DNA from: Balneolaceae bacterium
GTDB taxonomy: Bacteria > Bacteroidota > Rhodothermia > Balneolales > Balneolaceae
Direction: 5' to 3'
Length of the DNA stretch: 64,000 bases
Assembly (NCBI GenBank): GCA_020832285.1
Contig: JAFIFB010000017.1
Location: 1 to 64,000, forward strand
Part shown: positions 1-64,000 of the stretch, piece by piece
How positions within the stretch are numbered: position 1 is the stretch's first letter
Layout of the letters: every line of letters begins with the position of its first letter
Position numbers and translations under genes: made by a program
Notes under the pieces: generated by a model
Databases searched by the model: none
What the model was told of the DNA's origin: nothing
What the model saw: the letters and a program-made list of their open reading frames with translations, nothing else

Positions 1-132
1 GCCGAACAGGTGAACTCCAAAATTCAGCAGGTAAAGTCCATTTCAAAAGGCTATCGAAATTATGATAATTTCCGCACAGCCATCTTGTTTTACTTTGGCA
101 AGTTAGACCTCTACCCACAAGGTTTCCAGTAG
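1..132 (+). CDS. C-terminal end of an ISL3-family transposase (cut by window edge)
   Basis: The window opens inside a reading frame that runs to a TAG at 130-132. The last 43 residues read AEQVNSKIQQVKSISKGYRN, then NFRTAILFYFGKLDLYPQ. This matches the conserved C-terminus of ISL3-type (IS204/IS1001/IS1165) transposases, where an N-x-KI(K/Q)-x-(I/V)K-x-x-x-x-G(Y/F)R segment follows the last catalytic acidic residue and the protein ends near a G-x-L-(D/N)-LYP motif. Only the tail is visible, so I cannot say whether the element is intact to the left. No clear terminal inverted repeat can be recognised in the AT-rich 122 bp that follow. The family call rests on memory of the motif and not on a search. 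Confidence 0.7.
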   Translation, partial: AEQVNSKIQQVKSISKGYRNYDNFRTAILFYFGKLDLYPQGFQ

Positions 133-254
133 AACCAAAAAAATAATTATTAAAAGACAAAATACTCCTTTATCTTTATAATAAATTCATCCTGTTCCCC
201 TATTCTGTTGATAAAGCAGTTTGGCATCAAATAAAAACCCAATTAATTACAATT

Positions 255-989
255 ATGCAACATTTCAAATTAACTCAACTTAACCCTGAAACAGTAACCG
301 TCGGAGAGATCGTGGCTGCCAATTATAACGCAGCAGGTATTTTTCGCAGGTATGGACTCGATTTTTGTTGTGGAGGCGGGATCACTTTGGAGAAAGCTTG
401 TTCAGAACGAAACCTATACCTGGATGATATTGTGAACGAATTAAGAGGCCTTGAACGGGCGCCCTCATCAGACAACGAAAACTACAGGGCCTGGGAAGCT
501 GATTATCTGATCGAACATATTATTCAGACTCATCATCGGTTTGTGAGAAGAAAAACAGAGGAGATATCTGCATATGCAGGAAAAGTGGCGAAAGTTCACG
601 GTGGCCAACATCCTGAAAATGTAGAAATTTATCAGAAATTCATGTCTCTTTCCGTCGAGCTTATGGAGCATCTCGAAGATGAAGAGAAAACAGTATTTCC
701 ACTTATCAGCCGGATCGCACAAAGAAGAAAGAAAGGCGAAAATGTGACGGATGAAGAGATTGCGAAATTAAAAGATGAACTTAAAAAAATGGAAGATGAT
801 CACGAGGGGGCAGGCGGTTTGATTGCAGAGATCAGGGAACTTAGCCACAACTTTACTCCGCCTCAGGATGCATGTGCCACATACATAATTCTGTATCAGA
901 ACCTGGAGGGCTTTGAGATGGATCTGCACAAACACGTTCATCTCGAAAATAACATTCTCTTCAAAAAAGCTGAAGAGCTGATTGCCTGA
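255..989 (+). CDS. ric: Iron-sulfur cluster repair di-iron protein (RIC/ScdA/YtfE)
   Basis: Cytoplasmic di-iron protein that restores Fe-S clusters damaged by nitric oxide or oxidative stress. Residues 1-55 form the DUF542/ScdA_N domain with the diagnostic DFCCGGG motif (Cys38-Cys39). Residues 80-235 form a hemerythrin-like four-helix bundle with the expected ligands: His88, His93/94, His139 with Glu143, His183-Glu184 and a late HKHVHLE motif (His225, His227, His229, Glu231). The 244-residue length is standard. The protein is followed by three small membrane proteins of respiratory type, which suggests a nitrosative-stress or denitrification-related group. A TTGAT-N13-ATCAA inverted repeat lies about 40 bp upstream but does not have FNR spacing. 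Confidence 0.95.
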   Translation: MQHFKLTQLNPETVTVGEIVAANYNAAGIFRRYGLDFCCGGGITLEKACSERNLYLDDIVNELRGLERAPSSDNENYRAWEADYLIEHIIQTHHRFVRRKTEEISAYAGKVAKVHGGQHPENVEIYQKFMSLSVELMEHLEDEEKTVFPLISRIAQRRKKGENVTDEEIAKLKDELKKMEDDHEGAGGLIAEIRELSHNFTPPQDACATYIILYQNLEGFEMDLHKHVHLENNILFKKAEELIA

Positions 990-1012
990 AAGCGATGTCA
1001 TACGTAAACAAA

Positions 1013-1053
1013 CCCGGATTTCTCACCAAGCAATTTGGTTGTGTGAAATGCGG
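1013..1053. repeat. Dispersed 40-bp imperfect palindrome (REP-like), copy 1
   Basis: The core TCTCACCAAGCAATTTGG is the centre of an imperfect palindrome: CGGATTTCTCACCAA on the left is mirrored by TTGGTTGTGTGAAATGCGG on the right. A second copy, inverted, lies at 62109-62148 and matches at 33 of 40 positions by hand alignment. Both copies are intergenic. The structure is like REP/BIME elements. No associated transposase is visible. Confidence 0.6.
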
Positions 1054-1057
1054 ACTA

Positions 1058-1089
1058 AACCTGTCAGACTTTTAAAGGTCTGGCAGGTT
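1058..1089. repeat. Strong stem-loop between ric and the CopD-like gene
   Basis: Arms AACCTGTCAGAC and GTCTGGCAGGTT (12 bp, one mismatch) enclose an 8-base loop TTTTAAAG. No T-run follows, so it is not a classical intrinsic terminator. Hairpins of this CCTGTCAGAC type are scattered in many Bacteroidota genomes as intergenic repeats (recollection). It directly abuts the palindrome ending at 1053. Confidence 0.55.
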
Positions 1090-1123
1090 CACCCGGAAAC
1101 CTTCATAGTAATGTGACATTACA

Positions 1124-1609
1124 ATGTACACATGGGCCGTTTTTTTGCACTTGATTTTTGTAACCTTCTGGCTGGGCGGAATGCTTTTTACTGCAGCTGT
1201 TTTGGTTCCGGCTACTCGTAGAAAACTGGCACCACAGAAGGGGTTGCTGTTTACCGAGCTGGGAACACGTTTCAGCCGGCTAAGCTGGATTATATTTCCG
1301 CTGCTTTTGCTCACAGGCTTCGCGGCACTGATTGGCAGGGGATTTTCGGCAGAAACCATTTTTTCAGCTAATTTCTGGAATACTCTATATGGCGGGCGCC
1401 TGATGGGCAAACTCTATCTGTTCGGGCTGATGCTGATCGTGAGCGGAATACACGATTTCTGGCTGGGACCAAAAGCAGCCAGGCTGATGAATGATGAGCC
1501 CGGCACGCTGAAGACGCAGCGCTATCGTAAAGTCACTAGCTGGGTGGGACGGATCAACCTGCTTATCGGCCTGGGAATTCTCTACTTTGCGGTTACACTG
1601 GTGAGGTAA
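1124..1609 (+). CDS. CopD-like four-helix membrane protein
   Basis: A 161-residue integral membrane protein with four predicted helices (about residues 3-25, 50-70, 93-112, 140-160). The first helix carries the HL-x-x-x-x-FWLGGM pattern typical of CopD/DUF4149-type proteins, where a histidine in helix 1 and polar residues in later helices are thought to bind haem or copper. The exact substrate cannot be read from sequence. It ends 3 bp before the next gene and that gene overlaps the following one, so the three are probably one operon behind ric. A role in respiration or NO/copper handling is inference from the neighbours. Confidence 0.6.
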   Translation: MYTWAVFLHLIFVTFWLGGMLFTAAVLVPATRRKLAPQKGLLFTELGTRFSRLSWIIFPLLLLTGFAALIGRGFSAETIFSANFWNTLYGGRLMGKLYLFGLMLIVSGIHDFWLGPKAARLMNDEPGTLKTQRYRKVTSWVGRINLLIGLGILYFAVTLVR

Positions 1610-1612
1610 TCC

Positions 1613-2047
1613 ATGCCGAAAGTTACGCGTCTCTTTATAAAAAGTGGCTTGGTTTATCTATTCTTAGGAATTGCAATGGCACTGGTGGCAGAACTTCCCC
1701 AGGTAAATACCGGTGCCCTGCTACTCCCGGTGTACTGGCACATGATTGTAATTGGCTGGGTTACACAGGTCATCATGGGCGTTTCTATCTGGATGTTCCC
1801 GCGCAGGAAACGCAGTCGTGAAAATATTGAATCGGTTCCAGCTCTGTTCTCTTTCTGGACATTAAATTCCGGATTGATTTTAAGATTCACAGCAGAGCCA
1901 TTTATTCTCTTATTTCAAGGCAATTCAGCCATCATCTCGGTGGTTGTGATCTCTTCTCTGCTGCATATCGCTGCCGTTTTATTTTATCTGACAGAAATCT
2001 GGCCCCGTGTATTCATGCGGAAATATGTGAAGAGGAAAAAACAGTGA
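1613..2047 (+). CDS. Small cbb3-oxidase-like membrane protein, tandem copy 1
   Basis: A 144-residue protein with four predicted membrane segments. The segment around residues 40-65 (YWHMIVIGWVTQVIMGVSIW, then MFPRR) resembles the helix of haem-copper oxidase subunit I that carries a haem-ligand histidine. The next gene has the same arrangement (LHFETAIWGW, then IFPRH), so the two are paralogues made by tandem duplication. The stop overlaps the next start by 4 bp (2044-2047), so the pair is translationally coupled. It is too short for an oxidase. A role as a haem-binding or assembly protein is possible but unproven. Confidence 0.6.
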   Translation: MPKVTRLFIKSGLVYLFLGIAMALVAELPQVNTGALLLPVYWHMIVIGWVTQVIMGVSIWMFPRRKRSRENIESVPALFSFWTLNSGLILRFTAEPFILLFQGNSAIISVVVISSLLHIAAVLFYLTEIWPRVFMRKYVKRKKQ

Positions 2048-2463
2048 TGCCTGCACAATCCGTCTGGATGATCCGCCTTTCGCTTGCCTGGTTATTTTTG
2101 GCCACACTGATCGGTTCCATTTTGCTCGTGCACAAAGCTGTGGAACTGCACCCAGCGATGTGGTCGCTGTTGCCTCTGCATTTCGAAACAGCAATATGGG
2201 GCTGGGCGGTTCAGCTTGCGATGGGAACCGCCTATTGGATATTTCCCCGTCACCTTGTTGGGACTAAACGTGGGCCGGAAAAGCCGGTTTGCTGGGTGTT
2301 GATTCTCTTTAACACCGGACTAATCACCCTGCTGGCAGGATACTTGCATCAATCCGTCCTCCCTCTCAAACTCACAGGCCGCGGTGTGATGACTTTCACC
2401 GTGATCATCTTCGGTATTTTGATGTGGTCTCGGGTGAAAAGCTACTCAAGTCATACACATTAG
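2044..2463 (+). CDS. Small cbb3-oxidase-like membrane protein, tandem copy 2
   Basis: A 139-residue, four-helix protein paralogous to the gene just upstream. The motif LLPLHFETAIWGWAVQLAMG followed by YWIFPRH aligns with LLLPVYWHMIVIGWVTQVIM and IWMFPRR of copy 1. The candidate ligand histidine is displaced by two residues between the copies (H-F-E-T against W-H-M-I). Translation is coupled to copy 1 by an ATGA overlap. The function is unknown; position after ric points to NO or respiratory stress. An alternative reading is that the two genes are a heterodimer replacing a larger haem-copper-oxidase-like protein such as the one at 33395-34609. Confidence 0.6.
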   Translation: MMPAQSVWMIRLSLAWLFLATLIGSILLVHKAVELHPAMWSLLPLHFETAIWGWAVQLAMGTAYWIFPRHLVGTKRGPEKPVCWVLILFNTGLITLLAGYLHQSVLPLKLTGRGVMTFTVIIFGILMWSRVKSYSSHTH

Positions 2464-2519
2464 GGAGGACTCATATTCACGTGCAAAGCTCCACCGATTT
2501 TCAGCGCTCATTTTATGAA

Positions 2520-2720
2520 GAGGCTGTCCAAAAAGACAAAATTAGCTAAAACCTGCCTAAATCATTTAGGAATTGACAAGTTCCGATCTTTTCTGACCCA
2601 CCCCCGTCCCCACCCTCCGGCGAAAAACACGTCGCAAGGAGGGGTGCTCCTTTTCAATACCTTTACAAACTTAAAAATGTTAGGTTTTAAGTTCTTGAAT
2701 CTCACTTTTTGGACAGCCTC
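2520..2720. mobile_element. 201-bp MITE-like element with perfect 16-bp terminal inverted repeats
   Basis: GAGGCTGTCCAAAAAG at 2520-2535 is the exact reverse complement of CTTTTTGGACAGCCTC at 2705-2720. The interior has no gene: a 69-codon frame inside is low-complexity and runs straight through both ends. It contains a second hairpin (CACCCTCC with GGAGGGGTG, about 2608-2648). TIRs beginning GAGGCTGTCC occur on several transposon families, and I do not assign one. No target-site duplication is evident at the borders. It sits between the ric-associated operon and the broken symporter. Confidence 0.7.
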
Positions 2721-2761
2721 GTAATTATTCTCATCCGAATATAGGTTTCTAAACTCTGACC

Positions 2762-3638
2762 TTAATCAAACATATCCTCAAAGGCTTTTTTTGTGTCAGG
2801 TGCAGGTGTGGTAAAAAGGCTGACAATCCAGGTTGCAAAGAGGGCGGTTATGAATCCGGGAATTAACTCATAAAGAGAGTCTCTCAATACCGGGGTATAA
2901 TACCAGGCTATGGTGACGATTGTACCAGAAATGAGGCCGGCGAAAATTCCGGCGCGAGTGGTTTTTTTCCAGGAGTTCGGTAAGCCCGCCAACGTTTAAT
3001 ATTGCGATGATGGGAAGAATTACCAGGGCAAGAATCATAAAAATGGCCTGAATCATATCGGTGAGACTGACCGCAAGAGATCCTCCAACAATTGTATATA
3101 CAACAACAATCAGGGTCGTTATCAGAATCCCGGTATTCATTTCCAGCCCGAATCCAGAAGCGAATGCCTTGCCTCCGGCCACAAACTGTGCAGAAATATA
3201 GCCGATCATAAAAATTAAAAAGATGGCCACGATGGTGATCCGCAATTTTCCATCGTGATCCCCAAAGCGTTCGGCATAAAAGTCGGGAATGGTAATACAG
3301 TCACGCTTCCCGGTAAAATTCCTCAGTCTCCGGGCGTAATAGAGAAACAGGAACAGTTCTACTACAATGTAGCCTGCAACCGCCCAAGCAGCCGATGGCC
3401 CCTGTGCGTAGGCCATACCCGTTACACCCAGCAAAAGCCAGGCACTCCGGCCCGAAACCACTGCTGAAAGGGCAACCACAAACCGGTTCATTTTTCTGCC
3501 GCCGATAAAATATTCGCTGATTCCTTTTGATGAGAATTTTGTTGAATAAGCCCCAATACCGATCAGCAATAGCAGATATCCAACAAAAGCGGCCACAGCA
3601 TAAGCATCAAATTCAACGGTAAGCTGCACTTCATCCAT
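2762..3638 (-). pseudogene. Sodium:solute symporter (SSS/PutP-like) with internal deletion and frameshift
   Basis: Reading leftward from an ATG at 3638 (MDEVQLTVEFDAY), the first ~215 codons encode a good N-terminal half of an SSS transporter: GISEYFIGGRKMNRFVVALS, SGRSAWLLLG, IPDFYAERFG, GGSLAVSLTDMIQAIFM. At NVGGLTELLEK (about 2960-2990) the frame leaves the family. A second frame, 2762-2992, encodes the C-terminal piece WKKTTRAGIFAGLISG to the normal end. SSS proteins are usually about 480-550 residues and these two pieces sum to under 300, so roughly 200 central codons are missing and the join is out of frame. A sequencing error cannot explain the missing length. The transporter is almost certainly dead. 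Confidence 0.85.
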
Positions 3639-3726
3639 CGCTCTCGGCATCTTTTTTTGCAAGCCAGAATGCCGCTGCAATGATGATAGCAGGAAGAACA
3701 AACATCACAAAATAGAATGAGGCCAT
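3631..3726 (-). CDS. Symporter small accessory protein (31 aa)
   Basis: A 31-codon frame starting ATG at 3726: MASFYFVMFVLPAIIIAAAF followed by WLAKKDAESDG. It is one hydrophobic helix with a charged C-terminal tail. Its stop overlaps the symporter start (ATGGATGA, 3631-3638), the arrangement expected for translational coupling. Tiny single-helix partners preceding SSS and NSS transporters are known. It survives although its symporter is broken, so it is probably a relic, unless it acts with another transporter. Too short for standard gene finders. Confidence 0.65.
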   Translation of the reverse strand: MASFYFVMFVLPAIIIAAAFWLAKKDAESDG

Positions 3727-3842
3727 AAATCAGTTTATTTCAGCGGAGAATGATTTATAGAAACGTCTTTATAACGATTTCTCTGTAAAGTGAAACTGTA
3801 GTTTCAAACGGAATAATCCAAAAAAATTTCCCTTATTTTCGC

Positions 3843-3850
3843 TACCTTTG
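3843..3850 (+). promoter_or_regulatory. Bacteroidetes-type -7 box upstream of dnaN
   Basis: TACCTTTG matches the TAnnTTTG consensus of Bacteroidota housekeeping promoters. The matching -33 TTG is weak. Transcription would start near 3857, leaving an 85-90 base leader before dnaN. Confidence 0.4.
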
Positions 3851-3943
3851 ATGTTTGCGGTAACAGGCAGGATTTGTTAGTATAAGTCGATAAAATGTTA
3901 TGAAATCGTAGAGAAAACAGATTAAAAAAATGATTAGCCGACT

Positions 3944-5059
3944 ATGAAATTTAATGTATCGAGTAACGATTTAAACGGGGGACTCTCGGCGGTGATCGGA
4001 GCTGTTCCTTCCAAAGCCACACTGCCTATTCTTGAAACTATATTATTCGAAAGTGAAGAGGGCAGGCTGAAAATGACTGCCACCGATCTCGAAATTTCTA
4101 TCATCGAGTATATTGACGCCGATATCGAAGAAGAAGGTGCAGTTGCTATTCCCGCAAAACGTCTGCTCGAAACGTTGCGTCAGCTCCCAAATATTCCTGT
4201 ATTTTTTGAAGTTGATGAATATCACAACGTGGAGTTTAAAACCGACAAAGGAAAGTACAAGCTGGTTGGTGAAGAGGCCGATGAGTTTCCGAAGGTTCCC
4301 GATATGGAGGGTGGCCTTAGCCTGAGAACCGACACGAAACTGCTTCAAAATGCCATCCATAAAACCATGTTTGCCGTTTCAACCGATGATCTGCGACCGG
4401 CCATGATGGGTGTGTTTTTTGACATCGGAACCGATGAGACCAAATTTGTAGCTACCGACGGACACCGCCTTGTAAAGTACGTCAATAGTAATTTCACGTC
4501 GGAAGAGCCAATTTCATTTATCGTGCCTGATAAGGCTCTTAACCTTATTTCAAAAGCTTTGGATGCGGCTGACAGTGAACTTGTAGTGTCAGATGATCAC
4601 GTACAGTTCAAAAGCGGGAGCACTATTGTAATTACACGGCTCATCAATGAGCAATATCCCAACTACGAATCGGTCATTCCCCGTGATAATGACAAAATTA
4701 TGATGATCGATAAAAACCAGATACTTTCAACTGTACGCCGCGTATCGGTATTTTCAAGCACTACGTCGCGGCAGATTCGCCTTCAGCTTAAACCAGACAA
4801 ACTGACCATCCGTGCCGAAGACCTCGACATGAGCAGTGAAGCCAAAGAGACGATTTCCTGTGAATATAGTGACGATGAAATGGAAATTGGCTTTAATGCA
4901 AAATATCTGGCAGATATTCTCAGCAATGTAGATGGTGATGAGGCAAAATTTGAATTTTCAAGTCCAAACCGTGCAGGGATCGTAAAACCTGCTGAAGAAA
5001 AAGAGGGAGAACAGATGCTCATGCTCGTTATGCCTGTGATGCTGAACAGTTATGCTTAG
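3944..5059 (+). CDS. dnaN: DNA polymerase III sliding clamp, beta subunit
   Basis: Processivity clamp of the replicase, a head-to-tail dimer that encircles DNA. The 371-residue length and three repeated clamp domains are normal. Recognisable segments include MKFNVSSNDLNGGLSAVIGA at the N-terminus, KATLPILETILFE, LRPAMMGVFFDI, FVATDGHRLVKY in the middle domain, and the C-terminal VMPVMLNSY that lines the partner-binding pocket. It stands alone: dnaA, recF and gyrB are not adjacent, unlike the classic origin arrangement. Upstream is the broken symporter on the other strand; 257 bp of non-coding DNA follow. Confidence 0.97.
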   Translation: MKFNVSSNDLNGGLSAVIGAVPSKATLPILETILFESEEGRLKMTATDLEISIIEYIDADIEEEGAVAIPAKRLLETLRQLPNIPVFFEVDEYHNVEFKTDKGKYKLVGEEADEFPKVPDMEGGLSLRTDTKLLQNAIHKTMFAVSTDDLRPAMMGVFFDIGTDETKFVATDGHRLVKYVNSNFTSEEPISFIVPDKALNLISKALDAADSELVVSDDHVQFKSGSTIVITRLINEQYPNYESVIPRDNDKIMMIDKNQILSTVRRVSVFSSTTSRQIRLQLKPDKLTIRAEDLDMSSEAKETISCEYSDDEMEIGFNAKYLADILSNVDGDEAKFEFSSPNRAGIVKPAEEKEGEQMLMLVMPVMLNSYA

Positions 5060-5316
5060 GTGAAGTTCCAATTTTCATTCAATCAAATTCCAAAGGTTCT
5101 TTTGCATCAAGTCTGCCCCTCAAAGCCTTGCGCGACGTGGGAAAAAAATTAGCAAACTTGTTTGGGAAATGTTTTAAAAATAATAGGGTAACTCCTCTTT
5201 GTTTTTGATAATGAATTGAAACCTGTTCTGATTTTGTTTGGATCATGAACAATGAACTTTAATTCTATCAGTTCGTTCAGCACAATTCGATTCTATTCGA
5301 TAAAAAACAACTCTTC

Positions 5317-6108
5317 ATGTCATCATCTATCATCACACTTACTACAGATTTTGGCTTGCAGGATCACTATGTGAGCGCTATGAAAGCAGTGATTCTCGGC
5401 ATCAAAGCAGATGTTCGCCTGGTTGATGTATCCCATGAAATTCCCCCGCAGGATGTGATGGCTGGCGCTTGGGTGGTTCGTAATTCAGCAATGCTGTTCC
5501 CGCCGAAAACCGTTCATCTTGTTGTGGTAGATCCCGGTGTGGGAACCGAGCGGAATCCGGTAGCTATCCGGATTGGTGACCAATTTTTCGTGGGCCCGGA
5601 TAACGGAATTTTCTCACTGATCGGGGAGGATTTTGATTACAAGGCCGTGATTCTGGATAATGAAAAATACTGGAGAGAGGAGCGGTCAAAGACCTTTCAC
5701 GGACGCGATATTTTTGCTCCGGTAGCCGCTCATATCGCCAGCGGCACAGAACTCTCTAAACTTGGCAGACCCCTGGAAAAGCTGGTAACCTACCGCTGGG
5801 CCATGCCCATATCCGATAAAGATGGCATCCAGGGGTGGATTGTACATATCGACCGATTTGGAAATCTGGTTTCCAACATCCCATCATCTATGATTGACGA
5901 AACAATCGGATCATCCAAATTAAGAATTTACACAGGTAATACCATTCTCCACGACATCGTGTCTACATTCGGTTCTGTTGCCGATGGAGAGCCGGCAGCT
6001 TATATAGGCAGTTCCGATAAACTTGAAATTGCCATCAATAAAGGAAATGCAAAACAGATGCTTGGTGTTGAGAAAGGAGCACAAATATCTATCGTCATCC
6101 AGAAGTAA
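5317..6108 (+). CDS. SAM hydroxide adenosyltransferase (DUF62 family)
   Basis: Family that uses a water-derived hydroxide to split S-adenosyl-L-methionine into adenosine and methionine; it is related to the SAM-dependent fluorinase and chlorinase. The 263-residue length fits. Seen motifs: LTTDFGLQDHYVSAMKAV at the N-terminus, VVDPGVGT, FVGPDNGIFS, FHGRDIFAPVAAHIA, and the C-terminal-domain motif HIDRFGNLVSNIP. The physiological purpose of the reaction is still unclear. A methyltransferase gene follows 54 bp downstream on the same strand, so they may be co-transcribed. Confidence 0.92.
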   Translation: MSSSIITLTTDFGLQDHYVSAMKAVILGIKADVRLVDVSHEIPPQDVMAGAWVVRNSAMLFPPKTVHLVVVDPGVGTERNPVAIRIGDQFFVGPDNGIFSLIGEDFDYKAVILDNEKYWREERSKTFHGRDIFAPVAAHIASGTELSKLGRPLEKLVTYRWAMPISDKDGIQGWIVHIDRFGNLVSNIPSSMIDETIGSSKLRIYTGNTILHDIVSTFGSVADGEPAAYIGSSDKLEIAINKGNAKQMLGVEKGAQISIVIQK

Positions 6109-6162
6109 CGTAACACCCAAATTGGTTTTGCGTATGACTGGATTCAAAAAAGATGCTCAATT

Positions 6163-6966
6163 ATGACTTTTCAACTACGTTCTCCCCTTTATGACCAGGA
6201 AACCATTCAGCTTCCTGAGGAAATGTCGAAACTTTCCAATCCGTTTAATGGTACGGTTTGTTCAAAAAAGGGAGATGAATACCCCATCAAAAATAACATT
6301 GCCGATCTGCTCACCGAAAAGAAGAGTTACACTCTGGCACAAAGCACCAATCACTGGAATATTACCGCATCACTGTATGAAGATCTCTGGAGGGTTCGTT
6401 CGCTTTCGATTTTGACCGGAGAGCCATTTCCCATCGAAAAAGAGAAGGAGTTGCTTGCCGGTTGGGTGCAGCCGAAGCCTGGAAAAACCTATCTTGATGT
6501 GGGCTGTTCAACGGCCCTTTATGCACGATTTCTGAAAAAAACAGAACCGGACAGTCGTCAGATTGCCGTTGATTTTTCACTGGCTATGCTCGAAGAAGCC
6601 CGCCTGAAGGGTGAAGCCGATCAAACCGACCTCTACCTGATCCGTGCTGATGCACGGGAAATGCCTTTTTTTGGTAAAACGTTCGACGGAGTTGTCATGG
6701 GTGGTACGCTGAACGAACTGAGTGATGAGCTTAAAGTATTGTTTGAATGCCGACGGGTACTGAAAGATGGCGGTACTTTTTTTATGATGCATCTCATACA
6801 ATCGGAAAGCTGGTACGGCAAAGTGCTGCAAAACTCTGCCGAATGGAGTGGTATTAAATTCTGGACGGTGGAACAGAGCAATGAGATGTTTAAACGTGCA
6901 GGATTCATGGCTGAGGAGCAGATCGTCAAGGGCATTGTTTGTTTTACGAAATTAAAACCGGTTTAA
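6163..6966 (+). CDS. Class I SAM-dependent methyltransferase with N-terminal Trm112-like segment
   Basis: A 267-residue soluble protein. Residues 105-215 hold a Rossmann methyltransferase domain: motif I YLDVGCSTALYARFL, an acidic motif II IAVDFS, DAREMPF and FDGVVMGGTLNEL. The N-terminal ~55 residues (TVCSKKGDEYPIKNNIADLL) look like the Trm112p-like strand module common in front of such enzymes, although only one cysteine remains. The substrate is unknown. It follows the DUF62 enzyme closely, so SAM metabolism may be the shared theme, but this is weak inference. Confidence 0.8.
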   Translation: MTFQLRSPLYDQETIQLPEEMSKLSNPFNGTVCSKKGDEYPIKNNIADLLTEKKSYTLAQSTNHWNITASLYEDLWRVRSLSILTGEPFPIEKEKELLAGWVQPKPGKTYLDVGCSTALYARFLKKTEPDSRQIAVDFSLAMLEEARLKGEADQTDLYLIRADAREMPFFGKTFDGVVMGGTLNELSDELKVLFECRRVLKDGGTFFMMHLIQSESWYGKVLQNSAEWSGIKFWTVEQSNEMFKRAGFMAEEQIVKGIVCFTKLKPV

Positions 6967-7204
6967 CTGGTCATTCTTCCTTCACAGTTTTTTTAAAACA
7001 GTAGATCTTATATAAAATGAATAGTGTTCACTTTTCCATATAGACTCTGCGTGAAATCCCCCTCTGCTTCCTGCGCCTTTGCCCGTTAAGAGCGATTCGA
7101 GAACTCATCCCAATCAACTTGCTTTTTGATTTAAATAAATAATCAAATCCCATCTAATGAGGTCATTTTTTTGTCTTTTAGTGCCAGGCTCCTTAATATA
7201 TAAA

Positions 7205-7231
7205 TAAGCATCATATATATTTAGATGCTTA
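7205..7231. promoter_or_regulatory. Operator-like inverted repeat upstream of the DJ-1 gene
   Basis: TAAGCATC and GATGCTTA form perfect 8-bp arms around an AT-rich 11-base centre (ATATATATTTA). The site ends 37 bp before the ATG at 7269, where a repressor or activator dimer would bind near the promoter. The rest of the 6967-7268 gap is AT-rich and shows no gene. Confidence 0.45.
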
Positions 7232-7268
7232 ATTCATATAAGAGATAAAATTTAACGTGGAGAGAATT

Positions 7269-7889
7269 ATGAGAGGCAAAATTGCATCATATCCATTTTT
7301 TGTACTTATGGCAGTAATTCTGCTATCAGCTTTGTTTGCGACTGATGTGAATGCAGCAACCGAAGGAAAGGAACTTGAAGGAAAGCGGGTAGCATTCCTG
7401 ATAACCGAAGGATTTCATGACGGGGAAACGATGTTTCCAATAGGCTACCTGCAAAATCAAGGTGCTGAAATTATCATTATCGGAGTGGAAGCAGGCCTGT
7501 ACAAAGCTTATAACAGCGACATCACAGCGGTTGTTGAGTATTCTGTAACAGAAGTCAATCCTGCAGATTTTGACGCACTGATTATTCCTGGTGGCCGGTC
7601 ACCTGCCACACTGAGAGAACACCCCGAAGTCGTGGATTTTGTCAGAGATTTTATTGAAATGAATAAACCCACTGCATCAATATGCCACGGCCCGCAGGTA
7701 GTGATTGCCACGGGAATTGTGGAAGGAAGAACTTTAACTGGAGTAAGCGGTATTCAGGATGAAATTACGGGAGCAGGTGCCAATTTTACCGATCAGGAAG
7801 TGATGGTTGACGGCAACCTGATTACCTCCCGGATTCCATCCGATCTACCGGCATTTGCAATTGAGATTAAACGACAGCTCCTTCATTAG
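7269..7889 (+). CDS. Exported DJ-1/PfpI-family protein
   Basis: The DJ-1/PfpI superfamily covers cysteine-dependent glyoxalases, amidases and chaperones. I prefer ATG 7269 over an upstream in-frame GTG (7257), because GGAGAGA sits just before it. The 206-residue product then starts with a clear Sec signal peptide (about residues 1-29, ending DVNA-A), which is unusual for this mostly cytoplasmic family. Catalytic pattern: Glu47 in ITEGFHDGE and the nucleophile elbow ASICHGPQ (Cys139-His140). An operator-like palindrome lies directly upstream. An envelope stress or carbonyl-detoxification role is inference. Confidence 0.88.
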   Translation: MRGKIASYPFFVLMAVILLSALFATDVNAATEGKELEGKRVAFLITEGFHDGETMFPIGYLQNQGAEIIIIGVEAGLYKAYNSDITAVVEYSVTEVNPADFDALIIPGGRSPATLREHPEVVDFVRDFIEMNKPTASICHGPQVVIATGIVEGRTLTGVSGIQDEITGAGANFTDQEVMVDGNLITSRIPSDLPAFAIEIKRQLLH

Positions 7890-8232
7890 AGTGGACAAAT
7901 TTTCAAACTTGATTCGGGCTCTGTGTTTTACTTATATAATCTTGTTTAACTGCTTTAAGATCGAATTCAGAATATATCATTGATTTATGAATCCCAATGA
8001 TCTAAGTATTGAAGTGTTCGTTTTTTAATAGGTCATGAATTTTCTGATGAACTTAAAGGCCAGATTATCACCATTTTTGTATCTGTTTAGCAACCTGATT
8101 GCGTGCCAGTGTTTTTATGGTCCCAATCCCTCAAAGAATTAACAAAGATATATTTATTTTCTGAAATTGAATTTCGAAATCCGAATCGACCTGATAATAC
8201 AATCACATTAACCAGGAAGCGGACTTAAAATT
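7890..8232. other. Intergenic gap without recognised gene
   Basis: 343 bp between the DJ-1 gene and the 3' end of the beta-propeller gene on the opposite strand. AT-rich, stops in all frames. I see no hairpin with a T-run, no RNA gene and no repeat shared with the rest of the window. Confidence 0.5.
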
Positions 8233-9687
8233 TCACGGTCGGGTCAAATCAACGATACGCTTAAGGTCAAAATCAAGAAACGCATAACCTCTCCCGTCCA
8301 TATTCCCTCTGTGGTCGGCCGTAAAAGATAAAATATTGGTTTCCTGTAACCGGCGCTTATCAGGTTTTGAAACATCCAAACCCGTAAACTCAGGGCCGGT
8401 CAGTCGCAAACTTTGCCATTTTCCCCACTGATCCTCCTCTCGTGCAATATGAGATATAAAGCCTTCATTGCTCAGAAAGTAAACAACAACCGTATTGTCA
8501 GGGGCAACCGCAATCATCGGACGTCCGGCGCTTACCGGCTTTGGCAAAGGTTCACTGCGATGCCACTCTCCCTGGTTATCCCGCCAGTAATGATAGTAAT
8601 TCAGTCTGTATCGCACCTCTACCGGCGGGCTATGCTGAAGGTCATCTGGTTCGAAGGTTTTTTCCATGTGAAAGGTAGCCACATGAGGATTATTGTGCGA
8701 GTCCAGGGTCATCCCACCCTGGTTCATCAACCATGAAAATACGGGGATATCCCACACTACAATACCAGGGGAATTGATCGTAATGACCTCACCCTTTCGG
8801 GTGTCAGAAATTATATCCCCGACATTATTATTCCAGGTACGTCCCTTATCATCGCTGTAAGCATAATGCAGATCATGATTGCTTGCCCATGTGGCATAAG
8901 TTTCCCGGTATACCCAGGTGATATGCAGCCGGTTATTGCTGTCAAATACAAGATCATGCATATAGGCGTTGCGCGATTGGCTGTTGTCCCACTCGGCATA
9001 CTCGCCCTCCAAACCAAATAGTTTGTCGGTGATCAGCATCCAGCGGCTTTCTACGCCATTATATTCAAAAAAGGCGATGTTACCGCTGCCGCTTCCGCCA
9101 CTACGGTAAAAGAAGAAAAGGTTGTCATCATGATCATTCAGAAAACGGGGGTAGGTAACGCGCTGGGGTGCCCCTTCCATTACGGGCTGACGTGGTTCAA
9201 AATCACCAGCACTGATATTTTCCGGCGGATTGGTTATTAATCCTTCTCTGCTGCGCGTATAGTTTAAATCGTTGGCGTGGTGATCCCAGGCGAGGTGAAG
9301 TCTGCCGTCCTCAGGGCTAATACCGATAACCGTGTTACGGTGACCGTTTCGTTGCTGCTCTTCGCTCAGCCCCTCTGCAAGAATATAATCTTCCAAACGC
9401 ACCGTTAGAACCTCATCTTTGTTTAGGTTCCTCCGTGTGAGGGTCAACACCCTGTCAGCATTCCAATATATGCTGTACTGATAGCCGCCGTAACTGATTA
9501 CCTTATCCTGGTCAAAGGAGGCCCAATTAATATGCGGCCATATATCTTCATCGGCGATCACTGTCTGATCCGGTCCAACCGGAGGGAGGTCATCCGGATT
9601 AGACTGCGCGAATACAGCTTTATTTCCAATGGTCATGGCCAACATAACCATTCCGGTAACCTTCAACATCTTAGCTATCGACATCAA
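8233..9687 (-). CDS. Exported BNR_4-family beta-propeller, candidate PL25-type ulvan lyase
   Basis: 484 residues with a signal peptide (cleavage after about residue 27, AVFA-Q). The body is a BNR_4 seven-bladed propeller: repeated DGRLHLAWDHH, NRLHITWVYRE, DDKGRTWNN, DSHNNPHVATFHME. His116/His136 (20 apart) and Tyr179/Arg195 (16 apart) reproduce the spacing I recall for the catalytic residues of the PL25 ulvan lyase PLSV_3936 (His123/His143, Tyr188/Arg204), and Tyr242 could match its last tyrosine. BNR_4 proteins also include uncharacterised members, so lyase activity on ulvan or another uronate-rich polysaccharide is a hypothesis. No other polysaccharide gene is adjacent; the next gene upstream is ribBA. 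Confidence 0.75.
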   Translation of the reverse strand: MMSIAKMLKVTGMVMLAMTIGNKAVFAQSNPDDLPPVGPDQTVIADEDIWPHINWASFDQDKVISYGGYQYSIYWNADRVLTLTRRNLNKDEVLTVRLEDYILAEGLSEEQQRNGHRNTVIGISPEDGRLHLAWDHHANDLNYTRSREGLITNPPENISAGDFEPRQPVMEGAPQRVTYPRFLNDHDDNLFFFYRSGGSGSGNIAFFEYNGVESRWMLITDKLFGLEGEYAEWDNSQSRNAYMHDLVFDSNNRLHITWVYRETYATWASNHDLHYAYSDDKGRTWNNNVGDIISDTRKGEVITINSPGIVVWDIPVFSWLMNQGGMTLDSHNNPHVATFHMEKTFEPDDLQHSPPVEVRYRLNYYHYWRDNQGEWHRSEPLPKPVSAGRPMIAVAPDNTVVVYFLSNEGFISHIAREEDQWGKWQSLRLTGPEFTGLDVSKPDKRRLQETNILSFTADHRGNMDGRGYAFLDFDLKRIVDLTRP

Positions 9688-9757
9688 AAAGAGCTTGATT
9701 AATATTTAAAATAAAAATCGTCTTTTCGCCAGGGCAGCATTAGATATCAGACGTAAG

Positions 9758-10981
9758 TCATTCGAGCATAAGCTTTTTCAGGAAACCGCCCTTTTCCTGA
9801 GGTTTGTCCAGTTTTTCATCGGGGTGGTCGGTATCAATGTGGTCGAGTGGGATGGTAACCTCTTCCACCATTTCCAGCCCAAAACTGTTGATTCCCACAC
9901 GTTTTACGGGGTTGTTAGTGAGCAGTCTTAGTTTTCGAATTCCCAACGTATGGAGAATCTGTGCACCTACACCGTAGTCACGTGCGTCGAGCTTGGTGCC
10001 CAGGCGAGAACGAATTTCATCCTTGGAGAGGCCATCGTCCTGAAGTTTAATAGCAGCAATCTGATCAGTGATGTTGTACTCACGGCTCATCTGATCCATA
10101 TAAAGTACAACACCGCATTTCGATTTTTCTACCATCTTCAGGCACTGGTGCAGAATACCGGTTTTATCGCTCCGTTTGCTGCCAAAAATATCAGCCAGAG
10201 GATTGGCGGAGTGAACACGAACCAAAACGGGATCATCCTTGCCCCATTTTCCTTTTGCAAAAGCCAGGTGGTGTTCGCCAGTCAGTTTCTCCTCAAAAAC
10301 GTGCAGTTTAAAATCTCCGTAAATGGTGGGCATATCTACGCTCATGATATTTTTTACGAGCGATTCGTGCTTCATCCGGTAGGCAATCAAATCCTTGATG
10401 GTAATGAGTTTCATTCCGAACTTTTTGGAAAGCTTGATCAGTTCGGGCAGACGCGCCATCTCGCCGTCATCATGCATTATTTCACAAATAATGCCAGCCG
10501 GGCTGCAACCCGCCAGCCTTGCCAGGTCGATGGCAGCTTCGGTATGCCCCGCTCTCCTCAGCACTCCTCCATCCACACCCGTGAGAGGAAAAATATGACC
10601 GGGACGCCGGAAATCAGACGGTTTCGCTTCCGGGTTGATCAGTTCTTTAATCGTGTTTGCACGATCGGGCGCTGAAATTCCGGTTGTAGTGAGCTTTTTA
10701 TGATCCACAGAAATGGTAAAGGCCGCCTCATCAGGATCGGCGCCATCGGTAACCATGTAATCGAGGTCAAGTTCTTTAGCACGCCGCGTAGTAATGGGAA
10801 CACAAACCAAGCCACGCCCGTGCATCACCATCTGGTTGATCGATTCAGGAGTTACTTTGTCTGCCGCCATCACAAAGTCACCTTCGTTTTCGCGGTCTTC
10901 ATCATCCACAACGATAACCATTTTGCCTGACCGGATGTCTTCGATTGCTTCCGGGATAGTATTGAAGGTAAAATCAGACAT
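9758..10981 (-). CDS. ribB: 3,4-dihydroxy-2-butanone-4-phosphate synthase with degenerate GTP cyclohydrolase II domain (RibBX-like)
   Basis: Residues 1-205 are an intact RibB domain that makes the 4-carbon riboflavin precursor from ribulose 5-phosphate: VVDDEDRENEGDFVMAAD, RRAGHTEAAIDL, EIMHDDGEMAR. Residues 210-400 have the RibA fold, with LRLLTNNPVKRVG and ARDYGVGAQIL, but its zinc site is gone. Where active enzymes read HSEC...RCDCG, this one has HSAN...RSDKT, and the RQEGRGIGL loop reads DQMSREYNI. All three zinc cysteines are replaced, so GTP cyclohydrolase II activity is not expected. A separate ribA would then be needed elsewhere. Most pipelines would call this bifunctional ribBA. Confidence 0.9.
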   Translation of the reverse strand: MSDFTFNTIPEAIEDIRSGKMVIVVDDEDRENEGDFVMAADKVTPESINQMVMHGRGLVCVPITTRRAKELDLDYMVTDGADPDEAAFTISVDHKKLTTTGISAPDRANTIKELINPEAKPSDFRRPGHIFPLTGVDGGVLRRAGHTEAAIDLARLAGCSPAGIICEIMHDDGEMARLPELIKLSKKFGMKLITIKDLIAYRMKHESLVKNIMSVDMPTIYGDFKLHVFEEKLTGEHHLAFAKGKWGKDDPVLVRVHSANPLADIFGSKRSDKTGILHQCLKMVEKSKCGVVLYMDQMSREYNITDQIAAIKLQDDGLSKDEIRSRLGTKLDARDYGVGAQILHTLGIRKLRLLTNNPVKRVGINSFGLEMVEEVTIPLDHIDTDHPDEKLDKPQEKGGFLKKLMLE

Positions 10982-11019
10982 TTGTAATCGGGTAGAACCT
11001 GCTAAATTTTTATTAGGTG

Positions 11020-11043
11020 AACCGGGTTAATAACCGCCCGGTT
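11020..11043. terminator. Hairpin between yajC and ribBA
   Basis: AACCGGG and CCCGGTT (7 bp, perfect) surround TTAATAACCG. On the + strand TTTTGTTT follows; on the - strand, the direction of both flanking genes, no T-run follows. It could be a weak terminator or an mRNA processing structure between the two leftward genes. Confidence 0.35.
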
Positions 11044-11059
11044 TTGTTTCCTGGAAAAG

Positions 11060-11377
11060 TTAATTCTTGCCAGGATTTACATCGGTGATGGAGCTTTTCT
11101 GGAAACGTGCTTTCACACCACTGTCTATTTCCAGCAAAACAGTATCTTCGTCAATGGAGTTCACAATGCCGAACATACCTCCGCCGGTAACCACTTTGTC
11201 ACCTTTTTTCATTTCGCCCACTTTCTTTTGAATCTCTTTCTGGCGTTTGGTCTGAGGCCGAATAATAAAGAAATAGAATACAAAAAAGATGGCTGCAAGA
11301 AACAGCAAGTTAATCATGGCACCGCCACCGTCGCCATCGGGGGGAGCCAGAAGGAAATATGATGTCAGAAAAGTCAT
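11060..11377 (-). CDS. yajC: Preprotein translocase subunit YajC
   Basis: Small inner-membrane partner of SecDF in the Sec translocon. The 105-residue protein has one membrane helix (about residues 22-40) followed by the family signature FYFFIIRPQTKRQKEIQKK and a basic/acidic cytoplasmic domain (MKKGDKVVTGGGMFGIV). A glycine-rich stretch precedes the helix. secD/secF are not next to it. It is transcribed in the same direction as ribBA with a 78-bp gap containing a hairpin. Confidence 0.95.
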   Translation of the reverse strand: MTFLTSYFLLAPPDGDGGGAMINLLFLAAIFFVFYFFIIRPQTKRQKEIQKKVGEMKKGDKVVTGGGMFGIVNSIDEDTVLLEIDSGVKARFQKSSITDVNPGKN

Positions 11378-11608
11378 AAAAGAGTTTTTTATTAAAAATT
11401 TTCAGCTTAACAAGATAGCGCATTTGGCCGGCTTGAGCAATCGGTTCTTGCGGAGGAAAAAATCTCAAGTTGAAATATCCGGGTATGTGGTAATGTACAG
11501 TACCTTAATCTATTAAGTTATTTTCAGATTGGTTCCATATTTTGGCTATTTGGAAATCTTGTATCAAATTAAAAATCTGCCTCACCAAACAGTCATAAAA
11601 AAAACCTG

Positions 11609-12739
11609 ATGAAAAAAATACTCTGCACTTTAATACTGTACTCACTGGCTTTGGTATTAATCGTCTCCTGCAGCCCGCAGGAAAACCCGTACTGGGGAGA
11701 TGGATCCGAAGCATTTGACGTTCAGGAGGTATTCACAGGTGAACGATTTCCCAATGTGGTGGTTGCTACAGACGGGAGCGTGATCGCCACATGGGGAAGC
11801 AACAGTTATCAGGTTCGCCGCAGTGAAGATGGCGGAGAGACCTGGGGACCGGTGATCACTGTGGCTGATCCCGGTTTTCATGGCGGTGGTGTTACGGTTG
11901 ATGAAAACTCTGGCAGTATTCTGGCTTTTGTTGAAGAGGGGCACCCTCCCTCTCCCATAACCGTTTATCGAAGCACTGATCATGGGGTTACGTGGGAACT
12001 TTTCGATGTAACCATTCATCCCGATGAAATAGGAAACGTACCCTCAATGCATATGAATGAAAGAGGAATCACACTCAAACATGGTGAATATGCAGGTCGC
12101 CTGATACGTCCGTCGCGTTCATACGGCGAAGGGAATGATCGTGAGTTTTGGGATTCGCACTATACAAATGCAATTTACAGCGATGATGGTGGGGAAACAT
12201 GGCAAACCAGTGCTCCTTTTCCTGCATACGGAACCGGAGAAGCAGCTATCGAAGAGTTGTCTGACGGACGGCTCTACTACAATTCACGACGCCATCTTTC
12301 CACTGACGGGTTAACTCCTTTAATGAGACATATCGCATGGAGTGATGACGGGGGGCAGACGTGGGATAATCTTTCTGTATCGAATGATCTCCCAGACGGT
12401 CCGCAGGACACTGATTATGGTTTAATGGCAGGGCTTGTTCGCCTCGATATTGACGGCCATGATATTCTGGTTTTCAGCAATGTTGAGTCTGAATCCGGCC
12501 GGAATACCGGAACCATTTGGGCCAGTTTCGACGGTGGTCAAACCTGGCCGGTGAAACGCCTGGTTGAAGAAGGCGGATTCGCATACTCATCTCTTGCTGC
12601 AGGTAGGAATGGAACACCGAGCGAAGGCTGGATCTACCTGTTGTATGAAGGCGGCGATCCCTACGGCTATGCATACATGGCCCGGTTCAATCTTCCGTGG
12701 ATTACCGGCGGACGCGACTGGCGAGATTTTTTGGATTGA
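11609..12739 (+). CDS. GH33-type exo-sialidase-like lipoprotein
   Basis: 376 residues. A lipoprotein signal ends at LIVSC (Cys21), so it should be anchored in the envelope. Five Asp-box repeats S-x-D-x-G-x-T-W are visible at about residues 72, 122, 191, 245 and 306, typical of six-bladed sialidase propellers. Candidate active-site residues follow the GH33 order: Arg46 in GERFPN (in place of the RIP motif), Glu211 in GEAAIEELSDG, Arg227, Arg298 and Tyr326 in FAYSS. The substrate could be sialic acid or a related glycan (KDN, KDO). It stands alone, without nan genes. Confidence 0.8.
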   Translation: MKKILCTLILYSLALVLIVSCSPQENPYWGDGSEAFDVQEVFTGERFPNVVVATDGSVIATWGSNSYQVRRSEDGGETWGPVITVADPGFHGGGVTVDENSGSILAFVEEGHPPSPITVYRSTDHGVTWELFDVTIHPDEIGNVPSMHMNERGITLKHGEYAGRLIRPSRSYGEGNDREFWDSHYTNAIYSDDGGETWQTSAPFPAYGTGEAAIEELSDGRLYYNSRRHLSTDGLTPLMRHIAWSDDGGQTWDNLSVSNDLPDGPQDTDYGLMAGLVRLDIDGHDILVFSNVESESGRNTGTIWASFDGGQTWPVKRLVEEGGFAYSSLAAGRNGTPSEGWIYLLYEGGDPYGYAYMARFNLPWITGGRDWRDFLD

Positions 12740-12928
12740 TCCATTCTGCTTTACTTTATAACACGGAAAAGTTGTCAAAACTGAGATTATCCCGGGAACT
12801 CATTCAAATCACTTCGAAGTGAGAGCCATATTGTCGCAAAAAAGTAAGTATATTGATGAAATGAAACGTACGTTATTGAATGGGAGGAAGGAACCAATCC
12901 TCAAGCACTTTTTGTTTTAAATTTCATC

Positions 12929-14296
12929 ATGAATAAAAATTTACTTATATCAGTAATTCTATTTGTCACAGGTGCTGCCTTTGTTATGCAGGATGCAGAC
13001 ACAACAGCTGTGCAAGATACAACTGCAGTTGAGGAACGCAGTGAAGGTCCAACCACTGTGAGTGTGATTCGTGTGGAAGGAGCAATCGGGCCAACCAGCA
13101 CACAATATATTGAAAGAAGCCTTCGAAAATCCATCGAAAACGGTGATGAAGCACTCATAATCGAACTGGACACTCCGGGCGGACTGCTCGATTCTACCCA
13201 GGATATTGTGCAGATATTACTTGGTACAGAACATCCCACCGTAGTGTATGTATCACCGAGAGGTGCTAATGCCGGCAGTGCAGGAACTTTTATTACCCTG
13301 GCGGCTCATATCGCAGCGATGGCACCGGCAACCAATATCGGTGCCGCATCACCGGTTACCATGGGAGGCGGGGAAATGGATACCGTGGCTCAGCAAAAGA
13401 TTTTCAATTATTCCGAAAGTTTTATCGAATCGATTGCAGAGCAGCGTGAACGGAATGCTGAGTGGGCTAAATCTGCCGTAAGAGACGGTGCATCAATTAC
13501 TTCCCGTGAAGCTCTTGAAATAAATGTAATCGATCTGATTGCCGATAACCTTCAGGACCTGCTAGAACAGATGGACGGAATGGAAGTGGAAGGTAAAATC
13601 CTGAATACGAGGGACGCTTCCACCGAACGGATTCCTCAAACACTGGCAGAAATTTTCTTCAGCTTTTTGCTGCGACCCGAAGTGATGCTGATCCTGACTC
13701 TCGTGGCGATTTACGGAATTATCGGTGAAGTGACCAATCCGGGAGGAATTATCCCCGGAGTGGCTGGTGTAATAGCACTGATTCTGTTATTATATGGCGT
13801 TGCCGCGATGCCGATCAATCTCGCGGGCTTTATTTTAATTGGCCTGGCTATTATACTTTTTGTGGCCGAGGCGTTTACACCAACTTTCGGATTATTAATC
13901 GCGAGCGGAACCGTGGCGTTTTTTCTTGGAGCTCTTATGTTATTTCAGGACCTGCCGGATGAGATGCAGATATCTATGTACTGGCTGATACCTGCAACCC
14001 TGCTCACGGCTGCGTTTTTTGCATGGATTGTAACTTATGGTGTAAAATCACTATTTAACCCGGTAAGGACGGGACTTGAATCCACACTGGGCAAAACCGC
14101 TGAAGTGACCGATACCATTTTACCGAATCAATACGGCCGGGTCTTTTTCGACGGGGAATACTGGACAGCCGAAAGTGAGAGTGTTCTCAATGAAGGTGAA
14201 ATCTGTCAGATCATTGAATTTAAAGGCCTGCGGGCAATTGTAAGGCCGCAGAACAAAGAGGAAGCAGCCGCTGCCGAAGAAAAAACCGCTTCATAA
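12929..14296 (+). CDS. NfeD-family membrane serine protease (ClpP-like, long form)
   Basis: 455 residues. An N-terminal helix or signal (residues 1-20) is followed by a ClpP-class protease domain with Ser117 in ANAGSAGTFI and a lysine 40 residues later (Lys157), the spacing of the Ser-Lys dyad in the archaeal 1510-N protease. Four or five membrane helices follow at about residues 235-370, then the C-terminal NfeD OB-fold (about 385-440, KTAEVTDTILPNQYGRVFF). The slipin gene follows after 136 bp; this protease-slipin pair is widely conserved as the stomatin operon and the archaeal homologue cleaves its slipin. Probably membrane quality control. Confidence 0.93.
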   Translation: MNKNLLISVILFVTGAAFVMQDADTTAVQDTTAVEERSEGPTTVSVIRVEGAIGPTSTQYIERSLRKSIENGDEALIIELDTPGGLLDSTQDIVQILLGTEHPTVVYVSPRGANAGSAGTFITLAAHIAAMAPATNIGAASPVTMGGGEMDTVAQQKIFNYSESFIESIAEQRERNAEWAKSAVRDGASITSREALEINVIDLIADNLQDLLEQMDGMEVEGKILNTRDASTERIPQTLAEIFFSFLLRPEVMLILTLVAIYGIIGEVTNPGGIIPGVAGVIALILLLYGVAAMPINLAGFILIGLAIILFVAEAFTPTFGLLIASGTVAFFLGALMLFQDLPDEMQISMYWLIPATLLTAAFFAWIVTYGVKSLFNPVRTGLESTLGKTAEVTDTILPNQYGRVFFDGEYWTAESESVLNEGEICQIIEFKGLRAIVRPQNKEEAAAAEEKTAS

Positions 14297-14432
14297 AAAA
14301 ATGCTGCTTTTCATGAATGTCACCGGCAAACTGATTTTATTTAAATAACCTGCGAAGCAAACCGGTGCCAAACTGTGCACCGGACCAAAAACAGACTTAA
14401 TAACCAAACATCAAAAATAAGGAGCAAAGCCT

Positions 14433-15215
14433 ATGGACGATCCAGGTGCAATAACCAACATGTTAGTATGGGTGATTACAATTGTAATTTTCCTGTCGGT
14501 ATTTCTGCCGCAAATGTTCAAAATAATGAGGGAATACGAACGGGGAGTTGTATTCCGTCTTGGTAAATTTCAGGCTACTAAGGGACCGGGACTTATCATT
14601 CTGATTCCTTTCATTGATAAAGTGGAACGGGTTGATCTCCGGGTACTCACCATTAATGTGGAGCGTCAGGAAGTAATCACCAAAGACAACGTTACTGTTA
14701 ATGTAGACGCAATCACTTTTTTCCGGGTAGTCGATGCCGAACGAGCTGTAATCCAGGTTGAAAGATATATCGCGGCCACCTCTATGTTTGCACAAACCAC
14801 GCTGCGAAGTGTGCTGGGACAGTTTGAACTGGATGAACTGCTTGCTGAAAGAGATAAAATCAACAAACAGATCCAGGACATTATTGACAGGCATACAGAT
14901 CCCTGGGGAATCAAGGTGGTTTCTGTTGAAGTTAAAGATGTTATTCTGCCCGAATCGATGAAGCGCGCCATGGCAAGGCAGGCCGAAAGTGAGCGTGACC
15001 GACGTGCGAAAATTATTAATGCACAAGGTGAGTTTGAAGCTGCTGCCAAACTGGTTGAAGCCGGAAAAATGATTGAAAAAACACCGACAGCCCTTCAACT
15101 TCGTTATCTGCAAACCATGGTTGAACTCAGCGATGAGAACTCAACATTTACAATCGTTCCTCTGCCGATGGACTTCCTGGAATCATTCAGGCCGAAAAAT
15201 GATAAAAAAGAATAA
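14433..15215 (+). CDS. Slipin (SPFH/band 7, stomatin-like)
   Basis: 260 residues with an N-terminal hydrophobic hairpin (about residues 8-27) and an SPFH domain: REYERGVVFRLGKFQATKGP, VDLRVLTINVERQEVITKDN, NVDAITFFRV, then a coiled helical C-terminus rich in Ala/Glu (AMARQAESERDRRAKI, NAQGEFEAAAKLVEA). Slipins scaffold membrane microdomains. It forms a pair with the NfeD-type protease just upstream. A SD-like AAGGAGC lies 9-15 bases before the ATG. A good intrinsic terminator follows the stop. Confidence 0.95.
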   Translation: MDDPGAITNMLVWVITIVIFLSVFLPQMFKIMREYERGVVFRLGKFQATKGPGLIILIPFIDKVERVDLRVLTINVERQEVITKDNVTVNVDAITFFRVVDAERAVIQVERYIAATSMFAQTTLRSVLGQFELDELLAERDKINKQIQDIIDRHTDPWGIKVVSVEVKDVILPESMKRAMARQAESERDRRAKIINAQGEFEAAAKLVEAGKMIEKTPTALQLRYLQTMVELSDENSTFTIVPLPMDFLESFRPKNDKKE

Positions 15216-15239
15216 ACTTGTTTCAAGTATAAAATTTAC

Positions 15240-15272
15240 AAACCCGGTCCATTCTTTGGATCGGGTTTTTTT
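15240..15272 (+). terminator. Intrinsic terminator of the nfeD-slipin operon
   Basis: AAACCCGGTCC pairs with GGATCGGGTTT across a 7-base loop (ATTCTTT), followed by TTTTATTTT. It lies 25 bp after the slipin stop. Confidence 0.85.
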
Positions 15273-15377
15273 ATTTTAAAAAGAAAAGGAAAAAATGATA
15301 ACATCAGAGGTAAAAATTGTAAGTGGCCTGATGTTTAATATTTCCGTTTCATCCGAATGCCAATAATAATTTTTGTC

Positions 15378-16394
15378 ATGAAACTTTTGCAATTGATTAT
15401 AATTTCCATCGCCATGATAATTTCAGCAAGCGACCGGAATGATCACAAGAAGGAATTGAGCATGAGCCAAACCGAGTGGGCCATTGCATTGCACGGGGGA
15501 GCGGGCACCATTTCAAGAGATATACCCGACACACTAAAGGAACAGTACTACAGCGGGCTAAATGAAGCCCTTGAGGTAGGTGAAGCAGTGCTTCGTGATG
15601 GCGGCACTGCCCTGGACGCCGTGGAGCAGGTGGTTCGTAATCTCGAAGACAATCCGCTTTTTAATGCCGGGAAAGGATCGGTCTTTACCAGTGAAGGCAA
15701 GCACGAACTGGATGCAGCCATCATGGACGGTAGCACTCTGGCTGCGGGTGCTTTGACCGGCTTGACCACGGTAAAAAATCCTGTTTCACTGGCGAGGATA
15801 GTCATGGAGGAGTCTCGTCATATTTTCTTCTCAGGTGAAGGGGCCGAGGAGTTTGCCAATCAGACGAATGTGGAACGGGTTGAAAATGATTATTTTCACA
15901 CTGAACGTCGCTACCAACAATGGCAGCGAACACAGGAAGATGCAAGGCTGAATAGATCTTCAGACATCGATGACAAAAACCATAAATACGGAACTGTGGG
16001 AGCTGTGGCAATGGATCGCAAAGGTAACCTGGCTGCAGCTACCTCAACAGGGGGCATGACCAACAAACAGTTTGGACGTGTGGGGGATGTGCCGATCATT
16101 GGTTCTGGAACTTTTGCAAATCATGTGGCTGCTATTTCTGCGACTGGATGGGGCGAACAAATTATGAGAAATGTTTCAGCCAACACTATTGCAAACTATA
16201 TGGAATTTAATAATGAATCGCTCGAAAACGCAATGAGTTTTGTACTCACCGAACGGCTTGATCCTGGAGATGCGGGATTCATCGGAGTGGATGCAGCAGG
16301 CAATATCTCCATGCAGATGAACACGGCTGGTATGTACAGGGCCTCACTCAATTCTCACGGACACCGTGTAGTCCGGATTTGGGAAAATGAATAG
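15378..16394 (+). CDS. Isoaspartyl peptidase / type III L-asparaginase (Ntn hydrolase)
   Basis: Plant-type asparaginase family that self-cleaves to expose a threonine nucleophile. Signature pieces: WAIALHGGAGTI, ALEVGEAVLRDGGTALDAVE, NPLFNAGKGSV, and the autocleavage site KYGTVGAVAMD (Thr206 counted from the start used here), followed by AAATSTGGMTNK and IIGSGTFA. I take ATG 15378, which gives a hydrophobic N-terminus (MKLLQLIIISIAMIISAS) like a signal peptide; ATG 15357 would add 7 residues. The enzyme is therefore probably exported, although many relatives are cytoplasmic. It is monocistronic. Confidence 0.9.
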   Translation: MKLLQLIIISIAMIISASDRNDHKKELSMSQTEWAIALHGGAGTISRDIPDTLKEQYYSGLNEALEVGEAVLRDGGTALDAVEQVVRNLEDNPLFNAGKGSVFTSEGKHELDAAIMDGSTLAAGALTGLTTVKNPVSLARIVMEESRHIFFSGEGAEEFANQTNVERVENDYFHTERRYQQWQRTQEDARLNRSSDIDDKNHKYGTVGAVAMDRKGNLAAATSTGGMTNKQFGRVGDVPIIGSGTFANHVAAISATGWGEQIMRNVSANTIANYMEFNNESLENAMSFVLTERLDPGDAGFIGVDAAGNISMQMNTAGMYRASLNSHGHRVVRIWENE

Positions 16395-16637
16395 TGTCGA
16401 GTCAGGTCTGATAGTTTTACCCGATGTTTTATCATTGACACGATAAAAGCATGCATCAATAAATGTGGTTCAATGTAGACTTGTGTGGTGAACAAAAATT
16501 TTATCAGAGCGGGACAGACCTACTTTAAAGGTATCAAATCGATCCGTGAATGTAATCGAGTGTGAAATTGCAAATTTCAAATATTCATCCAACACTGATC
16601 AACATAAACAAAAACCTCCTGTCGGGAATTAAAACCT

Positions 16638-17777
16638 TTAATCCTTCATTCGCTTCCAGCTTTCCATGCCGCCTTTCAGATTGTAGAGGTTGTTAAATTT
16701 CTCGTGTGCATTTAGTTTACGGATGGCTTCCGCACTTCGGCGGCCTGTGCGGCAATAGAATACCACGGGTTGATCCGATCTGATATCTTCTGAAATATGA
16801 TTAATTTGTAGAAGTGGTATCAATTCCCCGCCGAGATTGGAGACTTCGTATTCTTCGGGCTGCCTCACATCAATCAGACGGAAATCTTTCCCTGTCTTTA
16901 TCCAGTTTTTCAACTCTTTCGTGGAAATTTCATCCACACCGTCACCATTTGCGGGATTGCAAAAATGCTCGTAATCAATTAGCCGGGTGATAGATGGATT
17001 TTTTCCGGTAACAGGGTTATCAATGCGTTTTGGAATCGAAACTACCTGGCTTTCACATTGAACCGCATCAAAGATCAGTAGCCTGCCGCTCATCAGCCCG
17101 TCCATTCCTGTAATCCACTTGATTACTTCGTTGGCCTGCATAGTGCCGATGATACCGGGAAGCACACCCATCACACCGGCATCCGAGCAGTCGGGTACCA
17201 GTTCGGCTGGCGGCGGTTCCGGAAAAAGGTCACGATAATTTGGACCGCGTGTGCCATCGGGCTGTGCATAATTAAAGAGTGAAAGCTGCCCTTCAAAGCG
17301 GTATACAGATCCGTAAATAAATGGCTTCTCCATGAATATACAAGCATCATTGATGAGATAGCGCGTTGGAAAATTGTCGGTGCCGTCGATCACAATGTCA
17401 TATCCTGTAAGAGTCTCCATTACATTATCATTCGAAAGCCAGAAATTGTGAGACGATAAATTCACATCACTGTTGTGATTTTTGAGCTTCCGGGAAGCGA
17501 TTTCCGATTTTAGTTCTCCCACATCTTCTTCACTGTAAAGCACTTGCCTTTGCAGGTTGCTCAGCTCTACCCTGTCACCATCAACAATACCGATCTTTCC
17601 AATTCCTGCAGCTATAAGATAGAGAAGTGCCGGACATCCCAGGCCGCCTGCTCCCACTACCAAGACTGATGCAGATCGTAATTTTTCCTGTCCTTTCAAA
17701 CCAACTTCCGGTAGTCTGATTTGGCGTCTATATCGTGAGTAAGCAGGTATTTGTTGGGATGATTTTGCGGTTTTCAT
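16638..17777 (-). CDS. moeB: MoeB/ThiF-type adenylyltransferase fused to rhodanese
   Basis: E1-like enzyme that adenylates the C-terminal Gly-Gly of MoaD or ThiS so that it can receive sulfur. Residues 10-250 form the ThiF domain: ATP site VVGAGGLGCPALLYL, DGDRVELSNLQRQVLY, DGTDNFPTRYLIND, and active-site Cys in VPDCSDAGVMGVLPG. Residues 285-378 are a rhodanese domain with active cysteine in VVFYCRTGRRS. The two CxxC zinc motifs of E. coli MoeB are absent: PNYRDLFPEP stands where the first would be. mogA lies divergently 101 bp away, and moeA and a molybdoenzyme are at 37-41 kb, so molybdopterin synthesis is the likely job; thiamine or thiouridine sulfur transfer is the alternative. Confidence 0.88.
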   Translation of the reverse strand: MKTAKSSQQIPAYSRYRRQIRLPEVGLKGQEKLRSASVLVVGAGGLGCPALLYLIAAGIGKIGIVDGDRVELSNLQRQVLYSEEDVGELKSEIASRKLKNHNSDVNLSSHNFWLSNDNVMETLTGYDIVIDGTDNFPTRYLINDACIFMEKPFIYGSVYRFEGQLSLFNYAQPDGTRGPNYRDLFPEPPPAELVPDCSDAGVMGVLPGIIGTMQANEVIKWITGMDGLMSGRLLIFDAVQCESQVVSIPKRIDNPVTGKNPSITRLIDYEHFCNPANGDGVDEISTKELKNWIKTGKDFRLIDVRQPEEYEVSNLGGELIPLLQINHISEDIRSDQPVVFYCRTGRRSAEAIRKLNAHEKFNNLYNLKGGMESWKRMKD

Positions 17778-17878
17778 ACACAGCGTGGTTTCGTACCTGG
17801 AATCTTCTTATCAGACCAGGCACATTTTGTTATCTTCAGTAGTAAAAACATCAATCAAAATATAACAGCCTTAAGAGA

Positions 17879-18409
17879 ATGGATACAGTAACAATAGGAA
17901 TTATCACATTGTCTGACCGTGCCAGCCGGGGTGAGTATGAGGACCGTTCCGGCCCGGAGATCAAAAAATATTTCAGCGAGCGAATAAAAAATCCCATTGA
18001 GTGGAGATATGAAGTAATTCCCGATGAAAGGGACAAGCTGCGTAAAATTTTGATTGAATTAAGTGATCTTGAAACCGGGTTGATCTGTACGACAGGTGGC
18101 ACAGGCCCTGCCCCGCGAGATATTACACCGCAGGTTACAGAAAATTTTTGCGAAAAAATACTACCGGGATTTGGAGAGGAGATGCGCAGAGTGTCTCTTC
18201 AGTTTGTCCCCACGGCCATTCTTTCAGCTCAGACAGCGGGCATTCGTAAAAAATCATTAATTATCAATCTTCCTGGTAAACCAAAAGCGATAGCAGAATG
18301 CCTCGATGCTGTTTACCCCGCTATTCCCTACTGTCTGGATTTGATCGGAGCACCAAGGATGGAGTTCACAGAAAAGGGTAACAATGCCTTTCGCCCACCA
18401 GGAAAATAA
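17879..18409 (+). CDS. mogA: Molybdopterin adenylyltransferase MogA
   Basis: Adenylates molybdopterin before molybdate insertion by MoeA. 176 residues with the MoCF_biosynth fold: IGIITLSDRASRGEYEDRSG at the N-terminus (the S-D-x-x-x-x-G-x-x-x-D-x-S-G signature of MogA), LICTTGGTGPAPRDITPQ, and LIINLPGKPKAIAECLDAV near the C-terminus. Divergent from moeB. A bidirectional hairpin follows the stop and separates it from dxs. Confidence 0.93.
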   Translation: MDTVTIGIITLSDRASRGEYEDRSGPEIKKYFSERIKNPIEWRYEVIPDERDKLRKILIELSDLETGLICTTGGTGPAPRDITPQVTENFCEKILPGFGEEMRRVSLQFVPTAILSAQTAGIRKKSLIINLPGKPKAIAECLDAVYPAIPYCLDLIGAPRMEFTEKGNNAFRPPGK

Positions 18410-18438
18410 TTTTATCTTCGTCTTGCTGAGGATAAAAT
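18409..18438. terminator. Bidirectional hairpin between convergent mogA and dxs
   Basis: ATTTTATCTTC and GAGGATAAAAT form an 11-bp stem (one G-U) with loop GTCTTGCT. The AT-rich flanks allow it to act in both directions between two convergent genes. Confidence 0.6.
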
Positions 18439-18466
18439 CTTTTGGTGATATCCGGGCAGCAGCAGT

Positions 18467-20401
18467 TTATTTTGCTGTAACGCCGAGTAATTCTCTTACT
18501 TGAGAGATAATTCCGTCCGGCCCAATACCCACTTCATCGTGCAGTTCGCGCTGGGTGCCGTGCTCAACGATGGTGTCGGGCACACCCATAATTTTTACCG
18601 GTATTCCGGCGCCTTTTCCGGCCACATACTCGGCTACGGCTGACCCAAAACCTCCAAGTCTGGTACCGTCTTCCAGAGTAATGATCGAGTCGTAACCGGC
18701 CAGTACATGATCTATCATTGCAGTATCAAGGGGTTTGGCAAACCGCATATCGAAGTGACCGATTTCCAGCCCCTCCTTTTCAAGTATTTCTGCAACTTCA
18801 ACAACATAGTTACCGATCGGTCCAAAACTAAGTATTGCAAGTTTTTCTCCTTCCCGGATGACACGTCCTTTCCCAATTTCTGTTTTAAGAAAGTCTTTTC
18901 GGATGTTCATACCGGTAGAACGGCCACGCGGATAACGTACTGCCCAGGCAGCATTATTATATTCGGAAGCTGTGAAGAGCATGTCCCGGAGTTCCTGTTC
19001 GTTCATGGGCGAAGAGACGATCATATTGGGGACAGCTCTGAGGTAAGAAATATCGTAAAGTCCATGATGAGTTGGTCCGTCGGCACCCACAAGTCCTGCC
19101 CGGTCGATACAAAAAACAACCGGCAGCTTTTGAATGGCCACATCGTGAATCACCTGATCGTATGCCCGCTGTAAGAATGTGGAATAGAGCGCAGCGAATG
19201 CTTTTTTACCCTGTGTGGCAAGTCCGGCGGCAAAGGTAACTGCGTGTTGTTCTGCAATACCTACATCGAAAGCGCGGTCGGGAAAAGTTTTCATCATCGG
19301 CCATAGGCTGGAACCGCTCGGCATGGCGGGTGTTATTGCCACGATATCTTCGTTTTTGGCGGCCAGTTCAACAAGTGCTTCACCAAACACATCCTGGTAT
19401 TTTGAAGGTTGCTTATTCTCGCTGGTGGGCTGGGCGAGCGACTTGCCGGTAATTTTATCGAACGGGCTGCTTTGAGCGTGCCATTTGGTCTGTTCGCGTT
19501 CGGCAGGGACGAAGCCTTTTCCTTTTATAGTTACAATATGTAGAAGTTTCGGACCTGAAACGGTTCTCAAATCTTCCAAGTGGCGGCGCAGGGCATCCAC
19601 GTTATGGCCATCCACCGGACCGTAATATTTAAATCCTAGTGCCTGGAAAAGTGCACCTGGTGTGATAGCCGCTGTCACGGCTCGCTCCAGTTTGGAAGCC
19701 GCTTTTCGCATTTTGTCTCCGGCCGCCTTAAAATGCCCGAGCAGATCGTAAATCTCATCGCGCATTTTGTTGAATGTTTTGCTTGTAGTGATCTCTGCCA
19801 GGTATTCTTTGAGGGCACCCACATTTGGATCAATTGACATATTATTGTCGTTAAGAACCACTAGAATATCACTATTGAGTGCACCGGCATTGTTCATTGC
19901 TTCAAATGCCATACCGCCGGTCATTGCACCGTCGCCAATTACTGAGACCACTTTTTTGTCGGAAAGGTCAAGATCACGTGCAATTGCCATGCCAAGTCCG
20001 GCCGAGATAGAGGTGCTGGAGTGGCCCACACCAAATGTATCGTATACGCTTTCGCTTCGCTTTGGAAATCCGGAAAGGCCTTTGTATTTACGGTTTGTAT
20101 GGAAACTATCGCGCCGCCCGGTTAGAATTTTGTGTCCATAAGCCTGGTGACCCACATCCCAAACAACCAAATCTTCGGGTGTGTTATAGGTATAATGAAG
20201 AGCGACAGTTAATTCCACCACACCAAGGCTGGCTCCAAAATGCCCGCCATATACTGAGACGATGTCTATAATATATTCACGAAGTTCATCACAGACTTCC
20301 TGAAGTTGTTCAGGTTTAAGCTTTTTGAGGTCAGCAGGTGAGTGAATGTTCCTGAGCAGCGGCCCCGCTTCGGGTTTTTTTAATTTCATAATTCGTTTCA
20401 A
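18467..20401 (-). CDS. dxs: 1-deoxy-D-xylulose-5-phosphate synthase
   Basis: First enzyme of the MEP isoprenoid pathway: condenses pyruvate with glyceraldehyde 3-phosphate using thiamine diphosphate. 644 residues, full length. Visible are LVVWDVGHQAYGHKILTGRR, GHSSTSISAGLGMAIARD, the ThDP motif VIGDGAMTGGMAFEAMNNAG, the central transketolase motif DVGIAEQHAVTFAAGLA, and RAGLVGADGPTHHGLYDISY. Its start overlaps the xseB stop by 4 bp (20398-20401), so the two are translationally coupled, an arrangement common in bacteria. Confidence 0.98.
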   Translation of the reverse strand: MKRIMKLKKPEAGPLLRNIHSPADLKKLKPEQLQEVCDELREYIIDIVSVYGGHFGASLGVVELTVALHYTYNTPEDLVVWDVGHQAYGHKILTGRRDSFHTNRKYKGLSGFPKRSESVYDTFGVGHSSTSISAGLGMAIARDLDLSDKKVVSVIGDGAMTGGMAFEAMNNAGALNSDILVVLNDNNMSIDPNVGALKEYLAEITTSKTFNKMRDEIYDLLGHFKAAGDKMRKAASKLERAVTAAITPGALFQALGFKYYGPVDGHNVDALRRHLEDLRTVSGPKLLHIVTIKGKGFVPAEREQTKWHAQSSPFDKITGKSLAQPTSENKQPSKYQDVFGEALVELAAKNEDIVAITPAMPSGSSLWPMMKTFPDRAFDVGIAEQHAVTFAAGLATQGKKAFAALYSTFLQRAYDQVIHDVAIQKLPVVFCIDRAGLVGADGPTHHGLYDISYLRAVPNMIVSSPMNEQELRDMLFTASEYNNAAWAVRYPRGRSTGMNIRKDFLKTEIGKGRVIREGEKLAILSFGPIGNYVVEVAEILEKEGLEIGHFDMRFAKPLDTAMIDHVLAGYDSIITLEDGTRLGGFGSAVAEYVAGKGAGIPVKIMGVPDTIVEHGTQRELHDEVGIGPDGIISQVRELLGVTAK

Positions 20402-20616
20402 GCGCCTTCCGAATCGCTGTTGGTTGTTTTATCAATTTGTTCAATTTTCAGGGTAGCCTGTTCCAGGGTTTCTGTGCAGATTTTTGATAAACGAAGTCCT
20501 TCCTCATATAATTCAACCGATCTTTCAAGGGTTATATCCTGGTTACTGAGTTTTTCGACAATTCCTTCTAACTTGTCTAAAGCTTCTTCAAAGGTAGGGC
20601 GTTCCTTTTCTGCCAT
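20398..20616 (-). CDS. xseB: Exodeoxyribonuclease VII small subunit
   Basis: 72-residue helical protein with the family signature FEEALDKLEGIVEKLSNQDI followed by LERSVELYEEGLRL. It works with XseA, several small subunits per large one, to degrade single-stranded DNA. xseA is not in the window. It overlaps dxs by 4 bp. Confidence 0.95.
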   Translation of the reverse strand: MAEKERPTFEEALDKLEGIVEKLSNQDITLERSVELYEEGLRLSKICTETLEQATLKIEQIDKTTNSDSEGA

Positions 20617-20904
20617 TTATTTTATTGATGAAATTAGTTTAAATGTTATCAACATAATTTACCCGGCTCTTTTACAACCTTTACCACGCAGATGTTCCTT
20701 TACTTCCGTTTTAAATGAATTTAAGCGACTTATCCATCAGCTTCAAGCCAACGCGAAGAATAAACTATTTCGGATTTTGATTGTTCAGTGCATCACAATA
20801 TCAAAATATTGGAATTTTTTTTGTGTAGATTCTGTAAAGGAATGCAGTGCAATGAGGTTAAAATAAAAATAGATATAAGTACCAAAATAACTATTGAACT
20901 TTTT

Positions 20905-21447
20905 ATGACGAAAATTAAATACACCTTAACTGCAATTTTCTTTTTTATTTTGATATTTATGTTCGCTTTTATTTCATGTCAAAGTTCCGAAACTGAAACT
21001 GCAAAAGGGGATCATGAAATATTAACAGAGCCGATTGGTTCTCAGGACTGGCTGACCGGAGACCTCAAAGAAAAACTCGAAACCATTACAGATCACCTAC
21101 GCGGATTCGATATGGCAATGGTTGAAACTGGTTACCGGCACGTAGAACTTTACTGGGCCGGTCAGGATGAGAACTGGGGATATGCCCGCTACCAGGTCGA
21201 AAAACTTCAACTGGCCATTGAGCGGGGCCTGGAGCGGAGGCCTGCAAGGGCAGAGTCGGCCCAGCAGTACCTCAATCAGGCACTTCCGGCAATGGAAGAA
21301 GCTGTGGAAGAAAGAGATATTGAAGTATTTAATCGTCAGTTTGAAATTTTTACACAAAGCTGTAATGCCTGTCATCACTCCGAGGAAGTTCCGCACTTTA
21401 ATGTTCAGACCCCTGAACACAGAATTACAGGAATCCGAATGCCATAG
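20905..21447 (+). CDS. Single-haem cytochrome lipoprotein (cytochrome c'-like helical domain)
   Basis: The upstream in-frame region from 20788 is not typical coding sequence. ATG 20905 gives a 180-residue protein with a lipoprotein signal ending FISC (Cys25). The rest is mostly helical, and a single haem site C-N-A-C-H lies near the C-terminus (Cys153-Cys156-His157). A long helix bundle with a late CxxCH is the layout of cytochrome c' and related c556-type proteins, which bind NO or act in electron transfer. The ferric-reductase-like flavocytochrome starts 128 bp downstream on the same strand, so the two may form a redox pair. Name and partner are inference. Confidence 0.75.
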   Translation: MTKIKYTLTAIFFFILIFMFAFISCQSSETETAKGDHEILTEPIGSQDWLTGDLKEKLETITDHLRGFDMAMVETGYRHVELYWAGQDENWGYARYQVEKLQLAIERGLERRPARAESAQQYLNQALPAMEEAVEERDIEVFNRQFEIFTQSCNACHHSEEVPHFNVQTPEHRITGIRMP

Positions 21448-21575
21448 CTAACTATTATAGTATTTCCAATTATCAGATCATTGCAGGTAACAGCATTTTT
21501 CCATTTCCATGAAAGAAAAACCTGCATTACCTTGTAGAAAATATTACTGTTCAAAATTATTTGTACTGACGCCGG

Positions 21576-22904
21576 ATGAGAACGAAAGCAATTTTTCTGA
21601 AAAATGCCTTTTTATGGCTGACATTTTTTTTTGTACTAGTAGTGGCTCCACTGGTACTCGCTTTGATAGGCCATGAGGAGGAGAGCCGTGGATTTTGGGT
21701 TGAGTTTGGTGTGGGCCTTGGCTTTGTTGGTCTTGCCATGATGGGCCTCCAGTTTCTTCTCACCGCCCGTTATAGTAAAATCGGAGCACCCTTCGGTCTT
21801 GATGAGCTCCTTCAGTTTCATGGAAAAGCCGGATACTTTGCCTGGGGTTTTATCATTGCTCATTTTTTTATTCTTTTTTTGGCTGATTCGGAGTTTCATA
21901 AATTTTTAGATCCAAGAGTAAATTTTCCAAGGGCACTGGCACTTTCATCAGTTTTGATCGCTATAACTGCCCTTATTGCATTCACTCACTGGAGAGAGAA
22001 AATCGGACTGGTATATGAATGGTGGCGTGCATCACACGGAATTCTTGCGTTATTTGTCGTTTTTGTAGGTACTGTGCACATTCTGCAGGTGAGTTTCTAT
22101 ATTTCGGAACTGTGGCAGCAGGCAATTTGGGTGAGCTTATCTTTAATCACAATCGGACTTTTACTACATAACAGGGTTTATCGTCCCTTTCAAATGAAAA
22201 AAAAGCCTTACAAAATCACCAGTATAAAGAAGGAGGTCGATACCATATGGAGTATTGAACTGGAACCACAAGGTCATCGGGGTTTTGAATTTATGGCAGG
22301 GCAATTTGCCTGGATTACACTTGGTGATTCTCCATTTAAACTTCAGCAGCATCCATTCACGGTCTCTTCAAGTGCTGAGAGAATAAGCAATCTCCGATTT
22401 ACGATTAAAGAACTTGGAGATTTTACTTCGGAAATTGGCCAGATCGAAGTAGGCTCAAGCGCATTTATAGAGGGCCCATATGGGAACTTTACACTGAGTG
22501 AAAGTACTGCAACTCATAACATTTTTATTGTAGGCGGAATCGGTATCACCCCGCTGATGAGTGTGCTGCAAACGCTGAGGGACAGGGGCGACCGCAGAAA
22601 AATTACGGCTATTTATGGAACTCCCTCTAAAGAACTCACACCGTTTTATGAAGATCTGAAAGTACTCGCATCTGAACTAAACCTTGATGTGATTTTCGTT
22701 TTTGAAGATGCAGAAGAAGACTGGAATGGAGAAACCGGATTTATAACCGAAGAAATTCTCAAAAAGTACACACCAGAAGATTTTGAAAAATGTGAATATT
22801 TTATCTGCGGCCCTCCTCCTATGATGGATGTGGTAGAACCAACTATTGCAGGCTGGGGAGTGCCTGTCCATAAAGTTCACTCCGAACGCTTTAACATTGT
22901 ATAA
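21576..22904 (+). CDS. Ferric-reductase-like transmembrane flavocytochrome with FNR domain
   Basis: 442 residues. Residues 10-205 hold six membrane helices with paired histidines for haem b (FHGKAGYFAWGFIIAHFFILF; SHGILALFVVFVGTVHILQ), the ferric_reduct fold. Residues 210-442 are a ferredoxin-NADP reductase module with FAD motif QQHPFTVSSSA, nucleotide motif GGIGITPLMSVLQ and CGPPPMMD near the end. It carries electrons from cytoplasmic NAD(P)H across the membrane, possibly to the haem lipoprotein upstream; Fe(III), quinone or oxygen are alternative acceptors. A 27-residue membrane microprotein starts 8 bp after the stop. Confidence 0.9.
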   Translation: MRTKAIFLKNAFLWLTFFFVLVVAPLVLALIGHEEESRGFWVEFGVGLGFVGLAMMGLQFLLTARYSKIGAPFGLDELLQFHGKAGYFAWGFIIAHFFILFLADSEFHKFLDPRVNFPRALALSSVLIAITALIAFTHWREKIGLVYEWWRASHGILALFVVFVGTVHILQVSFYISELWQQAIWVSLSLITIGLLLHNRVYRPFQMKKKPYKITSIKKEVDTIWSIELEPQGHRGFEFMAGQFAWITLGDSPFKLQQHPFTVSSSAERISNLRFTIKELGDFTSEIGQIEVGSSAFIEGPYGNFTLSESTATHNIFIVGGIGITPLMSVLQTLRDRGDRRKITAIYGTPSKELTPFYEDLKVLASELNLDVIFVFEDAEEDWNGETGFITEEILKKYTPEDFEKCEYFICGPPPMMDVVEPTIAGWGVPVHKVHSERFNIV

Positions 22905-22912
22905 CTAAAGAG

Positions 22913-22996
22913 ATGCTACACCTATATATCCGGCGCACAGTTATTGTTCTGGTTGTTATTCTGCTGATCGCAGTTGGCATTTTTGCAATCGCATGA
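22913..22996 (+). CDS. Single-helix membrane microprotein (27 aa)
   Basis: ATG 22913 to TGA 22994 encodes MLHLYIRRTVIVLVVILLIA then VGIFAIA. A basic N-terminus precedes a 19-residue hydrophobic helix, i.e. N-in topology. It begins 8 bp after the flavocytochrome stop with CTAAAGAG just before the ATG, so it could be translated from the same message as a small stabilising subunit. There is no family evidence. It is below the length that ORF callers accept. Confidence 0.45.
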   Translation: MLHLYIRRTVIVLVVILLIAVGIFAIA

Positions 22997-23095
22997 GAGC
23001 CTTATTATTTTTCAGCCACTTTTTTTTGCAATGTGCGAAATTAAATATAGGGCACTTTTCACTTCATAAAGCACTTTTATATTGTAAAAAGCCAG

Positions 23096-24247
23096 CTATT
23101 TAACGGCATTCACAATTGCATCAACAAAATCGAGCTGTTCCCAGGTAAATTCATTCCGTCCGAAATGGCCGTAAGTAGCTGTTTTTCTGAATCGTGGCTC
23201 TTTAAGCTTTAGGCGATTGATAATGCCTGCGGGAGTAAGGTCAAATACTTTTGAAATTGCTTTGGATAGAGCCACATCACTGACTTTCCCGGTTCCGTAA
23301 GTGCTCACATTGATCGAAACGGGATCGGTTACGCCAATTGCATAGGCCACCTGAACCAGGCATTCATCAGCCAACTCGGCCGCAACGATATTTTTGGCAA
23401 TATGGCGGGTTGCATAAGCCGCACTGCGATCCACTTTTGAAGCATCTTTTCCAGAGAAGGCCCCACCGCCATGTGCTCCGCGTCCACCGTATGTATCCAC
23501 TATAATTTTTCTGCCTGTCAGTCCTGTATCACCATGTGGCCCTCCAATTACAAATTTACCTGTCGGATTCACATGGAAAATGGTATCAGCGTCCAGCAAT
23601 TCAGGGGGAATTACAGAAGAGATAAGATGATTTTTGATATCATCTTTTATCTGAGTCTGATCAATGCCTTCATCATGCTGAGTCGATATTACAACTGTAT
23701 CAACTCGTTTGGGCCTCTTATTCTCATCATATTCAACCGTAACCTGGCTTTTGCTGTCGGGGCCAAGGTATGGCATCAGATTCGTTTCTTTTCGAATTTG
23801 AGCAAGCTTTCTCAAAAGATCGTGTGAAAATTGGAGTGTCATTGGCATATATGCTTCTGTTTCAGTGGTTGCATAGCCAAACATCATCCCCTGGTCACCG
23901 GCACCCAGTTTTTTATCATCTCCTTCATCAACACCCTGTGCAATATCTTCGCTTTGCTGGTGAATGGCAGAAATCACTCCGCATGAATCCGCATCAAAAC
24001 GGTAACTTGCTTTTGTATATCCAATATCGCGGATTACCTGACGTGCAGTCTCCTGAACATCTACATAAGCTTCAGTTCTTACCTCCCCGGAGAGCACGGT
24101 TAGACCTGTAGTTACAAGAGTTTCAACAGCTACTCGAGAGTCTGGGTCGCCCTTCAGCATAGCATCAAGAATAGCATCCGAAATTTGATCGGCAACTTTA
24201 TCCGGGTGTCCCTCTGATACAGATTCGGAGGTAAATAAATTTTTCAT
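23096..24247 (-). CDS. metK: S-adenosylmethionine synthetase
   Basis: Makes SAM from methionine and ATP. 383 residues, full length. Motifs: [20 protein letters not shown] at the N-terminus, [16 protein letters not shown] (methionine/ATP loop), [20 protein letters not shown] and [19 protein letters not shown] (phosphate-binding loop). Monocistronic on the left strand. I looked for a SAM riboswitch in the 5' leader and did not recognise one. Confidence 0.98.
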
Positions 24248-24662
24248 AACAACTTTTTCGCTAAGATAGTCAGGTTCTTACTTAAGCATGCAAACTTACA
24301 AAAAAATCAGCCTTGTTTCATATCAATAAAACTGCAAACCAGATAAATGCATTCTTTAATTATCAGCTGGTAAAATAAGAGATTCAATAGCATTAACAAT
24401 CAGCAAAGTTTGTTGTAGGCGTTCATACCTGTTTAGCATAGCATGCCCGGAAACATTTGCTTTATTTTGGTTTCGACTGCTACACCAGGAAACCCCAATA
24501 AAGATTAAGATAAAAGAGAAATTTATCTTATAAATACATATATCCTTAACAATCTGTGGATATCTTATAAGTAGATAGAAAGTCTCCCAAACACAAATTC
24601 TATCATAAATTGTCTGAATAACTACATAATAACTACTAAAATGAACAGAGAGGTGAGAGATC
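24248..24662. other. Divergent intergenic region between metK and tonB
   Basis: 415 bp, AT-rich. Apart from the metK -7 box, nothing certain is seen. A 110-codon frame on the - strand (24356-24688) overlaps the tonB start, has no coding character and is not called. The tonB side contains GAGGTGAGAG just before its ATG. Confidence 0.5.
24291..24298 (-). promoter_or_regulatory. TAnnTTTG -7 box upstream of metK
   Basis: TAAGTTTG on the - strand matches the Bacteroidota -7 consensus exactly. It lies 43 bp upstream of the metK ATG. A TTG about 25 bases further upstream could serve as a poorly spaced -33 element. Confidence 0.45.
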
Positions 24663-25358
24663 ATGAAAGACAAAAGACTCAAACCCAATTACGACATCCA
24701 ACGTAAAAAGCCCGAAGCAAACCTTCGCAACTACTACACCATTTTGCTCGAAACAGGTCTTATCCTGACACTAATCATAGCCATTGTAATGGTTCGGATT
24801 GAGTTAGTTTCGGCAGATACAGATTTGATTTTTGTTGGTGAGCAGGAAGCGATTGAGATGGAAGAGATTGTACAAACTCAACAGCGTGAAACCGTACCGC
24901 CACCTCCCAGGCCTCCGGTTCCCGTTCCGGTACCCAATACCGAAATTATTGAAGATATTGATATTATGATCGATGCTGAGCTTGACTTTAGTGCTCAGCT
25001 TGCACTGCCCCCTCCGCCTCCGGCGCAGGCTGAAGAAGTAGCAGAAGAGGAAGAGGATTTCTTTATTCTTGTTGAGCAAATGCCCGAACTGATTGGTGGA
25101 ATGGCAGCTCTTCAAAGAGAAGTCGTATATCCCGAACGCGCCTTACGTGCAAACATTCAGGGAAGAGTTTATGTACAGTTTATTGTAAACGAGAAAGGAG
25201 AAGTGGAAAACCCAAGAGTCATTCGTGGAATTGGAGGAGGGTGTGATGAAGAAGCCATTCGAGTTGTGAAATTGGCAAAATTCACTCCTGGCATGCAAAG
25301 AGGGCGTCCGGTTAGGGTACAGTACAATCTGCCTGTCATATTCATGATCAGAAGCTGA
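24663..25358 (+). CDS. tonB: Energy transducer TonB
   Basis: Couples the proton motive force to outer-membrane TonB-dependent transporters. 231 residues: a basic cytoplasmic start, one membrane helix at about 27-46 (TILLETGLILTLIIAIVMV), a proline-rich periplasmic linker (PPPPRPPVPVPVP and a second PPPPP run) with acidic stretches, and a C-terminal TonB domain (about 140-231: YPERALRANIQGRVYVQFIV, NEKGEVENPRVIRG, GCDEEAIRVVK, PVRVQYNLPVIFMI). exbB/exbD are not adjacent. A strong terminator follows. Confidence 0.93.
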   Translation: MKDKRLKPNYDIQRKKPEANLRNYYTILLETGLILTLIIAIVMVRIELVSADTDLIFVGEQEAIEMEEIVQTQQRETVPPPPRPPVPVPVPNTEIIEDIDIMIDAELDFSAQLALPPPPPAQAEEVAEEEEDFFILVEQMPELIGGMAALQREVVYPERALRANIQGRVYVQFIVNEKGEVENPRVIRGIGGGCDEEAIRVVKLAKFTPGMQRGRPVRVQYNLPVIFMIRS

Positions 25359-25414
25359 CCTTCCAATTGAAAAAAATTCAGAGCCTTTAGTAGTTGAAGG
25401 AGACAGGACAATGT

Positions 25415-25445
25415 AAAGTGGGCCCGGGAACGGGCCCACTTTCCC
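25415..25445 (+). terminator. Strong intrinsic terminator after tonB
   Basis: AAAGTGGGCCCG and CGGGCCCACTTT form a perfect 12-bp stem with loop GGAA, followed by a pyrimidine-rich CCCTACTTTTTCTT. It lies 57 bp after the tonB stop and 23 bp before lipB. Confidence 0.9.
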
Positions 25446-25467
25446 TACTTTTTCTTATCTTGTCTTC

Positions 25468-26196
25468 ATGAAAAACCGTATCAATGTATATGATTTCGGA
25501 AGTGTTCCCTACCGCAAGATGTGGGACCTGCAGAAAAAAGCCCAGCAGCGGCTAATTGACCAAAAAAAGCATTATCGCGACGGTATAATCAACGAACGGC
25601 CGGTTAACGATATGCTTTTTTTCGTTGAACATCCCCACGTATATACTCTTGGTAAAAGCGGCGATCAGGCTCACCTGCTCAGAACTTTAGCAGAACTTGC
25701 CGAAATTGATGCTGAATTTATCGAAATAGACCGCGGCGGAGATATTACTTACCATGGCCCCGGTCAGATAGTGAGTTATCCCATCCTCGATCTCGACCGG
25801 CATTTTACGGACATCCATAAATACCTGCGTTTTTTGGAAGAGGTTGTGATAAGAACATGTTTGGATTACGGGATCGAAGCGAGTCGAATCGAAGGGCTAA
25901 CCGGCGTCTGGTCAAACGGAGAAAAAGTCTGTGCGATGGGCATTCGCTGTTCAAGGTGGGTTACCATGCACGGCTTTGCGCTAAACGTAAATACCGATCT
26001 CTCCTATTTCAGTCATATTGTACCTTGCGGGATCAGCAACAGGCAGGTAACGAGCCTGAGTGCACTTAAAGGCCGAAAAATGAATACGAAAGAGGTTAAA
26101 AAGAGAATATTAAGGCACTTTGCAGATGTTTTTGATGTTGAGATAAATGAGAAAGATTCACTTACTGATCCCAAGTTTCAAATTTCGTACCTTTAG
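25468..26196 (+). CDS. lipB: Octanoyltransferase LipB
   Basis: Moves octanoate from acyl-carrier protein to lipoyl domains. 242 residues with FVEHPHVYTLGKSGDQAHLL, the RGGDITYHGPGQIVSYPI signature, the catalytic lysine region NGEKVCAMGIR and the nucleophile cysteine in HIVPCGISNRQVTSL. lipA follows 44 bp downstream on the same strand, so the two form the complete endogenous lipoylation route. Confidence 0.96.
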   Translation: MKNRINVYDFGSVPYRKMWDLQKKAQQRLIDQKKHYRDGIINERPVNDMLFFVEHPHVYTLGKSGDQAHLLRTLAELAEIDAEFIEIDRGGDITYHGPGQIVSYPILDLDRHFTDIHKYLRFLEEVVIRTCLDYGIEASRIEGLTGVWSNGEKVCAMGIRCSRWVTMHGFALNVNTDLSYFSHIVPCGISNRQVTSLSALKGRKMNTKEVKKRILRHFADVFDVEINEKDSLTDPKFQISYL

Positions 26197-26240
26197 AAAC
26201 AGAAGAATAAAAGCCATTCACGGGCATAGCGATTTTATTT

Positions 26241-27119
26241 ATGATTAAAGAACTTGATGTAATCGACAAAAGCGGTCCGGCCCAGAGACGCCCGGACTGG
26301 CTTCGTGTAAAACTTCCATCCGGCCAAAAGTTCAAAGAAGTTTCCGAAACCATCCGAAAGAACAATCTGAACACAGTCTGCTCAGAAGCGCGCTGCCCCA
26401 ATATGGGCGAATGCTGGGGAGCCGGAACGGCTACATTTATGATTTTGGGTGATGTATGCACCCGTTCCTGTTCATTCTGTGCAGTTAAAACCGGCCGGCC
26501 TGTTCAGGGACTGGACTGGGATGAGCCCCGCCGTGTTGCCGATGCCGCATCAAAAATGAAACTGAAGCATGTGGTGCTGACCTCAGTCAATCGCGATGAA
26601 CGGAATGACGGAGGTGCACCCATTTTTGCCGAATGCCACAAAGTACTTAGAGAAACCATTAATGGCGTTACCATTGAGTCGCTCATACCTGATTTTCGCG
26701 GTGTTTGGGAAGCTTTGCAGATAGTGATTGATACTCCCCCCGATGTATTGAGCCATAATCTTGAAACAGTACCGAGACTTTACAGAACGGTGCGCCCGCA
26801 AGCGAAATATAAACGCTCTCTGGAACTATTGCTCCGCTGCAAAAATAAAGGGCTGCGGACCAAAACCGGTATTATGGTTGGGCTTGGGGAAACGCGGGAA
26901 GAAGTTATTCAGCTTATGCAGGATTGCGTAGATCATAAAGTGGACGTTCTGACCATAGGTCAATACATGCAGCCCACGAAAATGCACCATCCGGTAGTGG
27001 AGTGGATTCATCCCGATCAATTCAACGAATATAAAGAGATCGGTGAAACACTTGGTATTGAGCATGTGGAAAGCGGACCACTTGTTCGGTCTTCGTATCA
27101 TGCCGAGCGACACGTTTGA
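26241..27119 (+). CDS. lipA: Lipoyl synthase LipA
   Basis: Radical SAM enzyme that inserts two sulfurs into protein-bound octanoate. 292 residues. The auxiliary cluster motif C-x4-C-x5-C is seen in [12 protein letters not shown] and the radical SAM motif in CTRSCSFC, followed by the usual GRP. The C-terminal SSYHAERH carries the conserved serine that ligates the auxiliary cluster (arginine-serine-serine-tyrosine motif RSSYHA). It is downstream of lipB. Confidence 0.97.
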
Positions 27120-27203
27120 TTTTTTAATACAATGCCTGTTTAGTTCTTCTGAACAGCATTTCTAATTTTGACGGTGATTAAACCCTGAACGGAAACGCTT
27201 CCA

Positions 27204-27899
27204 ATGTTATCACTTTTAGTTGTTGTCTTGCTTTGTTATTTAATCGGTGCCATTCCAAGCTCATTGTGGATGGGAAAGATTTTTTACAAGGTTGACATCC
27301 GGGAACATGGAAGTGGTAATGCAGGAGCAACCAATACTTTCAGAATTCTTGGCTGGAAAGCAGGCACCATTGTACTTCTTTTTGATTTTGGTAAAGGCCT
27401 TTTATGTACTACGGTCATAAGCGGACTGGCGTGGTACATAGGTGACGGACCTGTTTCATTCTATGCCAATTGGGAAGTTGAATCGATGTTGTTGATTTTT
27501 TCAGGTATTGCTGCTGTAATCGGGCACATGTTTCCTGTTTATGCGAACTTCAATGGCGGAAAAGGAGCGGCTACAGCATGTGGTATGCTTTACGGTATTG
27601 AGCCGGTTTCCATCAGTATCTCACTTGCGCTTTTCTTGATTGTAATGTTCACCACCAGGTACGTATCTCTCGGTTCTATCGCCGGAGCCTTGATTTATCC
27701 TTTTTCGCAGCTTACCCTTCGTTATGGCCTGGGTTCGGATATTGATGGAAGTATCATTCTGTTTACCAGTATTATTGCTGCAGTAATCGTCTTTAAACAT
27801 AAAGGAAATATTAAACGCCTGCTGGAGGGCAACGAAAACCGCATTCAATCGTTCAAGCCATCCAAAGGCAGAATCAACGAAGAACATTCAACTGCGTGA
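27204..27899 (+). CDS. plsY: Glycerol-3-phosphate acyltransferase PlsY
   Basis: Integral membrane enzyme that acylates glycerol 3-phosphate from acyl-phosphate, the first step of phospholipid synthesis. 231 residues, about seven hydrophobic segments. Conserved motifs: GAIPSSLWMGKIF, HGSGNAGATNTFRILG, FDFGKG, and HMFPVYANFNGGKGAATACG. The C-terminal 25 residues are a hydrophilic tail. The stop TGA overlaps the GTG start of gpsA, so the phospholipid precursor enzymes are coupled. Confidence 0.96.
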   Translation: MLSLLVVVLLCYLIGAIPSSLWMGKIFYKVDIREHGSGNAGATNTFRILGWKAGTIVLLFDFGKGLLCTTVISGLAWYIGDGPVSFYANWEVESMLLIFSGIAAVIGHMFPVYANFNGGKGAATACGMLYGIEPVSISISLALFLIVMFTTRYVSLGSIAGALIYPFSQLTLRYGLGSDIDGSIILFTSIIAAVIVFKHKGNIKRLLEGNENRIQSFKPSKGRINEEHSTA

Positions 27900-28906
27900 A
27901 GAAAATAAGCATTATAGGAGCAGGAAGTTTTGGTACAGCCATTGCTGTTGTGCTTGGTAATAGCAAATACGACATCACCATCTGGGCCAGAGAATCCGAG
28001 GTTGTGGAAGGGATTAACCGGGATAAAAAGAATCCGGCATATCTTACCAATGTTTCGCTGCCCGGAACCGTAAAAGCAAGTAGCTCACTTGAAGAAACCA
28101 TCCAGGATTCTGGTATGGTTGTCTTTGCCACCCCATCACACGCTATGAGAGAGGTGGCTGAAAAAGCAAGGGCGTATCTTTCAGGAAAAGAAATTATTGT
28201 TTCCGTAGCTAAAGGCATTGAACAAGACACACTGATGACCCCATCTCAGATTCTTACAGAAGTTTTGGACGGGGTGGTTTTGGAGGATCAAATTGGTGTG
28301 TTGACAGGACCCAGCCACGCCGAGGAAGTAGGAACTTTTAAGCCAACCACCGTGGTGGCATCGGCCTATTCGAAGCGGGCAGCGCGGATTATCCAGGAAA
28401 CATTTATGACACCCAAATTCCGGGTTTATCTGAATTACGACATTCTCGGAGCAGAAATCGGAGGAGCTCTTAAAAATATTATGGCTATAGCTGCCGGTAT
28501 TGTTGACGGAGCTGATCTGGGCGACAATGCAAAAGCGGCACTTATTACCCGAGGGCTTCACGAAATGAAGCGGATGGGCAGTGCACTCGGAGCTTCTCAA
28601 GACACCTTTTCGGGTCTTACTGGGATGGGTGACTTGATTGTAACCTGCACCAGCCGCCACAGCAGAAACCGGTATGTGGGTTACAATATCGGAAAGGGAA
28701 AATCGCTCCAGGAAATAACTTCAGGTATGAATATGGTAGCTGAAGGTGTAAAAACCGCCCGATCTGTTTCACAATGGTCCAGAAAAAACAATGTGGAAAT
28801 GCCAATCACCGAAGCCGTGTATAAAGTTCTTTTTGAAAATATAAACCCAGGTGATGCCGTTCATGAACTAATGACAAGAAACGCAAAGAACGAAATCATG
28901 ATTTAA
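27896..28906 (+). CDS. gpsA: Glycerol-3-phosphate dehydrogenase [NAD(P)+]
   Basis: Reduces dihydroxyacetone phosphate to sn-glycerol 3-phosphate, the substrate of PlsY encoded just upstream. 336 residues with a GTG start (27896) overlapping the plsY stop in GTGA. Motifs: IIGAGSFGTAIAVVLG, VFATPSHAMREVAEKA, VSVAKGIEQDT, LTGPSHAEEV, the catalytic lysine in IGGALKNIMAIAAG, and LTGMGDLIVTCTSRHSRNR. No alternative ATG lies nearby. Confidence 0.97.
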   Translation: MKKISIIGAGSFGTAIAVVLGNSKYDITIWARESEVVEGINRDKKNPAYLTNVSLPGTVKASSSLEETIQDSGMVVFATPSHAMREVAEKARAYLSGKEIIVSVAKGIEQDTLMTPSQILTEVLDGVVLEDQIGVLTGPSHAEEVGTFKPTTVVASAYSKRAARIIQETFMTPKFRVYLNYDILGAEIGGALKNIMAIAAGIVDGADLGDNAKAALITRGLHEMKRMGSALGASQDTFSGLTGMGDLIVTCTSRHSRNRYVGYNIGKGKSLQEITSGMNMVAEGVKTARSVSQWSRKNNVEMPITEAVYKVLFENINPGDAVHELMTRNAKNEIMI

Positions 28907-29041
28907 AATAACACCCTGTTCCCGGCCGGAATGACGCATAAAAACCCAAGCTTATCAAATTCATGGATCGGCAGACGGCCCCGTCTTCATGAAAGATTCA
29001 AATTGATTTAAGACCTTCCATCATCAAACCTATTTGACATT

Positions 29042-29719
29042 ATGTTACTCCCCAACGGCGAAATCGTCATCTCCGATATGAGTCCGGCGGATCTGAGAAA
29101 TCTGATTCAAACCGGCGAAGGCACGTATCTCGAATTTAAAAAAACCACTCCGTCTCCCGAAAAAATAGCCCGTGAAATTGCAGCATTTGCAAACACAAAG
29201 GGCGGTACTATTCTTGTCGGTGTGGATGATTATAAAAACATAACTGGCATAAGGGCTTACTACGAAGAGGAATATCTTCTTCAGAAAGCGGCTCATGAGT
29301 GTTGTGTTCCACCCGTACCCATCCGAATTGAACTGGTTCATAGCGGCCAGATCGATGTGATAGTAGTGAAAGTTCCGGAAATGTCAGAAAAACCGGTTTA
29401 CAATAAAAGCAAGAAAAAACGACTGGTTTTTGTTCGTGAAAAGGATGAAAGTGTGCTGGCCAGCGATGAGATGGCAGAGATTCTGAAACAAAAATACTCT
29501 GATGAAGGCGTTACCTTTGAATATGGTGAGAAAGAGCAGATGCTGTTTCGGTATTTGAATGAATATGGTGAAATTACCGTTATAAAGTTCTCACAACTGG
29601 TGAGTATAAACAGCTATCGCGCTTCCAAAATTCTGATTAACTTGGTGAGTGCCGGAGTGCTGAAACTTTTTCGCCGTTCTGAGACGGATTATTACACATT
29701 TTCGAATTCAACGAAATAA
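29042..29719 (+). CDS. AlbA_2/Schlafen-type ATP-binding protein with C-terminal winged helix
   Basis: 225 residues. Residues 13-140 carry the AlbA_2 (divergent AAA_4) domain: EGTYLEFKKT, IAREIAAFANTKGGTILVGV, and VREKDESVLASDEMAEIL. The C-terminal ~70 residues (LFRYLNEYGEITVIKFSQL, NSYRASKILINLVSAGVLKL) look like a winged helix-turn-helix. Such proteins are usually treated as putative transcriptional regulators or nucleases of unknown target. It is followed 12 bp later by the ErpA-like gene, so co-transcription is likely. The function is unknown. Confidence 0.8.
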   Translation: MLLPNGEIVISDMSPADLRNLIQTGEGTYLEFKKTTPSPEKIAREIAAFANTKGGTILVGVDDYKNITGIRAYYEEEYLLQKAAHECCVPPVPIRIELVHSGQIDVIVVKVPEMSEKPVYNKSKKKRLVFVREKDESVLASDEMAEILKQKYSDEGVTFEYGEKEQMLFRYLNEYGEITVIKFSQLVSINSYRASKILINLVSAGVLKLFRRSETDYYTFSNSTK

Positions 29720-29731
29720 ACCCGATTGACC

Positions 29732-30166
29732 ATGGCAGTTCAGGATGAAAATTTGAATGATGTTATCGCATCACTTATTGATGTTGAAGAAGAGGAAGAA
29801 ACATATTCTGCTCCTACCCCGGAAATGAAGTCTGATGCCGATCCGGTTTCACTTACCACTCGCGCTGCCCGACAGATTAAAAAAATAAGAGACAACGAAG
29901 ATCTGGACGCAGATCTCTACCTGAGAGTAGCTGTTGAAGGTGGTGGCTGCTCCGGCCTGAGCTATAAACTGGGTTTCGATATCCGTACTGATGAAGACAG
30001 GCTTGTACACAGCCAGGGACTTGATATCATTATCAACCCCAAACACCTGATGTACCTCGGTGGTATCGTAATTGATTACCCGGACGGCCTGGATGCACGA
30101 GGTTTTACCTTTGATAATCCAAACGCAAGTGAATCTTGCGGATGTGGTTCATCTTTTGCGGTTTAG
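29732..30166 (+). CDS. A-type iron-sulfur carrier (ErpA/IscA/HesB family) with acidic N-terminal extension
   Basis: Fe-S cluster carrier. ATG 29732 (MAVQDEN) is preferred to TTG 29726. Residues 38-144 form the HesB fold with the three cluster cysteines in GGGCSGLSYKLGF and SESCGCGSSF. About 35 residues of acidic, low-complexity sequence (VEEEEETYSAPTPEMKSDAD) precede the domain and are not part of the family core. isc/suf genes are not adjacent. The gene follows the AlbA_2 gene closely. Confidence 0.92.
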   Translation: MAVQDENLNDVIASLIDVEEEEETYSAPTPEMKSDADPVSLTTRAARQIKKIRDNEDLDADLYLRVAVEGGGCSGLSYKLGFDIRTDEDRLVHSQGLDIIINPKHLMYLGGIVIDYPDGLDARGFTFDNPNASESCGCGSSFAV

Positions 30167-30270
30167 CAGGCTTTTCAGAAGGTTAGAAAATGTGGTTTTC
30201 CAAGAAATAATGTATGTGTAGTTTTAAAATGGTCATCAATTAAAGCTTTCAGACATCAGCAGGCAGCTAT

Positions 30271-31539
30271 TCAGGAACATGAAGTGTCATCTTTCAATCG
30301 GTCGGTGATCAGTCGCACGCCCCGTTTGAAGGTAATATAGTGCCATACCCATTCTGCAAATACACGAAACCGGTTTCGGAAACCGATCAGAAAAAAGATG
30401 TGGATGAATGACCAAAGCATCCACGCAACCACTCCTTTGAATTTGAATCCGCGAATATCTGCTACTGCCTTGGCCCGTCCGATGGTTGCCATTGTTCCCT
30501 TGTCCACATAACGAAAAGGCCTGACTGAGGATATATCGTAACCTTTTTTTATTAATTTTCCCACATATTTACCCATTTGAAGTGCAACAGGAGCCAGGCC
30601 GGGAAGAGCCTTTCCATTTTCATCTTCCAGGTAAGCGGCGTCCCCAATCACAAAAATGTTTTCTGTACCGGGAATGGTAAGATTCTGATTTACTTTTACT
30701 CGTCCCATCTTATCGGTTTCACAGTTCAGTGTTTTCAACAGGGGCGAAGCTGTAACCCCGGCTGCCCAAATGATGTTGGGTGTTTCAATGAATTTACTCT
30801 CAATCTGAACACCATTTTTACGGATGTCGGTAACAGGATGATCCAGAAGTACAGTAACACCCATCTTTTTTAGATCTTCTTTGGCTCGTTCCGATAACTG
30901 ATCGGGATACCCGTTCAGCACTTTTGGCCCGGCTTCAACAAGGAATATTTCAGTCTCATCCGGTGAAATGTTTCTGAAATCACGCATCATATTTCTTTTG
31001 GCAATTTCAGATATTGCACCTGCGGTTTCGACACCCGTTGGACCTGCCCCGATAATTATATTACGCAGATATGGTTTGCGTGACTCATTGTCATCCATCT
31101 GATCTGCTTTTTCAAGTGAGACCAGAATCCGTTCACGAATATCAAGCGCGTTGTCGATTGTCTTCAGCCCGGGGGCATGTTTTTCCCACCCATTGTTTCC
31201 GAAATAATTGTAAAGTGTGCCAGGCGCTGCAACAAGCATATCAAAAGAATGGAGCTTACCACTTTTAAGTTTTACAGAATTACTCTTTTTGTCGATTTCA
31301 ACCACCTCACCAAGAATGGTTCGTACATTTTTCTGCCTTGTGAAAATGGCACGAATCGGCATGGCAATATCGCCGGGTGAAAGAGCTGCTGTTGCTACCT
31401 GGTACAACAAAGGCTGAAAAAGGTGGTGATTCTTTTTATCGATGATTGTAACCGAACAGTCTGTGTTCCGAAGAGCTTTTGCAACAGCAATACCTCCAAA
31501 TCCACCCCCGATAATGATGATCTTTTTTTTTGATTTCAT
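30271..31539 (-). CDS. ndh: Type II NADH dehydrogenase (NDH-2)
   Basis: Non-proton-pumping NADH:quinone oxidoreductase at the inner face of the membrane. 422 residues with two dinucleotide-binding folds: FAD motif IIGGGFGGIAVAKALRN and NAD motif IIGAGPTGVETAGAISE. Also seen are HHLFQPLLYQVATAALSPGD, the quinone-site region typical of NDH-2, FVIGDAAYLEDENGKALPG, and a C-terminal amphipathic/hydrophobic stretch (VAWMLWSFIHIFFLIGFRNR) that anchors the enzyme. Monocistronic. Confidence 0.93.
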   Translation of the reverse strand: MKSKKKIIIIGGGFGGIAVAKALRNTDCSVTIIDKKNHHLFQPLLYQVATAALSPGDIAMPIRAIFTRQKNVRTILGEVVEIDKKSNSVKLKSGKLHSFDMLVAAPGTLYNYFGNNGWEKHAPGLKTIDNALDIRERILVSLEKADQMDDNESRKPYLRNIIIGAGPTGVETAGAISEIAKRNMMRDFRNISPDETEIFLVEAGPKVLNGYPDQLSERAKEDLKKMGVTVLLDHPVTDIRKNGVQIESKFIETPNIIWAAGVTASPLLKTLNCETDKMGRVKVNQNLTIPGTENIFVIGDAAYLEDENGKALPGLAPVALQMGKYVGKLIKKGYDISSVRPFRYVDKGTMATIGRAKAVADIRGFKFKGVVAWMLWSFIHIFFLIGFRNRFRVFAEWVWHYITFKRGVRLITDRLKDDTSCS

Positions 31540-31607
31540 TTGCTACTCCCTTACATGATTATTATGAACTGGAAAGCGACAGATACAATTAATTAAAAGA
31601 TTAACAA

Positions 31608-32513
31608 TCAATTTAATTTTGCCTGCGCTGACTCGACGATTGCACTGATCTCTTTTTTAGAAACCGTATGTTTTTTTCCGCAGAAATGACATACCATCTC
31701 CTGATCTTCACCCCTGAGCTCTTTCAGATCATCATACGAGAGTAAAGAGAGTGCATTTTTGAACCTGTCGGGATTGCACCGGCAAAAAAAGTGCACCGGC
31801 TGCCGATCCAGTTCTCTGATGTTGTACGGTGCCGAGGCTTTCTTCATGATAACATCAATATAATCGCCGTTTGCTAGTAATTCAGGCACACCCGGTAAAT
31901 CGGGAAGCCTGGACTGAAGAGTTTCCATTACAGAATCTTCGGCATCGGGCAAACGCTGAATCAGAATTCCACCTGCTTGTTCTACATCTCCGTTGTCTTT
32001 AATACTCACATCCATCAGAAATGCAGACAACACTTGTTCCGATTGGGCCATGTAGTGTGCCATGTCCGTCAAAATATCACCTTCCATAATCTGAATGGTG
32101 CTTGTACGGGGTTCTGCTTCGTTGTACAGAATTTTTGAAACAGTCAATAAACCGATGCCGATGCCATCGCCTATGGTTGTATTCTGTTTGTTATAGTCAA
32201 GTTCGGCTGCTGGATTTTGGACATATCCTCTAATTTCTCCAACGCGATTAGCTTCTGCTGTAATCATCCCAACAGGCCCGTTTCCTTCAAGCCTGATCTT
32301 TAATCGTTCTTCACCCTTCAGCTCCGATGCCAGCAGCATAGCAGCGGTCAGGGTTCGTCCGAGGAGAACTGTATTCAGCACAGAAAGACCATGATTCTCC
32401 TTAGCAGTTTGTACCACATCCGTTGTTTTAACTACACTGATTTTAAATTGCCCGTTTTCTTCAATACCCTTGATAAGACGGTCTTTAAACTTAAATTCTT
32501 TTTTCAGTGACAT
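31608..32513 (-). CDS. hslO: Redox-regulated chaperone Hsp33
   Basis: Chaperone activated when its zinc centre is oxidised by disulfide stress and unfolding. 301 residues: substrate-binding domain with LGRTLTAAMLLASELKGEER, GNGPVGMITAEAN, and the C-terminal redox switch CRC (about residues 245-247) and CHFC (about 277-280), the CxC-x27-32-CxxC pattern. Monocistronic. Confidence 0.96.
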   Translation of the reverse strand: MSLKKEFKFKDRLIKGIEENGQFKISVVKTTDVVQTAKENHGLSVLNTVLLGRTLTAAMLLASELKGEERLKIRLEGNGPVGMITAEANRVGEIRGYVQNPAAELDYNKQNTTIGDGIGIGLLTVSKILYNEAEPRTSTIQIMEGDILTDMAHYMAQSEQVLSAFLMDVSIKDNGDVEQAGGILIQRLPDAEDSVMETLQSRLPDLPGVPELLANGDYIDVIMKKASAPYNIRELDRQPVHFFCRCNPDRFKNALSLLSYDDLKELRGEDQEMVCHFCGKKHTVSKKEISAIVESAQAKLN

Positions 32514-32617
32514 GAAACTCGATTTTTTAGAGATGTATCGATATAGCGTAGTCTTGAAACCATTTATTATGTTACAGCAATCAAAAAATGGTAAAAATAA
32601 TAGTTCAAAAATAAAAA

Positions 32618-32644
32618 AAATTGGAGGCGGTGAACCCCCAATTT
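32618..32644 (-). terminator. Intrinsic terminator of the repetitive-protein gene
   Basis: Read on the - strand, AAATTGGGGG pairs with CCTCCAATTT (one mismatch) across loop TTCACCG and is followed by TTTTTATTTTT. It lies 31 bp past the stop of the gene at 32676-33254. Confidence 0.8.
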
Positions 32645-32675
32645 AAATGAAATAATACTGATTAATTAAGCAGTC

Positions 32676-33254
32676 TTATCCTTCAGATTTGTCTTTTTTG
32701 ATTTCATCAAGGATCTCCTTGGCACCGTCAATGCCTTCATTGAGAGCTTCTTTTACAGAATCGATGGCTCCGCCACCAACTTCACGTGAAGCTTCCAAAG
32801 CGGCCACAATTGCAGTTTTAGTAGCCGAAACGGTATCTCCGCCCACCTGCTTTACTCCGTTTACAGCGCCGCGAACTGATTCAACAGCTACAGATCCTAC
32901 GTTTAATCCAAGGTCTTTAGCACTATAGATCGCCTGTTGAACGCTGCCTCTAACTGCATCTTTTTGTTCAACACCCTGTTCCATAGCCCCCTGAACGGCA
33001 CCATTCACAATTCCCTTAACTGCTTTCACCACAGATATGCCAATATCTGTAATACCATCCAGGGCACCTTTTACAATAGATGCAGGCACCTGGATTCCTT
33101 TAATCACTAATTCTCCAGCACCTTTAATGGTGGTGACAGTAACATCTTTCACAGAATTTACAATGGTTGAACCAACATCCGCAGTTCCTTTTAATGTGGA
33201 TGTTATACCACCCTTTACACCATTCACTAATTTATTTACAAGTTTGATAGCCAT
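32676..33254 (-). CDS. Repetitive amphipathic protein of unknown function (192 aa)
   Basis: ATG 33254 is chosen because GGAGGATAGG lies directly upstream; the frame extends 20 codons further without a better start. The product is built of loosely repeated segments with the pattern V-(K/N)-(G/A)-(V/I)-x-(G/N)-x-(V/A), for example LVNKLVNGVKGG, IVNSVKDVTVTTIKGAGE, VVKAVKGIVNGAVQGA and SVRGAVNGVKQVGGD. There is no Cys, Trp or signal peptide. The repeats predict amphipathic helices able to lie on membranes or coat a surface, like phasins, apolipoprotein-type or LEA-like proteins. The last 30 residues are charged. A palindromic operator and a good terminator make it a self-contained, regulated gene. 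Function unknown. Confidence 0.8.
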   Translation of the reverse strand: MAIKLVNKLVNGVKGGITSTLKGTADVGSTIVNSVKDVTVTTIKGAGELVIKGIQVPASIVKGALDGITDIGISVVKAVKGIVNGAVQGAMEQGVEQKDAVRGSVQQAIYSAKDLGLNVGSVAVESVRGAVNGVKQVGGDTVSATKTAIVAALEASREVGGGAIDSVKEALNEGIDGAKEILDEIKKDKSEG

Positions 33255-33291
33255 AATCCTATCCTCCAATTTTATTATTTGTATGTAGATT

Positions 33292-33320
33292 GTAGTGTGA
33301 TAATATTGCCACACTCCTAC
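33292..33320. promoter_or_regulatory. Operator-like palindrome upstream of the repetitive-protein gene
   Basis: GTAGTGTG-ATAATATTGC-CACACTCCTAC: perfect AGTGTG/CACACT arms around a 10-base AT-rich centre, with further partial symmetry (TGTAG...CTACA). It is centred about 52 bp upstream of the ATG at 33254, in promoter position. Confidence 0.5.
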
Positions 33321-33394
33321 ATTAATAATTTTACCTATAAATTAGTTCCGTGAAAAAGATGATCCTCAAGCCTTAAATATTGTCAGATATGGGT

Positions 33395-34609
33395 TTACAC
33401 TTTTCGAAGTACTGGCTTCATACTTTTGGCCAGTAACCAGATGGAGGATACAACTGGCAAAAATGCCAGTACCATAACCCAATAATAGGTATTCGGAGGA
33501 GTCCATTCCGGAGGCCAGTATCCGCTGATAAACAGAAGTGAAACCAAAACACCAAACACTGTAACTGCAAATAGAAACCTGGCAATTTTTTTGGATTCTG
33601 ACAGAAACATTTCGAACAGAACGAAGGAGACAAAACCGAGCAGCAACAGGTGGAGATAGAGCACTCTCAGGCCATGTTCGCCCGGCCAGATGCTGGTTGG
33701 CAAAATGGCCAGCAACTGGAAAACAATTTTGATAGCCAGTAAGACCAGTACGGAGCGCCATATAAATCCACGGAACAGGCCGCTTCTTATAAACATCCAC
33801 AAATTGAGTGACAGTGAAATCACGATCAGTATCAGGCCCAGTTTCGCCGAAATATGCATGGCCGGTGTTACAAGAGACTGCGATAAGCTGAAGGGGAAAA
33901 TCAGCATTGAACCGAACAACACCGGCAGCCACAGCCAGCCGGTGTTAAATGATACGCGGATATCTTTTTTCTCTTTTTCGGCATGATGCCACATCATCCC
34001 GAGAATTCCCAATACAGCCCAACCCTCTGTAAACACAGAGAGGAAAAAGTGCGTCATCGCTGATGAAACCATCGGGCTGTCGATATCTGTAAACTGGAAG
34101 ATGGACACGCCCCAGGCTCCGAGCGAACTGATCATCAGGGCGACCAGGCCGGCATCAAACAAGCTGAATGAAACCAGTCCGTCACTCGTTTTTTTGTGTT
34201 TGTAATATATCCACGCAAACCAGTACCAGGTGATCATCACCAGGCCGGAAATAATAGCTGCGAGAGGCAGCGATGCACTGCCAATGGATACAGAGTGATA
34301 CCCGTATAGAAGGAAAAAGGGAAACGAAAGAAAACCCAGAAAAAGCATGGTGTAGAGACACCAGGATGTGCTTCTTTCGGGCAGAGGTGACCCGTGCTTA
34401 AGCAGGCTTTTCACAAACCAAACCATTATCGGGGGAGAAATCCAGTTGAAGAACATCAGGTGAGAATGAGCATGTCTGATATTTGCAAAATTGAGCCAAT
34501 CCGGCATTGGGTAGAGCATTCCGTAACGGTAGAGAAAACCTGTAAACGCTGCTAACACAAAACTGATCAGTGATAATTTCCAGACAATGTTAAAGGAAGG
34601 TGGTTTCAT
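33395..34609 (-). CDS. Haem-copper-oxidase-like multi-pass membrane protein
   Basis: 404 residues with about eleven predicted membrane helices. A histidine cluster at the start of helix 2 (NIRHAHSHLMFFNWISPPIM), a later MTHFFLSVFTEGWAVLG-MMWHH region and LYLHLLLLGFVSFVLFEMFL resemble the haem-ligand helices of cbb3-type subunit I. The full oxidase set of ligands cannot be confirmed and no other oxidase subunit is adjacent. It begins 30 bp downstream of haem A synthase in the leftward nitrate-reductase operon. A role in quinone/haem chemistry or NO reduction is inference. The histidine motif resembles those of the small proteins at 1.6-2.5 kb. Confidence 0.65.
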   Translation of the reverse strand: MKPPSFNIVWKLSLISFVLAAFTGFLYRYGMLYPMPDWLNFANIRHAHSHLMFFNWISPPIMVWFVKSLLKHGSPLPERSTSWCLYTMLFLGFLSFPFFLLYGYHSVSIGSASLPLAAIISGLVMITWYWFAWIYYKHKKTSDGLVSFSLFDAGLVALMISSLGAWGVSIFQFTDIDSPMVSSAMTHFFLSVFTEGWAVLGILGMMWHHAEKEKKDIRVSFNTGWLWLPVLFGSMLIFPFSLSQSLVTPAMHISAKLGLILIVISLSLNLWMFIRSGLFRGFIWRSVLVLLAIKIVFQLLAILPTSIWPGEHGLRVLYLHLLLLGFVSFVLFEMFLSESKKIARFLFAVTVFGVLVSLLFISGYWPPEWTPPNTYYWVMVLAFLPVVSSIWLLAKSMKPVLRKV

Positions 34610-34639
34610 TTATTTGACTCTATATCATCTCAATATTCT

Positions 34640-35680
34640 TTATTCAATACTTTCTGTTTTAATTCCCTTTAAATAATGTATAAAACCGATTGCCACTCCA
34701 AAGAGAATCATTGCAAGCGCCTGGTGCAGAACACCCAGCCAGACAGGCACATGGTAAATCAGGGTAAAAACCCCAACTGCGTATTGAATTAAAAGCAGGG
34801 CAAACAGAGAGAGAGCCCATTTTTTTGTGACGAATCGGGAATTTAACTGCCAGGTACGAAGCCAGATCAAAATTACCATGAGCCCTAGAAATGTGCCTAT
34901 GACGCGATGAACCCACTGAACAGTTACCATATTTTCCAGAAAATTGATAAATAGCGGTTCCATCAGCCAAAGTTCAGGCGGTAACCAGTATTGGTGCATT
35001 TTTGGGAAGGTATTGTAAACGTGGCCTGCGTGATGGCCCGCCACAAATGCCCCCCAAATGATCTGAATGATGAGTAAAACCATAAATAGGTTCAGCCATA
35101 TTCGCAATTCACCACTACTTTTTTTCGGAACTGTTGGTTTGGGCTTCAGGTCCAGTGCAAACCACACGCAACATCCGAAAATGATGAAAGCAAGCATCAG
35201 GTGTGAAGCCAACCTGTATGGACTGACTTGCGGAATATCCACAAGGCCGCTCTGAACCATGTACCAGCCCAGCAGTGCCTGGCTCAATCCCAATCCGAGT
35301 AAAACTAATGCACGTATAATCTGTGTTCTATTCAGTTTTTGTTTAATAACAAACCAGGCAAACGGGACAATAAAAACTAAGCCCAGGGCTCTTGCAGCCA
35401 TCCTGTGGACATACTCCCAGAAAAAAATAAACTGAAAATCCGATAGCGTCATACCGCGGTTTAACTGTTGATACTCGGGAAACTGCTTGTATTGCTCAAA
35501 CAGATCATGCCATTGTGATTCAGTGAGCGGAGGGATGACTCCCATTATCGGCCGCCAGTCAACTATAGAAAGACCGGAGCCGGTCAGACGTGTTATGCCT
35601 CCGATGATCATAATCAAAAAAACCATGATAGCCCCGCTCCAGTACCAGATACGGAGGTGCTTTTTGTCCTGAGGGATCAT
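34640..35680 (-). CDS. ctaA: Haem A synthase (COX15/CtaA)
   Basis: Oxidises haem O to haem A for aa3-type oxidases. I start at ATG 35680 (MIPQDKKHLRIW); an upstream in-frame ATG at 35731 adds 17 non-conserved residues. The 346-residue product has eight helices and the family motifs GGITRLTGSGLSIVDWRPI, FIFFWEYVHRMAARALG, GAFVAGHHAGHVYNTFP, VQWVHRVIGTFLG and LGVLHQALAMILFG with the paired haem histidines. The long form, with an extended first periplasmic loop, is of COX15/alphaproteobacterial type. Its place behind nitrate-reductase genes is unusual. Confidence 0.92.
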   Translation of the reverse strand: MIPQDKKHLRIWYWSGAIMVFLIMIIGGITRLTGSGLSIVDWRPIMGVIPPLTESQWHDLFEQYKQFPEYQQLNRGMTLSDFQFIFFWEYVHRMAARALGLVFIVPFAWFVIKQKLNRTQIIRALVLLGLGLSQALLGWYMVQSGLVDIPQVSPYRLASHLMLAFIIFGCCVWFALDLKPKPTVPKKSSGELRIWLNLFMVLLIIQIIWGAFVAGHHAGHVYNTFPKMHQYWLPPELWLMEPLFINFLENMVTVQWVHRVIGTFLGLMVILIWLRTWQLNSRFVTKKWALSLFALLLIQYAVGVFTLIYHVPVWLGVLHQALAMILFGVAIGFIHYLKGIKTESIE

Positions 35681-35841
35681 TCGCTGAAAGATGAATATAT
35701 TATTATAGAAAGTTTCTTTTTTAAGACCCAAAATAAAGATAAAAGAGTCTTAAAACAATAATAAGGCCTTGGAATTTTGTTAGAAAAAGTACATCTCAAA
35801 TGGCTTCATAAATTATTCAGTTGAAAGCCAAAGGGCTAAGG

Positions 35842-36075
35842 TCAATCATCCTCCAGTACTTTCCTGAAGCGAAGATCGCGAATGACTGCAAAGATGTAAA
35901 GGCCTACACCTGCAAGCATTACCGGCATTCCCAGAAAAACACCCAATCCCACACTCCAAGCCTGGAAGCCTGCAAGAAGAAAAAGCAGTACAAGAAGCAT
36001 ACCTGCGATTGTGAGTATGACTGCCGTTCTCACCAGTTTATCGATCTCTTTCGGTTTGGTTGTTTCATTACTCAT
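35842..36075 (-). CDS. Small two-helix membrane protein in the nitrate-reductase operon
   Basis: 77 residues: a charged start (MSNETTKPKEIDKL), two helices (about 17-37 and 42-63) and a charged end (RDLRFRKVLEDD). It starts 8 bp inside the 3' end of the tetrahaem cytochrome gene, so translation is coupled. No family is recognised. It may be a subunit or assembly factor of the cytochrome complex. Confidence 0.7.
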   Translation of the reverse strand: MSNETTKPKEIDKLVRTAVILTIAGMLLVLLFLLAGFQAWSVGLGVFLGMPVMLAGVGLYIFAVIRDLRFRKVLEDD

Positions 36076-37012
36076 AAAATCTCTCCACTAAGTTCGTAAG
36101 TTCTTCAGCACTGATTTCTGTTGCGGTTTGAGCCATCCTGAACAGCTCTCTGTCCGGTACATCTTCCCGTTCTCCGGGAGTGGGGTGTGCCGGTCCGTGG
36201 CAGGAGGTACAGCTAACTTCATCGGCCCTCATTTTTTGGGAGAGTGCCTGATGGCTGACTACCTCCATGAATTTTTGGGTTCCGCCATGGCATGCTGTAC
36301 AGTTCTGATTCGGATAACTGCCCGCAAAAGCGATCGGCTCTTCCCAGGTTTGGGTTACGTAGAGCAACCAGTGACGAAAGCCATCTCTTTTACCTTCAAA
36401 GGTTCCGTGTGCACCATATGTAGTGTGGCAGGTATAGCACTGATATTCCGAAATCCACCGGTTTTTATAGTGGCGTGCTGCCAGTGTGTTGCTTTCGGGA
36501 TTGAAAAGATCGTTTACAAAGGGATCCATCACATGGCAGCTTGCGCAGGATTCCACTGTTTTTGTGGTTTCCAGAACGGTGGTACCTGTGCTCAGAACGA
36601 CAACCACCGGCAGGGCAAACATCCCGACCATCATCAGCGTGCGGTAGTTGAGACGGCTGATCTGTTTTTTGTAGAAAAACTCGATCATCAGCAGAATAAT
36701 AACTGCAATTGTGATAGAGATGATCCCGGCCCATCTCATCAGTTCACCCACGGTAAATCCTTTTTCAGCCTGAGGCGCCTGTGAAATATTGCCACCGGCC
36801 TGGAAATACATCGGAATTACTGCACCGTAAATCGTGCTGCGGCTTTCAACCATTTCCATGTCGAATTCGTGAATCTCTTCAAGAGTATGAGATTCTGATT
36901 CCGGCTTGGTGTCCACAAAATAAACTCCCGCTGCGGCAATCAGAACTCCGAATGAGATCATAACTGCCAGGATTTTGAAAAGAAGATTATTGGGTTGAGG
37001 TGATCGTTTCAT
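36068..37012 (-). CDS. Membrane-anchored tetrahaem cytochrome c (NapC/NirT-related function)
   Basis: 314 residues. Three predicted helices (about 11-33, 92-113, 124-146) precede a periplasmic domain with four CxxCH haem sites at about 156-160 (CASCH), 192-196 (CYTCH), 238-242 (CTACH) and 268-272 (CTSCH). NapC/NrfH-type quinol dehydrogenases have one helix and four haems in about 200 residues; here roughly 110 extra residues with two more helices are added in front. It lies 23 bp after the NapA-type gene, so it most likely passes electrons from quinol to the reductase, perhaps combining the jobs of NapC and NapB. Confidence 0.82.
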   Translation of the reverse strand: MKRSPQPNNLLFKILAVMISFGVLIAAAGVYFVDTKPESESHTLEEIHEFDMEMVESRSTIYGAVIPMYFQAGGNISQAPQAEKGFTVGELMRWAGIISITIAVIILLMIEFFYKKQISRLNYRTLMMVGMFALPVVVVLSTGTTVLETTKTVESCASCHVMDPFVNDLFNPESNTLAARHYKNRWISEYQCYTCHTTYGAHGTFEGKRDGFRHWLLYVTQTWEEPIAFAGSYPNQNCTACHGGTQKFMEVVSHQALSQKMRADEVSCTSCHGPAHPTPGEREDVPDRELFRMAQTATEISAEELTNLVERFYE

Positions 37013-37035
37013 AATTAATTACTAAAAAATGCGGG

Positions 37036-39351
37036 TTAAACTTTTTCGATATTTACCGCACAGCGTTTATAATCGGGCTGACGTGAGAGCGGGTCCACAG
37101 CATCGCTGGTTACTTTGTTGATCAGGTGTTTGGCAGAGTGAAAGGTTGCAAAAACCAATCCCTCACGGATGTTATCGGTAATTCTCGCTGTAAAATCTGC
37201 TTCTCCCCGCCGGCTGATTACACGCACTGCATCGCCTTCAACAAGGTTGTAAAATCGCGCGTCGGCGGGATGAACTTCTAAAAAATCGGTACGCACACCC
37301 TGCAAGTCTTTCACACGTCTGGTCATTGTCTCTGTATGCCAGTGTTCCAGTACTCTGCCTGTTGTTAGCGTGAGCGGATACTCATCATCAGTGGGTTCAT
37401 AAGCAGGTTGCTGTTCATGCATAAATATAATTGGTCTGCCGTCTGGCCTGCCATAAAAATCATGACGGACATTCTCTTCAGTTGCCATCGGGTCTTCGCC
37501 GGGTAAATAGCGCCGGCAAGTTCCGGGATGGTCTTCATCCGGGCAAGGCCAGAGTAAACCGGGCTGATTTTGAAGACGCTCATAGGTAATTCCTTCAAAA
37601 TTGTAATCTGAATGAGCTGAGATCTTTCTCCATTCATCCCAGATATCCGCCTGGGTCCGGTTCGGGAAAAGGTCGCTGTGGCCAAGACGGTCAGCCAGAT
37701 CGATCAGAATATCAAAATCGCTCCGGGCCTCACCACGCGGTTCAACCAGTTTGGGCACGTAGTGATAGCGGCGTTCAGACTGACTGAAAACACCACTTTT
37801 CTCTACCCACATAGCAGCGGGCAGAATCACATCTGCATACTTTGTGGTTTCGGTGGGATGGAACGCATCGGCAACAACCACAAATGTCTGTTCCATTGCT
37901 TCTCGGTAAGGTAGAATATTAGGGAGTGACTGCATCGGGTTGGTAGACATAATCAGCGTACAATTCACATCACCCCGCCCCATTGCCTGAAACAGCGATA
38001 TGGCATCATGGCCGCGGTTCGGACTAATCGTTCCTTCCGGCACATTCCAGAGTTCTTCCATCTCGCGACGGTGCTGAGGGTTGGTGACGACACGTCCGTT
38101 GGGGAGGGCATGAGCCAGTGAACCGGTATCGCGCACGCCCCCGCCTGCATTGGGTTGCCCGGTAAGTGAAAAAGGGGTGGCTCCGGGCCGGCCGATCTGT
38201 CCGGTGAGCAGATGCATCGCCATCACAAGCTGGTTGGAGGCGGTACCCTGGGTTTGCTGATTCAGTCCCATCGTCCAGAATGACATCGCAGCATCCGAAT
38301 CGCCAAATCGAAAGGCAGCTTGCCGGATCTGTTCGGCCGAAACCCCGCAGATCGAAGCTGTCTGTTCAGGTGAATAATTTTCAAGATTGCTGCGAAACTG
38401 CTCGATGGTGATGGTATCATCACCAAGTTGAAACCGCAGGTAATCATCCACCATCTCTTGATCGATGGTGCCGCGTCGGAAAAATTCATAGATCATTGAG
38501 TTGTAGAGTGCCACATCAGTGCCGGGACGGATTTGCAGATGGAGGTCTGCCCGTTTGGCCGTGTTGGTTTTACGCGGATCCACCACGATGATGTAGGTGT
38601 CAGAACGGGCGCGTTTCCGGTCGAGCACCCGCTCCCAGACAATGGGATGGCAGTCTGCCATGTTGGAGCCGGTGATAAAAAAACAGTCAGCATGATCTGT
38701 ATCTTCGTAACAGCCCATCGGTTCATCTTTACCAAAAACAGTAGTGTAGCCAACTGCCGCAGATGCCATACAAAGGCGTGGATTTCCGTCTACATTGTTG
38801 GTGCCGATCCCTGCTTTAAACAATTTGTTCGCGCTATAACTCTCTTCAGTGAAAAGCTGTCCGCTGCCGAAATAGGCCACACTGTCCGGTCCGTTTTGAG
38901 CTATTGATTCGTTGAAACGAGAAGCAATCAATTCCATCGCTTCTTCCCAGGATGCACGTTCCAGTTCACCGTTTTTTCGAATCATCGGGTAGAGAAGGCG
39001 GTCTTCCACATACAAAATCTCCCGGTTCAGGATTCCTTTGATGCAGAGCCGCCCCCGGTTGTGCGCAGCGGGATCACCCTTCACATCCACTACTTTTCCG
39101 TTGGCCATCCCGATCTGAATGCCACAGCCAGTTCCGCAAAACCGGCATACACCCTGGTGCCAGCTGTCTACAGGAATCACATCCTGCCGTTCCCACAGCT
39201 CACCGCATCCGGCCATCATAGAACCGGCGAAAACACCCGCAGCCGAGAGAGAGGCAAGGCGCATAAATTCGCGGCGGCTCAGGCCAAATCGTTCATCTGA
39301 AGGCTGATCGGGTGAAGTTTCCCCGTTTCGTTGGTGGTTGTGATTAGGCAT
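37036..39351 (-). CDS. napA: NapA-type periplasmic nitrate reductase (molybdopterin oxidoreductase)
   Basis: 771 residues. The twin-arginine signal SRREFMRLASLSAAG is followed by a lipobox-like MAGC (Cys49), so the enzyme may be exported by Tat and lipid-anchored. The [4Fe-4S] cysteines are Cys69, Cys72, Cys76 and Cys103 (CRFCGTGC, RLCIKG). The NapA signature PRLCMASA supplies the molybdenum-ligand Cys194, followed by GKDEPMGCYED. The C-terminal domain has the LTTGRVLEHWHTETMTRR motif. It is somewhat shorter than E. coli NapA (about 830). napB, napC, napD, napG and napH are absent. moeA is divergent. Assimilatory or other anion reduction cannot be excluded, but the cytochrome partner supports respiration. 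Confidence 0.9.
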   Translation of the reverse strand: MPNHNHQRNGETSPDQPSDERFGLSRREFMRLASLSAAGVFAGSMMAGCGELWERQDVIPVDSWHQGVCRFCGTGCGIQIGMANGKVVDVKGDPAAHNRGRLCIKGILNREILYVEDRLLYPMIRKNGELERASWEEAMELIASRFNESIAQNGPDSVAYFGSGQLFTEESYSANKLFKAGIGTNNVDGNPRLCMASAAVGYTTVFGKDEPMGCYEDTDHADCFFITGSNMADCHPIVWERVLDRKRARSDTYIIVVDPRKTNTAKRADLHLQIRPGTDVALYNSMIYEFFRRGTIDQEMVDDYLRFQLGDDTITIEQFRSNLENYSPEQTASICGVSAEQIRQAAFRFGDSDAAMSFWTMGLNQQTQGTASNQLVMAMHLLTGQIGRPGATPFSLTGQPNAGGGVRDTGSLAHALPNGRVVTNPQHRREMEELWNVPEGTISPNRGHDAISLFQAMGRGDVNCTLIMSTNPMQSLPNILPYREAMEQTFVVVADAFHPTETTKYADVILPAAMWVEKSGVFSQSERRYHYVPKLVEPRGEARSDFDILIDLADRLGHSDLFPNRTQADIWDEWRKISAHSDYNFEGITYERLQNQPGLLWPCPDEDHPGTCRRYLPGEDPMATEENVRHDFYGRPDGRPIIFMHEQQPAYEPTDDEYPLTLTTGRVLEHWHTETMTRRVKDLQGVRTDFLEVHPADARFYNLVEGDAVRVISRRGEADFTARITDNIREGLVFATFHSAKHLINKVTSDAVDPLSRQPDYKRCAVNIEKV

Positions 39352-39465
39352 GACGCTTTTTTTAAGGCAGACAGTTTACTTGGCATTTTTAATCCAGCTT
39401 GGAATAACATAGTTTTCAAAATCCAATGGTTCAACTCATTTTTGTTATTTATACTCAATTTACGA

Positions 39466-40671
39466 ATGAAGATTTCAAATCAGGTTCAGGATTTAACAGT
39501 CGGGGATGCACTCAAAAAAGTTTTAACCGCGACTGATATTCGCATGAATATAGAGACAGTTCCGGTTTCAGAATCTCTGAACCGGATCACTGCTGAAGAA
39601 GTTACCTCCAGGCGCGATATCCCCCGGTTCGATAACTCCGCAATGGACGGATACCTTTTTTTGACGAAAGATCTGAATAGTGGCCGGCGAACTTTTCCAA
39701 TCACGGGTGAAATCCGTCCCGAACATGAAAAACCGGATCCGCTGAGAGCCGGAACTGCTTCGAGGATTATGACCGGAGCACCGGTGCCTGCGGGAGAGTA
39801 TACCGTGGTGCCGGTGGAACAGGCTCAGGAAAAAGAGAGGCAGGTGACAATAAACGCTATCCCTGAACGCAACCCCATCCGTAAACAGGGAGAGGGCTAC
39901 AAAACAGGGAAACCTGTACTTGAAAAAGGAGTCCTGATTCGCCCTTACGAAATCGGCCTGCTGATTGAGTCGGGTAACCGGTCATGCAAAGTGCTGAAGC
40001 CGCTTCGAATTGCAATTCAGGTAACCGGCAGCGAAATTGACGAAGAGATGGACAGTAACGGCCCGGTTTTGGAGGCGCTCAGCGCAGCGTGGCCTGGAAC
40101 AGTGGTGAAACGATGGCCGGTGCTTGACGATGATCCTGAAAAAGTGACTGTGCGAATGAAGGAGTTGAATGAATCCTCAGACCTTGTTTTGACAACCGGT
40201 GGAATCTCTGCCGGACGTCACGATTACATTTTACAGTTGATGCTGGAACTGGGTGCAGAAATCCTGGTACGCAAAGTGCAGCAGAAGCCGGGTAAGCCAT
40301 TCACGGTTTCCCAACTGAATGGTGTTCCTTTTTTTCATCTTCCAGGCAATCCGGTTTCTGCGGTTTTTACGGCAGAATATTACGCAAAACGCAGAGTTCT
40401 GAGTGCACTTGGGTTGAATGCTGAACCGCTGAAAGCCGTCATTATGAATAATATCGAAAATCATCGCGGTGGCAAGACGCTCTTTCTCACCGGCAGGCTC
40501 GGTTTTGATGATCAAAACCGTCTCACCGTTACTACAGAGAGAAGTATGCGATCTCACCTGATGCAGCTTTATCACGGGAATCATGCCTACGTAAAAATCC
40601 CGCCGGAAACTGCATTTGAACCGGGAGACAGGGTTGAAATATCTCCGTTCGGGTTCGTTTATCAATCATAA
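39466..40671 (+). CDS. moeA: Molybdopterin molybdotransferase MoeA
   Basis: Inserts molybdate into adenylated molybdopterin. ATG 39466 (MKISNQVQDLTVGDAL) gives 401 residues; the upstream in-frame extension to 39331 overlaps the divergent napA start and is not conserved. Motifs: PRFDNSAMDGY, RIMTGAPVPAGEYTVVPVEQ, TTGGISAGRHDYI, and PGKPFTVSQLNGVPFFHLPG-NPVSA. Divergent from the molybdoenzyme it serves. It ends 5 bp before the enolase gene, convergent. Confidence 0.95.
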   Translation: MKISNQVQDLTVGDALKKVLTATDIRMNIETVPVSESLNRITAEEVTSRRDIPRFDNSAMDGYLFLTKDLNSGRRTFPITGEIRPEHEKPDPLRAGTASRIMTGAPVPAGEYTVVPVEQAQEKERQVTINAIPERNPIRKQGEGYKTGKPVLEKGVLIRPYEIGLLIESGNRSCKVLKPLRIAIQVTGSEIDEEMDSNGPVLEALSAAWPGTVVKRWPVLDDDPEKVTVRMKELNESSDLVLTTGGISAGRHDYILQLMLELGAEILVRKVQQKPGKPFTVSQLNGVPFFHLPGNPVSAVFTAEYYAKRRVLSALGLNAEPLKAVIMNNIENHRGGKTLFLTGRLGFDDQNRLTVTTERSMRSHLMQLYHGNHAYVKIPPETAFEPGDRVEISPFGFVYQS

Positions 40672-40676
40672 CCCAC

Positions 40677-41966
40677 TTATTGCCGGACTGAACCGAAAGG
40701 TAAAACGCCGGCACCTTCAAACCGGGCGTTTTCTCCCAGGTCGCGTTCAATCCGTAAAATTTCGTTCCACTTTACCATTCTTTCAGATCGTGTGAATGAA
40801 CCCACCTTCAACTGTCCGGCATTCGATGCCACAGCCAGGTGAGAAATAAACGGGTCTTCGGTCTCTCCCGACCGGGCCGATACCACCGGCGACCATCCAA
40901 ACTGCTGTGTTTGACGGATGCACTCCATTGTTTCGGTTACTGTTCCGATCTGGTTTAGTTTTATCAGTACACTGTTTGCCAGGCCTGATTTTTGCCCTTC
41001 CTTCACCCGTTCCGTATCCGTTGTAAACAAATCATCCCCGATGATCTGGAGCTTGTTACCGTATTGTGCCGCCAGTTTTTTCCAGTTTTTGATGTCATCC
41101 TCAGCGAACGGATCTTCAATGGAAATTATGGGATAATTGCTGCACCAGGATGATATCAGGTCATAATACTGAGCGGGATTGAGTAATCTGTTTTCAAGCG
41201 CAAGATGATACTTACCAGAAGAAAAAAACTCGGATGCTGCGATATCGAGCGAGAGATGAACATCTGTTCCTGCACGATATCCGGCTTGTTCTATCGACTG
41301 GAGAAGCATATCAAACACCTCCTCGTTACTGCTGAATTCAGGCCAGTAACCGCCTTCGTCCGCAACCCCTGCAAGCCGTCCTGTTGATTTGAGAATCTCC
41401 CCGCACTGGTGGTATATATTGAACGTCATTTCCAGGCACTCCGAAAAGCTGCGTGCAGCTGTACAGATGATCATAAAATCCTGCACATCAATCCGCCCCG
41501 AACTGTGAGCACCCCCTCCGATAATCTGAATTTCGGGCAACGGAAGAAGGTAACCCTCGCCGTTTGTAAGTGATTGAAAGAGCGGTACACCCTTCGCCTT
41601 TGCTGATGCCCGTGCGATGGCCATCGAAACACCTACAATTGCATTTGCTCCTAAAACCGATTTGTTCGGGGTTCCGTCAAGTTCGCACATCACCCGGTCG
41701 AGTATCTCTTGCTCCAGCACATTTTTTTCTTGCAGTGCCGGTGCAATACGCGTTTTCACATTTTCAATTGCCTGAAAAACCGACTTTCCTTTAAACCGCA
41801 ACGGATCGCCATCGCGGAGTTCCAGCGCCTCGAACTTTCCGGTGGATGCACCCGATGGAACAATGGCACAACCTCTGACACCGTTTTCCAGAATCACCTC
41901 TGCTTCAAGAGTCGGGTTACCGCGTGAATCAAAAACCTGGAAGGCGTCAATTTGTTTGATGATCAT
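40677..41966 (-). CDS. Divergent enolase-family protein
   Basis: 429 residues, the length of true enolase, with metal ligands Asp241, Glu284 and Asp311, acid Glu204 (ADEGGYWP), base Lys336 (LIKLNQIGT) and Lys387 (QLKVGS). Two active-site positions differ from the canonical enzyme: the QEFMI motif is VQDFMI (Asp163, equivalent to yeast Glu168) and the SHRSGETED motif is SARSGETED (Ala364, equivalent to yeast His373). The His loop (GGGAHSSG, His154) is kept. It is translationally coupled to an APH-fold kinase (4-bp overlap) beside a sugar-acid pathway. It may act on a different phospho-hydroxyacid than 2-phosphoglycerate, or be a weak second enolase. A canonical eno should exist elsewhere if it is a specialised paralogue. 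Confidence 0.88.
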   Translation of the reverse strand: MIIKQIDAFQVFDSRGNPTLEAEVILENGVRGCAIVPSGASTGKFEALELRDGDPLRFKGKSVFQAIENVKTRIAPALQEKNVLEQEILDRVMCELDGTPNKSVLGANAIVGVSMAIARASAKAKGVPLFQSLTNGEGYLLPLPEIQIIGGGAHSSGRIDVQDFMIICTAARSFSECLEMTFNIYHQCGEILKSTGRLAGVADEGGYWPEFSSNEEVFDMLLQSIEQAGYRAGTDVHLSLDIAASEFFSSGKYHLALENRLLNPAQYYDLISSWCSNYPIISIEDPFAEDDIKNWKKLAAQYGNKLQIIGDDLFTTDTERVKEGQKSGLANSVLIKLNQIGTVTETMECIRQTQQFGWSPVVSARSGETEDPFISHLAVASNAGQLKVGSFTRSERMVKWNEILRIERDLGENARFEGAGVLPFGSVRQ

Positions 41967-42964
41967 GAAGTTTCGGTTTTAAGTTGATCTATCCAGTTTT
42001 TATTGATGGCTGACAGCTCAAAGTTTCTGCTCAGGAGGTTTCGTGATACAAATGACCTGACGAATTCTTTCTCCGGCTCATCGAAATACTCTACGGGCGA
42101 TTTTCCATCGATCCGGGCCAGCATCAGAAGAAGAAGCAATTTGCCGGTTCTGTCCTTCAGGTTTTGGGGTGATTCCTCACCTGCCTTTTCAAAATAAACC
42201 TTCCAGAAAATCGGTGCCAGGTTTTCGCAGGATTGCCGACGAGTCTTGCTCCAAAGCATCTTCAGATGAAGGTGATTCAGCAAGAAAGCCAGGTCGAAGG
42301 CCGGATCACCCAAACAGGCCACTTCGTGATCGAGAAGCACCACCCTGTTATTGCTTGCCAGAATATTTTTCGGGCTGAAGTCTCCGTGAATTACTGTTTC
42401 TTCCTGGTGGTTCAGCCGTTCCGCTTCTTCAAAAAAGATATTTCGAAACTCAGGATGTCGCTCTCCCGTGGTGATCAGATAGGGATCAGTCCGTAAATTT
42501 TTGAAATAGCTCTTATCTTCGAACATAGCGCGGGCTTCTGTTTGATGACGGTTCAGCCGGTGCAGATCTGCCAGCAGTTCAGCCGCTTTTCGAGTGGTTT
42601 TTGGATCAAAATCTCCGCCCAAAAGCTGCTCTTTCCAGTTTTTAAAGGATCGCGGATCGAGATATTCCATTACGAAAAAATTGAGATCGTCATCCGCAAA
42701 AATCACTTCCGGTACGGAGCCGGGCAGGATCTGCTGCATATACTCCGCAAATTGGCGCTCTGTGCGATTGCGTCTTATGTCGGAAAACCAGTCATCCTTA
42801 ACTTTCAGTTTTTCCAGCGCCTGCTTCACGACCAGCCGGACTGAACCGACTGTCACCAGGAAAATATCAGATGAAACACCTCCCTCAAGAGATCTGATTT
42901 CAGGTTTTTGGCTTGAAATCAGTCGGTTTTCAAAAAGTTTTTTGATGATGTGGCTGCGATTCAT
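41963..42964 (-). CDS. APH-fold small-molecule kinase coupled to the enolase paralogue
   Basis: 333 residues of the aminoglycoside phosphotransferase/choline kinase/MTR kinase fold: nucleotide lysine in RLVVKQALEK (Lys47), LPGSVPEVIFAD and FFVMEYL in the N-lobe, catalytic loop VIHGDFSPKNIL (about 192-202) and metal motif LLDHEVACLGDPAFDLAF (Asp212). The SVPEV and MEYL segments resemble methylthioribose-kinase-like members more than drug-resistance enzymes. The stop overlaps the enolase start in ATGA, so the proteins are made together and probably act in sequence: phosphorylation of a hydroxy acid or sugar acid, then elimination of water by the enolase. The substrate is unknown. Confidence 0.8.
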   Translation of the reverse strand: MNRSHIIKKLFENRLISSQKPEIRSLEGGVSSDIFLVTVGSVRLVVKQALEKLKVKDDWFSDIRRNRTERQFAEYMQQILPGSVPEVIFADDDLNFFVMEYLDPRSFKNWKEQLLGGDFDPKTTRKAAELLADLHRLNRHQTEARAMFEDKSYFKNLRTDPYLITTGERHPEFRNIFFEEAERLNHQEETVIHGDFSPKNILASNNRVVLLDHEVACLGDPAFDLAFLLNHLHLKMLWSKTRRQSCENLAPIFWKVYFEKAGEESPQNLKDRTGKLLLLLMLARIDGKSPVEYFDEPEKEFVRSFVSRNLLSRNFELSAINKNWIDQLKTETS

Positions 42965-43050
42965 GTTATTTCAATAAGATAAAATTAAGTTTTTCGTCGG
43001 CAATTATTTTAGTAGGTTTTTTTAAACAAATTCAAAAAAGAAAAATAAAC

Positions 43051-44772
43051 ATGGCAGACACCAACAAAAAACTTCGCAGCACGGAATGGTTCGGTAAAAA
43101 AGGGAAAGACGGGCTCATCTACCGGGCGTGGATGAAAAAAACCGGAATTCCCAATCACTATTTTAAAGAAAAGCCAGTGATTGGGATCTGCAATACCTGG
43201 TCGGAGCTGACGCCGTGTAATTCACATTTTCGTGATCTGGCGAAGTCAGTAAGGGAAGGAGTTATTGAGGCAGGAGGATTTCCGGTAGAGTTTCCGGTGA
43301 TGTCGCTCGGAGAAACCCTGATGAAACCTACGGCGATGCTCTACAGAAATCTGGCGAGTATGGATGTGGAGGAGTCGATCCGTGCCAATCCTGTGGATGG
43401 TGTGGTACTGCTTTGTGGTTGCGACAAAACCACTCCCAGCCTGGTGATGGGTGCATGCAGTGTAGATTTGCCGACAATTGTAGTCTCCGGCGGCCCGATG
43501 CTGACCGGAAAGTTTAAAGGAAAGGAGATCAGCACAAGCGACGGCTGGCGGTTTGCCGAAAAGCTGAAAACCGGGGAAATGTCGTTTGCCGAAATGGAGG
43601 AAGCTGAAGGGTGCATGTGTCGCAGCGACGGGCACTGTGCTGTGATGGGAACGGCCAGTACAATGGCCAGTATGGTAGAATCACTGGGGCTATCCCTTCC
43701 AGGAAATGCAGCCATTCCCGCACCCGATATGCGCAGAAAGCTGGTGGCCTATCACTCAGGGCAGCGCATTGTGGATATGGTAGATGAAGATCTGAAACTT
43801 TCAGATATTCTCACCCGCCGTGCGTTTGAAAATTCTATTAAAATTAACACTTCTATAGGCGGATCCACGAACTTTGTGGTGCATTTACTTGCAATTGCAG
43901 GCCGCATTGGTGTGGAGCTGAACCTTGCCGATTTTGACGAGCTTTCCCGCGACATTCCTCTGCTTGCGAACCTTCAGCCCTCGGGTGAATTTTTTATGGA
44001 GGATTTTTACTACGCCGGAGGGCTGCCTGCTATCATCAAAGAAATGCTGCCCCGGCTGGATACAAGAGTAAAAACGGTAACCGGCAAAACGGTTTCTGAA
44101 CTGTACGAAGATGCTGAATGCTACAACCGCGACGTAATCTCCACCCTCGACAAACCGTTAAAAGGGGAAGTGGGCCTGGCCATTCTGAAGGGAAATTTGT
44201 GCGAGGAAGGAGCTGTAATCAAGCCATCGGCAGCATCACCTGAATTGTTGACCCACAAAGGCCGCGCCGTGGTGTTCGAGCAAATAGAGGATTACAAAGA
44301 GCGTATCAGCGATCCCGTTCTTGACATAAAAGAAGACGATATTTTGGTTTTGAAGAATGTGGGGCCAAAGGGATATCCCGGAATGCCGGAGGTGGGTAAT
44401 ATGGGTCTTCCCCAAAAAATTCTCGAAGCCGGAGTGACTGATATGGTGAGAATTTCTGATGGCCGGATGAGTGGTACGGCGTTCGGAACAGCGGTTCTTC
44501 ACGTTTCTCCCGAAGCGGCAGATGGCGGGAACCTGGCATTGGTTCAAAATGGCGACATCATCGAGCTGGATGTCCCGAACCGGACTCTCACCCTGCACGT
44601 ATCAGATGAAGAACTGGAAAAGCGAAGAGAATCCTGGAAACCTCTGCCGATGCATATGGATCGCGGCTACTGGCATCTCTATCAAAAACACGTACAGCAG
44701 GCGCATCTCGGCGCCGATCTCGACTTTCTGCGCGGAAAATCCGGCAGTACAGTCAAACGCGATTCACATTGA
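43051..44772 (+). CDS. IlvD/Edd-family sugar-acid dehydratase (L-arabinonate/L-fuconate type)
   Basis: [2Fe-2S] dehydratase that turns an aldonate into a 2-keto-3-deoxy acid. 573 residues. Cluster cysteines of the arabinonate/xylonate dehydratase subfamily are in LTPCNSHF (Cys56), LLCGCDKTTPS (Cys124, with the metal-site lysine Lys126) and EGCMCRSDGHC (near 196). Also seen: GICNTWSE, VSGGPMLTGKF and RISDGRMSGTAFG. True IlvD acts on branched-chain precursors, but the length, the CMCRSDGHC motif and the lactonase, mutarotase and dehydrogenase genes next door favour a sugar acid. It is divergent from the kinase-enolase pair and convergent with galM. Confidence 0.85.
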   Translation: MADTNKKLRSTEWFGKKGKDGLIYRAWMKKTGIPNHYFKEKPVIGICNTWSELTPCNSHFRDLAKSVREGVIEAGGFPVEFPVMSLGETLMKPTAMLYRNLASMDVEESIRANPVDGVVLLCGCDKTTPSLVMGACSVDLPTIVVSGGPMLTGKFKGKEISTSDGWRFAEKLKTGEMSFAEMEEAEGCMCRSDGHCAVMGTASTMASMVESLGLSLPGNAAIPAPDMRRKLVAYHSGQRIVDMVDEDLKLSDILTRRAFENSIKINTSIGGSTNFVVHLLAIAGRIGVELNLADFDELSRDIPLLANLQPSGEFFMEDFYYAGGLPAIIKEMLPRLDTRVKTVTGKTVSELYEDAECYNRDVISTLDKPLKGEVGLAILKGNLCEEGAVIKPSAASPELLTHKGRAVVFEQIEDYKERISDPVLDIKEDDILVLKNVGPKGYPGMPEVGNMGLPQKILEAGVTDMVRISDGRMSGTAFGTAVLHVSPEAADGGNLALVQNGDIIELDVPNRTLTLHVSDEELEKRRESWKPLPMHMDRGYWHLYQKHVQQAHLGADLDFLRGKSGSTVKRDSH

Positions 44773-44784
44773 TGGATTCAGATT

Positions 44785-45810
44785 TCAAAAAAACTCATAC
44801 ACAATCTTAGCCTTGTAATTTTTTCCGGGACGAAGGATGCCGGACGGAAATTCAGGCCGGTTCGGTGCATCGGGATAGTGTTGCGGTTCAAGGCAAAATG
44901 CACAGTGTTTGCGGAATGGAATTCTTTCGGGTGATTGCAGAGAATTGTCCAGATAATTGCCTGTATATAGCTGCATGCAGGGCATCGAGGTGTAAACATT
45001 CATTCTTCTGCCGCTTTGCGGCTCCTCAACTTCAGCCGCAAGTGCCAGCTCTCCTTCTGGCTTGTTTAGTACAAAATTGTTGTCGAAGCCTATTTTTGTC
45101 TGCCCGATATCTTCGCCGATCGGTTTGAAGTCTCTGAAATCCAGTGGTGTGTCCTGAACACTGTCCACAGCTCCGGTTGGAATCAGTTCTTGATCAGTGG
45201 GTGTGAAGGAGTCTGCATAAAGTTTTAGCTGATGATCATAGATATTTTTAGACGGATCACCGGTGAGGTTAAAATAGCCGTGTGAGGTAAAACTGATAGG
45301 CGTGGTTTTATCTGTCATCGCGCCAAACTTCAGGGTCAATTTGTTGTCGTTATCGAGTGTGTAGGTTACCGAAACATGAAGGTTTCCGGGATAACCTTCC
45401 TCGCCATCGGGGCTTACATAGCTTAGCCTGATCGATTGGTCATCAACCACCTCCACCTCCCATAAAATTTTTTCAAATCCCACAAGTCCGCCGTGCAGGT
45501 GATTTTCTCCTTCATTTTTTGCCAGTTTGTATGTTTTACCATCCAGATCAAACCGTGCATTTGAAATCCGGTTCGAGACTCTCCCTACAAGTGCACCGAG
45601 GTAGGGGTCATTTTTCAGGTACTCTTTGAAACTTCTCAAACCCAGCACAATGTTTTTAAAAACACCGGTTTTGTCGGGCGTTTTGATGGATGTAATGATC
45701 CCGCCATAATTGGTAACGCTGACCTCTACATCGTTCACGTTGGTAAGTATGTAAAGATCGGTTTTCCTGCCATCGGGGAGGAGTCCATACGGTTGTTGTT
45801 TCAAGGCCAT
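44785..45810 (-). CDS. galM: Aldose 1-epimerase (mutarotase)
   Basis: Interconverts alpha and beta anomers of free sugars. 341 residues of galactose mutarotase fold: NRISNARFDLDGKTYKLA, the substrate histidine in ENHLHGG, the catalytic histidine in TSHGYFNL, and the catalytic glutamate in FCLEPQHYPDAPN. No signal peptide. It is the last gene of the leftward sugar operon (172 bp after the lactonase) and would feed the correct anomer to the dehydrogenase. Confidence 0.92.
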   Translation of the reverse strand: MALKQQPYGLLPDGRKTDLYILTNVNDVEVSVTNYGGIITSIKTPDKTGVFKNIVLGLRSFKEYLKNDPYLGALVGRVSNRISNARFDLDGKTYKLAKNEGENHLHGGLVGFEKILWEVEVVDDQSIRLSYVSPDGEEGYPGNLHVSVTYTLDNDNKLTLKFGAMTDKTTPISFTSHGYFNLTGDPSKNIYDHQLKLYADSFTPTDQELIPTGAVDSVQDTPLDFRDFKPIGEDIGQTKIGFDNNFVLNKPEGELALAAEVEEPQSGRRMNVYTSMPCMQLYTGNYLDNSLQSPERIPFRKHCAFCLEPQHYPDAPNRPEFPSGILRPGKNYKAKIVYEFF

Positions 45811-45982
45811 AGTATTTTAATAATGTGGTTTGGTGCTGAATTTCAGGGGTGATGGGATGCCATAGTGAAAAGAGATGGGATGCTAACAGTTTCAATAGTA
45901 CATTTAACAACGATATTTTGACAGATCAGTCATCGGGTAATTTTTTTCTGTAGTGGAAATTTTTCAGATAGCACACGAATCG

Positions 45983-46870
45983 TTAACCTGCGAAGGAGTT
46001 CACCGGAACGCCTTTTACGGGTAATTTAACTTTGAAGATTGAGCCTGAAAGCGGGTGTTGTTCCACTTCTTCCCGGCTCATGTGTTCTCGGCAGGTGGTA
46101 ATGTAGAGTTCATCCAGATTTTCACCTCCGAAAGCACAGGAAGTGGGTTTGGGTACAGGCACGTTAATTTCGGCAACCAATTCTCCATTTTCCGGGTTGA
46201 ACCTGCGCACTTTTGAGCCTGCATAAAAGGCTATCCAAAGATAGCCTTCTTCGTCATTGGCCATTCCGTCGGGATAGCCAAACTCCTCCGGCAGTTCACG
46301 GATTACTCTGCGGTTTTTTATATTCCCGGTTTCCCGCTCATAATCGAACGCGGAGATTTGCCGGGTGGGAGTATCGATGAAATAAAATGTATCTTCATTC
46401 CGATTCCAGGCCAGGCCGTTGGAGATCGTCACACCCGTTACTTTCTGGTTAACAGACATATCGGGGTGCAGGCAATAGAGAGAGCCGGCGCCTTTTTTCA
46501 GGTCGTAGGCCAGGGTCCCTGCCCAGAATCGTCCGGCCGGATCACATTTGCCATCGTTGAAACGGTTTCCGGGCAGATGAGATTCGGGATCAGCAAAACG
46601 CTCAAGTTTTTCGTTTTCAGGATCAAAAAAGGCGAAACCGGACTGTAACGCCAGGACCAGTCCTCCTTTTTTTCTGAGTACTGCCGCTCCCACATGCTCA
46701 CCTATGTTGAAACTACTGTTCCGGCCGGATTCCGGGTCGTACTTGAACAGTTTACCCGACAGAATATCCACCCAAAATAATTTTTGAGTTTTGGCATCCC
46801 AAACCGGGCCTTCGCCGAGATGAGCGTCCGCTTCCAGTTCCAGTTTTGCTTCGAATGTTTGTACAGACAT
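45983..46870 (-). CDS. SMP-30/gluconolactonase family sugar lactonase
   Basis: Hydrolyses an aldonolactone to the open acid. 295 residues, six-bladed propeller with metal ligands in the expected segments: Glu in LGEGPVWDAKTQ, NDGKCDPAGRFWAGT, TISNGLAWN, and Asp in YPDGMANDEEGYLW. It is 15 bp downstream of an SDR dehydrogenase, so it probably takes the lactone made by that enzyme. No signal peptide. Confidence 0.9.
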   Translation of the reverse strand: MSVQTFEAKLELEADAHLGEGPVWDAKTQKLFWVDILSGKLFKYDPESGRNSSFNIGEHVGAAVLRKKGGLVLALQSGFAFFDPENEKLERFADPESHLPGNRFNDGKCDPAGRFWAGTLAYDLKKGAGSLYCLHPDMSVNQKVTGVTISNGLAWNRNEDTFYFIDTPTRQISAFDYERETGNIKNRRVIRELPEEFGYPDGMANDEEGYLWIAFYAGSKVRRFNPENGELVAEINVPVPKPTSCAFGGENLDELYITTCREHMSREEVEQHPLSGSIFKVKLPVKGVPVNSFAG

Positions 46871-46885
46871 AGCTTTATTTTTGTT

Positions 46886-47656
46886 TTAATCGGCTCCGGA
46901 ACCACCAATTTGCACACCGATTCCACCGTCAATTCGAATCGGATGGCCATTCAGGAAGGAGCCTTTTTTACTTGCTGCAAATGCGGCCATTTCAGCGATC
47001 TCCTCTGCTGTACCCATCCGTTTCACAAGGTGAATGTCGATTGTGGCCTGTCTTGTTTGCTCAGGGTTTGGAGATTTTTCGAACGCCTCACGATTTAGTG
47101 GCGTGTCAATACCTCCGGGACAGATCGCCACGCTGCGAATTTCAGGTGCATAGTCTACAGCAATACTGCGGGTCAGCCCCAGCATGGCGGTCTTGGATGT
47201 AGTGTAAGCAGCCACTTTGTCCTGTGAAATGAATGCCTGAGCACTCGACATGTTGATCACAATACCGGCTCCCCGTTTCTGCATCTCGGGGATGGCATAT
47301 TTCGCACAGAAAAACGCTCCTTTCAGATTGATGTTCATGACGGCATCCCATATCTCTTCTGAGGTATCTGTGACCGTTGCGTATTTCAGAATGCCCGCAT
47401 TGTTTACCAGAACATCTACTCCGCCGAAGGTCTCTACAGCCTTATTTATCGCTTCTTGTACCTCCTTTTTGCTGGAAACATCGCACTTCACAAAAAGCGT
47501 TTTACTGCCAAGCTCCTCACTCAGTTTTTTTCCAGTTTCAGAATCAATATCCAGAATGACCACGTTTGCCTGTTCCCGGTGGAATACACGCACACAGCCT
47601 TCACCGATACCTTTAGAACCACCGGTTACAATAACTGTTTTGTTTTTAAAGGACAT
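46886..47656 (-). CDS. SDR dehydrogenase, probable aldose 1-dehydrogenase of the sugar-acid pathway
   Basis: Short-chain dehydrogenase, 256 residues: cofactor motif VTGGSKGIGEGC with acidic VVILDIDSE (NAD preference), NNAGILKY, active-site Ser in NMSSAQA and Y-T-T-S-K. The C-terminal INGHPIRIDGGIGVQIGG is typical of the family. Tight spacing to the lactonase (15 bp) suggests that it oxidises the free sugar to a lactone. It could instead be the second dehydrogenase of the pathway; sequence alone cannot assign which SDR takes which step. Confidence 0.85.
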   Translation of the reverse strand: MSFKNKTVIVTGGSKGIGEGCVRVFHREQANVVILDIDSETGKKLSEELGSKTLFVKCDVSSKKEVQEAINKAVETFGGVDVLVNNAGILKYATVTDTSEEIWDAVMNINLKGAFFCAKYAIPEMQKRGAGIVINMSSAQAFISQDKVAAYTTSKTAMLGLTRSIAVDYAPEIRSVAICPGGIDTPLNREAFEKSPNPEQTRQATIDIHLVKRMGTAEEIAEMAAFAASKKGSFLNGHPIRIDGGIGVQIGGSGAD

Positions 47657-47710
47657 GATTAAATGAATGATTTTAAGGGTTAGAATCTGCTGTTCGAACC
47701 ACAGGATTTA

Positions 47711-48568
47711 TTATCCTTCGTATGCCCGCACGGTTTGTTTCGAAACTCCCAGTCCATCGATGCCGAGTTCCACTTCATCACCGGGTTTGAGATATTGCGG
47801 GGGAGAGAATCCAAGACCGACACCGGCCGGTGTTCCGGTTGAAATAATGTCGCCGGGATGGAGTGTCATAAATTGTGAAATGTAGCTTACCAGAAAGGGG
47901 ACCTTGAAAATAAAGTCGGCCGTTGAACCATCCTGTTTCATTTCTCCGTTAACTTTGAGCCAGAGACGCAGGTTATCCACATCTTTAACTTCATCTTTGG
48001 TGACAACAAACGGCCCGATAGGTGCGAAGGTGTCGCAGCTTTTGCCTTTAACCCACTGGCCGCCGCGCTCAAGCTGGAACTCCCGCTCGCTATAGTCGTT
48101 GTGAACGCAGTAACCGGCCACATAATCCATCGCCTCTTTTTCGCTGACGTAGCTGGCTTTTTTCCCAATCACAACGGCCAGCTCCACTTCCCAGTCACTT
48201 TTTTTGCTGTTTTTGGGAATTACCATATCGTCGTTTGGCCCCACAATGGCAGAGGTGGCTTTAAAGAAGAGTATGGGTTCTGCAGGAATATCCATACCGC
48301 CTTCTTTGGCGTGATCAGCGTAGTTTAGTCCTACACAAACAATTTTGCCGGTATTAGCTACGGGCGGGCCCAAGCGTACTGTGTCGGCTACTTTCGGGGC
48401 GGAATCAGCATTGGAGCCCAGCCATTTTCCCAGCTTTTCGAGTCCGCCAGAGCTAAAAAACTCCGGGTCAAAATCATTTGTAAATTCAGATACATCAACT
48501 TTTGTCTTTTCATTGATGATGACGCCGGGCTTTTCTGCACCCGGATTTCCAAAACGGATCAGTTTCAT
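47711..48568 (-). CDS. FAH-family hydrolase, probable 2,4-diketo-3-deoxy-L-fuconate/rhamnonate hydrolase
   Basis: Fumarylacetoacetate hydrolase fold, 285 residues: KIVCVGLNYADHAKEGG, metal-binding DWEVELAVVIG, YCVHNDYSEREFQLERGG followed by QWVKGKSCDTFAPIGP, and ISTGTPAGVGLG. This NDYSERE/KGKSCDTFAPIGP subgroup contains the diketo-deoxy sugar acid hydrolases (for example LRA6) that split the last intermediate into pyruvate and a 3-carbon hydroxyacid. It is flanked by two SDR genes, exactly as the pathway requires. Confidence 0.85.
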   Translation of the reverse strand: MKLIRFGNPGAEKPGVIINEKTKVDVSEFTNDFDPEFFSSGGLEKLGKWLGSNADSAPKVADTVRLGPPVANTGKIVCVGLNYADHAKEGGMDIPAEPILFFKATSAIVGPNDDMVIPKNSKKSDWEVELAVVIGKKASYVSEKEAMDYVAGYCVHNDYSEREFQLERGGQWVKGKSCDTFAPIGPFVVTKDEVKDVDNLRLWLKVNGEMKQDGSTADFIFKVPFLVSYISQFMTLHPGDIISTGTPAGVGLGFSPPQYLKPGDEVELGIDGLGVSKQTVRAYEG

Positions 48569-48706
48569 AGAGGTCTTAATTTTTGGTTAATCGTTTAATC
48601 ATAATTTTAAAAAAGAATCCTGACAATAATTAAATAATTAATCATCATCATATGAAACAGCAAATTATGAAAGCCGTTATTATTACAGGCTCTCTGATTG
48701 CTGTCT

Positions 48707-49483
48707 TCAGATCTTCAGGGTTGTGAAGCCGCCATCAATCGGGAAGTTTGAACCGGTAATGAAAGAGGCTTCATCGGAGCAGAGATAGAGCACAAGCGCC
48801 GCAATCTCATCAGGTTGCCCCATCCGGCCGATGGGCTGGGTTTTTGAGAGTACTTCAAACATCTCCTTCTCTCTGCCGGGGTAGTGCTGTTTCAGGTAAC
48901 CATCCACAAACGGTGTATGCACACGCGCCGGGGATATGGCATTGCAGCGAATCTTTTCATCGAGGTAATCCCTGGCGATGCTGAAGGTCATTGCCAGCAC
49001 GGCACCTTTGCTTGTGGAATACGCGAAACGGTCGGGGATACCCATGGTTGAAACGATCGAAGCGAGATTTAAAATCACGCCGCCTCCACTTTTTTTCATC
49101 TGCTTCACACCGGCTAACGAGCAGTTGTAAACGCCTTTCACATTTACAGACTGAACCCGGTCAAAATCTTCTTCGATGGTTTCTTCGAGATTGCCAATGG
49201 CCGCTACTCCGGCATTGTTCACCAGAATGTTAAGCCTCTGTTTTTCATCAAAAATCTCCTGAAACAATTTCAGGGTTGACTTTTGATCGACCACATTGGC
49301 AGGATGAAAGCGGACGCTCCCGCCTTCAGCTGTGATTTCATCAACGGTTTGAACCGCCGATTCCTCATCCAGGTCCAGGATATGAACATCGGCACCGCGC
49401 GCAGCAAAAAGCCTGGCGATAGCTTTACCGATTCCTTTGGCTGCGCCGGTTACTACGGCTGTTTTCTTTTCAAGTGAGAACAT
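48707..49483 (-). CDS. SDR dehydrogenase, probable 2-keto-3-deoxy-sugar-acid 4-dehydrogenase
   Basis: 258-residue short-chain dehydrogenase: VTGAAKGIGKAIARLFAARG, acidic HILDLDEE (NAD), NNAGVAAIGN, Ser in NLASIVSTMG, catalytic Y-S-T-S-K, and C-terminal FITGSNFPIDGGFTTLKI. First gene of the five-gene leftward operon and next to the FAH hydrolase, so oxidation of the 2-keto-3-deoxy acid at C4 is the preferred role. The 211-bp divergent region upstream is shared with an alpha/beta hydrolase. Confidence 0.85.
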   Translation of the reverse strand: MFSLEKKTAVVTGAAKGIGKAIARLFAARGADVHILDLDEESAVQTVDEITAEGGSVRFHPANVVDQKSTLKLFQEIFDEKQRLNILVNNAGVAAIGNLEETIEEDFDRVQSVNVKGVYNCSLAGVKQMKKSGGGVILNLASIVSTMGIPDRFAYSTSKGAVLAMTFSIARDYLDEKIRCNAISPARVHTPFVDGYLKQHYPGREKEMFEVLSKTQPIGRMGQPDEIAALVLYLCSDEASFITGSNFPIDGGFTTLKI

Positions 49484-49694
49484 ACGTTACAATTCATTAA
49501 GTAGTTAGCAGACACCCGTTAATATCTCTATTGATTCCTTTGCCTGCAAACGAAAATATCAATTCAAAGGCTGTTCATCATGAAGCAATCAGAACAAGTT
49601 GAACCAATTTCAGATATTGTAAACGGCCGAAAAAAGAACGATCATCGGGAATAACAACTTTTTTGATGATTTTTTCACTTTCAATCTCACCTGT

Positions 49695-50564
49695 ATGAAA
49701 AAACAGATCTTCAAAAATGAAGGCGCAAAGGCCCGGATGGAAGATTGGTACGAGAGATTTCTCAATCGTTCGGCGATCTCAGCAAAATCTATCGAAGTAC
49801 CCACATCTTTCGGCAGCAGCCATCTGTTAATTGCCGGAAACCCTGATAAACCTCCTCTTGTTTGCCTGCACTCAATGCTGACCAGTTCAGCCCATTTGTT
49901 GTCGGAGCTGGACAGGCTTTTTGATCAGTTTTATCTGATTATACCTGATATTCCCGGACAATCTGTGCGTGGTTTGCCGCTGCGCCTTTCATATACTGAT
50001 GATTCTCATGCACGTTGGCTGAAAGAAATCCTCGATGGACTAAAATTAAAAAAGGTACAGCTTTTCGGGGTGAGCCTGGGTGGATTTGTTGGCCGACAGT
50101 TTGCCTCACTGAACCCGGAGAGAACAGAGTCTCTTGCCCTGTTGGTACCTGCTGGTATTGTTCAGGGCTCAATGCTGAAAGGTTTTGCAGAAATGGCTCT
50201 TCCGATGGTTCTCTATCGAATACATCCTTCAGAAAAAAACCTCAGTCGGCTGGTTCATCCCCTGATGACCACTTGGGATGATGACTGGGTACACTATCTC
50301 GGAGATTCATTTCGAGATTTTGTACCCAATTTGAAAATACCTCCATTGGCATCCGATAATGAGCTAAAAAAATTAACGATGCCATGTCTGATTGTTGCAG
50401 CAGAATACGACATTTCTTTTCCCGGCCGGCGGCTGCTTGAGCGTGTGATCAATGCGATTCCCGGTTCCGAAACAGAACTTATTAAAGACAGCCGTCACTG
50501 TCCGCCAACAACACCCGAATTCAGGCGCTGGCTGGCCAAACGGATGATCTCTTTTCTGAATTAA
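49695..50564 (+). CDS. Alpha/beta hydrolase
   Basis: 289 residues. Catalytic triad candidates: nucleophile Ser in FGVSLGGFVGRQF, Asp in AAEYDISFPG, His near the end in DSRHCPPTTP. HSMLTSSAHLLSELDRL and IIPDIPGQSVRG form the oxyanion and cap-entry regions. The family is too broad to assign a substrate. It is divergent from the sugar-acid operon and 120 bp upstream of another SDR on the same strand. Confidence 0.85.
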   Translation: MKKQIFKNEGAKARMEDWYERFLNRSAISAKSIEVPTSFGSSHLLIAGNPDKPPLVCLHSMLTSSAHLLSELDRLFDQFYLIIPDIPGQSVRGLPLRLSYTDDSHARWLKEILDGLKLKKVQLFGVSLGGFVGRQFASLNPERTESLALLVPAGIVQGSMLKGFAEMALPMVLYRIHPSEKNLSRLVHPLMTTWDDDWVHYLGDSFRDFVPNLKIPPLASDNELKKLTMPCLIVAAEYDISFPGRRLLERVINAIPGSETELIKDSRHCPPTTPEFRRWLAKRMISFLN

Positions 50565-50684
50565 AAGGCGAGTCACCTGTAATTTGTCTTATCCGGGAAT
50601 TTCTTGCATCGGAACGACATAACTTTAATTTTAAGTTGAAGTAGCAGAACACAGCAAACGTAAACTTCAGACCACTTATTTATT

Positions 50685-51428
50685 ATGGAAGAAATTATCA
50701 TTACTGGAGCTTCGAGAGGTTTCGGTCGTCATGTGGCTCATCAATTGGCGAAAGAAGGGCGCCGCCTTCACCTCATTTCACGTGGGGAATCCAAAAAAAC
50801 CGCAGGTGAGGTACGAGACAGAGGAGGCGAAGTAATGTCCTGGCCGATGGATCTTAGTTTAACCGATCACCTTGAGGGATCTTTTAAACCCGTCCTGAAT
50901 GAAATCGGCAAAGAGGCAGCAGATTTTATCGGGCTGATTAACAATGCAGGCACACTTAAACCGGTCGGCCCGCTCGGCAAGTACGATACTGGTGATTACC
51001 GTTCTCATCTGGAACTGAACTACGTGTCTCCCGCATTGCTGACACATCTTTTTGTAAAACGATTTCAGGATGTTTCAGCTACCAAACGAGTGCTTTTTGT
51101 CGGGTCGGGTGCTTCACGGAGGCCAATTCACGGATGGAGCCACTACTGCAGCAGCAAGGCGGGTGTGGACATGCTGGCAAAAACCGTTGCTTTGGAACAG
51201 GACACCATGAAGCATCCTGTAAAAACCACTGTTTTCAATCCCGGCCGCATTGAAACCGATATGCAGAAACTGCTTCGTGAACTGGATAAAGAAGATTTTC
51301 CCCTGGTCGATGATTTCATTGCCTCTGCCACCGATGGCCGCAATCTTCCACCGGAGCAGATGGCCGAGGAGCTGGTGGCTATTTTTACGGGAAATGAGTT
51401 CCCGCACGGTGAGATTACAGGCCGATAA
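50685..51428 (+). CDS. SDR family oxidoreductase (sepiapterin-reductase-like)
   Basis: 247 residues: ITGASRGFGRHVAHQLAKEG, HLISRG (Arg after strand 2 favours NADPH), INNAGTLKPVGPL, Ser in VGSGASRRPI, Y-C-S-S-K-A, and FNPGRIETDMQ. The GFGRHVA and GTLKPVGPLGK segments resemble sepiapterin/benzil reductase members. It is distinct from the two SDRs of the sugar operon, which have NAD-type acidic residues. Function unknown. Confidence 0.85.
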   Translation: MEEIIITGASRGFGRHVAHQLAKEGRRLHLISRGESKKTAGEVRDRGGEVMSWPMDLSLTDHLEGSFKPVLNEIGKEAADFIGLINNAGTLKPVGPLGKYDTGDYRSHLELNYVSPALLTHLFVKRFQDVSATKRVLFVGSGASRRPIHGWSHYCSSKAGVDMLAKTVALEQDTMKHPVKTTVFNPGRIETDMQKLLRELDKEDFPLVDDFIASATDGRNLPPEQMAEELVAIFTGNEFPHGEITGR

Positions 51429-51817
51429 AATATGATTCATTCCCGGAAAATGAACGGAATCTTATTGAAATAGTAAACTTTTCAGGGATATAAAATTGCA
51501 CTCTTCCAATATGATTTCTGCATGCTGTTCAGCGGTATATTATTATCAGATAATCATATAAACAGGTTTTCAGCATTCAACAGGCAAGACAAGTATTGGA
51601 TTGCTGATTGTTGCTGATCCCTTATATTGTTTGGTTGAATCAAATGTCGTGTCAAAGATTGATCGAGCGAAAGTCAACGGTCGAATTTTTCAGTAATCAG
51701 CCAATTAAGGTAATTGGGATGATCCAGGATCGACTCGTCTGATGACTCTCTCACACTTTTACAGTTGACAGGACACTAGGAATAGACATTCCAATATTGC
51801 CCAAACTCAATAAACTA
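51429..51817. other. Intergenic gap without recognised gene
   Basis: 389 bp between the SDR and a lipoprotein gene. Stops in all frames, no T-run hairpin, no RNA gene recognised. Several short TTGCTGAT-like repeats near 51600 are too weak to call. Confidence 0.45.
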
Positions 51818-52459
51818 ATGAAATTTATGATTACCCGATCCACGATTTACCCTTTTGCACTATTGTTAATTTTTCTTTCTGCATGCGGAGAAGCAGAGCC
51901 TCCCGAAACTCAATATGATCACACTCCCGAAGAGGCCGGTATGACCCAGGAACTGAGCCCTGAGCAGATCGCTTTTTGGGATAATATCCAGCAACACTGC
52001 GGAAATGCGTATGAAGGCGTTCTGGCGGATGCCACTCCTTTCTATCACTCTTTTGATGTTGACAGGATTGTAATACATGTGCGAAATTGCACCGATACGC
52101 TCACTCATATCTCACTGCACCTCGATGATAATCACTCTCGAAACCTGCTTCTGACCAAAGCCGATGGAACACTCCGTCTGAAACACGACCACCGCAATGA
52201 AGACGGCACGGAAGAGGAGATCACCCAATACGGCGGCGACGCCCCAAAGCCCGGGCTCGAAACCCGTCAGATTTTTGAGGCGGATGCACACACTGCCGAA
52301 ATCCTGCCCGACCGTTTCGATAATTTTTGGTTCATGGATCTTATGGATGAAGAAACATTTGGCTATGGTGTTCACTGGCCCAAACACGGTAACTCTATCC
52401 GGATGGAATTTGATATCAGTAATCCAGTAGAAGCACCGCCTACTCCCTGGGGATATTGA
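51818..52459 (+). CDS. Lipoprotein of unknown function (213 aa)
   Basis: ATG 51818 gives a short basic start, a hydrophobic run and lipobox LSAC (Cys23), then an acidic periplasmic domain. Two cysteines (in QHCGNAYEG and VRNCTDTL) could form a disulfide. The pattern EQIAFWDNIQQHCGNAYEGV, HLDDNHSRNLLLT and GVHWPKHGNSIRMEFDIS occurs in Bacteroidota hypothetical lipoproteins, as far as I recall, without known role. It is monocistronic. Confidence 0.8.
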   Translation: MKFMITRSTIYPFALLLIFLSACGEAEPPETQYDHTPEEAGMTQELSPEQIAFWDNIQQHCGNAYEGVLADATPFYHSFDVDRIVIHVRNCTDTLTHISLHLDDNHSRNLLLTKADGTLRLKHDHRNEDGTEEEITQYGGDAPKPGLETRQIFEADAHTAEILPDRFDNFWFMDLMDEETFGYGVHWPKHGNSIRMEFDISNPVEAPPTPWGY

Positions 52460-52550
52460 TCTTAAAATAAGGGGTTTTATTTTGCATAACTTAAAATTCA
52501 TTTTCATTCTATCCATCACAGATCGTTGATTATCAAAATTAATCTCTGAA

Positions 52551-53564
52551 TTGAACTTTTCACGCGAAATTTTACATAAACGCCACCGGCTCTCGCATGC
52601 TCAAATAGATCAGCTTTTGGGGGAAGAGACCGCAAAAAAATATCTGCCTCAAAAACTTCACCGGCTTAAGCAGCTTGGCCTGTTTCTTCAGCTTACAAAG
52701 GATCTGCGTGAGCGGGATATCTGGTTTATGATTATCAAAGGGCCATTGCTTTCGGAGCGGCTTTATGGAGATCCAACATTTCGTGTAATGAGAGATTTTG
52801 ATCTGCTGGTGAAGCCAGTGGATGTAGGAAGGGCAGTGCAAATTTTTGAAGCATACGGTTATGAGTCAGATAATTTTTCATGGCCTCAATCAGAAAAAAA
52901 ACAAAGGATTGCCGCTTCACTTACCAATCAGTATTTAATGAGGAACCGTGACGACAATATCGTGGCTGAGCTCCACTGGAATCTATTTACAGTCCGTCTG
53001 ACCAAACCAGAACGGCTACAAAAAATCCTTGATAGCAATTCCGAAACAACAACATTCAGCGGGCAGCCTTTTCACGTTTTCAGCAGGGAGTTTGAACTGC
53101 TATACCTGATCATTCACGGCGGCCTTCATGCCTGGAACCGGCTTAAATGGCTGGCTGATATTCGCGCATATCTTGATAAACTTCCACCGGATAATGAGGC
53201 GTTCAACAGACTGGTTACCGAACTGCACGCTCACCGGTTTGTTGATTTGTGCAATGCCGCACTTGAGAAATATTTTCCCGGAGCACTCCTTTTGCCAAAT
53301 CAGGGTACAGATGTATCAAAGGCGGCGGCGTATGTTTTCGAGCAAATTGAGCATGAATCGGGAGACCCTAAAGAAACACTTTCAGAAAAAGTGGCAGAAT
53401 TTCGCTATAAGATGAGTCTTTCTGGCTATCTTCCATATAAAAGAAGCCTGGCTAAGGTTTTCGGATCCACAAAAAATGATCTGAACTACGACTTTTTACC
53501 ACCTTATAAACTCTTTTTCTATCTGTTCCGGCCCTTTGGTTACCTGCACAGGAAGTTCAGTTAA
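52551..53564 (+). CDS. NTP_transf_5-type nucleotidyltransferase (orphan)
   Basis: 337 residues of the uncharacterised nucleotidyltransferase family PF14907: FMIIKGPLLSERLYGDPTFR followed by VMRDFDLLVKP gives the GS/GP-x(n)-D-x-D metal motif (RDFDLLV). Later segments ELHWNLF, LLYLIIHGGLHAWNRLKWL and ADIRAYL are typical. The start must be TTG 52551, since no ATG lies between the upstream stop and the conserved region. Relatives often sit in lasso-peptide or polysaccharide clusters; here there is no precursor peptide or B protein, so the substrate is unknown. Confidence 0.75.
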   Translation: MNFSREILHKRHRLSHAQIDQLLGEETAKKYLPQKLHRLKQLGLFLQLTKDLRERDIWFMIIKGPLLSERLYGDPTFRVMRDFDLLVKPVDVGRAVQIFEAYGYESDNFSWPQSEKKQRIAASLTNQYLMRNRDDNIVAELHWNLFTVRLTKPERLQKILDSNSETTTFSGQPFHVFSREFELLYLIIHGGLHAWNRLKWLADIRAYLDKLPPDNEAFNRLVTELHAHRFVDLCNAALEKYFPGALLLPNQGTDVSKAAAYVFEQIEHESGDPKETLSEKVAEFRYKMSLSGYLPYKRSLAKVFGSTKNDLNYDFLPPYKLFFYLFRPFGYLHRKFS

Positions 53565-53596
53565 TCTGTTTTAGAATGTTTATCAGATACTTCTAA

Positions 53597-54163
53597 TTAT
53601 ACTTTTCGTTCCCGCACAAGGTATTTTGCCACGGCTGCAAGTACTACGGAATGATGAATCACTCCATCATCTACCAGGCTGAAAAATTGTTCCAGCGGCT
53701 CAGTGTGAACCCGGATATCTTCATGGCCATCGGTCTGCTGCTCGGTGATTTTCCGGCAATCTTCTGCAAAATAGAAATGTGTGTAGTTGCTTAGAATAGC
53801 AGGGTTTGAACTGGCTTTACCCAAAAACGTCCAATTATCGGAGTGGTAGCCGGTCTCTTCCTGGAGCTCTCGTTTAGCAGCTTTAAGCGGTTCTTCTCCC
53901 TTGTCTACCATTCCACCGGGAATTTCAAGGGATACTTCGTGGATTCCTGCACGATATTGCTCTACGAGTACGACCTCTTGTTTTTGGGTAAGTGCGATGA
54001 CATTGATCCACTCAGGTGCATTTAGCACATAAAAAGGGGCTGGATCTTTCGATTGATCGGGAATCAAGTCTCTCTGATGAAGTGAGAAAATGGGAGTTTG
54101 CAGGAGTTTCGTATCTTTCGATACTTTCCATTTAGGTTTCGAAAATTCAAACTTATCAGACAT
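53597..54163 (-). CDS. Nudix hydrolase (ADP-ribose pyrophosphatase-like)
   Basis: 188 residues. The Nudix box reads G-x5-E-x7-R-E-L-Q-E-E-T-G-Y within GMVDKGEEPLKAAKRELQEE. Upstream, VLVEQYRAGIHEVSLEIPGG is the ADP-ribose pyrophosphatase signature (EQYR, E-x-P-G). Probably hydrolyses ADP-ribose or another nucleotide sugar in the cytoplasm. It is divergent from AMP nucleosidase with 20 bp between starts, so both deal with nucleotide turnover. Confidence 0.9.
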   Translation of the reverse strand: MSDKFEFSKPKWKVSKDTKLLQTPIFSLHQRDLIPDQSKDPAPFYVLNAPEWINVIALTQKQEVVLVEQYRAGIHEVSLEIPGGMVDKGEEPLKAAKRELQEETGYHSDNWTFLGKASSNPAILSNYTHFYFAEDCRKITEQQTDGHEDIRVHTEPLEQFFSLVDDGVIHHSVVLAAVAKYLVRERKV

Positions 54164-54183
54164 TCGTTTCAGATCAGATTAAC

Positions 54184-55362
54184 ATGAACAAAAGAGTTGA
54201 AATCGCCGGCAGTTCCTTATCAGAATCTAAAGAACTTGACCAGGCAGTAAGCGTTATTTGTGATTTAATGGAGAAGATATACCGCGAGGGTGACTATCCA
54301 AAATTAATGGTGAAGCGGTCATGGTCGGAACACAACCCGATTATCACAGGTGAAATGGCATTACCGGGTGCCTACCGGTGGTATTTGATGAGAGAGATCA
54401 AAAAATTGCTGGAGAAAGGAGCTGAAGTGAAAGTATTTCCATCGCGGCCAAGAGTTGCAATGAACGACCCTGTTCTTTTCGACAATGCCGATGAGGATGA
54501 GTGGGACATTACTCAGAAGAAATTGTTCCTGTTCAGCCCAGAGCGTATTGACCTCTCACTGAACCGGCTGGAACACTATACAGGTACACAACCTAAAGAT
54601 TTCCAGCGGTATATTCTGTTCACCAACTACGATATGCACGTGGAGGTGTTCAATAAACTTTATCCCGATTGTGTAAAACCAGACCGCCCGGTGCAGATGC
54701 CTGCCTACCATCACAAACTGCCCGATAACAAAGGGTTTTCACTTGTAAACATCGGTGTGGGGCCATCGAACGCCAAAACTATTTCCGATCATGCGGCTGT
54801 ATTGCGTCCGGATGCGATGATTATGGTGGGCCACTGCGGCGGGCTTCGCAATCACCAGGAGATCGGGGATTTTGTTCTGGCAACCGGTTTTATGCGTGCC
54901 GACGGTATTCTGGATAATATCCTGCCCCTGAATATTCCAATTACGCCGAACCATCTGCTCAATATTTATATGATGGAAGTACTGGAAAACTATGAGCGAA
55001 ACTTTCGTCTCGGCACCGTTTATACCACTGCCAACCGTAACTGGGAGTTTATAAAAAAGCGAACGGTGGAGGAAATTCACGTCAGCCGAAGCGTGGCCAT
55101 CGATATGGAATCGGCCACTGTCGCGACAAACGGATATCGATATCGGGTGCCATTTGCGACACTTTTATGTGTGAGCGACAAACCGCTTCACGGCAAACCG
55201 AAGCTGAGTGGTGGTGCGCAAACATTTTATGAAAACTCTAAAGAGATGCACCTGAAAATTGTGATTGATGCCCTCGAAATGAGTAAAGCCAATAACCCCG
55301 AAGGACTTCCCAATGCCAGCGTAAGAGCCATTAACGAACCGCTGATGGGCGGGGCGGAGTAG
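54184..55362 (+). CDS. amn: AMP nucleosidase
   Basis: Cleaves AMP to adenine and ribose 5-phosphate. 392 residues: N-terminal regulatory domain, then a nucleoside-phosphorylase-fold domain with FTNYDMHVEVFNKLYPDC, GVGPSNAKTISDHAAVLRPD, IMVGHCGGLRNHQEIGDFVL, AIDMESATVATNGYRY and LCVSDKPLHGKPK. The start lies 20 bp from that of the divergent Nudix gene. Confidence 0.93.
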   Translation: MNKRVEIAGSSLSESKELDQAVSVICDLMEKIYREGDYPKLMVKRSWSEHNPIITGEMALPGAYRWYLMREIKKLLEKGAEVKVFPSRPRVAMNDPVLFDNADEDEWDITQKKLFLFSPERIDLSLNRLEHYTGTQPKDFQRYILFTNYDMHVEVFNKLYPDCVKPDRPVQMPAYHHKLPDNKGFSLVNIGVGPSNAKTISDHAAVLRPDAMIMVGHCGGLRNHQEIGDFVLATGFMRADGILDNILPLNIPITPNHLLNIYMMEVLENYERNFRLGTVYTTANRNWEFIKKRTVEEIHVSRSVAIDMESATVATNGYRYRVPFATLLCVSDKPLHGKPKLSGGAQTFYENSKEMHLKIVIDALEMSKANNPEGLPNASVRAINEPLMGGAE

Positions 55363-55519
55363 TATCATGCATATTTCGATTGTGGTAAACAGCCAGTAAA
55401 GTGGTATCAGTTTAGCGAACTGACAGTGTTGTCAGGTTGTTTGATTCGGACCGCTAAACAATTACGAAAAATGAAATTACCCGGCAGTATTGGAGGGTTT
55501 TAATTTGATATGCTAAAAT

Positions 55520-56098
55520 ATGATTATAAAAAGCAATAAAAAGGAATTGTCAGCAGAGCAACGGGAAGAACTGCTTAAAATATTAAAAGCCCGATTTGAG
55601 AAAAATATGAACCGTCATAATGGTCTTAAGTGGTCTGCGGTAAAAACCAGGCTTGAGCTGCCAGCTTGCGAAGATAAACTGTGGTCACTCAATGAAATGG
55701 AAAGAACTGGCGGAGAACCGGATGTTGTTGGTTATGATGTAAAGACGGACGAATACATTTTTTATGATTGTTCAGCGGAAAGTCCGAAAGGCCGCAGAAG
55801 TGTTTGTTACGACCGGGAAGGGCAGGAAATGAGGAAAGAGTATAAACCGGAAAACAATGCTGTTGATCTGGCTGCTGAAATGGGCATAGAGATTTTATCA
55901 GAAGAACAATATCGGGAGCTGCAGAAATTTGGTAATTTCGATACGAAAACATCGAGTTGGCTAAAAACACCATCTGATATCAGAGCGCTTGGTGGTGCCG
56001 TTTTTGGGGATTTACGCTACGGCCATGTTTTTATATATCATAATGGAGCTCAATCCTATTATGGTGCCAGGGGGTTTCGTGGTTGGTTAAGAGTCTGA
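55520..56098 (+). CDS. DUF4256 protein
   Basis: 192 residues, soluble. Recognised by LLKILKARFEKNMNRHNGLK, WSLNEMERTGGEPDVVGYD, YIFYDCSAESPKGRRSVCYD and the C-terminal FIYHNGAQSYYGARGFRGWL. The family is widespread and uncharacterised. It is monocistronic with no informative neighbours. Confidence 0.88.
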   Translation: MIIKSNKKELSAEQREELLKILKARFEKNMNRHNGLKWSAVKTRLELPACEDKLWSLNEMERTGGEPDVVGYDVKTDEYIFYDCSAESPKGRRSVCYDREGQEMRKEYKPENNAVDLAAEMGIEILSEEQYRELQKFGNFDTKTSSWLKTPSDIRALGGAVFGDLRYGHVFIYHNGAQSYYGARGFRGWLRV

Positions 56099-56197
56099 AT
56101 AATTCAGGCCGGATTTATACGTGTTGGGCTGGACACATTTTTTTATCGATTTAAATTGATAGCCGGACAGCACAAATGGGAGATAGTTACACTCCTC

Positions 56198-56500
56198 TTA
56201 TTTTGATTGTGCCTCATGATGTTCTTTGACCTTCAAGGATACATATCTTGTTCGGGCATTTGCATCAAGCGGCAGTTTTTTCTTCTTACACCACTCAACG
56301 TATTCATCCAAATCGATTTCTATTTTGTATACAGTGACACTAAGGTCCTGAAAGTTATTAAATGTATTTTCAGCAGTTTCTTTCCATTCTTGATAGGAAT
56401 CATCAAAAATATGGCTGTCGGAACTGATCTGTTTGGCCTTTTTCCATTGATCAGGCTTCCACCAAAGTATTCCGGTGACTGGTATCGGGTTATCTTTCAT
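56198..56500 (-). CDS. Hypothetical protein (100 aa)
   Basis: ATG 56500 (MKDNPIPVTGILWWKPDQW) is preferred; the frame extends to 56563 with low-complexity residues. The product is hydrophilic, rich in Trp and Lys, without signal peptide or cysteine motif. ILWWKPDQWKKAKQISSD and IYKIEIDLDEYVEWCKKK suggest a small alpha/beta fold. Not recognised as a family. Confidence 0.65.
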   Translation of the reverse strand: MKDNPIPVTGILWWKPDQWKKAKQISSDSHIFDDSYQEWKETAENTFNNFQDLSVTVYKIEIDLDEYVEWCKKKKLPLDANARTRYVSLKVKEHHEAQSK

Positions 56501-56622
56501 GTTTTTCGATCGAAATGTTGGATTGCTCTTTGAAAAGCTCGTCTGACGAGTATTCTTTTCCAAGCCCTTTCACAGGATATGAAACTGGCGGTTTACCATC
56601 AATCTCGATATACCATGGGGCT

Positions 56623-57060
56623 CTATCTTGGATCTATATAAAAAGTTTTATTTACAATTTTCCATTGTCCATCAATTTTAAGCATCGACATGTAGTCGGT
56701 ATAAATTCCGTTTGGATAATCAAGTGTAATCGTTACAATTGCAGCATTTCCGGAAATTTCAATGTTATCAATGCTTCTTATTCTCTGATCTTCATCTTCC
56801 CCGGGAGTACCATCAAACAATGCTATATACTCTTCAAGAGTGTATTGTGCAAGTTCACTATCTCTTACAAAATAGAGATTGGCAACCGGGTGGAAAGCCT
56901 CTCGCAGATATTCCCCGTTCCCCGTAGCGTGTGCCTGAAGATAATATTGAATCGCTTCACGCACCTCTTCTTTTTCAGTATCCTGCTGCTCTGCTTTGAA
57001 TGAGGAAAAAACGATGAATAAAGTTAAAGAGGCCAGAAAAAGTTGATTTATTTTGTACAT
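56623..57060 (-). CDS. Exported NTF2-like (lumazine-binding type) protein
   Basis: 145 residues with a signal peptide (about 1-22) and an NTF2/SnoaL-like cone fold: EVREAIQYYLQAHATGNGEY, LREAFHPVANLYFVRD, IEISGNAAIVTITLDYPNGI, YTDYMSMLKIDGQWKIVNKTF. This ends in the typical W-K-I-V-N-K-x-F strand. Members are often called putative lumazine-binding and have no firm function. The export signal is uncommon but known. Confidence 0.85.
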   Translation of the reverse strand: MYKINQLFLASLTLFIVFSSFKAEQQDTEKEEVREAIQYYLQAHATGNGEYLREAFHPVANLYFVRDSELAQYTLEEYIALFDGTPGEDEDQRIRSIDNIEISGNAAIVTITLDYPNGIYTDYMSMLKIDGQWKIVNKTFYIDPR

Positions 57061-57590
57061 AGATTGAATCTGTTTATTAGAAATAGTCTTTCATTAATGT
57101 AGTGTCGTTTTGTCTGGAAAATTCTTTCGAAAAATAAAATAAGCCAACTGTGAATGAATTTTGTATTGACCATAACTTATTTTTTGATTCCATTTTTCCA
57201 TTATAATAGAGTAATAAATTCCATACTTTACTCCAACAACCTTGCGTTCGGCAAACCTCTTTAATGCCGGGGATATTTCTTAATCAGACAAATTGTACTT
57301 CTTCAGAATCTAAGAAAAAAAATCTGAAGGTATACATACATGAAGTTTTCGGACTAACTCAAATTAAAAGCGTTTCCATTTTTCTTTCAGTAAAAATTTC
57401 ATCAATTCCGCTTTTAAAAAAAGCTGCAACTCCTTACCTTTTCAAAACTCAAAACTGAGCTGATGAATCTGCTTCAAAGCAAACTATTAAATATTAGATT
57501 GTCAACCACCCGATCCGACGCGGTTTCCGATGTCGGATTTTTTTTGGGCTTCATTTTTGCAATTCTTCTAACCGGCAATAACATTTTATC
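57061..57590. other. Long AT-rich leader region upstream of carA
   Basis: 530 bp with no supported gene. A 64-codon frame at 57264-57458 is AT-rich, lysine/serine-rich and lacks coding character. The region ends with a terminator-like hairpin 46 bp before the carA ATG, listed separately. Confidence 0.5.
57513..57545 (+). terminator. Terminator-like hairpin in the carA leader (possible attenuator)
   Basis: ATCCGAC and GTCGGAT form a 7-bp stem with loop GCGGTTTCCGAT, followed by eight T residues. There is no gene on this strand for 1.4 kb upstream, so it more likely regulates carA than ends another transcript. Confidence 0.6.
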
Positions 57591-58733
57591 ATGACCCCGA
57601 CCACTCCCGACCATAAACCGGCAATTCTTGCACTTTCAGACGGAACCGTTGTACGCGGCAGAGCTATTGGCATTCAAGGCACGACCGGAGGTGAACTCTG
57701 TTTCAACACAAGTATGACCGGGTACCAGGAAATTTTTACCGACCCGAGTTATTACGGCCAGCTGATGATGATGACCTATCCCCACATTGGCAATTACGGC
57801 ACTATGAGCCGTGACGATGAAGCACGAAAAGTGATGATTTCCGGTCTGATTGTTCGCTCTTTCTCTGACGATTTCAGCAACCCAATGGCAGACGGAAGCC
57901 TTCAGGATTATCTGGAACGAAATAAAGTGATTGGTATTTCCGGTGTGGATACTCGAATGCTGGTTCGCCATATCCGAACAAAAGGCGTGATGAATGCTGT
58001 GATCAGTTCCGAAATTGATGCTGCTGATGAACTGGTTAAAAAAGCCAAAAACTGGGATTCGATGGTGGGGCTGGAACTGGCCACAAAAGTGACCCGAAAA
58101 GAGGCTCAAACCGTGTCTGCCAATGGCTCCTACAAAATTGCCGCTTTTGATTACGGTATAAAGCAAAATATTATCAATAATTTCGTGCAGAGGGGTTGTA
58201 CACTCAGAATTTTTCCTGCCGAGGCCGAACTTGAAGAGGTAAAGGCATGGAAAGCGGACGGCTATTTTTTTAGCAACGGTCCGGGCGATCCCAATGCCTC
58301 TGCTCATTACGGTCTCCCCATTGTGGAGTATGCAAAACAGTCGGGTAAACCGCTTTTCGGTATCTGTCTCGGCCACCAGTTAATGGCGCTGTCTGAAGGC
58401 ATTCCCATCAAAAAAATGTTTGTTGGGCATCGCGGGGCAAACCAGCCGGTAAAAAATACGGATACCGGTCTTGTGGAAATTACCACGCAAAATCATGGTT
58501 TTGCTGTAGATGAAAAAGCCGTCGATGATAGCAAAGTGCACGTTACTCACATTAATCTAAATGATAAGACAATTGAAGGGCTGAGGTTTAAAAAGTTTCC
58601 CGGAATGTCGGTTCAATATCACCCCGAAGCTTCTCCCGGTCCGCACGACTCTTCCTACCTGTTCGACCAGTTTCTGGAAATGGTGAAGGAAGCTGCAGGT
58701 GAAAATGTGCAAAAAGAAGAAAAATCCTCTTGA
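57591..58733 (+). CDS. carA: Carbamoyl-phosphate synthase small subunit
   Basis: Glutaminase subunit that delivers ammonia to CarB for arginine and pyrimidine synthesis. 380 residues: N-terminal domain with GELCFNTSMTGYQEIFTDPS and NYG, C-terminal class I amidotransferase domain with SNGPGDPNAS, the nucleophile Cys in FGICLGHQLMALS, and the catalytic His-x-Glu in VQYHPEASPGPHD. carB follows after 106 bp. An attenuator-like hairpin precedes the gene. Confidence 0.97.
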   Translation: MTPTTPDHKPAILALSDGTVVRGRAIGIQGTTGGELCFNTSMTGYQEIFTDPSYYGQLMMMTYPHIGNYGTMSRDDEARKVMISGLIVRSFSDDFSNPMADGSLQDYLERNKVIGISGVDTRMLVRHIRTKGVMNAVISSEIDAADELVKKAKNWDSMVGLELATKVTRKEAQTVSANGSYKIAAFDYGIKQNIINNFVQRGCTLRIFPAEAELEEVKAWKADGYFFSNGPGDPNASAHYGLPIVEYAKQSGKPLFGICLGHQLMALSEGIPIKKMFVGHRGANQPVKNTDTGLVEITTQNHGFAVDEKAVDDSKVHVTHINLNDKTIEGLRFKKFPGMSVQYHPEASPGPHDSSYLFDQFLEMVKEAAGENVQKEEKSS

Positions 58734-58839
58734 GGAACTCAATATGATGAAGCACTAACAGTGCATTTTGCAGAACCAGTCTCAAAAAGAGTCGTAATCA
58801 GAATTAAGAAATCGTAAACATCAATCAAAAATCGTTTAA

Positions 58840-61668
58840 ATGCCACGTCGTAACGACATCAACAAAATTTTAATTATCGGCTCAGGGCCTATTGTCATCG
58901 GGCAGGCCTGCGAATTTGATTATTCCGGTACACAGGCGTGCCGGTCACTGAAAGAAGAAGGGTATAAAGTGGTGCTGATAAACTCCAATCCGGCCACCAT
59001 CATGACTGACCCGATGATGGCCGATTCGATTTATCTGAAGCCGCTTACTACACAATCCATCAAAGAGATTGTTGAAAAAGAGAAACCCGATGCTGTACTG
59101 CCAACCATGGGTGGGCAAACCGCGCTCAACCTTGCCCGTGACCTGCAACACGAAGGTTTCTGGAGGGAAAATGGAATCAAGATTATCGGTGTGAACATGG
59201 ATGCGGTGGATATCACCGAAGACCGGCAGTTGTTCCGCGACCTGATGGAACGAATAGGAATTGAACAGTGCCGCAGCCGGACAGCCAACTCCCTGCTTGA
59301 TGCCAAAGAGATTGTTGAAGAGCTTGGAGGCCTGCCGATTGTCATCCGTCCTTCATTCACTTTGGGTGGAACCGGGGGCGGAATTGTCTGGAATGAAGGT
59401 GAATTTGAAAGAAAAGTGTTAAGGGGGCTCGAGATGAGCCCGGTGCACCAGGTGCTGATTGAAGAGAGTATTTTTGGCTGGAAAGAGTTTGAACTGGAAC
59501 TGCTTCGTGACGATAACGACAACGTTGTGATTGTCTGCCCTATCGAAAACCTCGACCCAATGGGCGTCCACACCGGAGACTCCGTAACTGTAGCTCCCAC
59601 ACAAACACTCACCGACAAACAGTATCAAATTCTGCGAGATGCGGCTATCAAAATGATGCGTTCAATTGGTGATTTTGCAGGGGGCTGTAATGTACAGTTT
59701 GCGATGGAACCGGGCAGTGACCGTCTGGTGGCCATCGAAATTAATCCGAGAGTAAGCCGTTCCTCGGCACTGGCATCGAAAGCTACCGGCTATCCGATCG
59801 CAAAAATTGCCACTAAACTGGCCATTGGCTATACGCTTGATGAGCTGCCAAATCCAATCACACAAGTTTCATCGGCTTGTTTTGAGCCATCCATCGACTA
59901 TGTTGTTGTAAAAATTCCGCGATTCAACTTCGATAAATTTCCCAATGTAGATGAAGAACTCACCACACAGATGAAAGCAGTTGGGGAGGTGATGTCCATC
60001 GGCCGAACATTCCCCGAAGCGATGAATAAAGCGTGGCAGTCACTGGAAATCGGCCGGTCTGGGTTGGGAGCTGACGGGTACAGTAATCCCGACCGTAAAG
60101 AAGTTCGGCAGCGGCTGCTCAAACCCTACTGGGATCGTACTCTGCAAATTCGCAATGCATTTAAACTGGGAGCAACAGTAGAGGAAATAGCAGATATTAC
60201 AAAAGTAGATCCCTGGTTTTTACAGCAGATCCGGTATATGGTCAGCCTCGAAAATCATATCGAAGGCCTGAGTCTCGATACGATCACCCGAGAAGATCTT
60301 CTTGAAGTGAAACGCGCCGGATTTTCAGATGTACAGATCGCCTGGCTGCTGAGTAAAGCAGGAGAAAAGGTCAACGAAAAGGAAGTTCGCAGCAAACGCC
60401 TTGAACTGGGATTAAAGCCAAGCTTTAAATTGGTGGATACTTGCGCAGCCGAATTCCCGGCTGAAACCCCCTACTACTACTCTACTTACGAAAGTGAAAA
60501 TGAGAGTGTGGTAACCGACCGTAAAAAAGTAATGATTCTCGGCAGCGGTCCCAATAGAATCGGTCAGGGTATTGAGTTCGATTACTCTTGCGTTCATGCT
60601 GTGCTTGCCGCTCAGGAGATGGGTTACGAGGCCATCATGGTAAATTGCAATCCAGAAACGGTATCCACAGACTTTGATATTGCCGATAAACTCTATTTTG
60701 AACCGGTTTTCTGGGAGCGGGTGCTGGATATCTATGAGCATGAAAAACCCGAAGGAGTTATCCTGCAAGTTGGCGGACAGACGGCGCTGAAGCTTGGTAA
60801 AAAGTTTGTGGAAAACGATATAAAAATATTTGGAACCGAGTTTGAAAAGATTGATTTCGCTGAAGACCGTGGGGCGTTCTCCAAATTTCTGAAAAGCCTT
60901 CACATACCCTTTCCTGACTATGGCACCGCCCGAAATGGCGATGATGCCGTGGCCATCGCCAATGAGGTGGGTTACCCTGTTCTGATTCGTCCGAGCTATG
61001 TACTTGGAGGCCAGGGAATGCGTATTGCAGTGAAAGAAGAGGAGCTGCGCAGATATGTCGAAACCATTCTGAAAACGCACCCGGAAAATGACTTTCTAAT
61101 CGATAAATATCTCGATAAAGCCATTGAGGTGGATGTAGATTCTGTATATGATGGTGAACAGCTCCATATTGCCGGTATCATGCAGCATATTGAACCGGCG
61201 GGTGTCCATTCCGGCGACTCCACCGCAGTACTTCCTCCCTATTCACTCAGTAAACTGGTGATTGAAACGATAGAAACCTACCAGAAACGGATTGCTGAAC
61301 AGATGGGAATTGTGGGTTTTCTGAATGTACAGTATGCGGTAAAAAATGAGGAAGTGTACGTACTTGAGGCCAATCCCCGCTCAACACGAACCATTCCTTT
61401 TCTTGCCAAAGCTACACAGCGACCCGAAGCCAAGATTGGCGTAAAAGTAATGCTGGGTGCCAAACTGAAAGAATTTGATCTGACATCAAAACTGAAAAAC
61501 TGGGCGATTAAAGAGCCTGTATTTCCGTTTGACAAATTCCCTGAGGTGAAAAAAGAGCTCGGTCCCGAGATGAAATCTACGGGTGAAAGCATCTATTTCA
61601 TGGATAATTTTGATGACGAACGGTTCAAGAAACCTTACGAATTCAAGAACCTCTACCTGAGTAAATAA
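58840..61668 (+). CDS. carB: Carbamoyl-phosphate synthase large subunit, short form without allosteric domain
   Basis: 942 residues. Two homologous ATP-grasp halves are complete: first [20 protein letters not shown] and [20 protein letters not shown], second [18 protein letters not shown] and [20 protein letters not shown]. The protein ends at [20 protein letters not shown] shortly after the second ATP-grasp domain. The C-terminal MGS-like regulatory domain (about 130 residues in the 1073-residue E. coli protein, site of UMP/ornithine control) is absent. The reading frame stops cleanly, with no downstream remnant. Short CarB proteins occur in some Bacteroidota. Regulation may shift to transcription, which fits the carA leader hairpin. 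Confidence 0.96.
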
Positions 61669-61677
61669 ATATGTACA

Positions 61678-61694
61678 ACGGGTCGCTGACCCGT
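61678..61694 (+). terminator. Short hairpin just after carB
   Basis: ACGGGTC-GCT-GACCCGT, a perfect 7-bp stem, 9 bp past the carB stop. No T-run follows, so terminator function is uncertain. Confidence 0.35.
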
Positions 61695-62095
61695 TATCAC
61701 TCTGATCCCGGGAATTATGAAGCCGGAGTGCCAAGCCGGATGGTTGGTTCTGACTCTTTATCCTCTCGATTTCAAGTTTCTTTGATGCAGGTATGAAGTG
61801 ATTTTGTTGAGGGATGGGATTTATAAGGATTGAACTTAATACGTTTGATCCTTTACAGGTCAATGTTTCGATTGGAATACCAGTGAAGTCGCAGGGTTTG
61901 CGGTGTGGAATAGCCCGCATTTCTCAAAAAAAAATTATGAATAAAACTATAAATTTAATTATTAACGTCTTAGCCTGCATTTTCAGCGATAGTGCCAAAA
62001 ACACCTTGTCAGATGCTGCGAAATTTGCCCGTGGGCTGTGTTGTCTCTGAAATGGCTTGCTCAACGTACTTGGGCACGTTTCCGCCACAATTTTC

Positions 62096-62113
62096 TCCCG
62101 ACTACTGTCGGGA
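62096..62113. repeat. Perfect small hairpin
   Basis: TCCCGAC-TACT-GTCGGGA, a 7-bp stem with 4-base loop that runs into copy 2 of the dispersed palindrome. Confidence 0.4.
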
Positions 62114-62148
62114 TTGCCCACAACCAAATTTCTTGGTGAGAATTGCGG
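62109..62148. repeat. Dispersed 40-bp imperfect palindrome (REP-like), copy 2
   Basis: On the - strand it reads CCGCAATTCTCACCAAGAAA and continues TTTGGTTGTGGGCAATCCCG. It matches the copy at 1013-1053 at 33 of 40 positions, in opposite orientation. The conserved core is TTCTCACCAAG-AATTTGGTTGTG. Confidence 0.6.
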
Positions 62149-62220
62149 GATAGCCAATATATGGCCCAGTAAAAGGGTAAAGTCTGTTAAGTTTCTATTT
62201 GGTTACACTATTACAAAAAC

Positions 62221-62691
62221 TCACATAGAAGGCGTAAACGGCACTGATGAATGGTGCAGATTGATTTTGAGATTGCCGCTGCTTTCTTTCACATAACCAA
62301 ATGTGTACTCCACTTTTTTAACGGCTCCGCTTCCTTTTTCCGTAAAAAAGTAATTACCCATTGCAAGAGCACTATTTTCATTCAGAATGATGCCGGTGTT
62401 TTCAAAACGCACATCACTCCATGGCTGCAGGGCAAAGCCTTCATCTTCCGGAAAATTACTATTCCCTCCGATAAAATAGGATAGTGCTCCCTCTTTGGTT
62501 CCTCTGAACTGATCTTCAGCAGCACGGGTTGGTTTAAAAAGCACCGGTCCGAGATCAAAAGCATAGAGGGAATCAATGACTTTTTCCGCTTCTGCTTCAC
62601 ATACGGCGCGATTGTCTTTTAATGATCCGATTTTAATGAGGGCATCACCCCAGGTTTTCTGAATGTTGAGTACGTCTTTTTCAGTAATCAT
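62221..62691 (-). CDS. NTF2-like protein (often misnamed phosphoribosyl-AMP cyclohydrolase)
   Basis: ATG 62691 (MITEKDVLNIQKTWGDALI) is preferred over 62736, which would overlap the upstream protease gene. The 156-residue product has the pattern IDSLYAFDLGPVLFKPTRA, GALSYFIGGNSNFPEDEGFA, NTGIILNENSALAMGNYFF and LKINLHHSSVPF. Database proteins of this type carry an unsupported phosphoribosyl-AMP cyclohydrolase label (my recollection), but none of the HisI zinc motif is present. The fold looks like the CaMKII-association/SnoaL NTF2 group. Function unknown; 29 bp downstream of the protease gene. Confidence 0.75.
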   Translation of the reverse strand: MITEKDVLNIQKTWGDALIKIGSLKDNRAVCEAEAEKVIDSLYAFDLGPVLFKPTRAAEDQFRGTKEGALSYFIGGNSNFPEDEGFALQPWSDVRFENTGIILNENSALAMGNYFFTEKGSGAVKKVEYTFGYVKESSGNLKINLHHSSVPFTPSM

Positions 62692-62720
62692 CTTTTGAAT
62701 TTTTTTGCCTGACAAATTAG

Positions 62721-63686
62721 TTAATTTGCCGACCATTCGGAAGAGTCGTTGTTATTGCAAATGTCCATAAGTGCATACCGGTCATCCTCGGTTAACTCTA
62801 AGCCTGGTCTTGCCTGATTTCCCATGAGGCGGTACATCACCGATTGAGGATTATCAACATGCCCGATTCCAAGTGCATGGCCCATTTCATGTGCAAGAAC
62901 AAGCATCAGTTCATCCTCATCCAAAAAAGAGTACACGTTTATGGATCTTTCATTTCCCCTTCGCTCGTAGGAACCCTGGGTAAACCTTCGGGTTCCGCTA
63001 AATGTTTGGTTATACTCCTCTATCAGGCTGTTTTTTTGATTTACTTTTTCGTTAATCCGTTCAACTTTCCGGTTCAGGTTTCTTGCAGCCTCATTCAGTC
63101 TCTCATTTCGTTGGTTCAGTTCGGCAGTAAGTGAATCTATTTCATTTTTTCTTTCTTGAAACAGTGGCATTTCACTCTCTGTAAAACCACCTTGCTCATT
63201 TTTTTCGGAGACCCATCTATTCAGGGATACTACTTTTTCCTGCAATTGGCTCATATCATCCTGGTGCTGCTGTACTCTCTGCATATATTCACTGTCCATC
63301 TGTTGGTACTCTTTTTCCACAGAATTTATTCTGTATCTTTCGCTCTGAATTCGATCTCGGAACTGCCGTTCCCGGTCTGAAAGTTCCTGCTGTTCGGCAT
63401 AAACGAGATTTACGCGGATGTGTCCATCATCGGCATACTCCATAACCGGCTGGCCGTAAGCATCCGACCAAATTTCAGCAACCTCTCTGAGAAGGTAGAA
63501 TAATTCTTGTTCTGAGATTGAATAACGATTGTCAATTTCCCCTATGTGGTATGTGTCGGGTTCCGCGCATGGTACAGGCTGAACAGCAGGGGAAGTCTTA
63601 TTTTGGTCAAAAGTAGTTGCTAAATAGATTAAGCCGGTGAGCAGAATTAAAAAGAATGAAAATAATTTGTAAATCCCTGTCTGCAT
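62721..63686 (-). CDS. Matrixin-like metalloprotease with long coiled-coil insertion
   Basis: 321 residues. A signal peptide or signal anchor (about 1-24) is followed by the first part of a metzincin fold (YSISEQELFYLLREVAEIWS, GHIRVNLVYAE), then about 125 residues of heptad-rich, Glu/Gln/Arg/Asn-rich coiled coil (about 100-228). The catalytic part closes the chain: Zn motif VLAHEMGHALGIGHVD (His266, Glu267, His270, His276) and Met-turn SVMYRLM (Met284). In ordinary matrixins these strands and the HExxH helix are close in sequence, so the coiled coil is an insertion between core strands. It is probably exported and may present the catalytic head on a stalk. The target is unknown. Confidence 0.85.
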   Translation of the reverse strand: MQTGIYKLFSFFLILLTGLIYLATTFDQNKTSPAVQPVPCAEPDTYHIGEIDNRYSISEQELFYLLREVAEIWSDAYGQPVMEYADDGHIRVNLVYAEQQELSDRERQFRDRIQSERYRINSVEKEYQQMDSEYMQRVQQHQDDMSQLQEKVVSLNRWVSEKNEQGGFTESEMPLFQERKNEIDSLTAELNQRNERLNEAARNLNRKVERINEKVNQKNSLIEEYNQTFSGTRRFTQGSYERRGNERSINVYSFLDEDELMLVLAHEMGHALGIGHVDNPQSVMYRLMGNQARPGLELTEDDRYALMDICNNNDSSEWSAN

Positions 63687-63785
63687 TTTTCAGATTGTTT
63701 ATAAGTAGTCAGCCTAAATCTATCAGTGCACTTCGGCAATTTAAAAAACTTTTTAGAATCATCTATTACACTGTATGTTTGATTC

Positions 63786-64000
63786 TCAGTAGTCCAGTCT
63801 CCAGCGCAGGTCTATTCCTTCCCTGGAGTCATCTCCCTGGGTTATAATCAGCTCAAGATTATGCCGAAGCAGGTATTCCAGTGTAAACAAGGTTTTGGGC
63901 CTGGCACCTCCAACCTCGTTCAGAATTGCAAAAAATGTACGCTGGTTCAGATACCACCCGGTTTTGATGGACGTGGTGCTGCCGGAGCCCGATCTTGCGT
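63786..64000 (-). CDS. C-terminus of a TamB-like (DUF490) protein, cut by window edge
   Basis: A leftward frame enters from the right edge and ends at TGA 63786. The last ~71 residues (TSIKTGWYLNQRTFFAILNE, TLFTLEYLLRHNLELIITQG, then DDSREGIDLRWRLDY) resemble the end of TamB/DUF490, where a final pair of beta strands finishes in a G-(D/E)-x-x-G-(V/I)-D-L-x-(Y/W) pattern. TamB-type proteins bridge the envelope and move lipids or assemble outer-membrane proteins. Only the tail is visible, so the call is moderate. Confidence 0.5.
   Translation of the reverse strand, partial: ARSGSGSTTSIKTGWYLNQRTFFAILNEVGGARPKTLFTLEYLLRHNLELIITQGDDSREGIDLRWRLDY

Follow-up and report, generated by a model that had tools for sequence, protein, structure and literature searches.

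A BNR_4 propeller protein of a Balneolaceae bacterium as a probable PL42-like L-rhamnose-α-1,4-uronate lyase distinct from PL25 ulvan lyases

The analysed window is a stretch of 64,000 nucleotides of contig JAFIFB010000017.1 from a Balneolaceae bacterium, and the gene studied here is an intact open reading frame for a protein designated P0001 (Table 1). Codon 1 is a TTG, and codons 2 and 7 are ATG. A Pfam search gave BNR_4 as the sole family, which together with the intact frame bears out the BNR_4 propeller named in a preliminary description of this DNA. The N-terminus, with a hydrophobic run followed by ...AVFA/QS, resembles a Sec signal when judged by eye, in line with the signal peptide proposed there. 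An AlphaFold model calculated from a two-row alignment had a mean pLDDT of 40.8, too poor for judging the fold geometry.

Table 1. Features of the P0001 locus and residues of its putative active site, with positions in the window
Feature	Positions	Strand	Basis
P0001, BNR_4 protein, 484 aa, probably secreted	8233..9687	-	intact ORF
BNR_4 domain, P0001 residues 69-378	8554..9483	-	Pfam, 1.6e-63
Sec-like N-terminal stretch, P0001 residues 1-27	9607..9687	-	by eye on translation
Insert, in whose place G017 has 59 bp of different sequence	7918..9755	.	genome comparison
Tyr66, at GH145 posterior His48 position	9490..9492	-	alignment
Asn114, at FoRham1 Asp83 position (His-bridging Asp)	9346..9348	-	alignment
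His116 = FoRham1 His85 / PLSV_3936 His123, putative base/acid	9340..9342	-	alignment
His136, second His named in the preliminary description	9280..9282	-	variable column
His137 = FoRham1 His105 / PLSV_3936 His143, true second His	9277..9279	-	alignment
Tyr179 = FoRham1 Tyr150 / PLSV_3936 Tyr188	9151..9153	-	alignment
Arg195 = FoRham1 Arg166 / PLSV_3936 Arg204, putative carboxylate neutraliser	9103..9105	-	alignment
Tyr242 = FoRham1 Tyr202	8962..8964	-	alignment
Arg261 = FoRham1 Arg220	8905..8907	-	alignment
Asn322-Gln323 = FoRham1 Asn275-Gln276, rhamnose subsite	8719..8724	-	alignment
Arg389, probably BT3686 Arg333 / FoRham1 Arg331	8521..8523	-	inferred by counting in alignment

The gene is neighboured by ribBA (assigned by eye), a PfpI gene and a gene for a BNR_2 protein. 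It stands alone: no operon or PUL around it and no adjoining sulfatase gene were seen in the window. The congeneric genome G017 shares the gene order and has a 98% identical ribBA; there, PfpI and ribBA are adjacent at a distance of ~100 bp, and P0001 is absent at the site. Gain of P0001 is the simplest reading of this empty site, as opposed to loss in G017; the G+C content of the gene (0.482) is close to that of ribBA (0.485). Among other features of the window, a second BNR protein (Pfam BNR_2, 11609-12739) lies close to P0001 and is retained in G017 (94%), and an ORF at 2868-3701, judged by eye, starts out like a sodium/solute symporter (N-terminal half) before its character shifts, perhaps through a frameshift. 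Elsewhere in the source genome, locus L061 (C70:1-19900) is a uronate-glycan PUL with two BNR_4 proteins, a PL8 lyase, a DUF4962/heparinase-like protein and, by eye, SusC/SusD-like and sigma/anti-sigma-like genes.

Searches of the PDB with P0001 gave the best matches to PL42/former GH145 proteins (5mum, 1.2e-30; 5muk, 4.8e-30; 5mvh, 8.2e-30), and the structure of the PL42 enzyme FoRham1 (7esl) matched at 1.9e-27. An hhalign comparison of the P0001 clade with three PL42-type proteins yielded a probability of 100 (E 2.2e-41), with an identity of P0001 to PL42 proteins of ~30% or less in the aligned core. The top NCBIfam model was that of the BT3686 α-L-rhamnosidase (NF052497), with 153.2 bits and thus below the curated cut-off of 700. 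The closest relative in the collections searched was WP_248910474.1 from Halocatena marina (34.7% identity over 98% of the query, E 7e-68), followed among haloarchaea by a protein of G697 (34.1%), a genome from the sample of Halocatena's order; both blastp matches extend over most of P0001. A scan of genome_contigs with two short patterns returned Halocatena only, and five scans of viral_contigs one weak, partial relative. According to an excerpt of PMC12343721, a PL42 gene occurs in natronoarchaea, so that archaeal PL42 as such is already in print; a passage of PMC13193363 mentions a few archaeal sequences homologous to PL25.

Two BNR_4 proteins from other sources were noted in the course of these searches. 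Plasmid pAlt76 of Alteromonas sp. 76-1 encodes a FoRham1-like BNR-4 protein (L032:19764-21287, 9e-33) with a His spacing of 21 residues; it is flanked by sulfatase-like and glycosyl hydrolase genes, and the same plasmid bears the PL25 enzyme ULA-3. The 1335-amino-acid tail spike of Klebsiella phage MY01 (PP056534.1, L101:1181-5188) contains a BNR_4 domain (residues 953-1219, 145.5 bits), which has PL42/GH145 as nearest PDB match (3e-22) and retains the PL42 core residues. By its sequence, the spike is a candidate lyase-type capsule depolymerase; a literature search matched 18 papers, and the term 'BNR' is absent from the eight of them that were listed.

For phylogenetic analysis an alignment of 42 rows was used, comprising P0001, 34 related ORFs and seven reference rows. 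Five of the 39 related-ORF matches (one from L066, one from L055, two from L064 and one from L065) were excluded as weak, partial, or copies of PL24 references, and the divergent BNR_4 proteins L004 and L005 of the source genome lay outside this set. P0001 and the two haloarchaeal proteins formed a clade in three trees (100/98, 100/99 and 99/98). In the 42-row tree this clade (100/98) fell on the same side as the FoRham1, PL24, Streptomyces and Alteromonas rows and was split from Bacteroidota PL42 (100/97); clade and split were again obtained without the PL24 and PL25 rows (100/99 for the clade, 100/98 for the split). The rows of BT3686, BACINT_00347 and FoRham1 comprised the stretch matched in the PDB search, which weakens their placement, and the deeper branching order is uncertain because of long branches. 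A grouping of the P0001 clade with FoRham1 alone was not recovered in the tree, and AU tests on a 19-row tree rejected neither a clade with FoRham1 (p=0.358) nor one with PL24 (p=0.361).

The P0001 lineage was rare in all samples. It was present in 1 of 128 genomes of the order (13 others matched P0001 at ≤136 bits, versus 964) and 1 of 244 genomes of the class at 1e-40, in both cases the source genome. The same genome was the only one at 1e-50 among 385 of the phylum, and in samples around Halocatena the lineage occurred in 2 of 293 (G470, G697) and 1 of 392 genomes (G470); for some genomes of the 385- and 392-genome samples the counts refer to the part of the first-look candidates that was scored. 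Sulfatase and GH78 rhamnosidase genes lie near the Halocatena relative, and genes for a PL11 rhamnogalacturonan lyase and an MR_MLE protein near that of G697. Near both are genes for a luciferase-like protein (G697 by Pfam, Halocatena by eye) and an IclR regulator (annotated in Halocatena, by eye in G697). These genes favour a rhamnose-uronate substrate generally, and not ulvan specifically.

The residues of the putative active site were assigned by alignment, with their roles taken from passages of PMC8377490 and PMC10951650. Seven of the eight FoRham1 residues that were examined by mutation according to these passages (Asp83, His85, His105, Tyr150, Arg166, Ser170, Tyr202 and Arg220) are retained in P0001, where Ser199 corresponds to Ser170. 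His116, His137, Tyr179, Arg195, Tyr242 and Arg261 align with residues reported there to impair FoRham1 when mutated. This supports a lyase-type anterior site on a BNR_4 propeller, as had been suggested for this protein, but not its assignment to PL25 (see below). In the His-His-Asp triad both His are present and the Asp is replaced by Asn114. The passages report 13% remaining activity for FoRham1 D83N, with more at higher pH, and none detected for D83A and D83E (PMC8377490/PMC10951650). Asn at this position also occurs in L007, L008 and L030 of the 42-row alignment, which keep the other core residues. FoRham1 Tyr26 corresponds to Phe58.

At the rhamnose subsite, the Asn-Gln pair is present in 32 of the 42 rows, including FoRham1, BT3686 and P0001, and missing from the three PL24 rows and the PL25 row, which carry other pairs; in the nearest relative, from Halocatena, it is Asn-Ala, and in the Alteromonas row Asn-Ser. 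The FoRham1 row ends short of the Arg389 column, and the equivalence to Arg331 was inferred by way of BT3686 Arg333; this column holds Arg in the PL25 row, too, and is thus alone no mark of PL42. The position of the posterior His48 of GH145 is occupied by Tyr in FoRham1 as well (Tyr34; PMC8377490). Compared with its two haloarchaeal relatives, P0001 has eight additional residues directly before His116 and 9-10 before Tyr364. Other BNR_4 proteins were seen to vary at these sites. L002 of the source genome and L013 of G017 have the His, Tyr and Arg and lack the second His, which by alignment is Arg or Gln, and the Asp is Gly; they are perhaps non-lyase propellers. L060:9389-10861 (source genome, C94) is a PL42-type protein that retains the GH145 His48.

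The preliminary description had based a PL25 assignment on the separations of His116/His136 (20 residues) and Tyr179/Arg195 (16 residues). All four residues are present at these numbers, and the separations stated for PLSV_3936 are right: the residues concerned (His123, His143, Tyr188, Arg204) agree with the relevant passage of PMC8377490. As a sign of PL25, however, the spacings failed. The column of His136 is variable, containing H, V, S, Q, M, E, L, R or G in the 42 rows; Halocatena has Val there, the PL24 rows have Met and PL25 has Gly. The adjacent His137 column holds His in 40 rows and Arg in the remaining two; the homologous second His is therefore His137, and the homologous spacing in P0001 is 21, versus 20 in PL25. 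A His-His spacing of 20 was found in 34 rows and of 21 in eight, namely P0001, its two haloarchaeal relatives, one Streptomyces, one Alteromonas and three PL24-type proteins. Tyr and Arg are 16 apart (Tyr-x15-Arg) in 42 of 42 rows, comprising PL24, PL25, PL42 and relatives, and this distance is thus uninformative about PL25. Passages of PMC8377490 give separations of 20 (His85/His105) and 16 (Tyr150/Arg166) for the PL42 enzyme FoRham1 and of 20 for BT3686 (His90/His110). In 20000 shuffles of P0001, a His pair 20 apart occurred in 47%, Tyr and Arg 16 apart in 76% and both in 35%; both pairs in order with a gap of 30-60 residues between them were obtained in 4%. Spacing alone is weak evidence, and it is homology that counts; common to several BNR_4 lyase families, the 20/16 spacings are useless for assigning a substrate.

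A further, speculative proposal had linked P0001 to rhamnose use by a deoxy-sugar island at 43-49 kb, and this functional tie was dropped. About 33 kb of mostly housekeeping-looking genes (by eye) lie between the two. The FAH-type hydrolase of the island (47711-48568) resembles 2,4-didehydro-3-deoxy-L-rhamnonate hydrolase with 360.6 bits, under the cut-off of 500, and was found at 1e-80 in 10 of 40 genomes including the source genome. It thus occurs without P0001 in 9 of 39 sampled relatives: searches of these nine genomes with P0001 or its profile gave PL42-type matches at most, and G017 with its empty site is among them. The rhamnose idea survives separately, through the genes near the haloarchaeal relatives and the closest characterised family, PL42, which frees L-rhamnose from uronate (PMC8377490).

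Taken together, similarity and aligned residues point to P0001 as a probably secreted BNR_4 propeller that is most likely an L-rhamnose-α-1,4-uronate lyase, PL42-like and not PL25, a reading that we favour with moderate confidence. By analogy to FoRham1, Arg195, aided by His137 and Tyr179, would bind and neutralise the uronate carboxylate, and His116 would abstract the C5 proton and give a proton to the leaving oxygen. The resulting syn-β-elimination would set L-rhamnose free and leave a 4,5-unsaturated uronate. Asn322, Gln323 and Arg389 may grip the terminal rhamnose, and retention of this rhamnose-binding set makes exo-action likelier than endo-cutting of ulvan. For two Bacteroides GH145 members that lack His48, an excerpt of PMC8406133 reports that they still freed rhamnose from wine AGP via the anterior site.

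The same His/Arg chemistry would also serve a PL24-like lyase, or one of endo type, that attacks a sulfated polymer of rhamnose and uronate, for example ulvan; we consider this rather improbable. The His spacing of 21 is shared with the three PL24 rows, a clade with PL24 was not rejected in the AU test, sulfatase and GH78 genes accompany the Halocatena relative, and the FoRham1-like Alteromonas relative resides on a plasmid bearing a PL25 enzyme. However, similarity to PL24 is weak, with a PDB match to Uly1 at 7e-9 over residues 172-320 and a blastp match at 4e-7 over residues 2-291 of 484. Moreover, P0001 has the Asn-Gln pair of the PL42 rhamnose subsite that PL24 rows are missing, and no sulfatase gene was seen next to it.

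Somewhat less probable still is a propeller of weak or lost catalysis that acts as a sugar-binding protein. The Asp to Asn exchange at position 114 could be read in this way, as could the loss of site residues in other BNR_4 proteins of the source genome (L002), the weak matches to lectin models (0.013 and 0.021) and the match of the C-terminal part to the CV39L lectin in the PDB search (8.5e-8). Against it, the two His, two Tyr and two Arg of the core are all retained, and Asn at position 114 recurs in three other rows whose remaining core is intact.

That P0001 is a PL25 ulvan lyase, as proposed at the outset, is highly improbable, and membership in this family was ruled out by similarity, zinc ligands, tree and His spacing. 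The PL25 residues His123, Tyr188, Arg204 and His143 do align with His116, Tyr179, Arg195 and His137 of P0001, but the PL24 and PL42 rows align with these columns likewise. The PL25 structures 5UAM/5UAS were absent from the 12 PDB matches to P0001 up to E=10, blastp against the characterised PL25 enzyme ULA-3 gave no match at 1e-3, and hhalign of the P0001 clade against ULA-3 gave a probability of 2.2%. Of the PL25 zinc ligands His208, His264, Cys266 and His278 (as given in the literature), none is present in P0001: Ser199, Arg261 and Thr263 occupy three of the positions, and the fourth sits in an insertion missing from P0001. In AU tests on the 19-row tree, grouping with the single, very long-branched PL25 row was rejected for the P0001 clade (p=0.017) and for P0001 alone (p=0.0016). 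The ulvan oligosaccharide dehydratase P29_PDnc was also considered; the accessible main text of its paper contains neither BNR nor propeller, and no link is claimed. A GH145-type retaining rhamnosidase acting at the posterior face is just as improbable, since the His48 of that site is replaced by Tyr66, even though BT3686, for which this activity is described in the literature, ranks among the best PDB matches.

Beyond the PL42-like lyase reading, we tentatively suggest, as a rather doubtful proposal, that P0001 and the two haloarchaeal proteins might represent a third lineage of propeller rhamnose-uronate lyases, one that spans two domains and is separate both from the PL42 enzymes of fungi and Bacteroidota and from PL24/PL25. 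Such a lineage would have been transferred between bacteria and haloarchaea and would act on a rhamnose-uronate glycan for which no family has so far been assigned. The main interest of P0001 is the rare bacterial-haloarchaeal clade together with Asn114. Activity of a member of this clade, so far seen in one bacterial and two haloarchaeal genomes, would show the reach of rhamnose-uronate lyase action in the fold, and would tell if a His-His-Asp motif with Asn is a functional variant that occurs in nature.

Compared with known systems, P0001 shares with the PL25 enzymes PLSV_3936 and ULA-3 the columns of the His, second His, Tyr, Arg and Tyr242, and differs in the absence of detectable similarity and of the zinc site, in the His spacing (21 versus 20) and in the rejected clade. 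The PL24 enzymes LOR_107 and Uly1 have the His spacing of 21, Tyr-x15-Arg and the subsite +1 Tyr and Arg in common with P0001, whereas they carry Glu at position 114, are without Asn-Gln and show weak, partial similarity. The Bacteroides PL42/former GH145 proteins BT3686, BACCELL_00856 and BACINT_00347 give the top PDB scores (~1e-30) and share the anterior catalytic residues; P0001 falls on a separate side of the tree (100/98, for BT3686 and BACINT_00347 only), lacks the posterior His48 of BT3686 and scores far under the cut-off of the BT3686 model. FoRham1 from Fusarium oxysporum (PL42, 7ESK/7ESL) has the same His/His/Tyr/Arg/Tyr/Arg core, the Asn-Gln subsite and Tyr in the His48 column, and P0001 deviates from it by Asn114 for Asp83, Phe58 for Tyr26, a His spacing of 21 instead of 20 and an additional loop before His116. 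Unlike P0001, its closest relatives, the Halocatena BNR-4 protein WP_248910474.1 and the G697 protein, have C-terminal extensions, in Halocatena with 3keto-disac_hyd over and FN3 under the cut-off, and are encoded near sugar-degradation genes.
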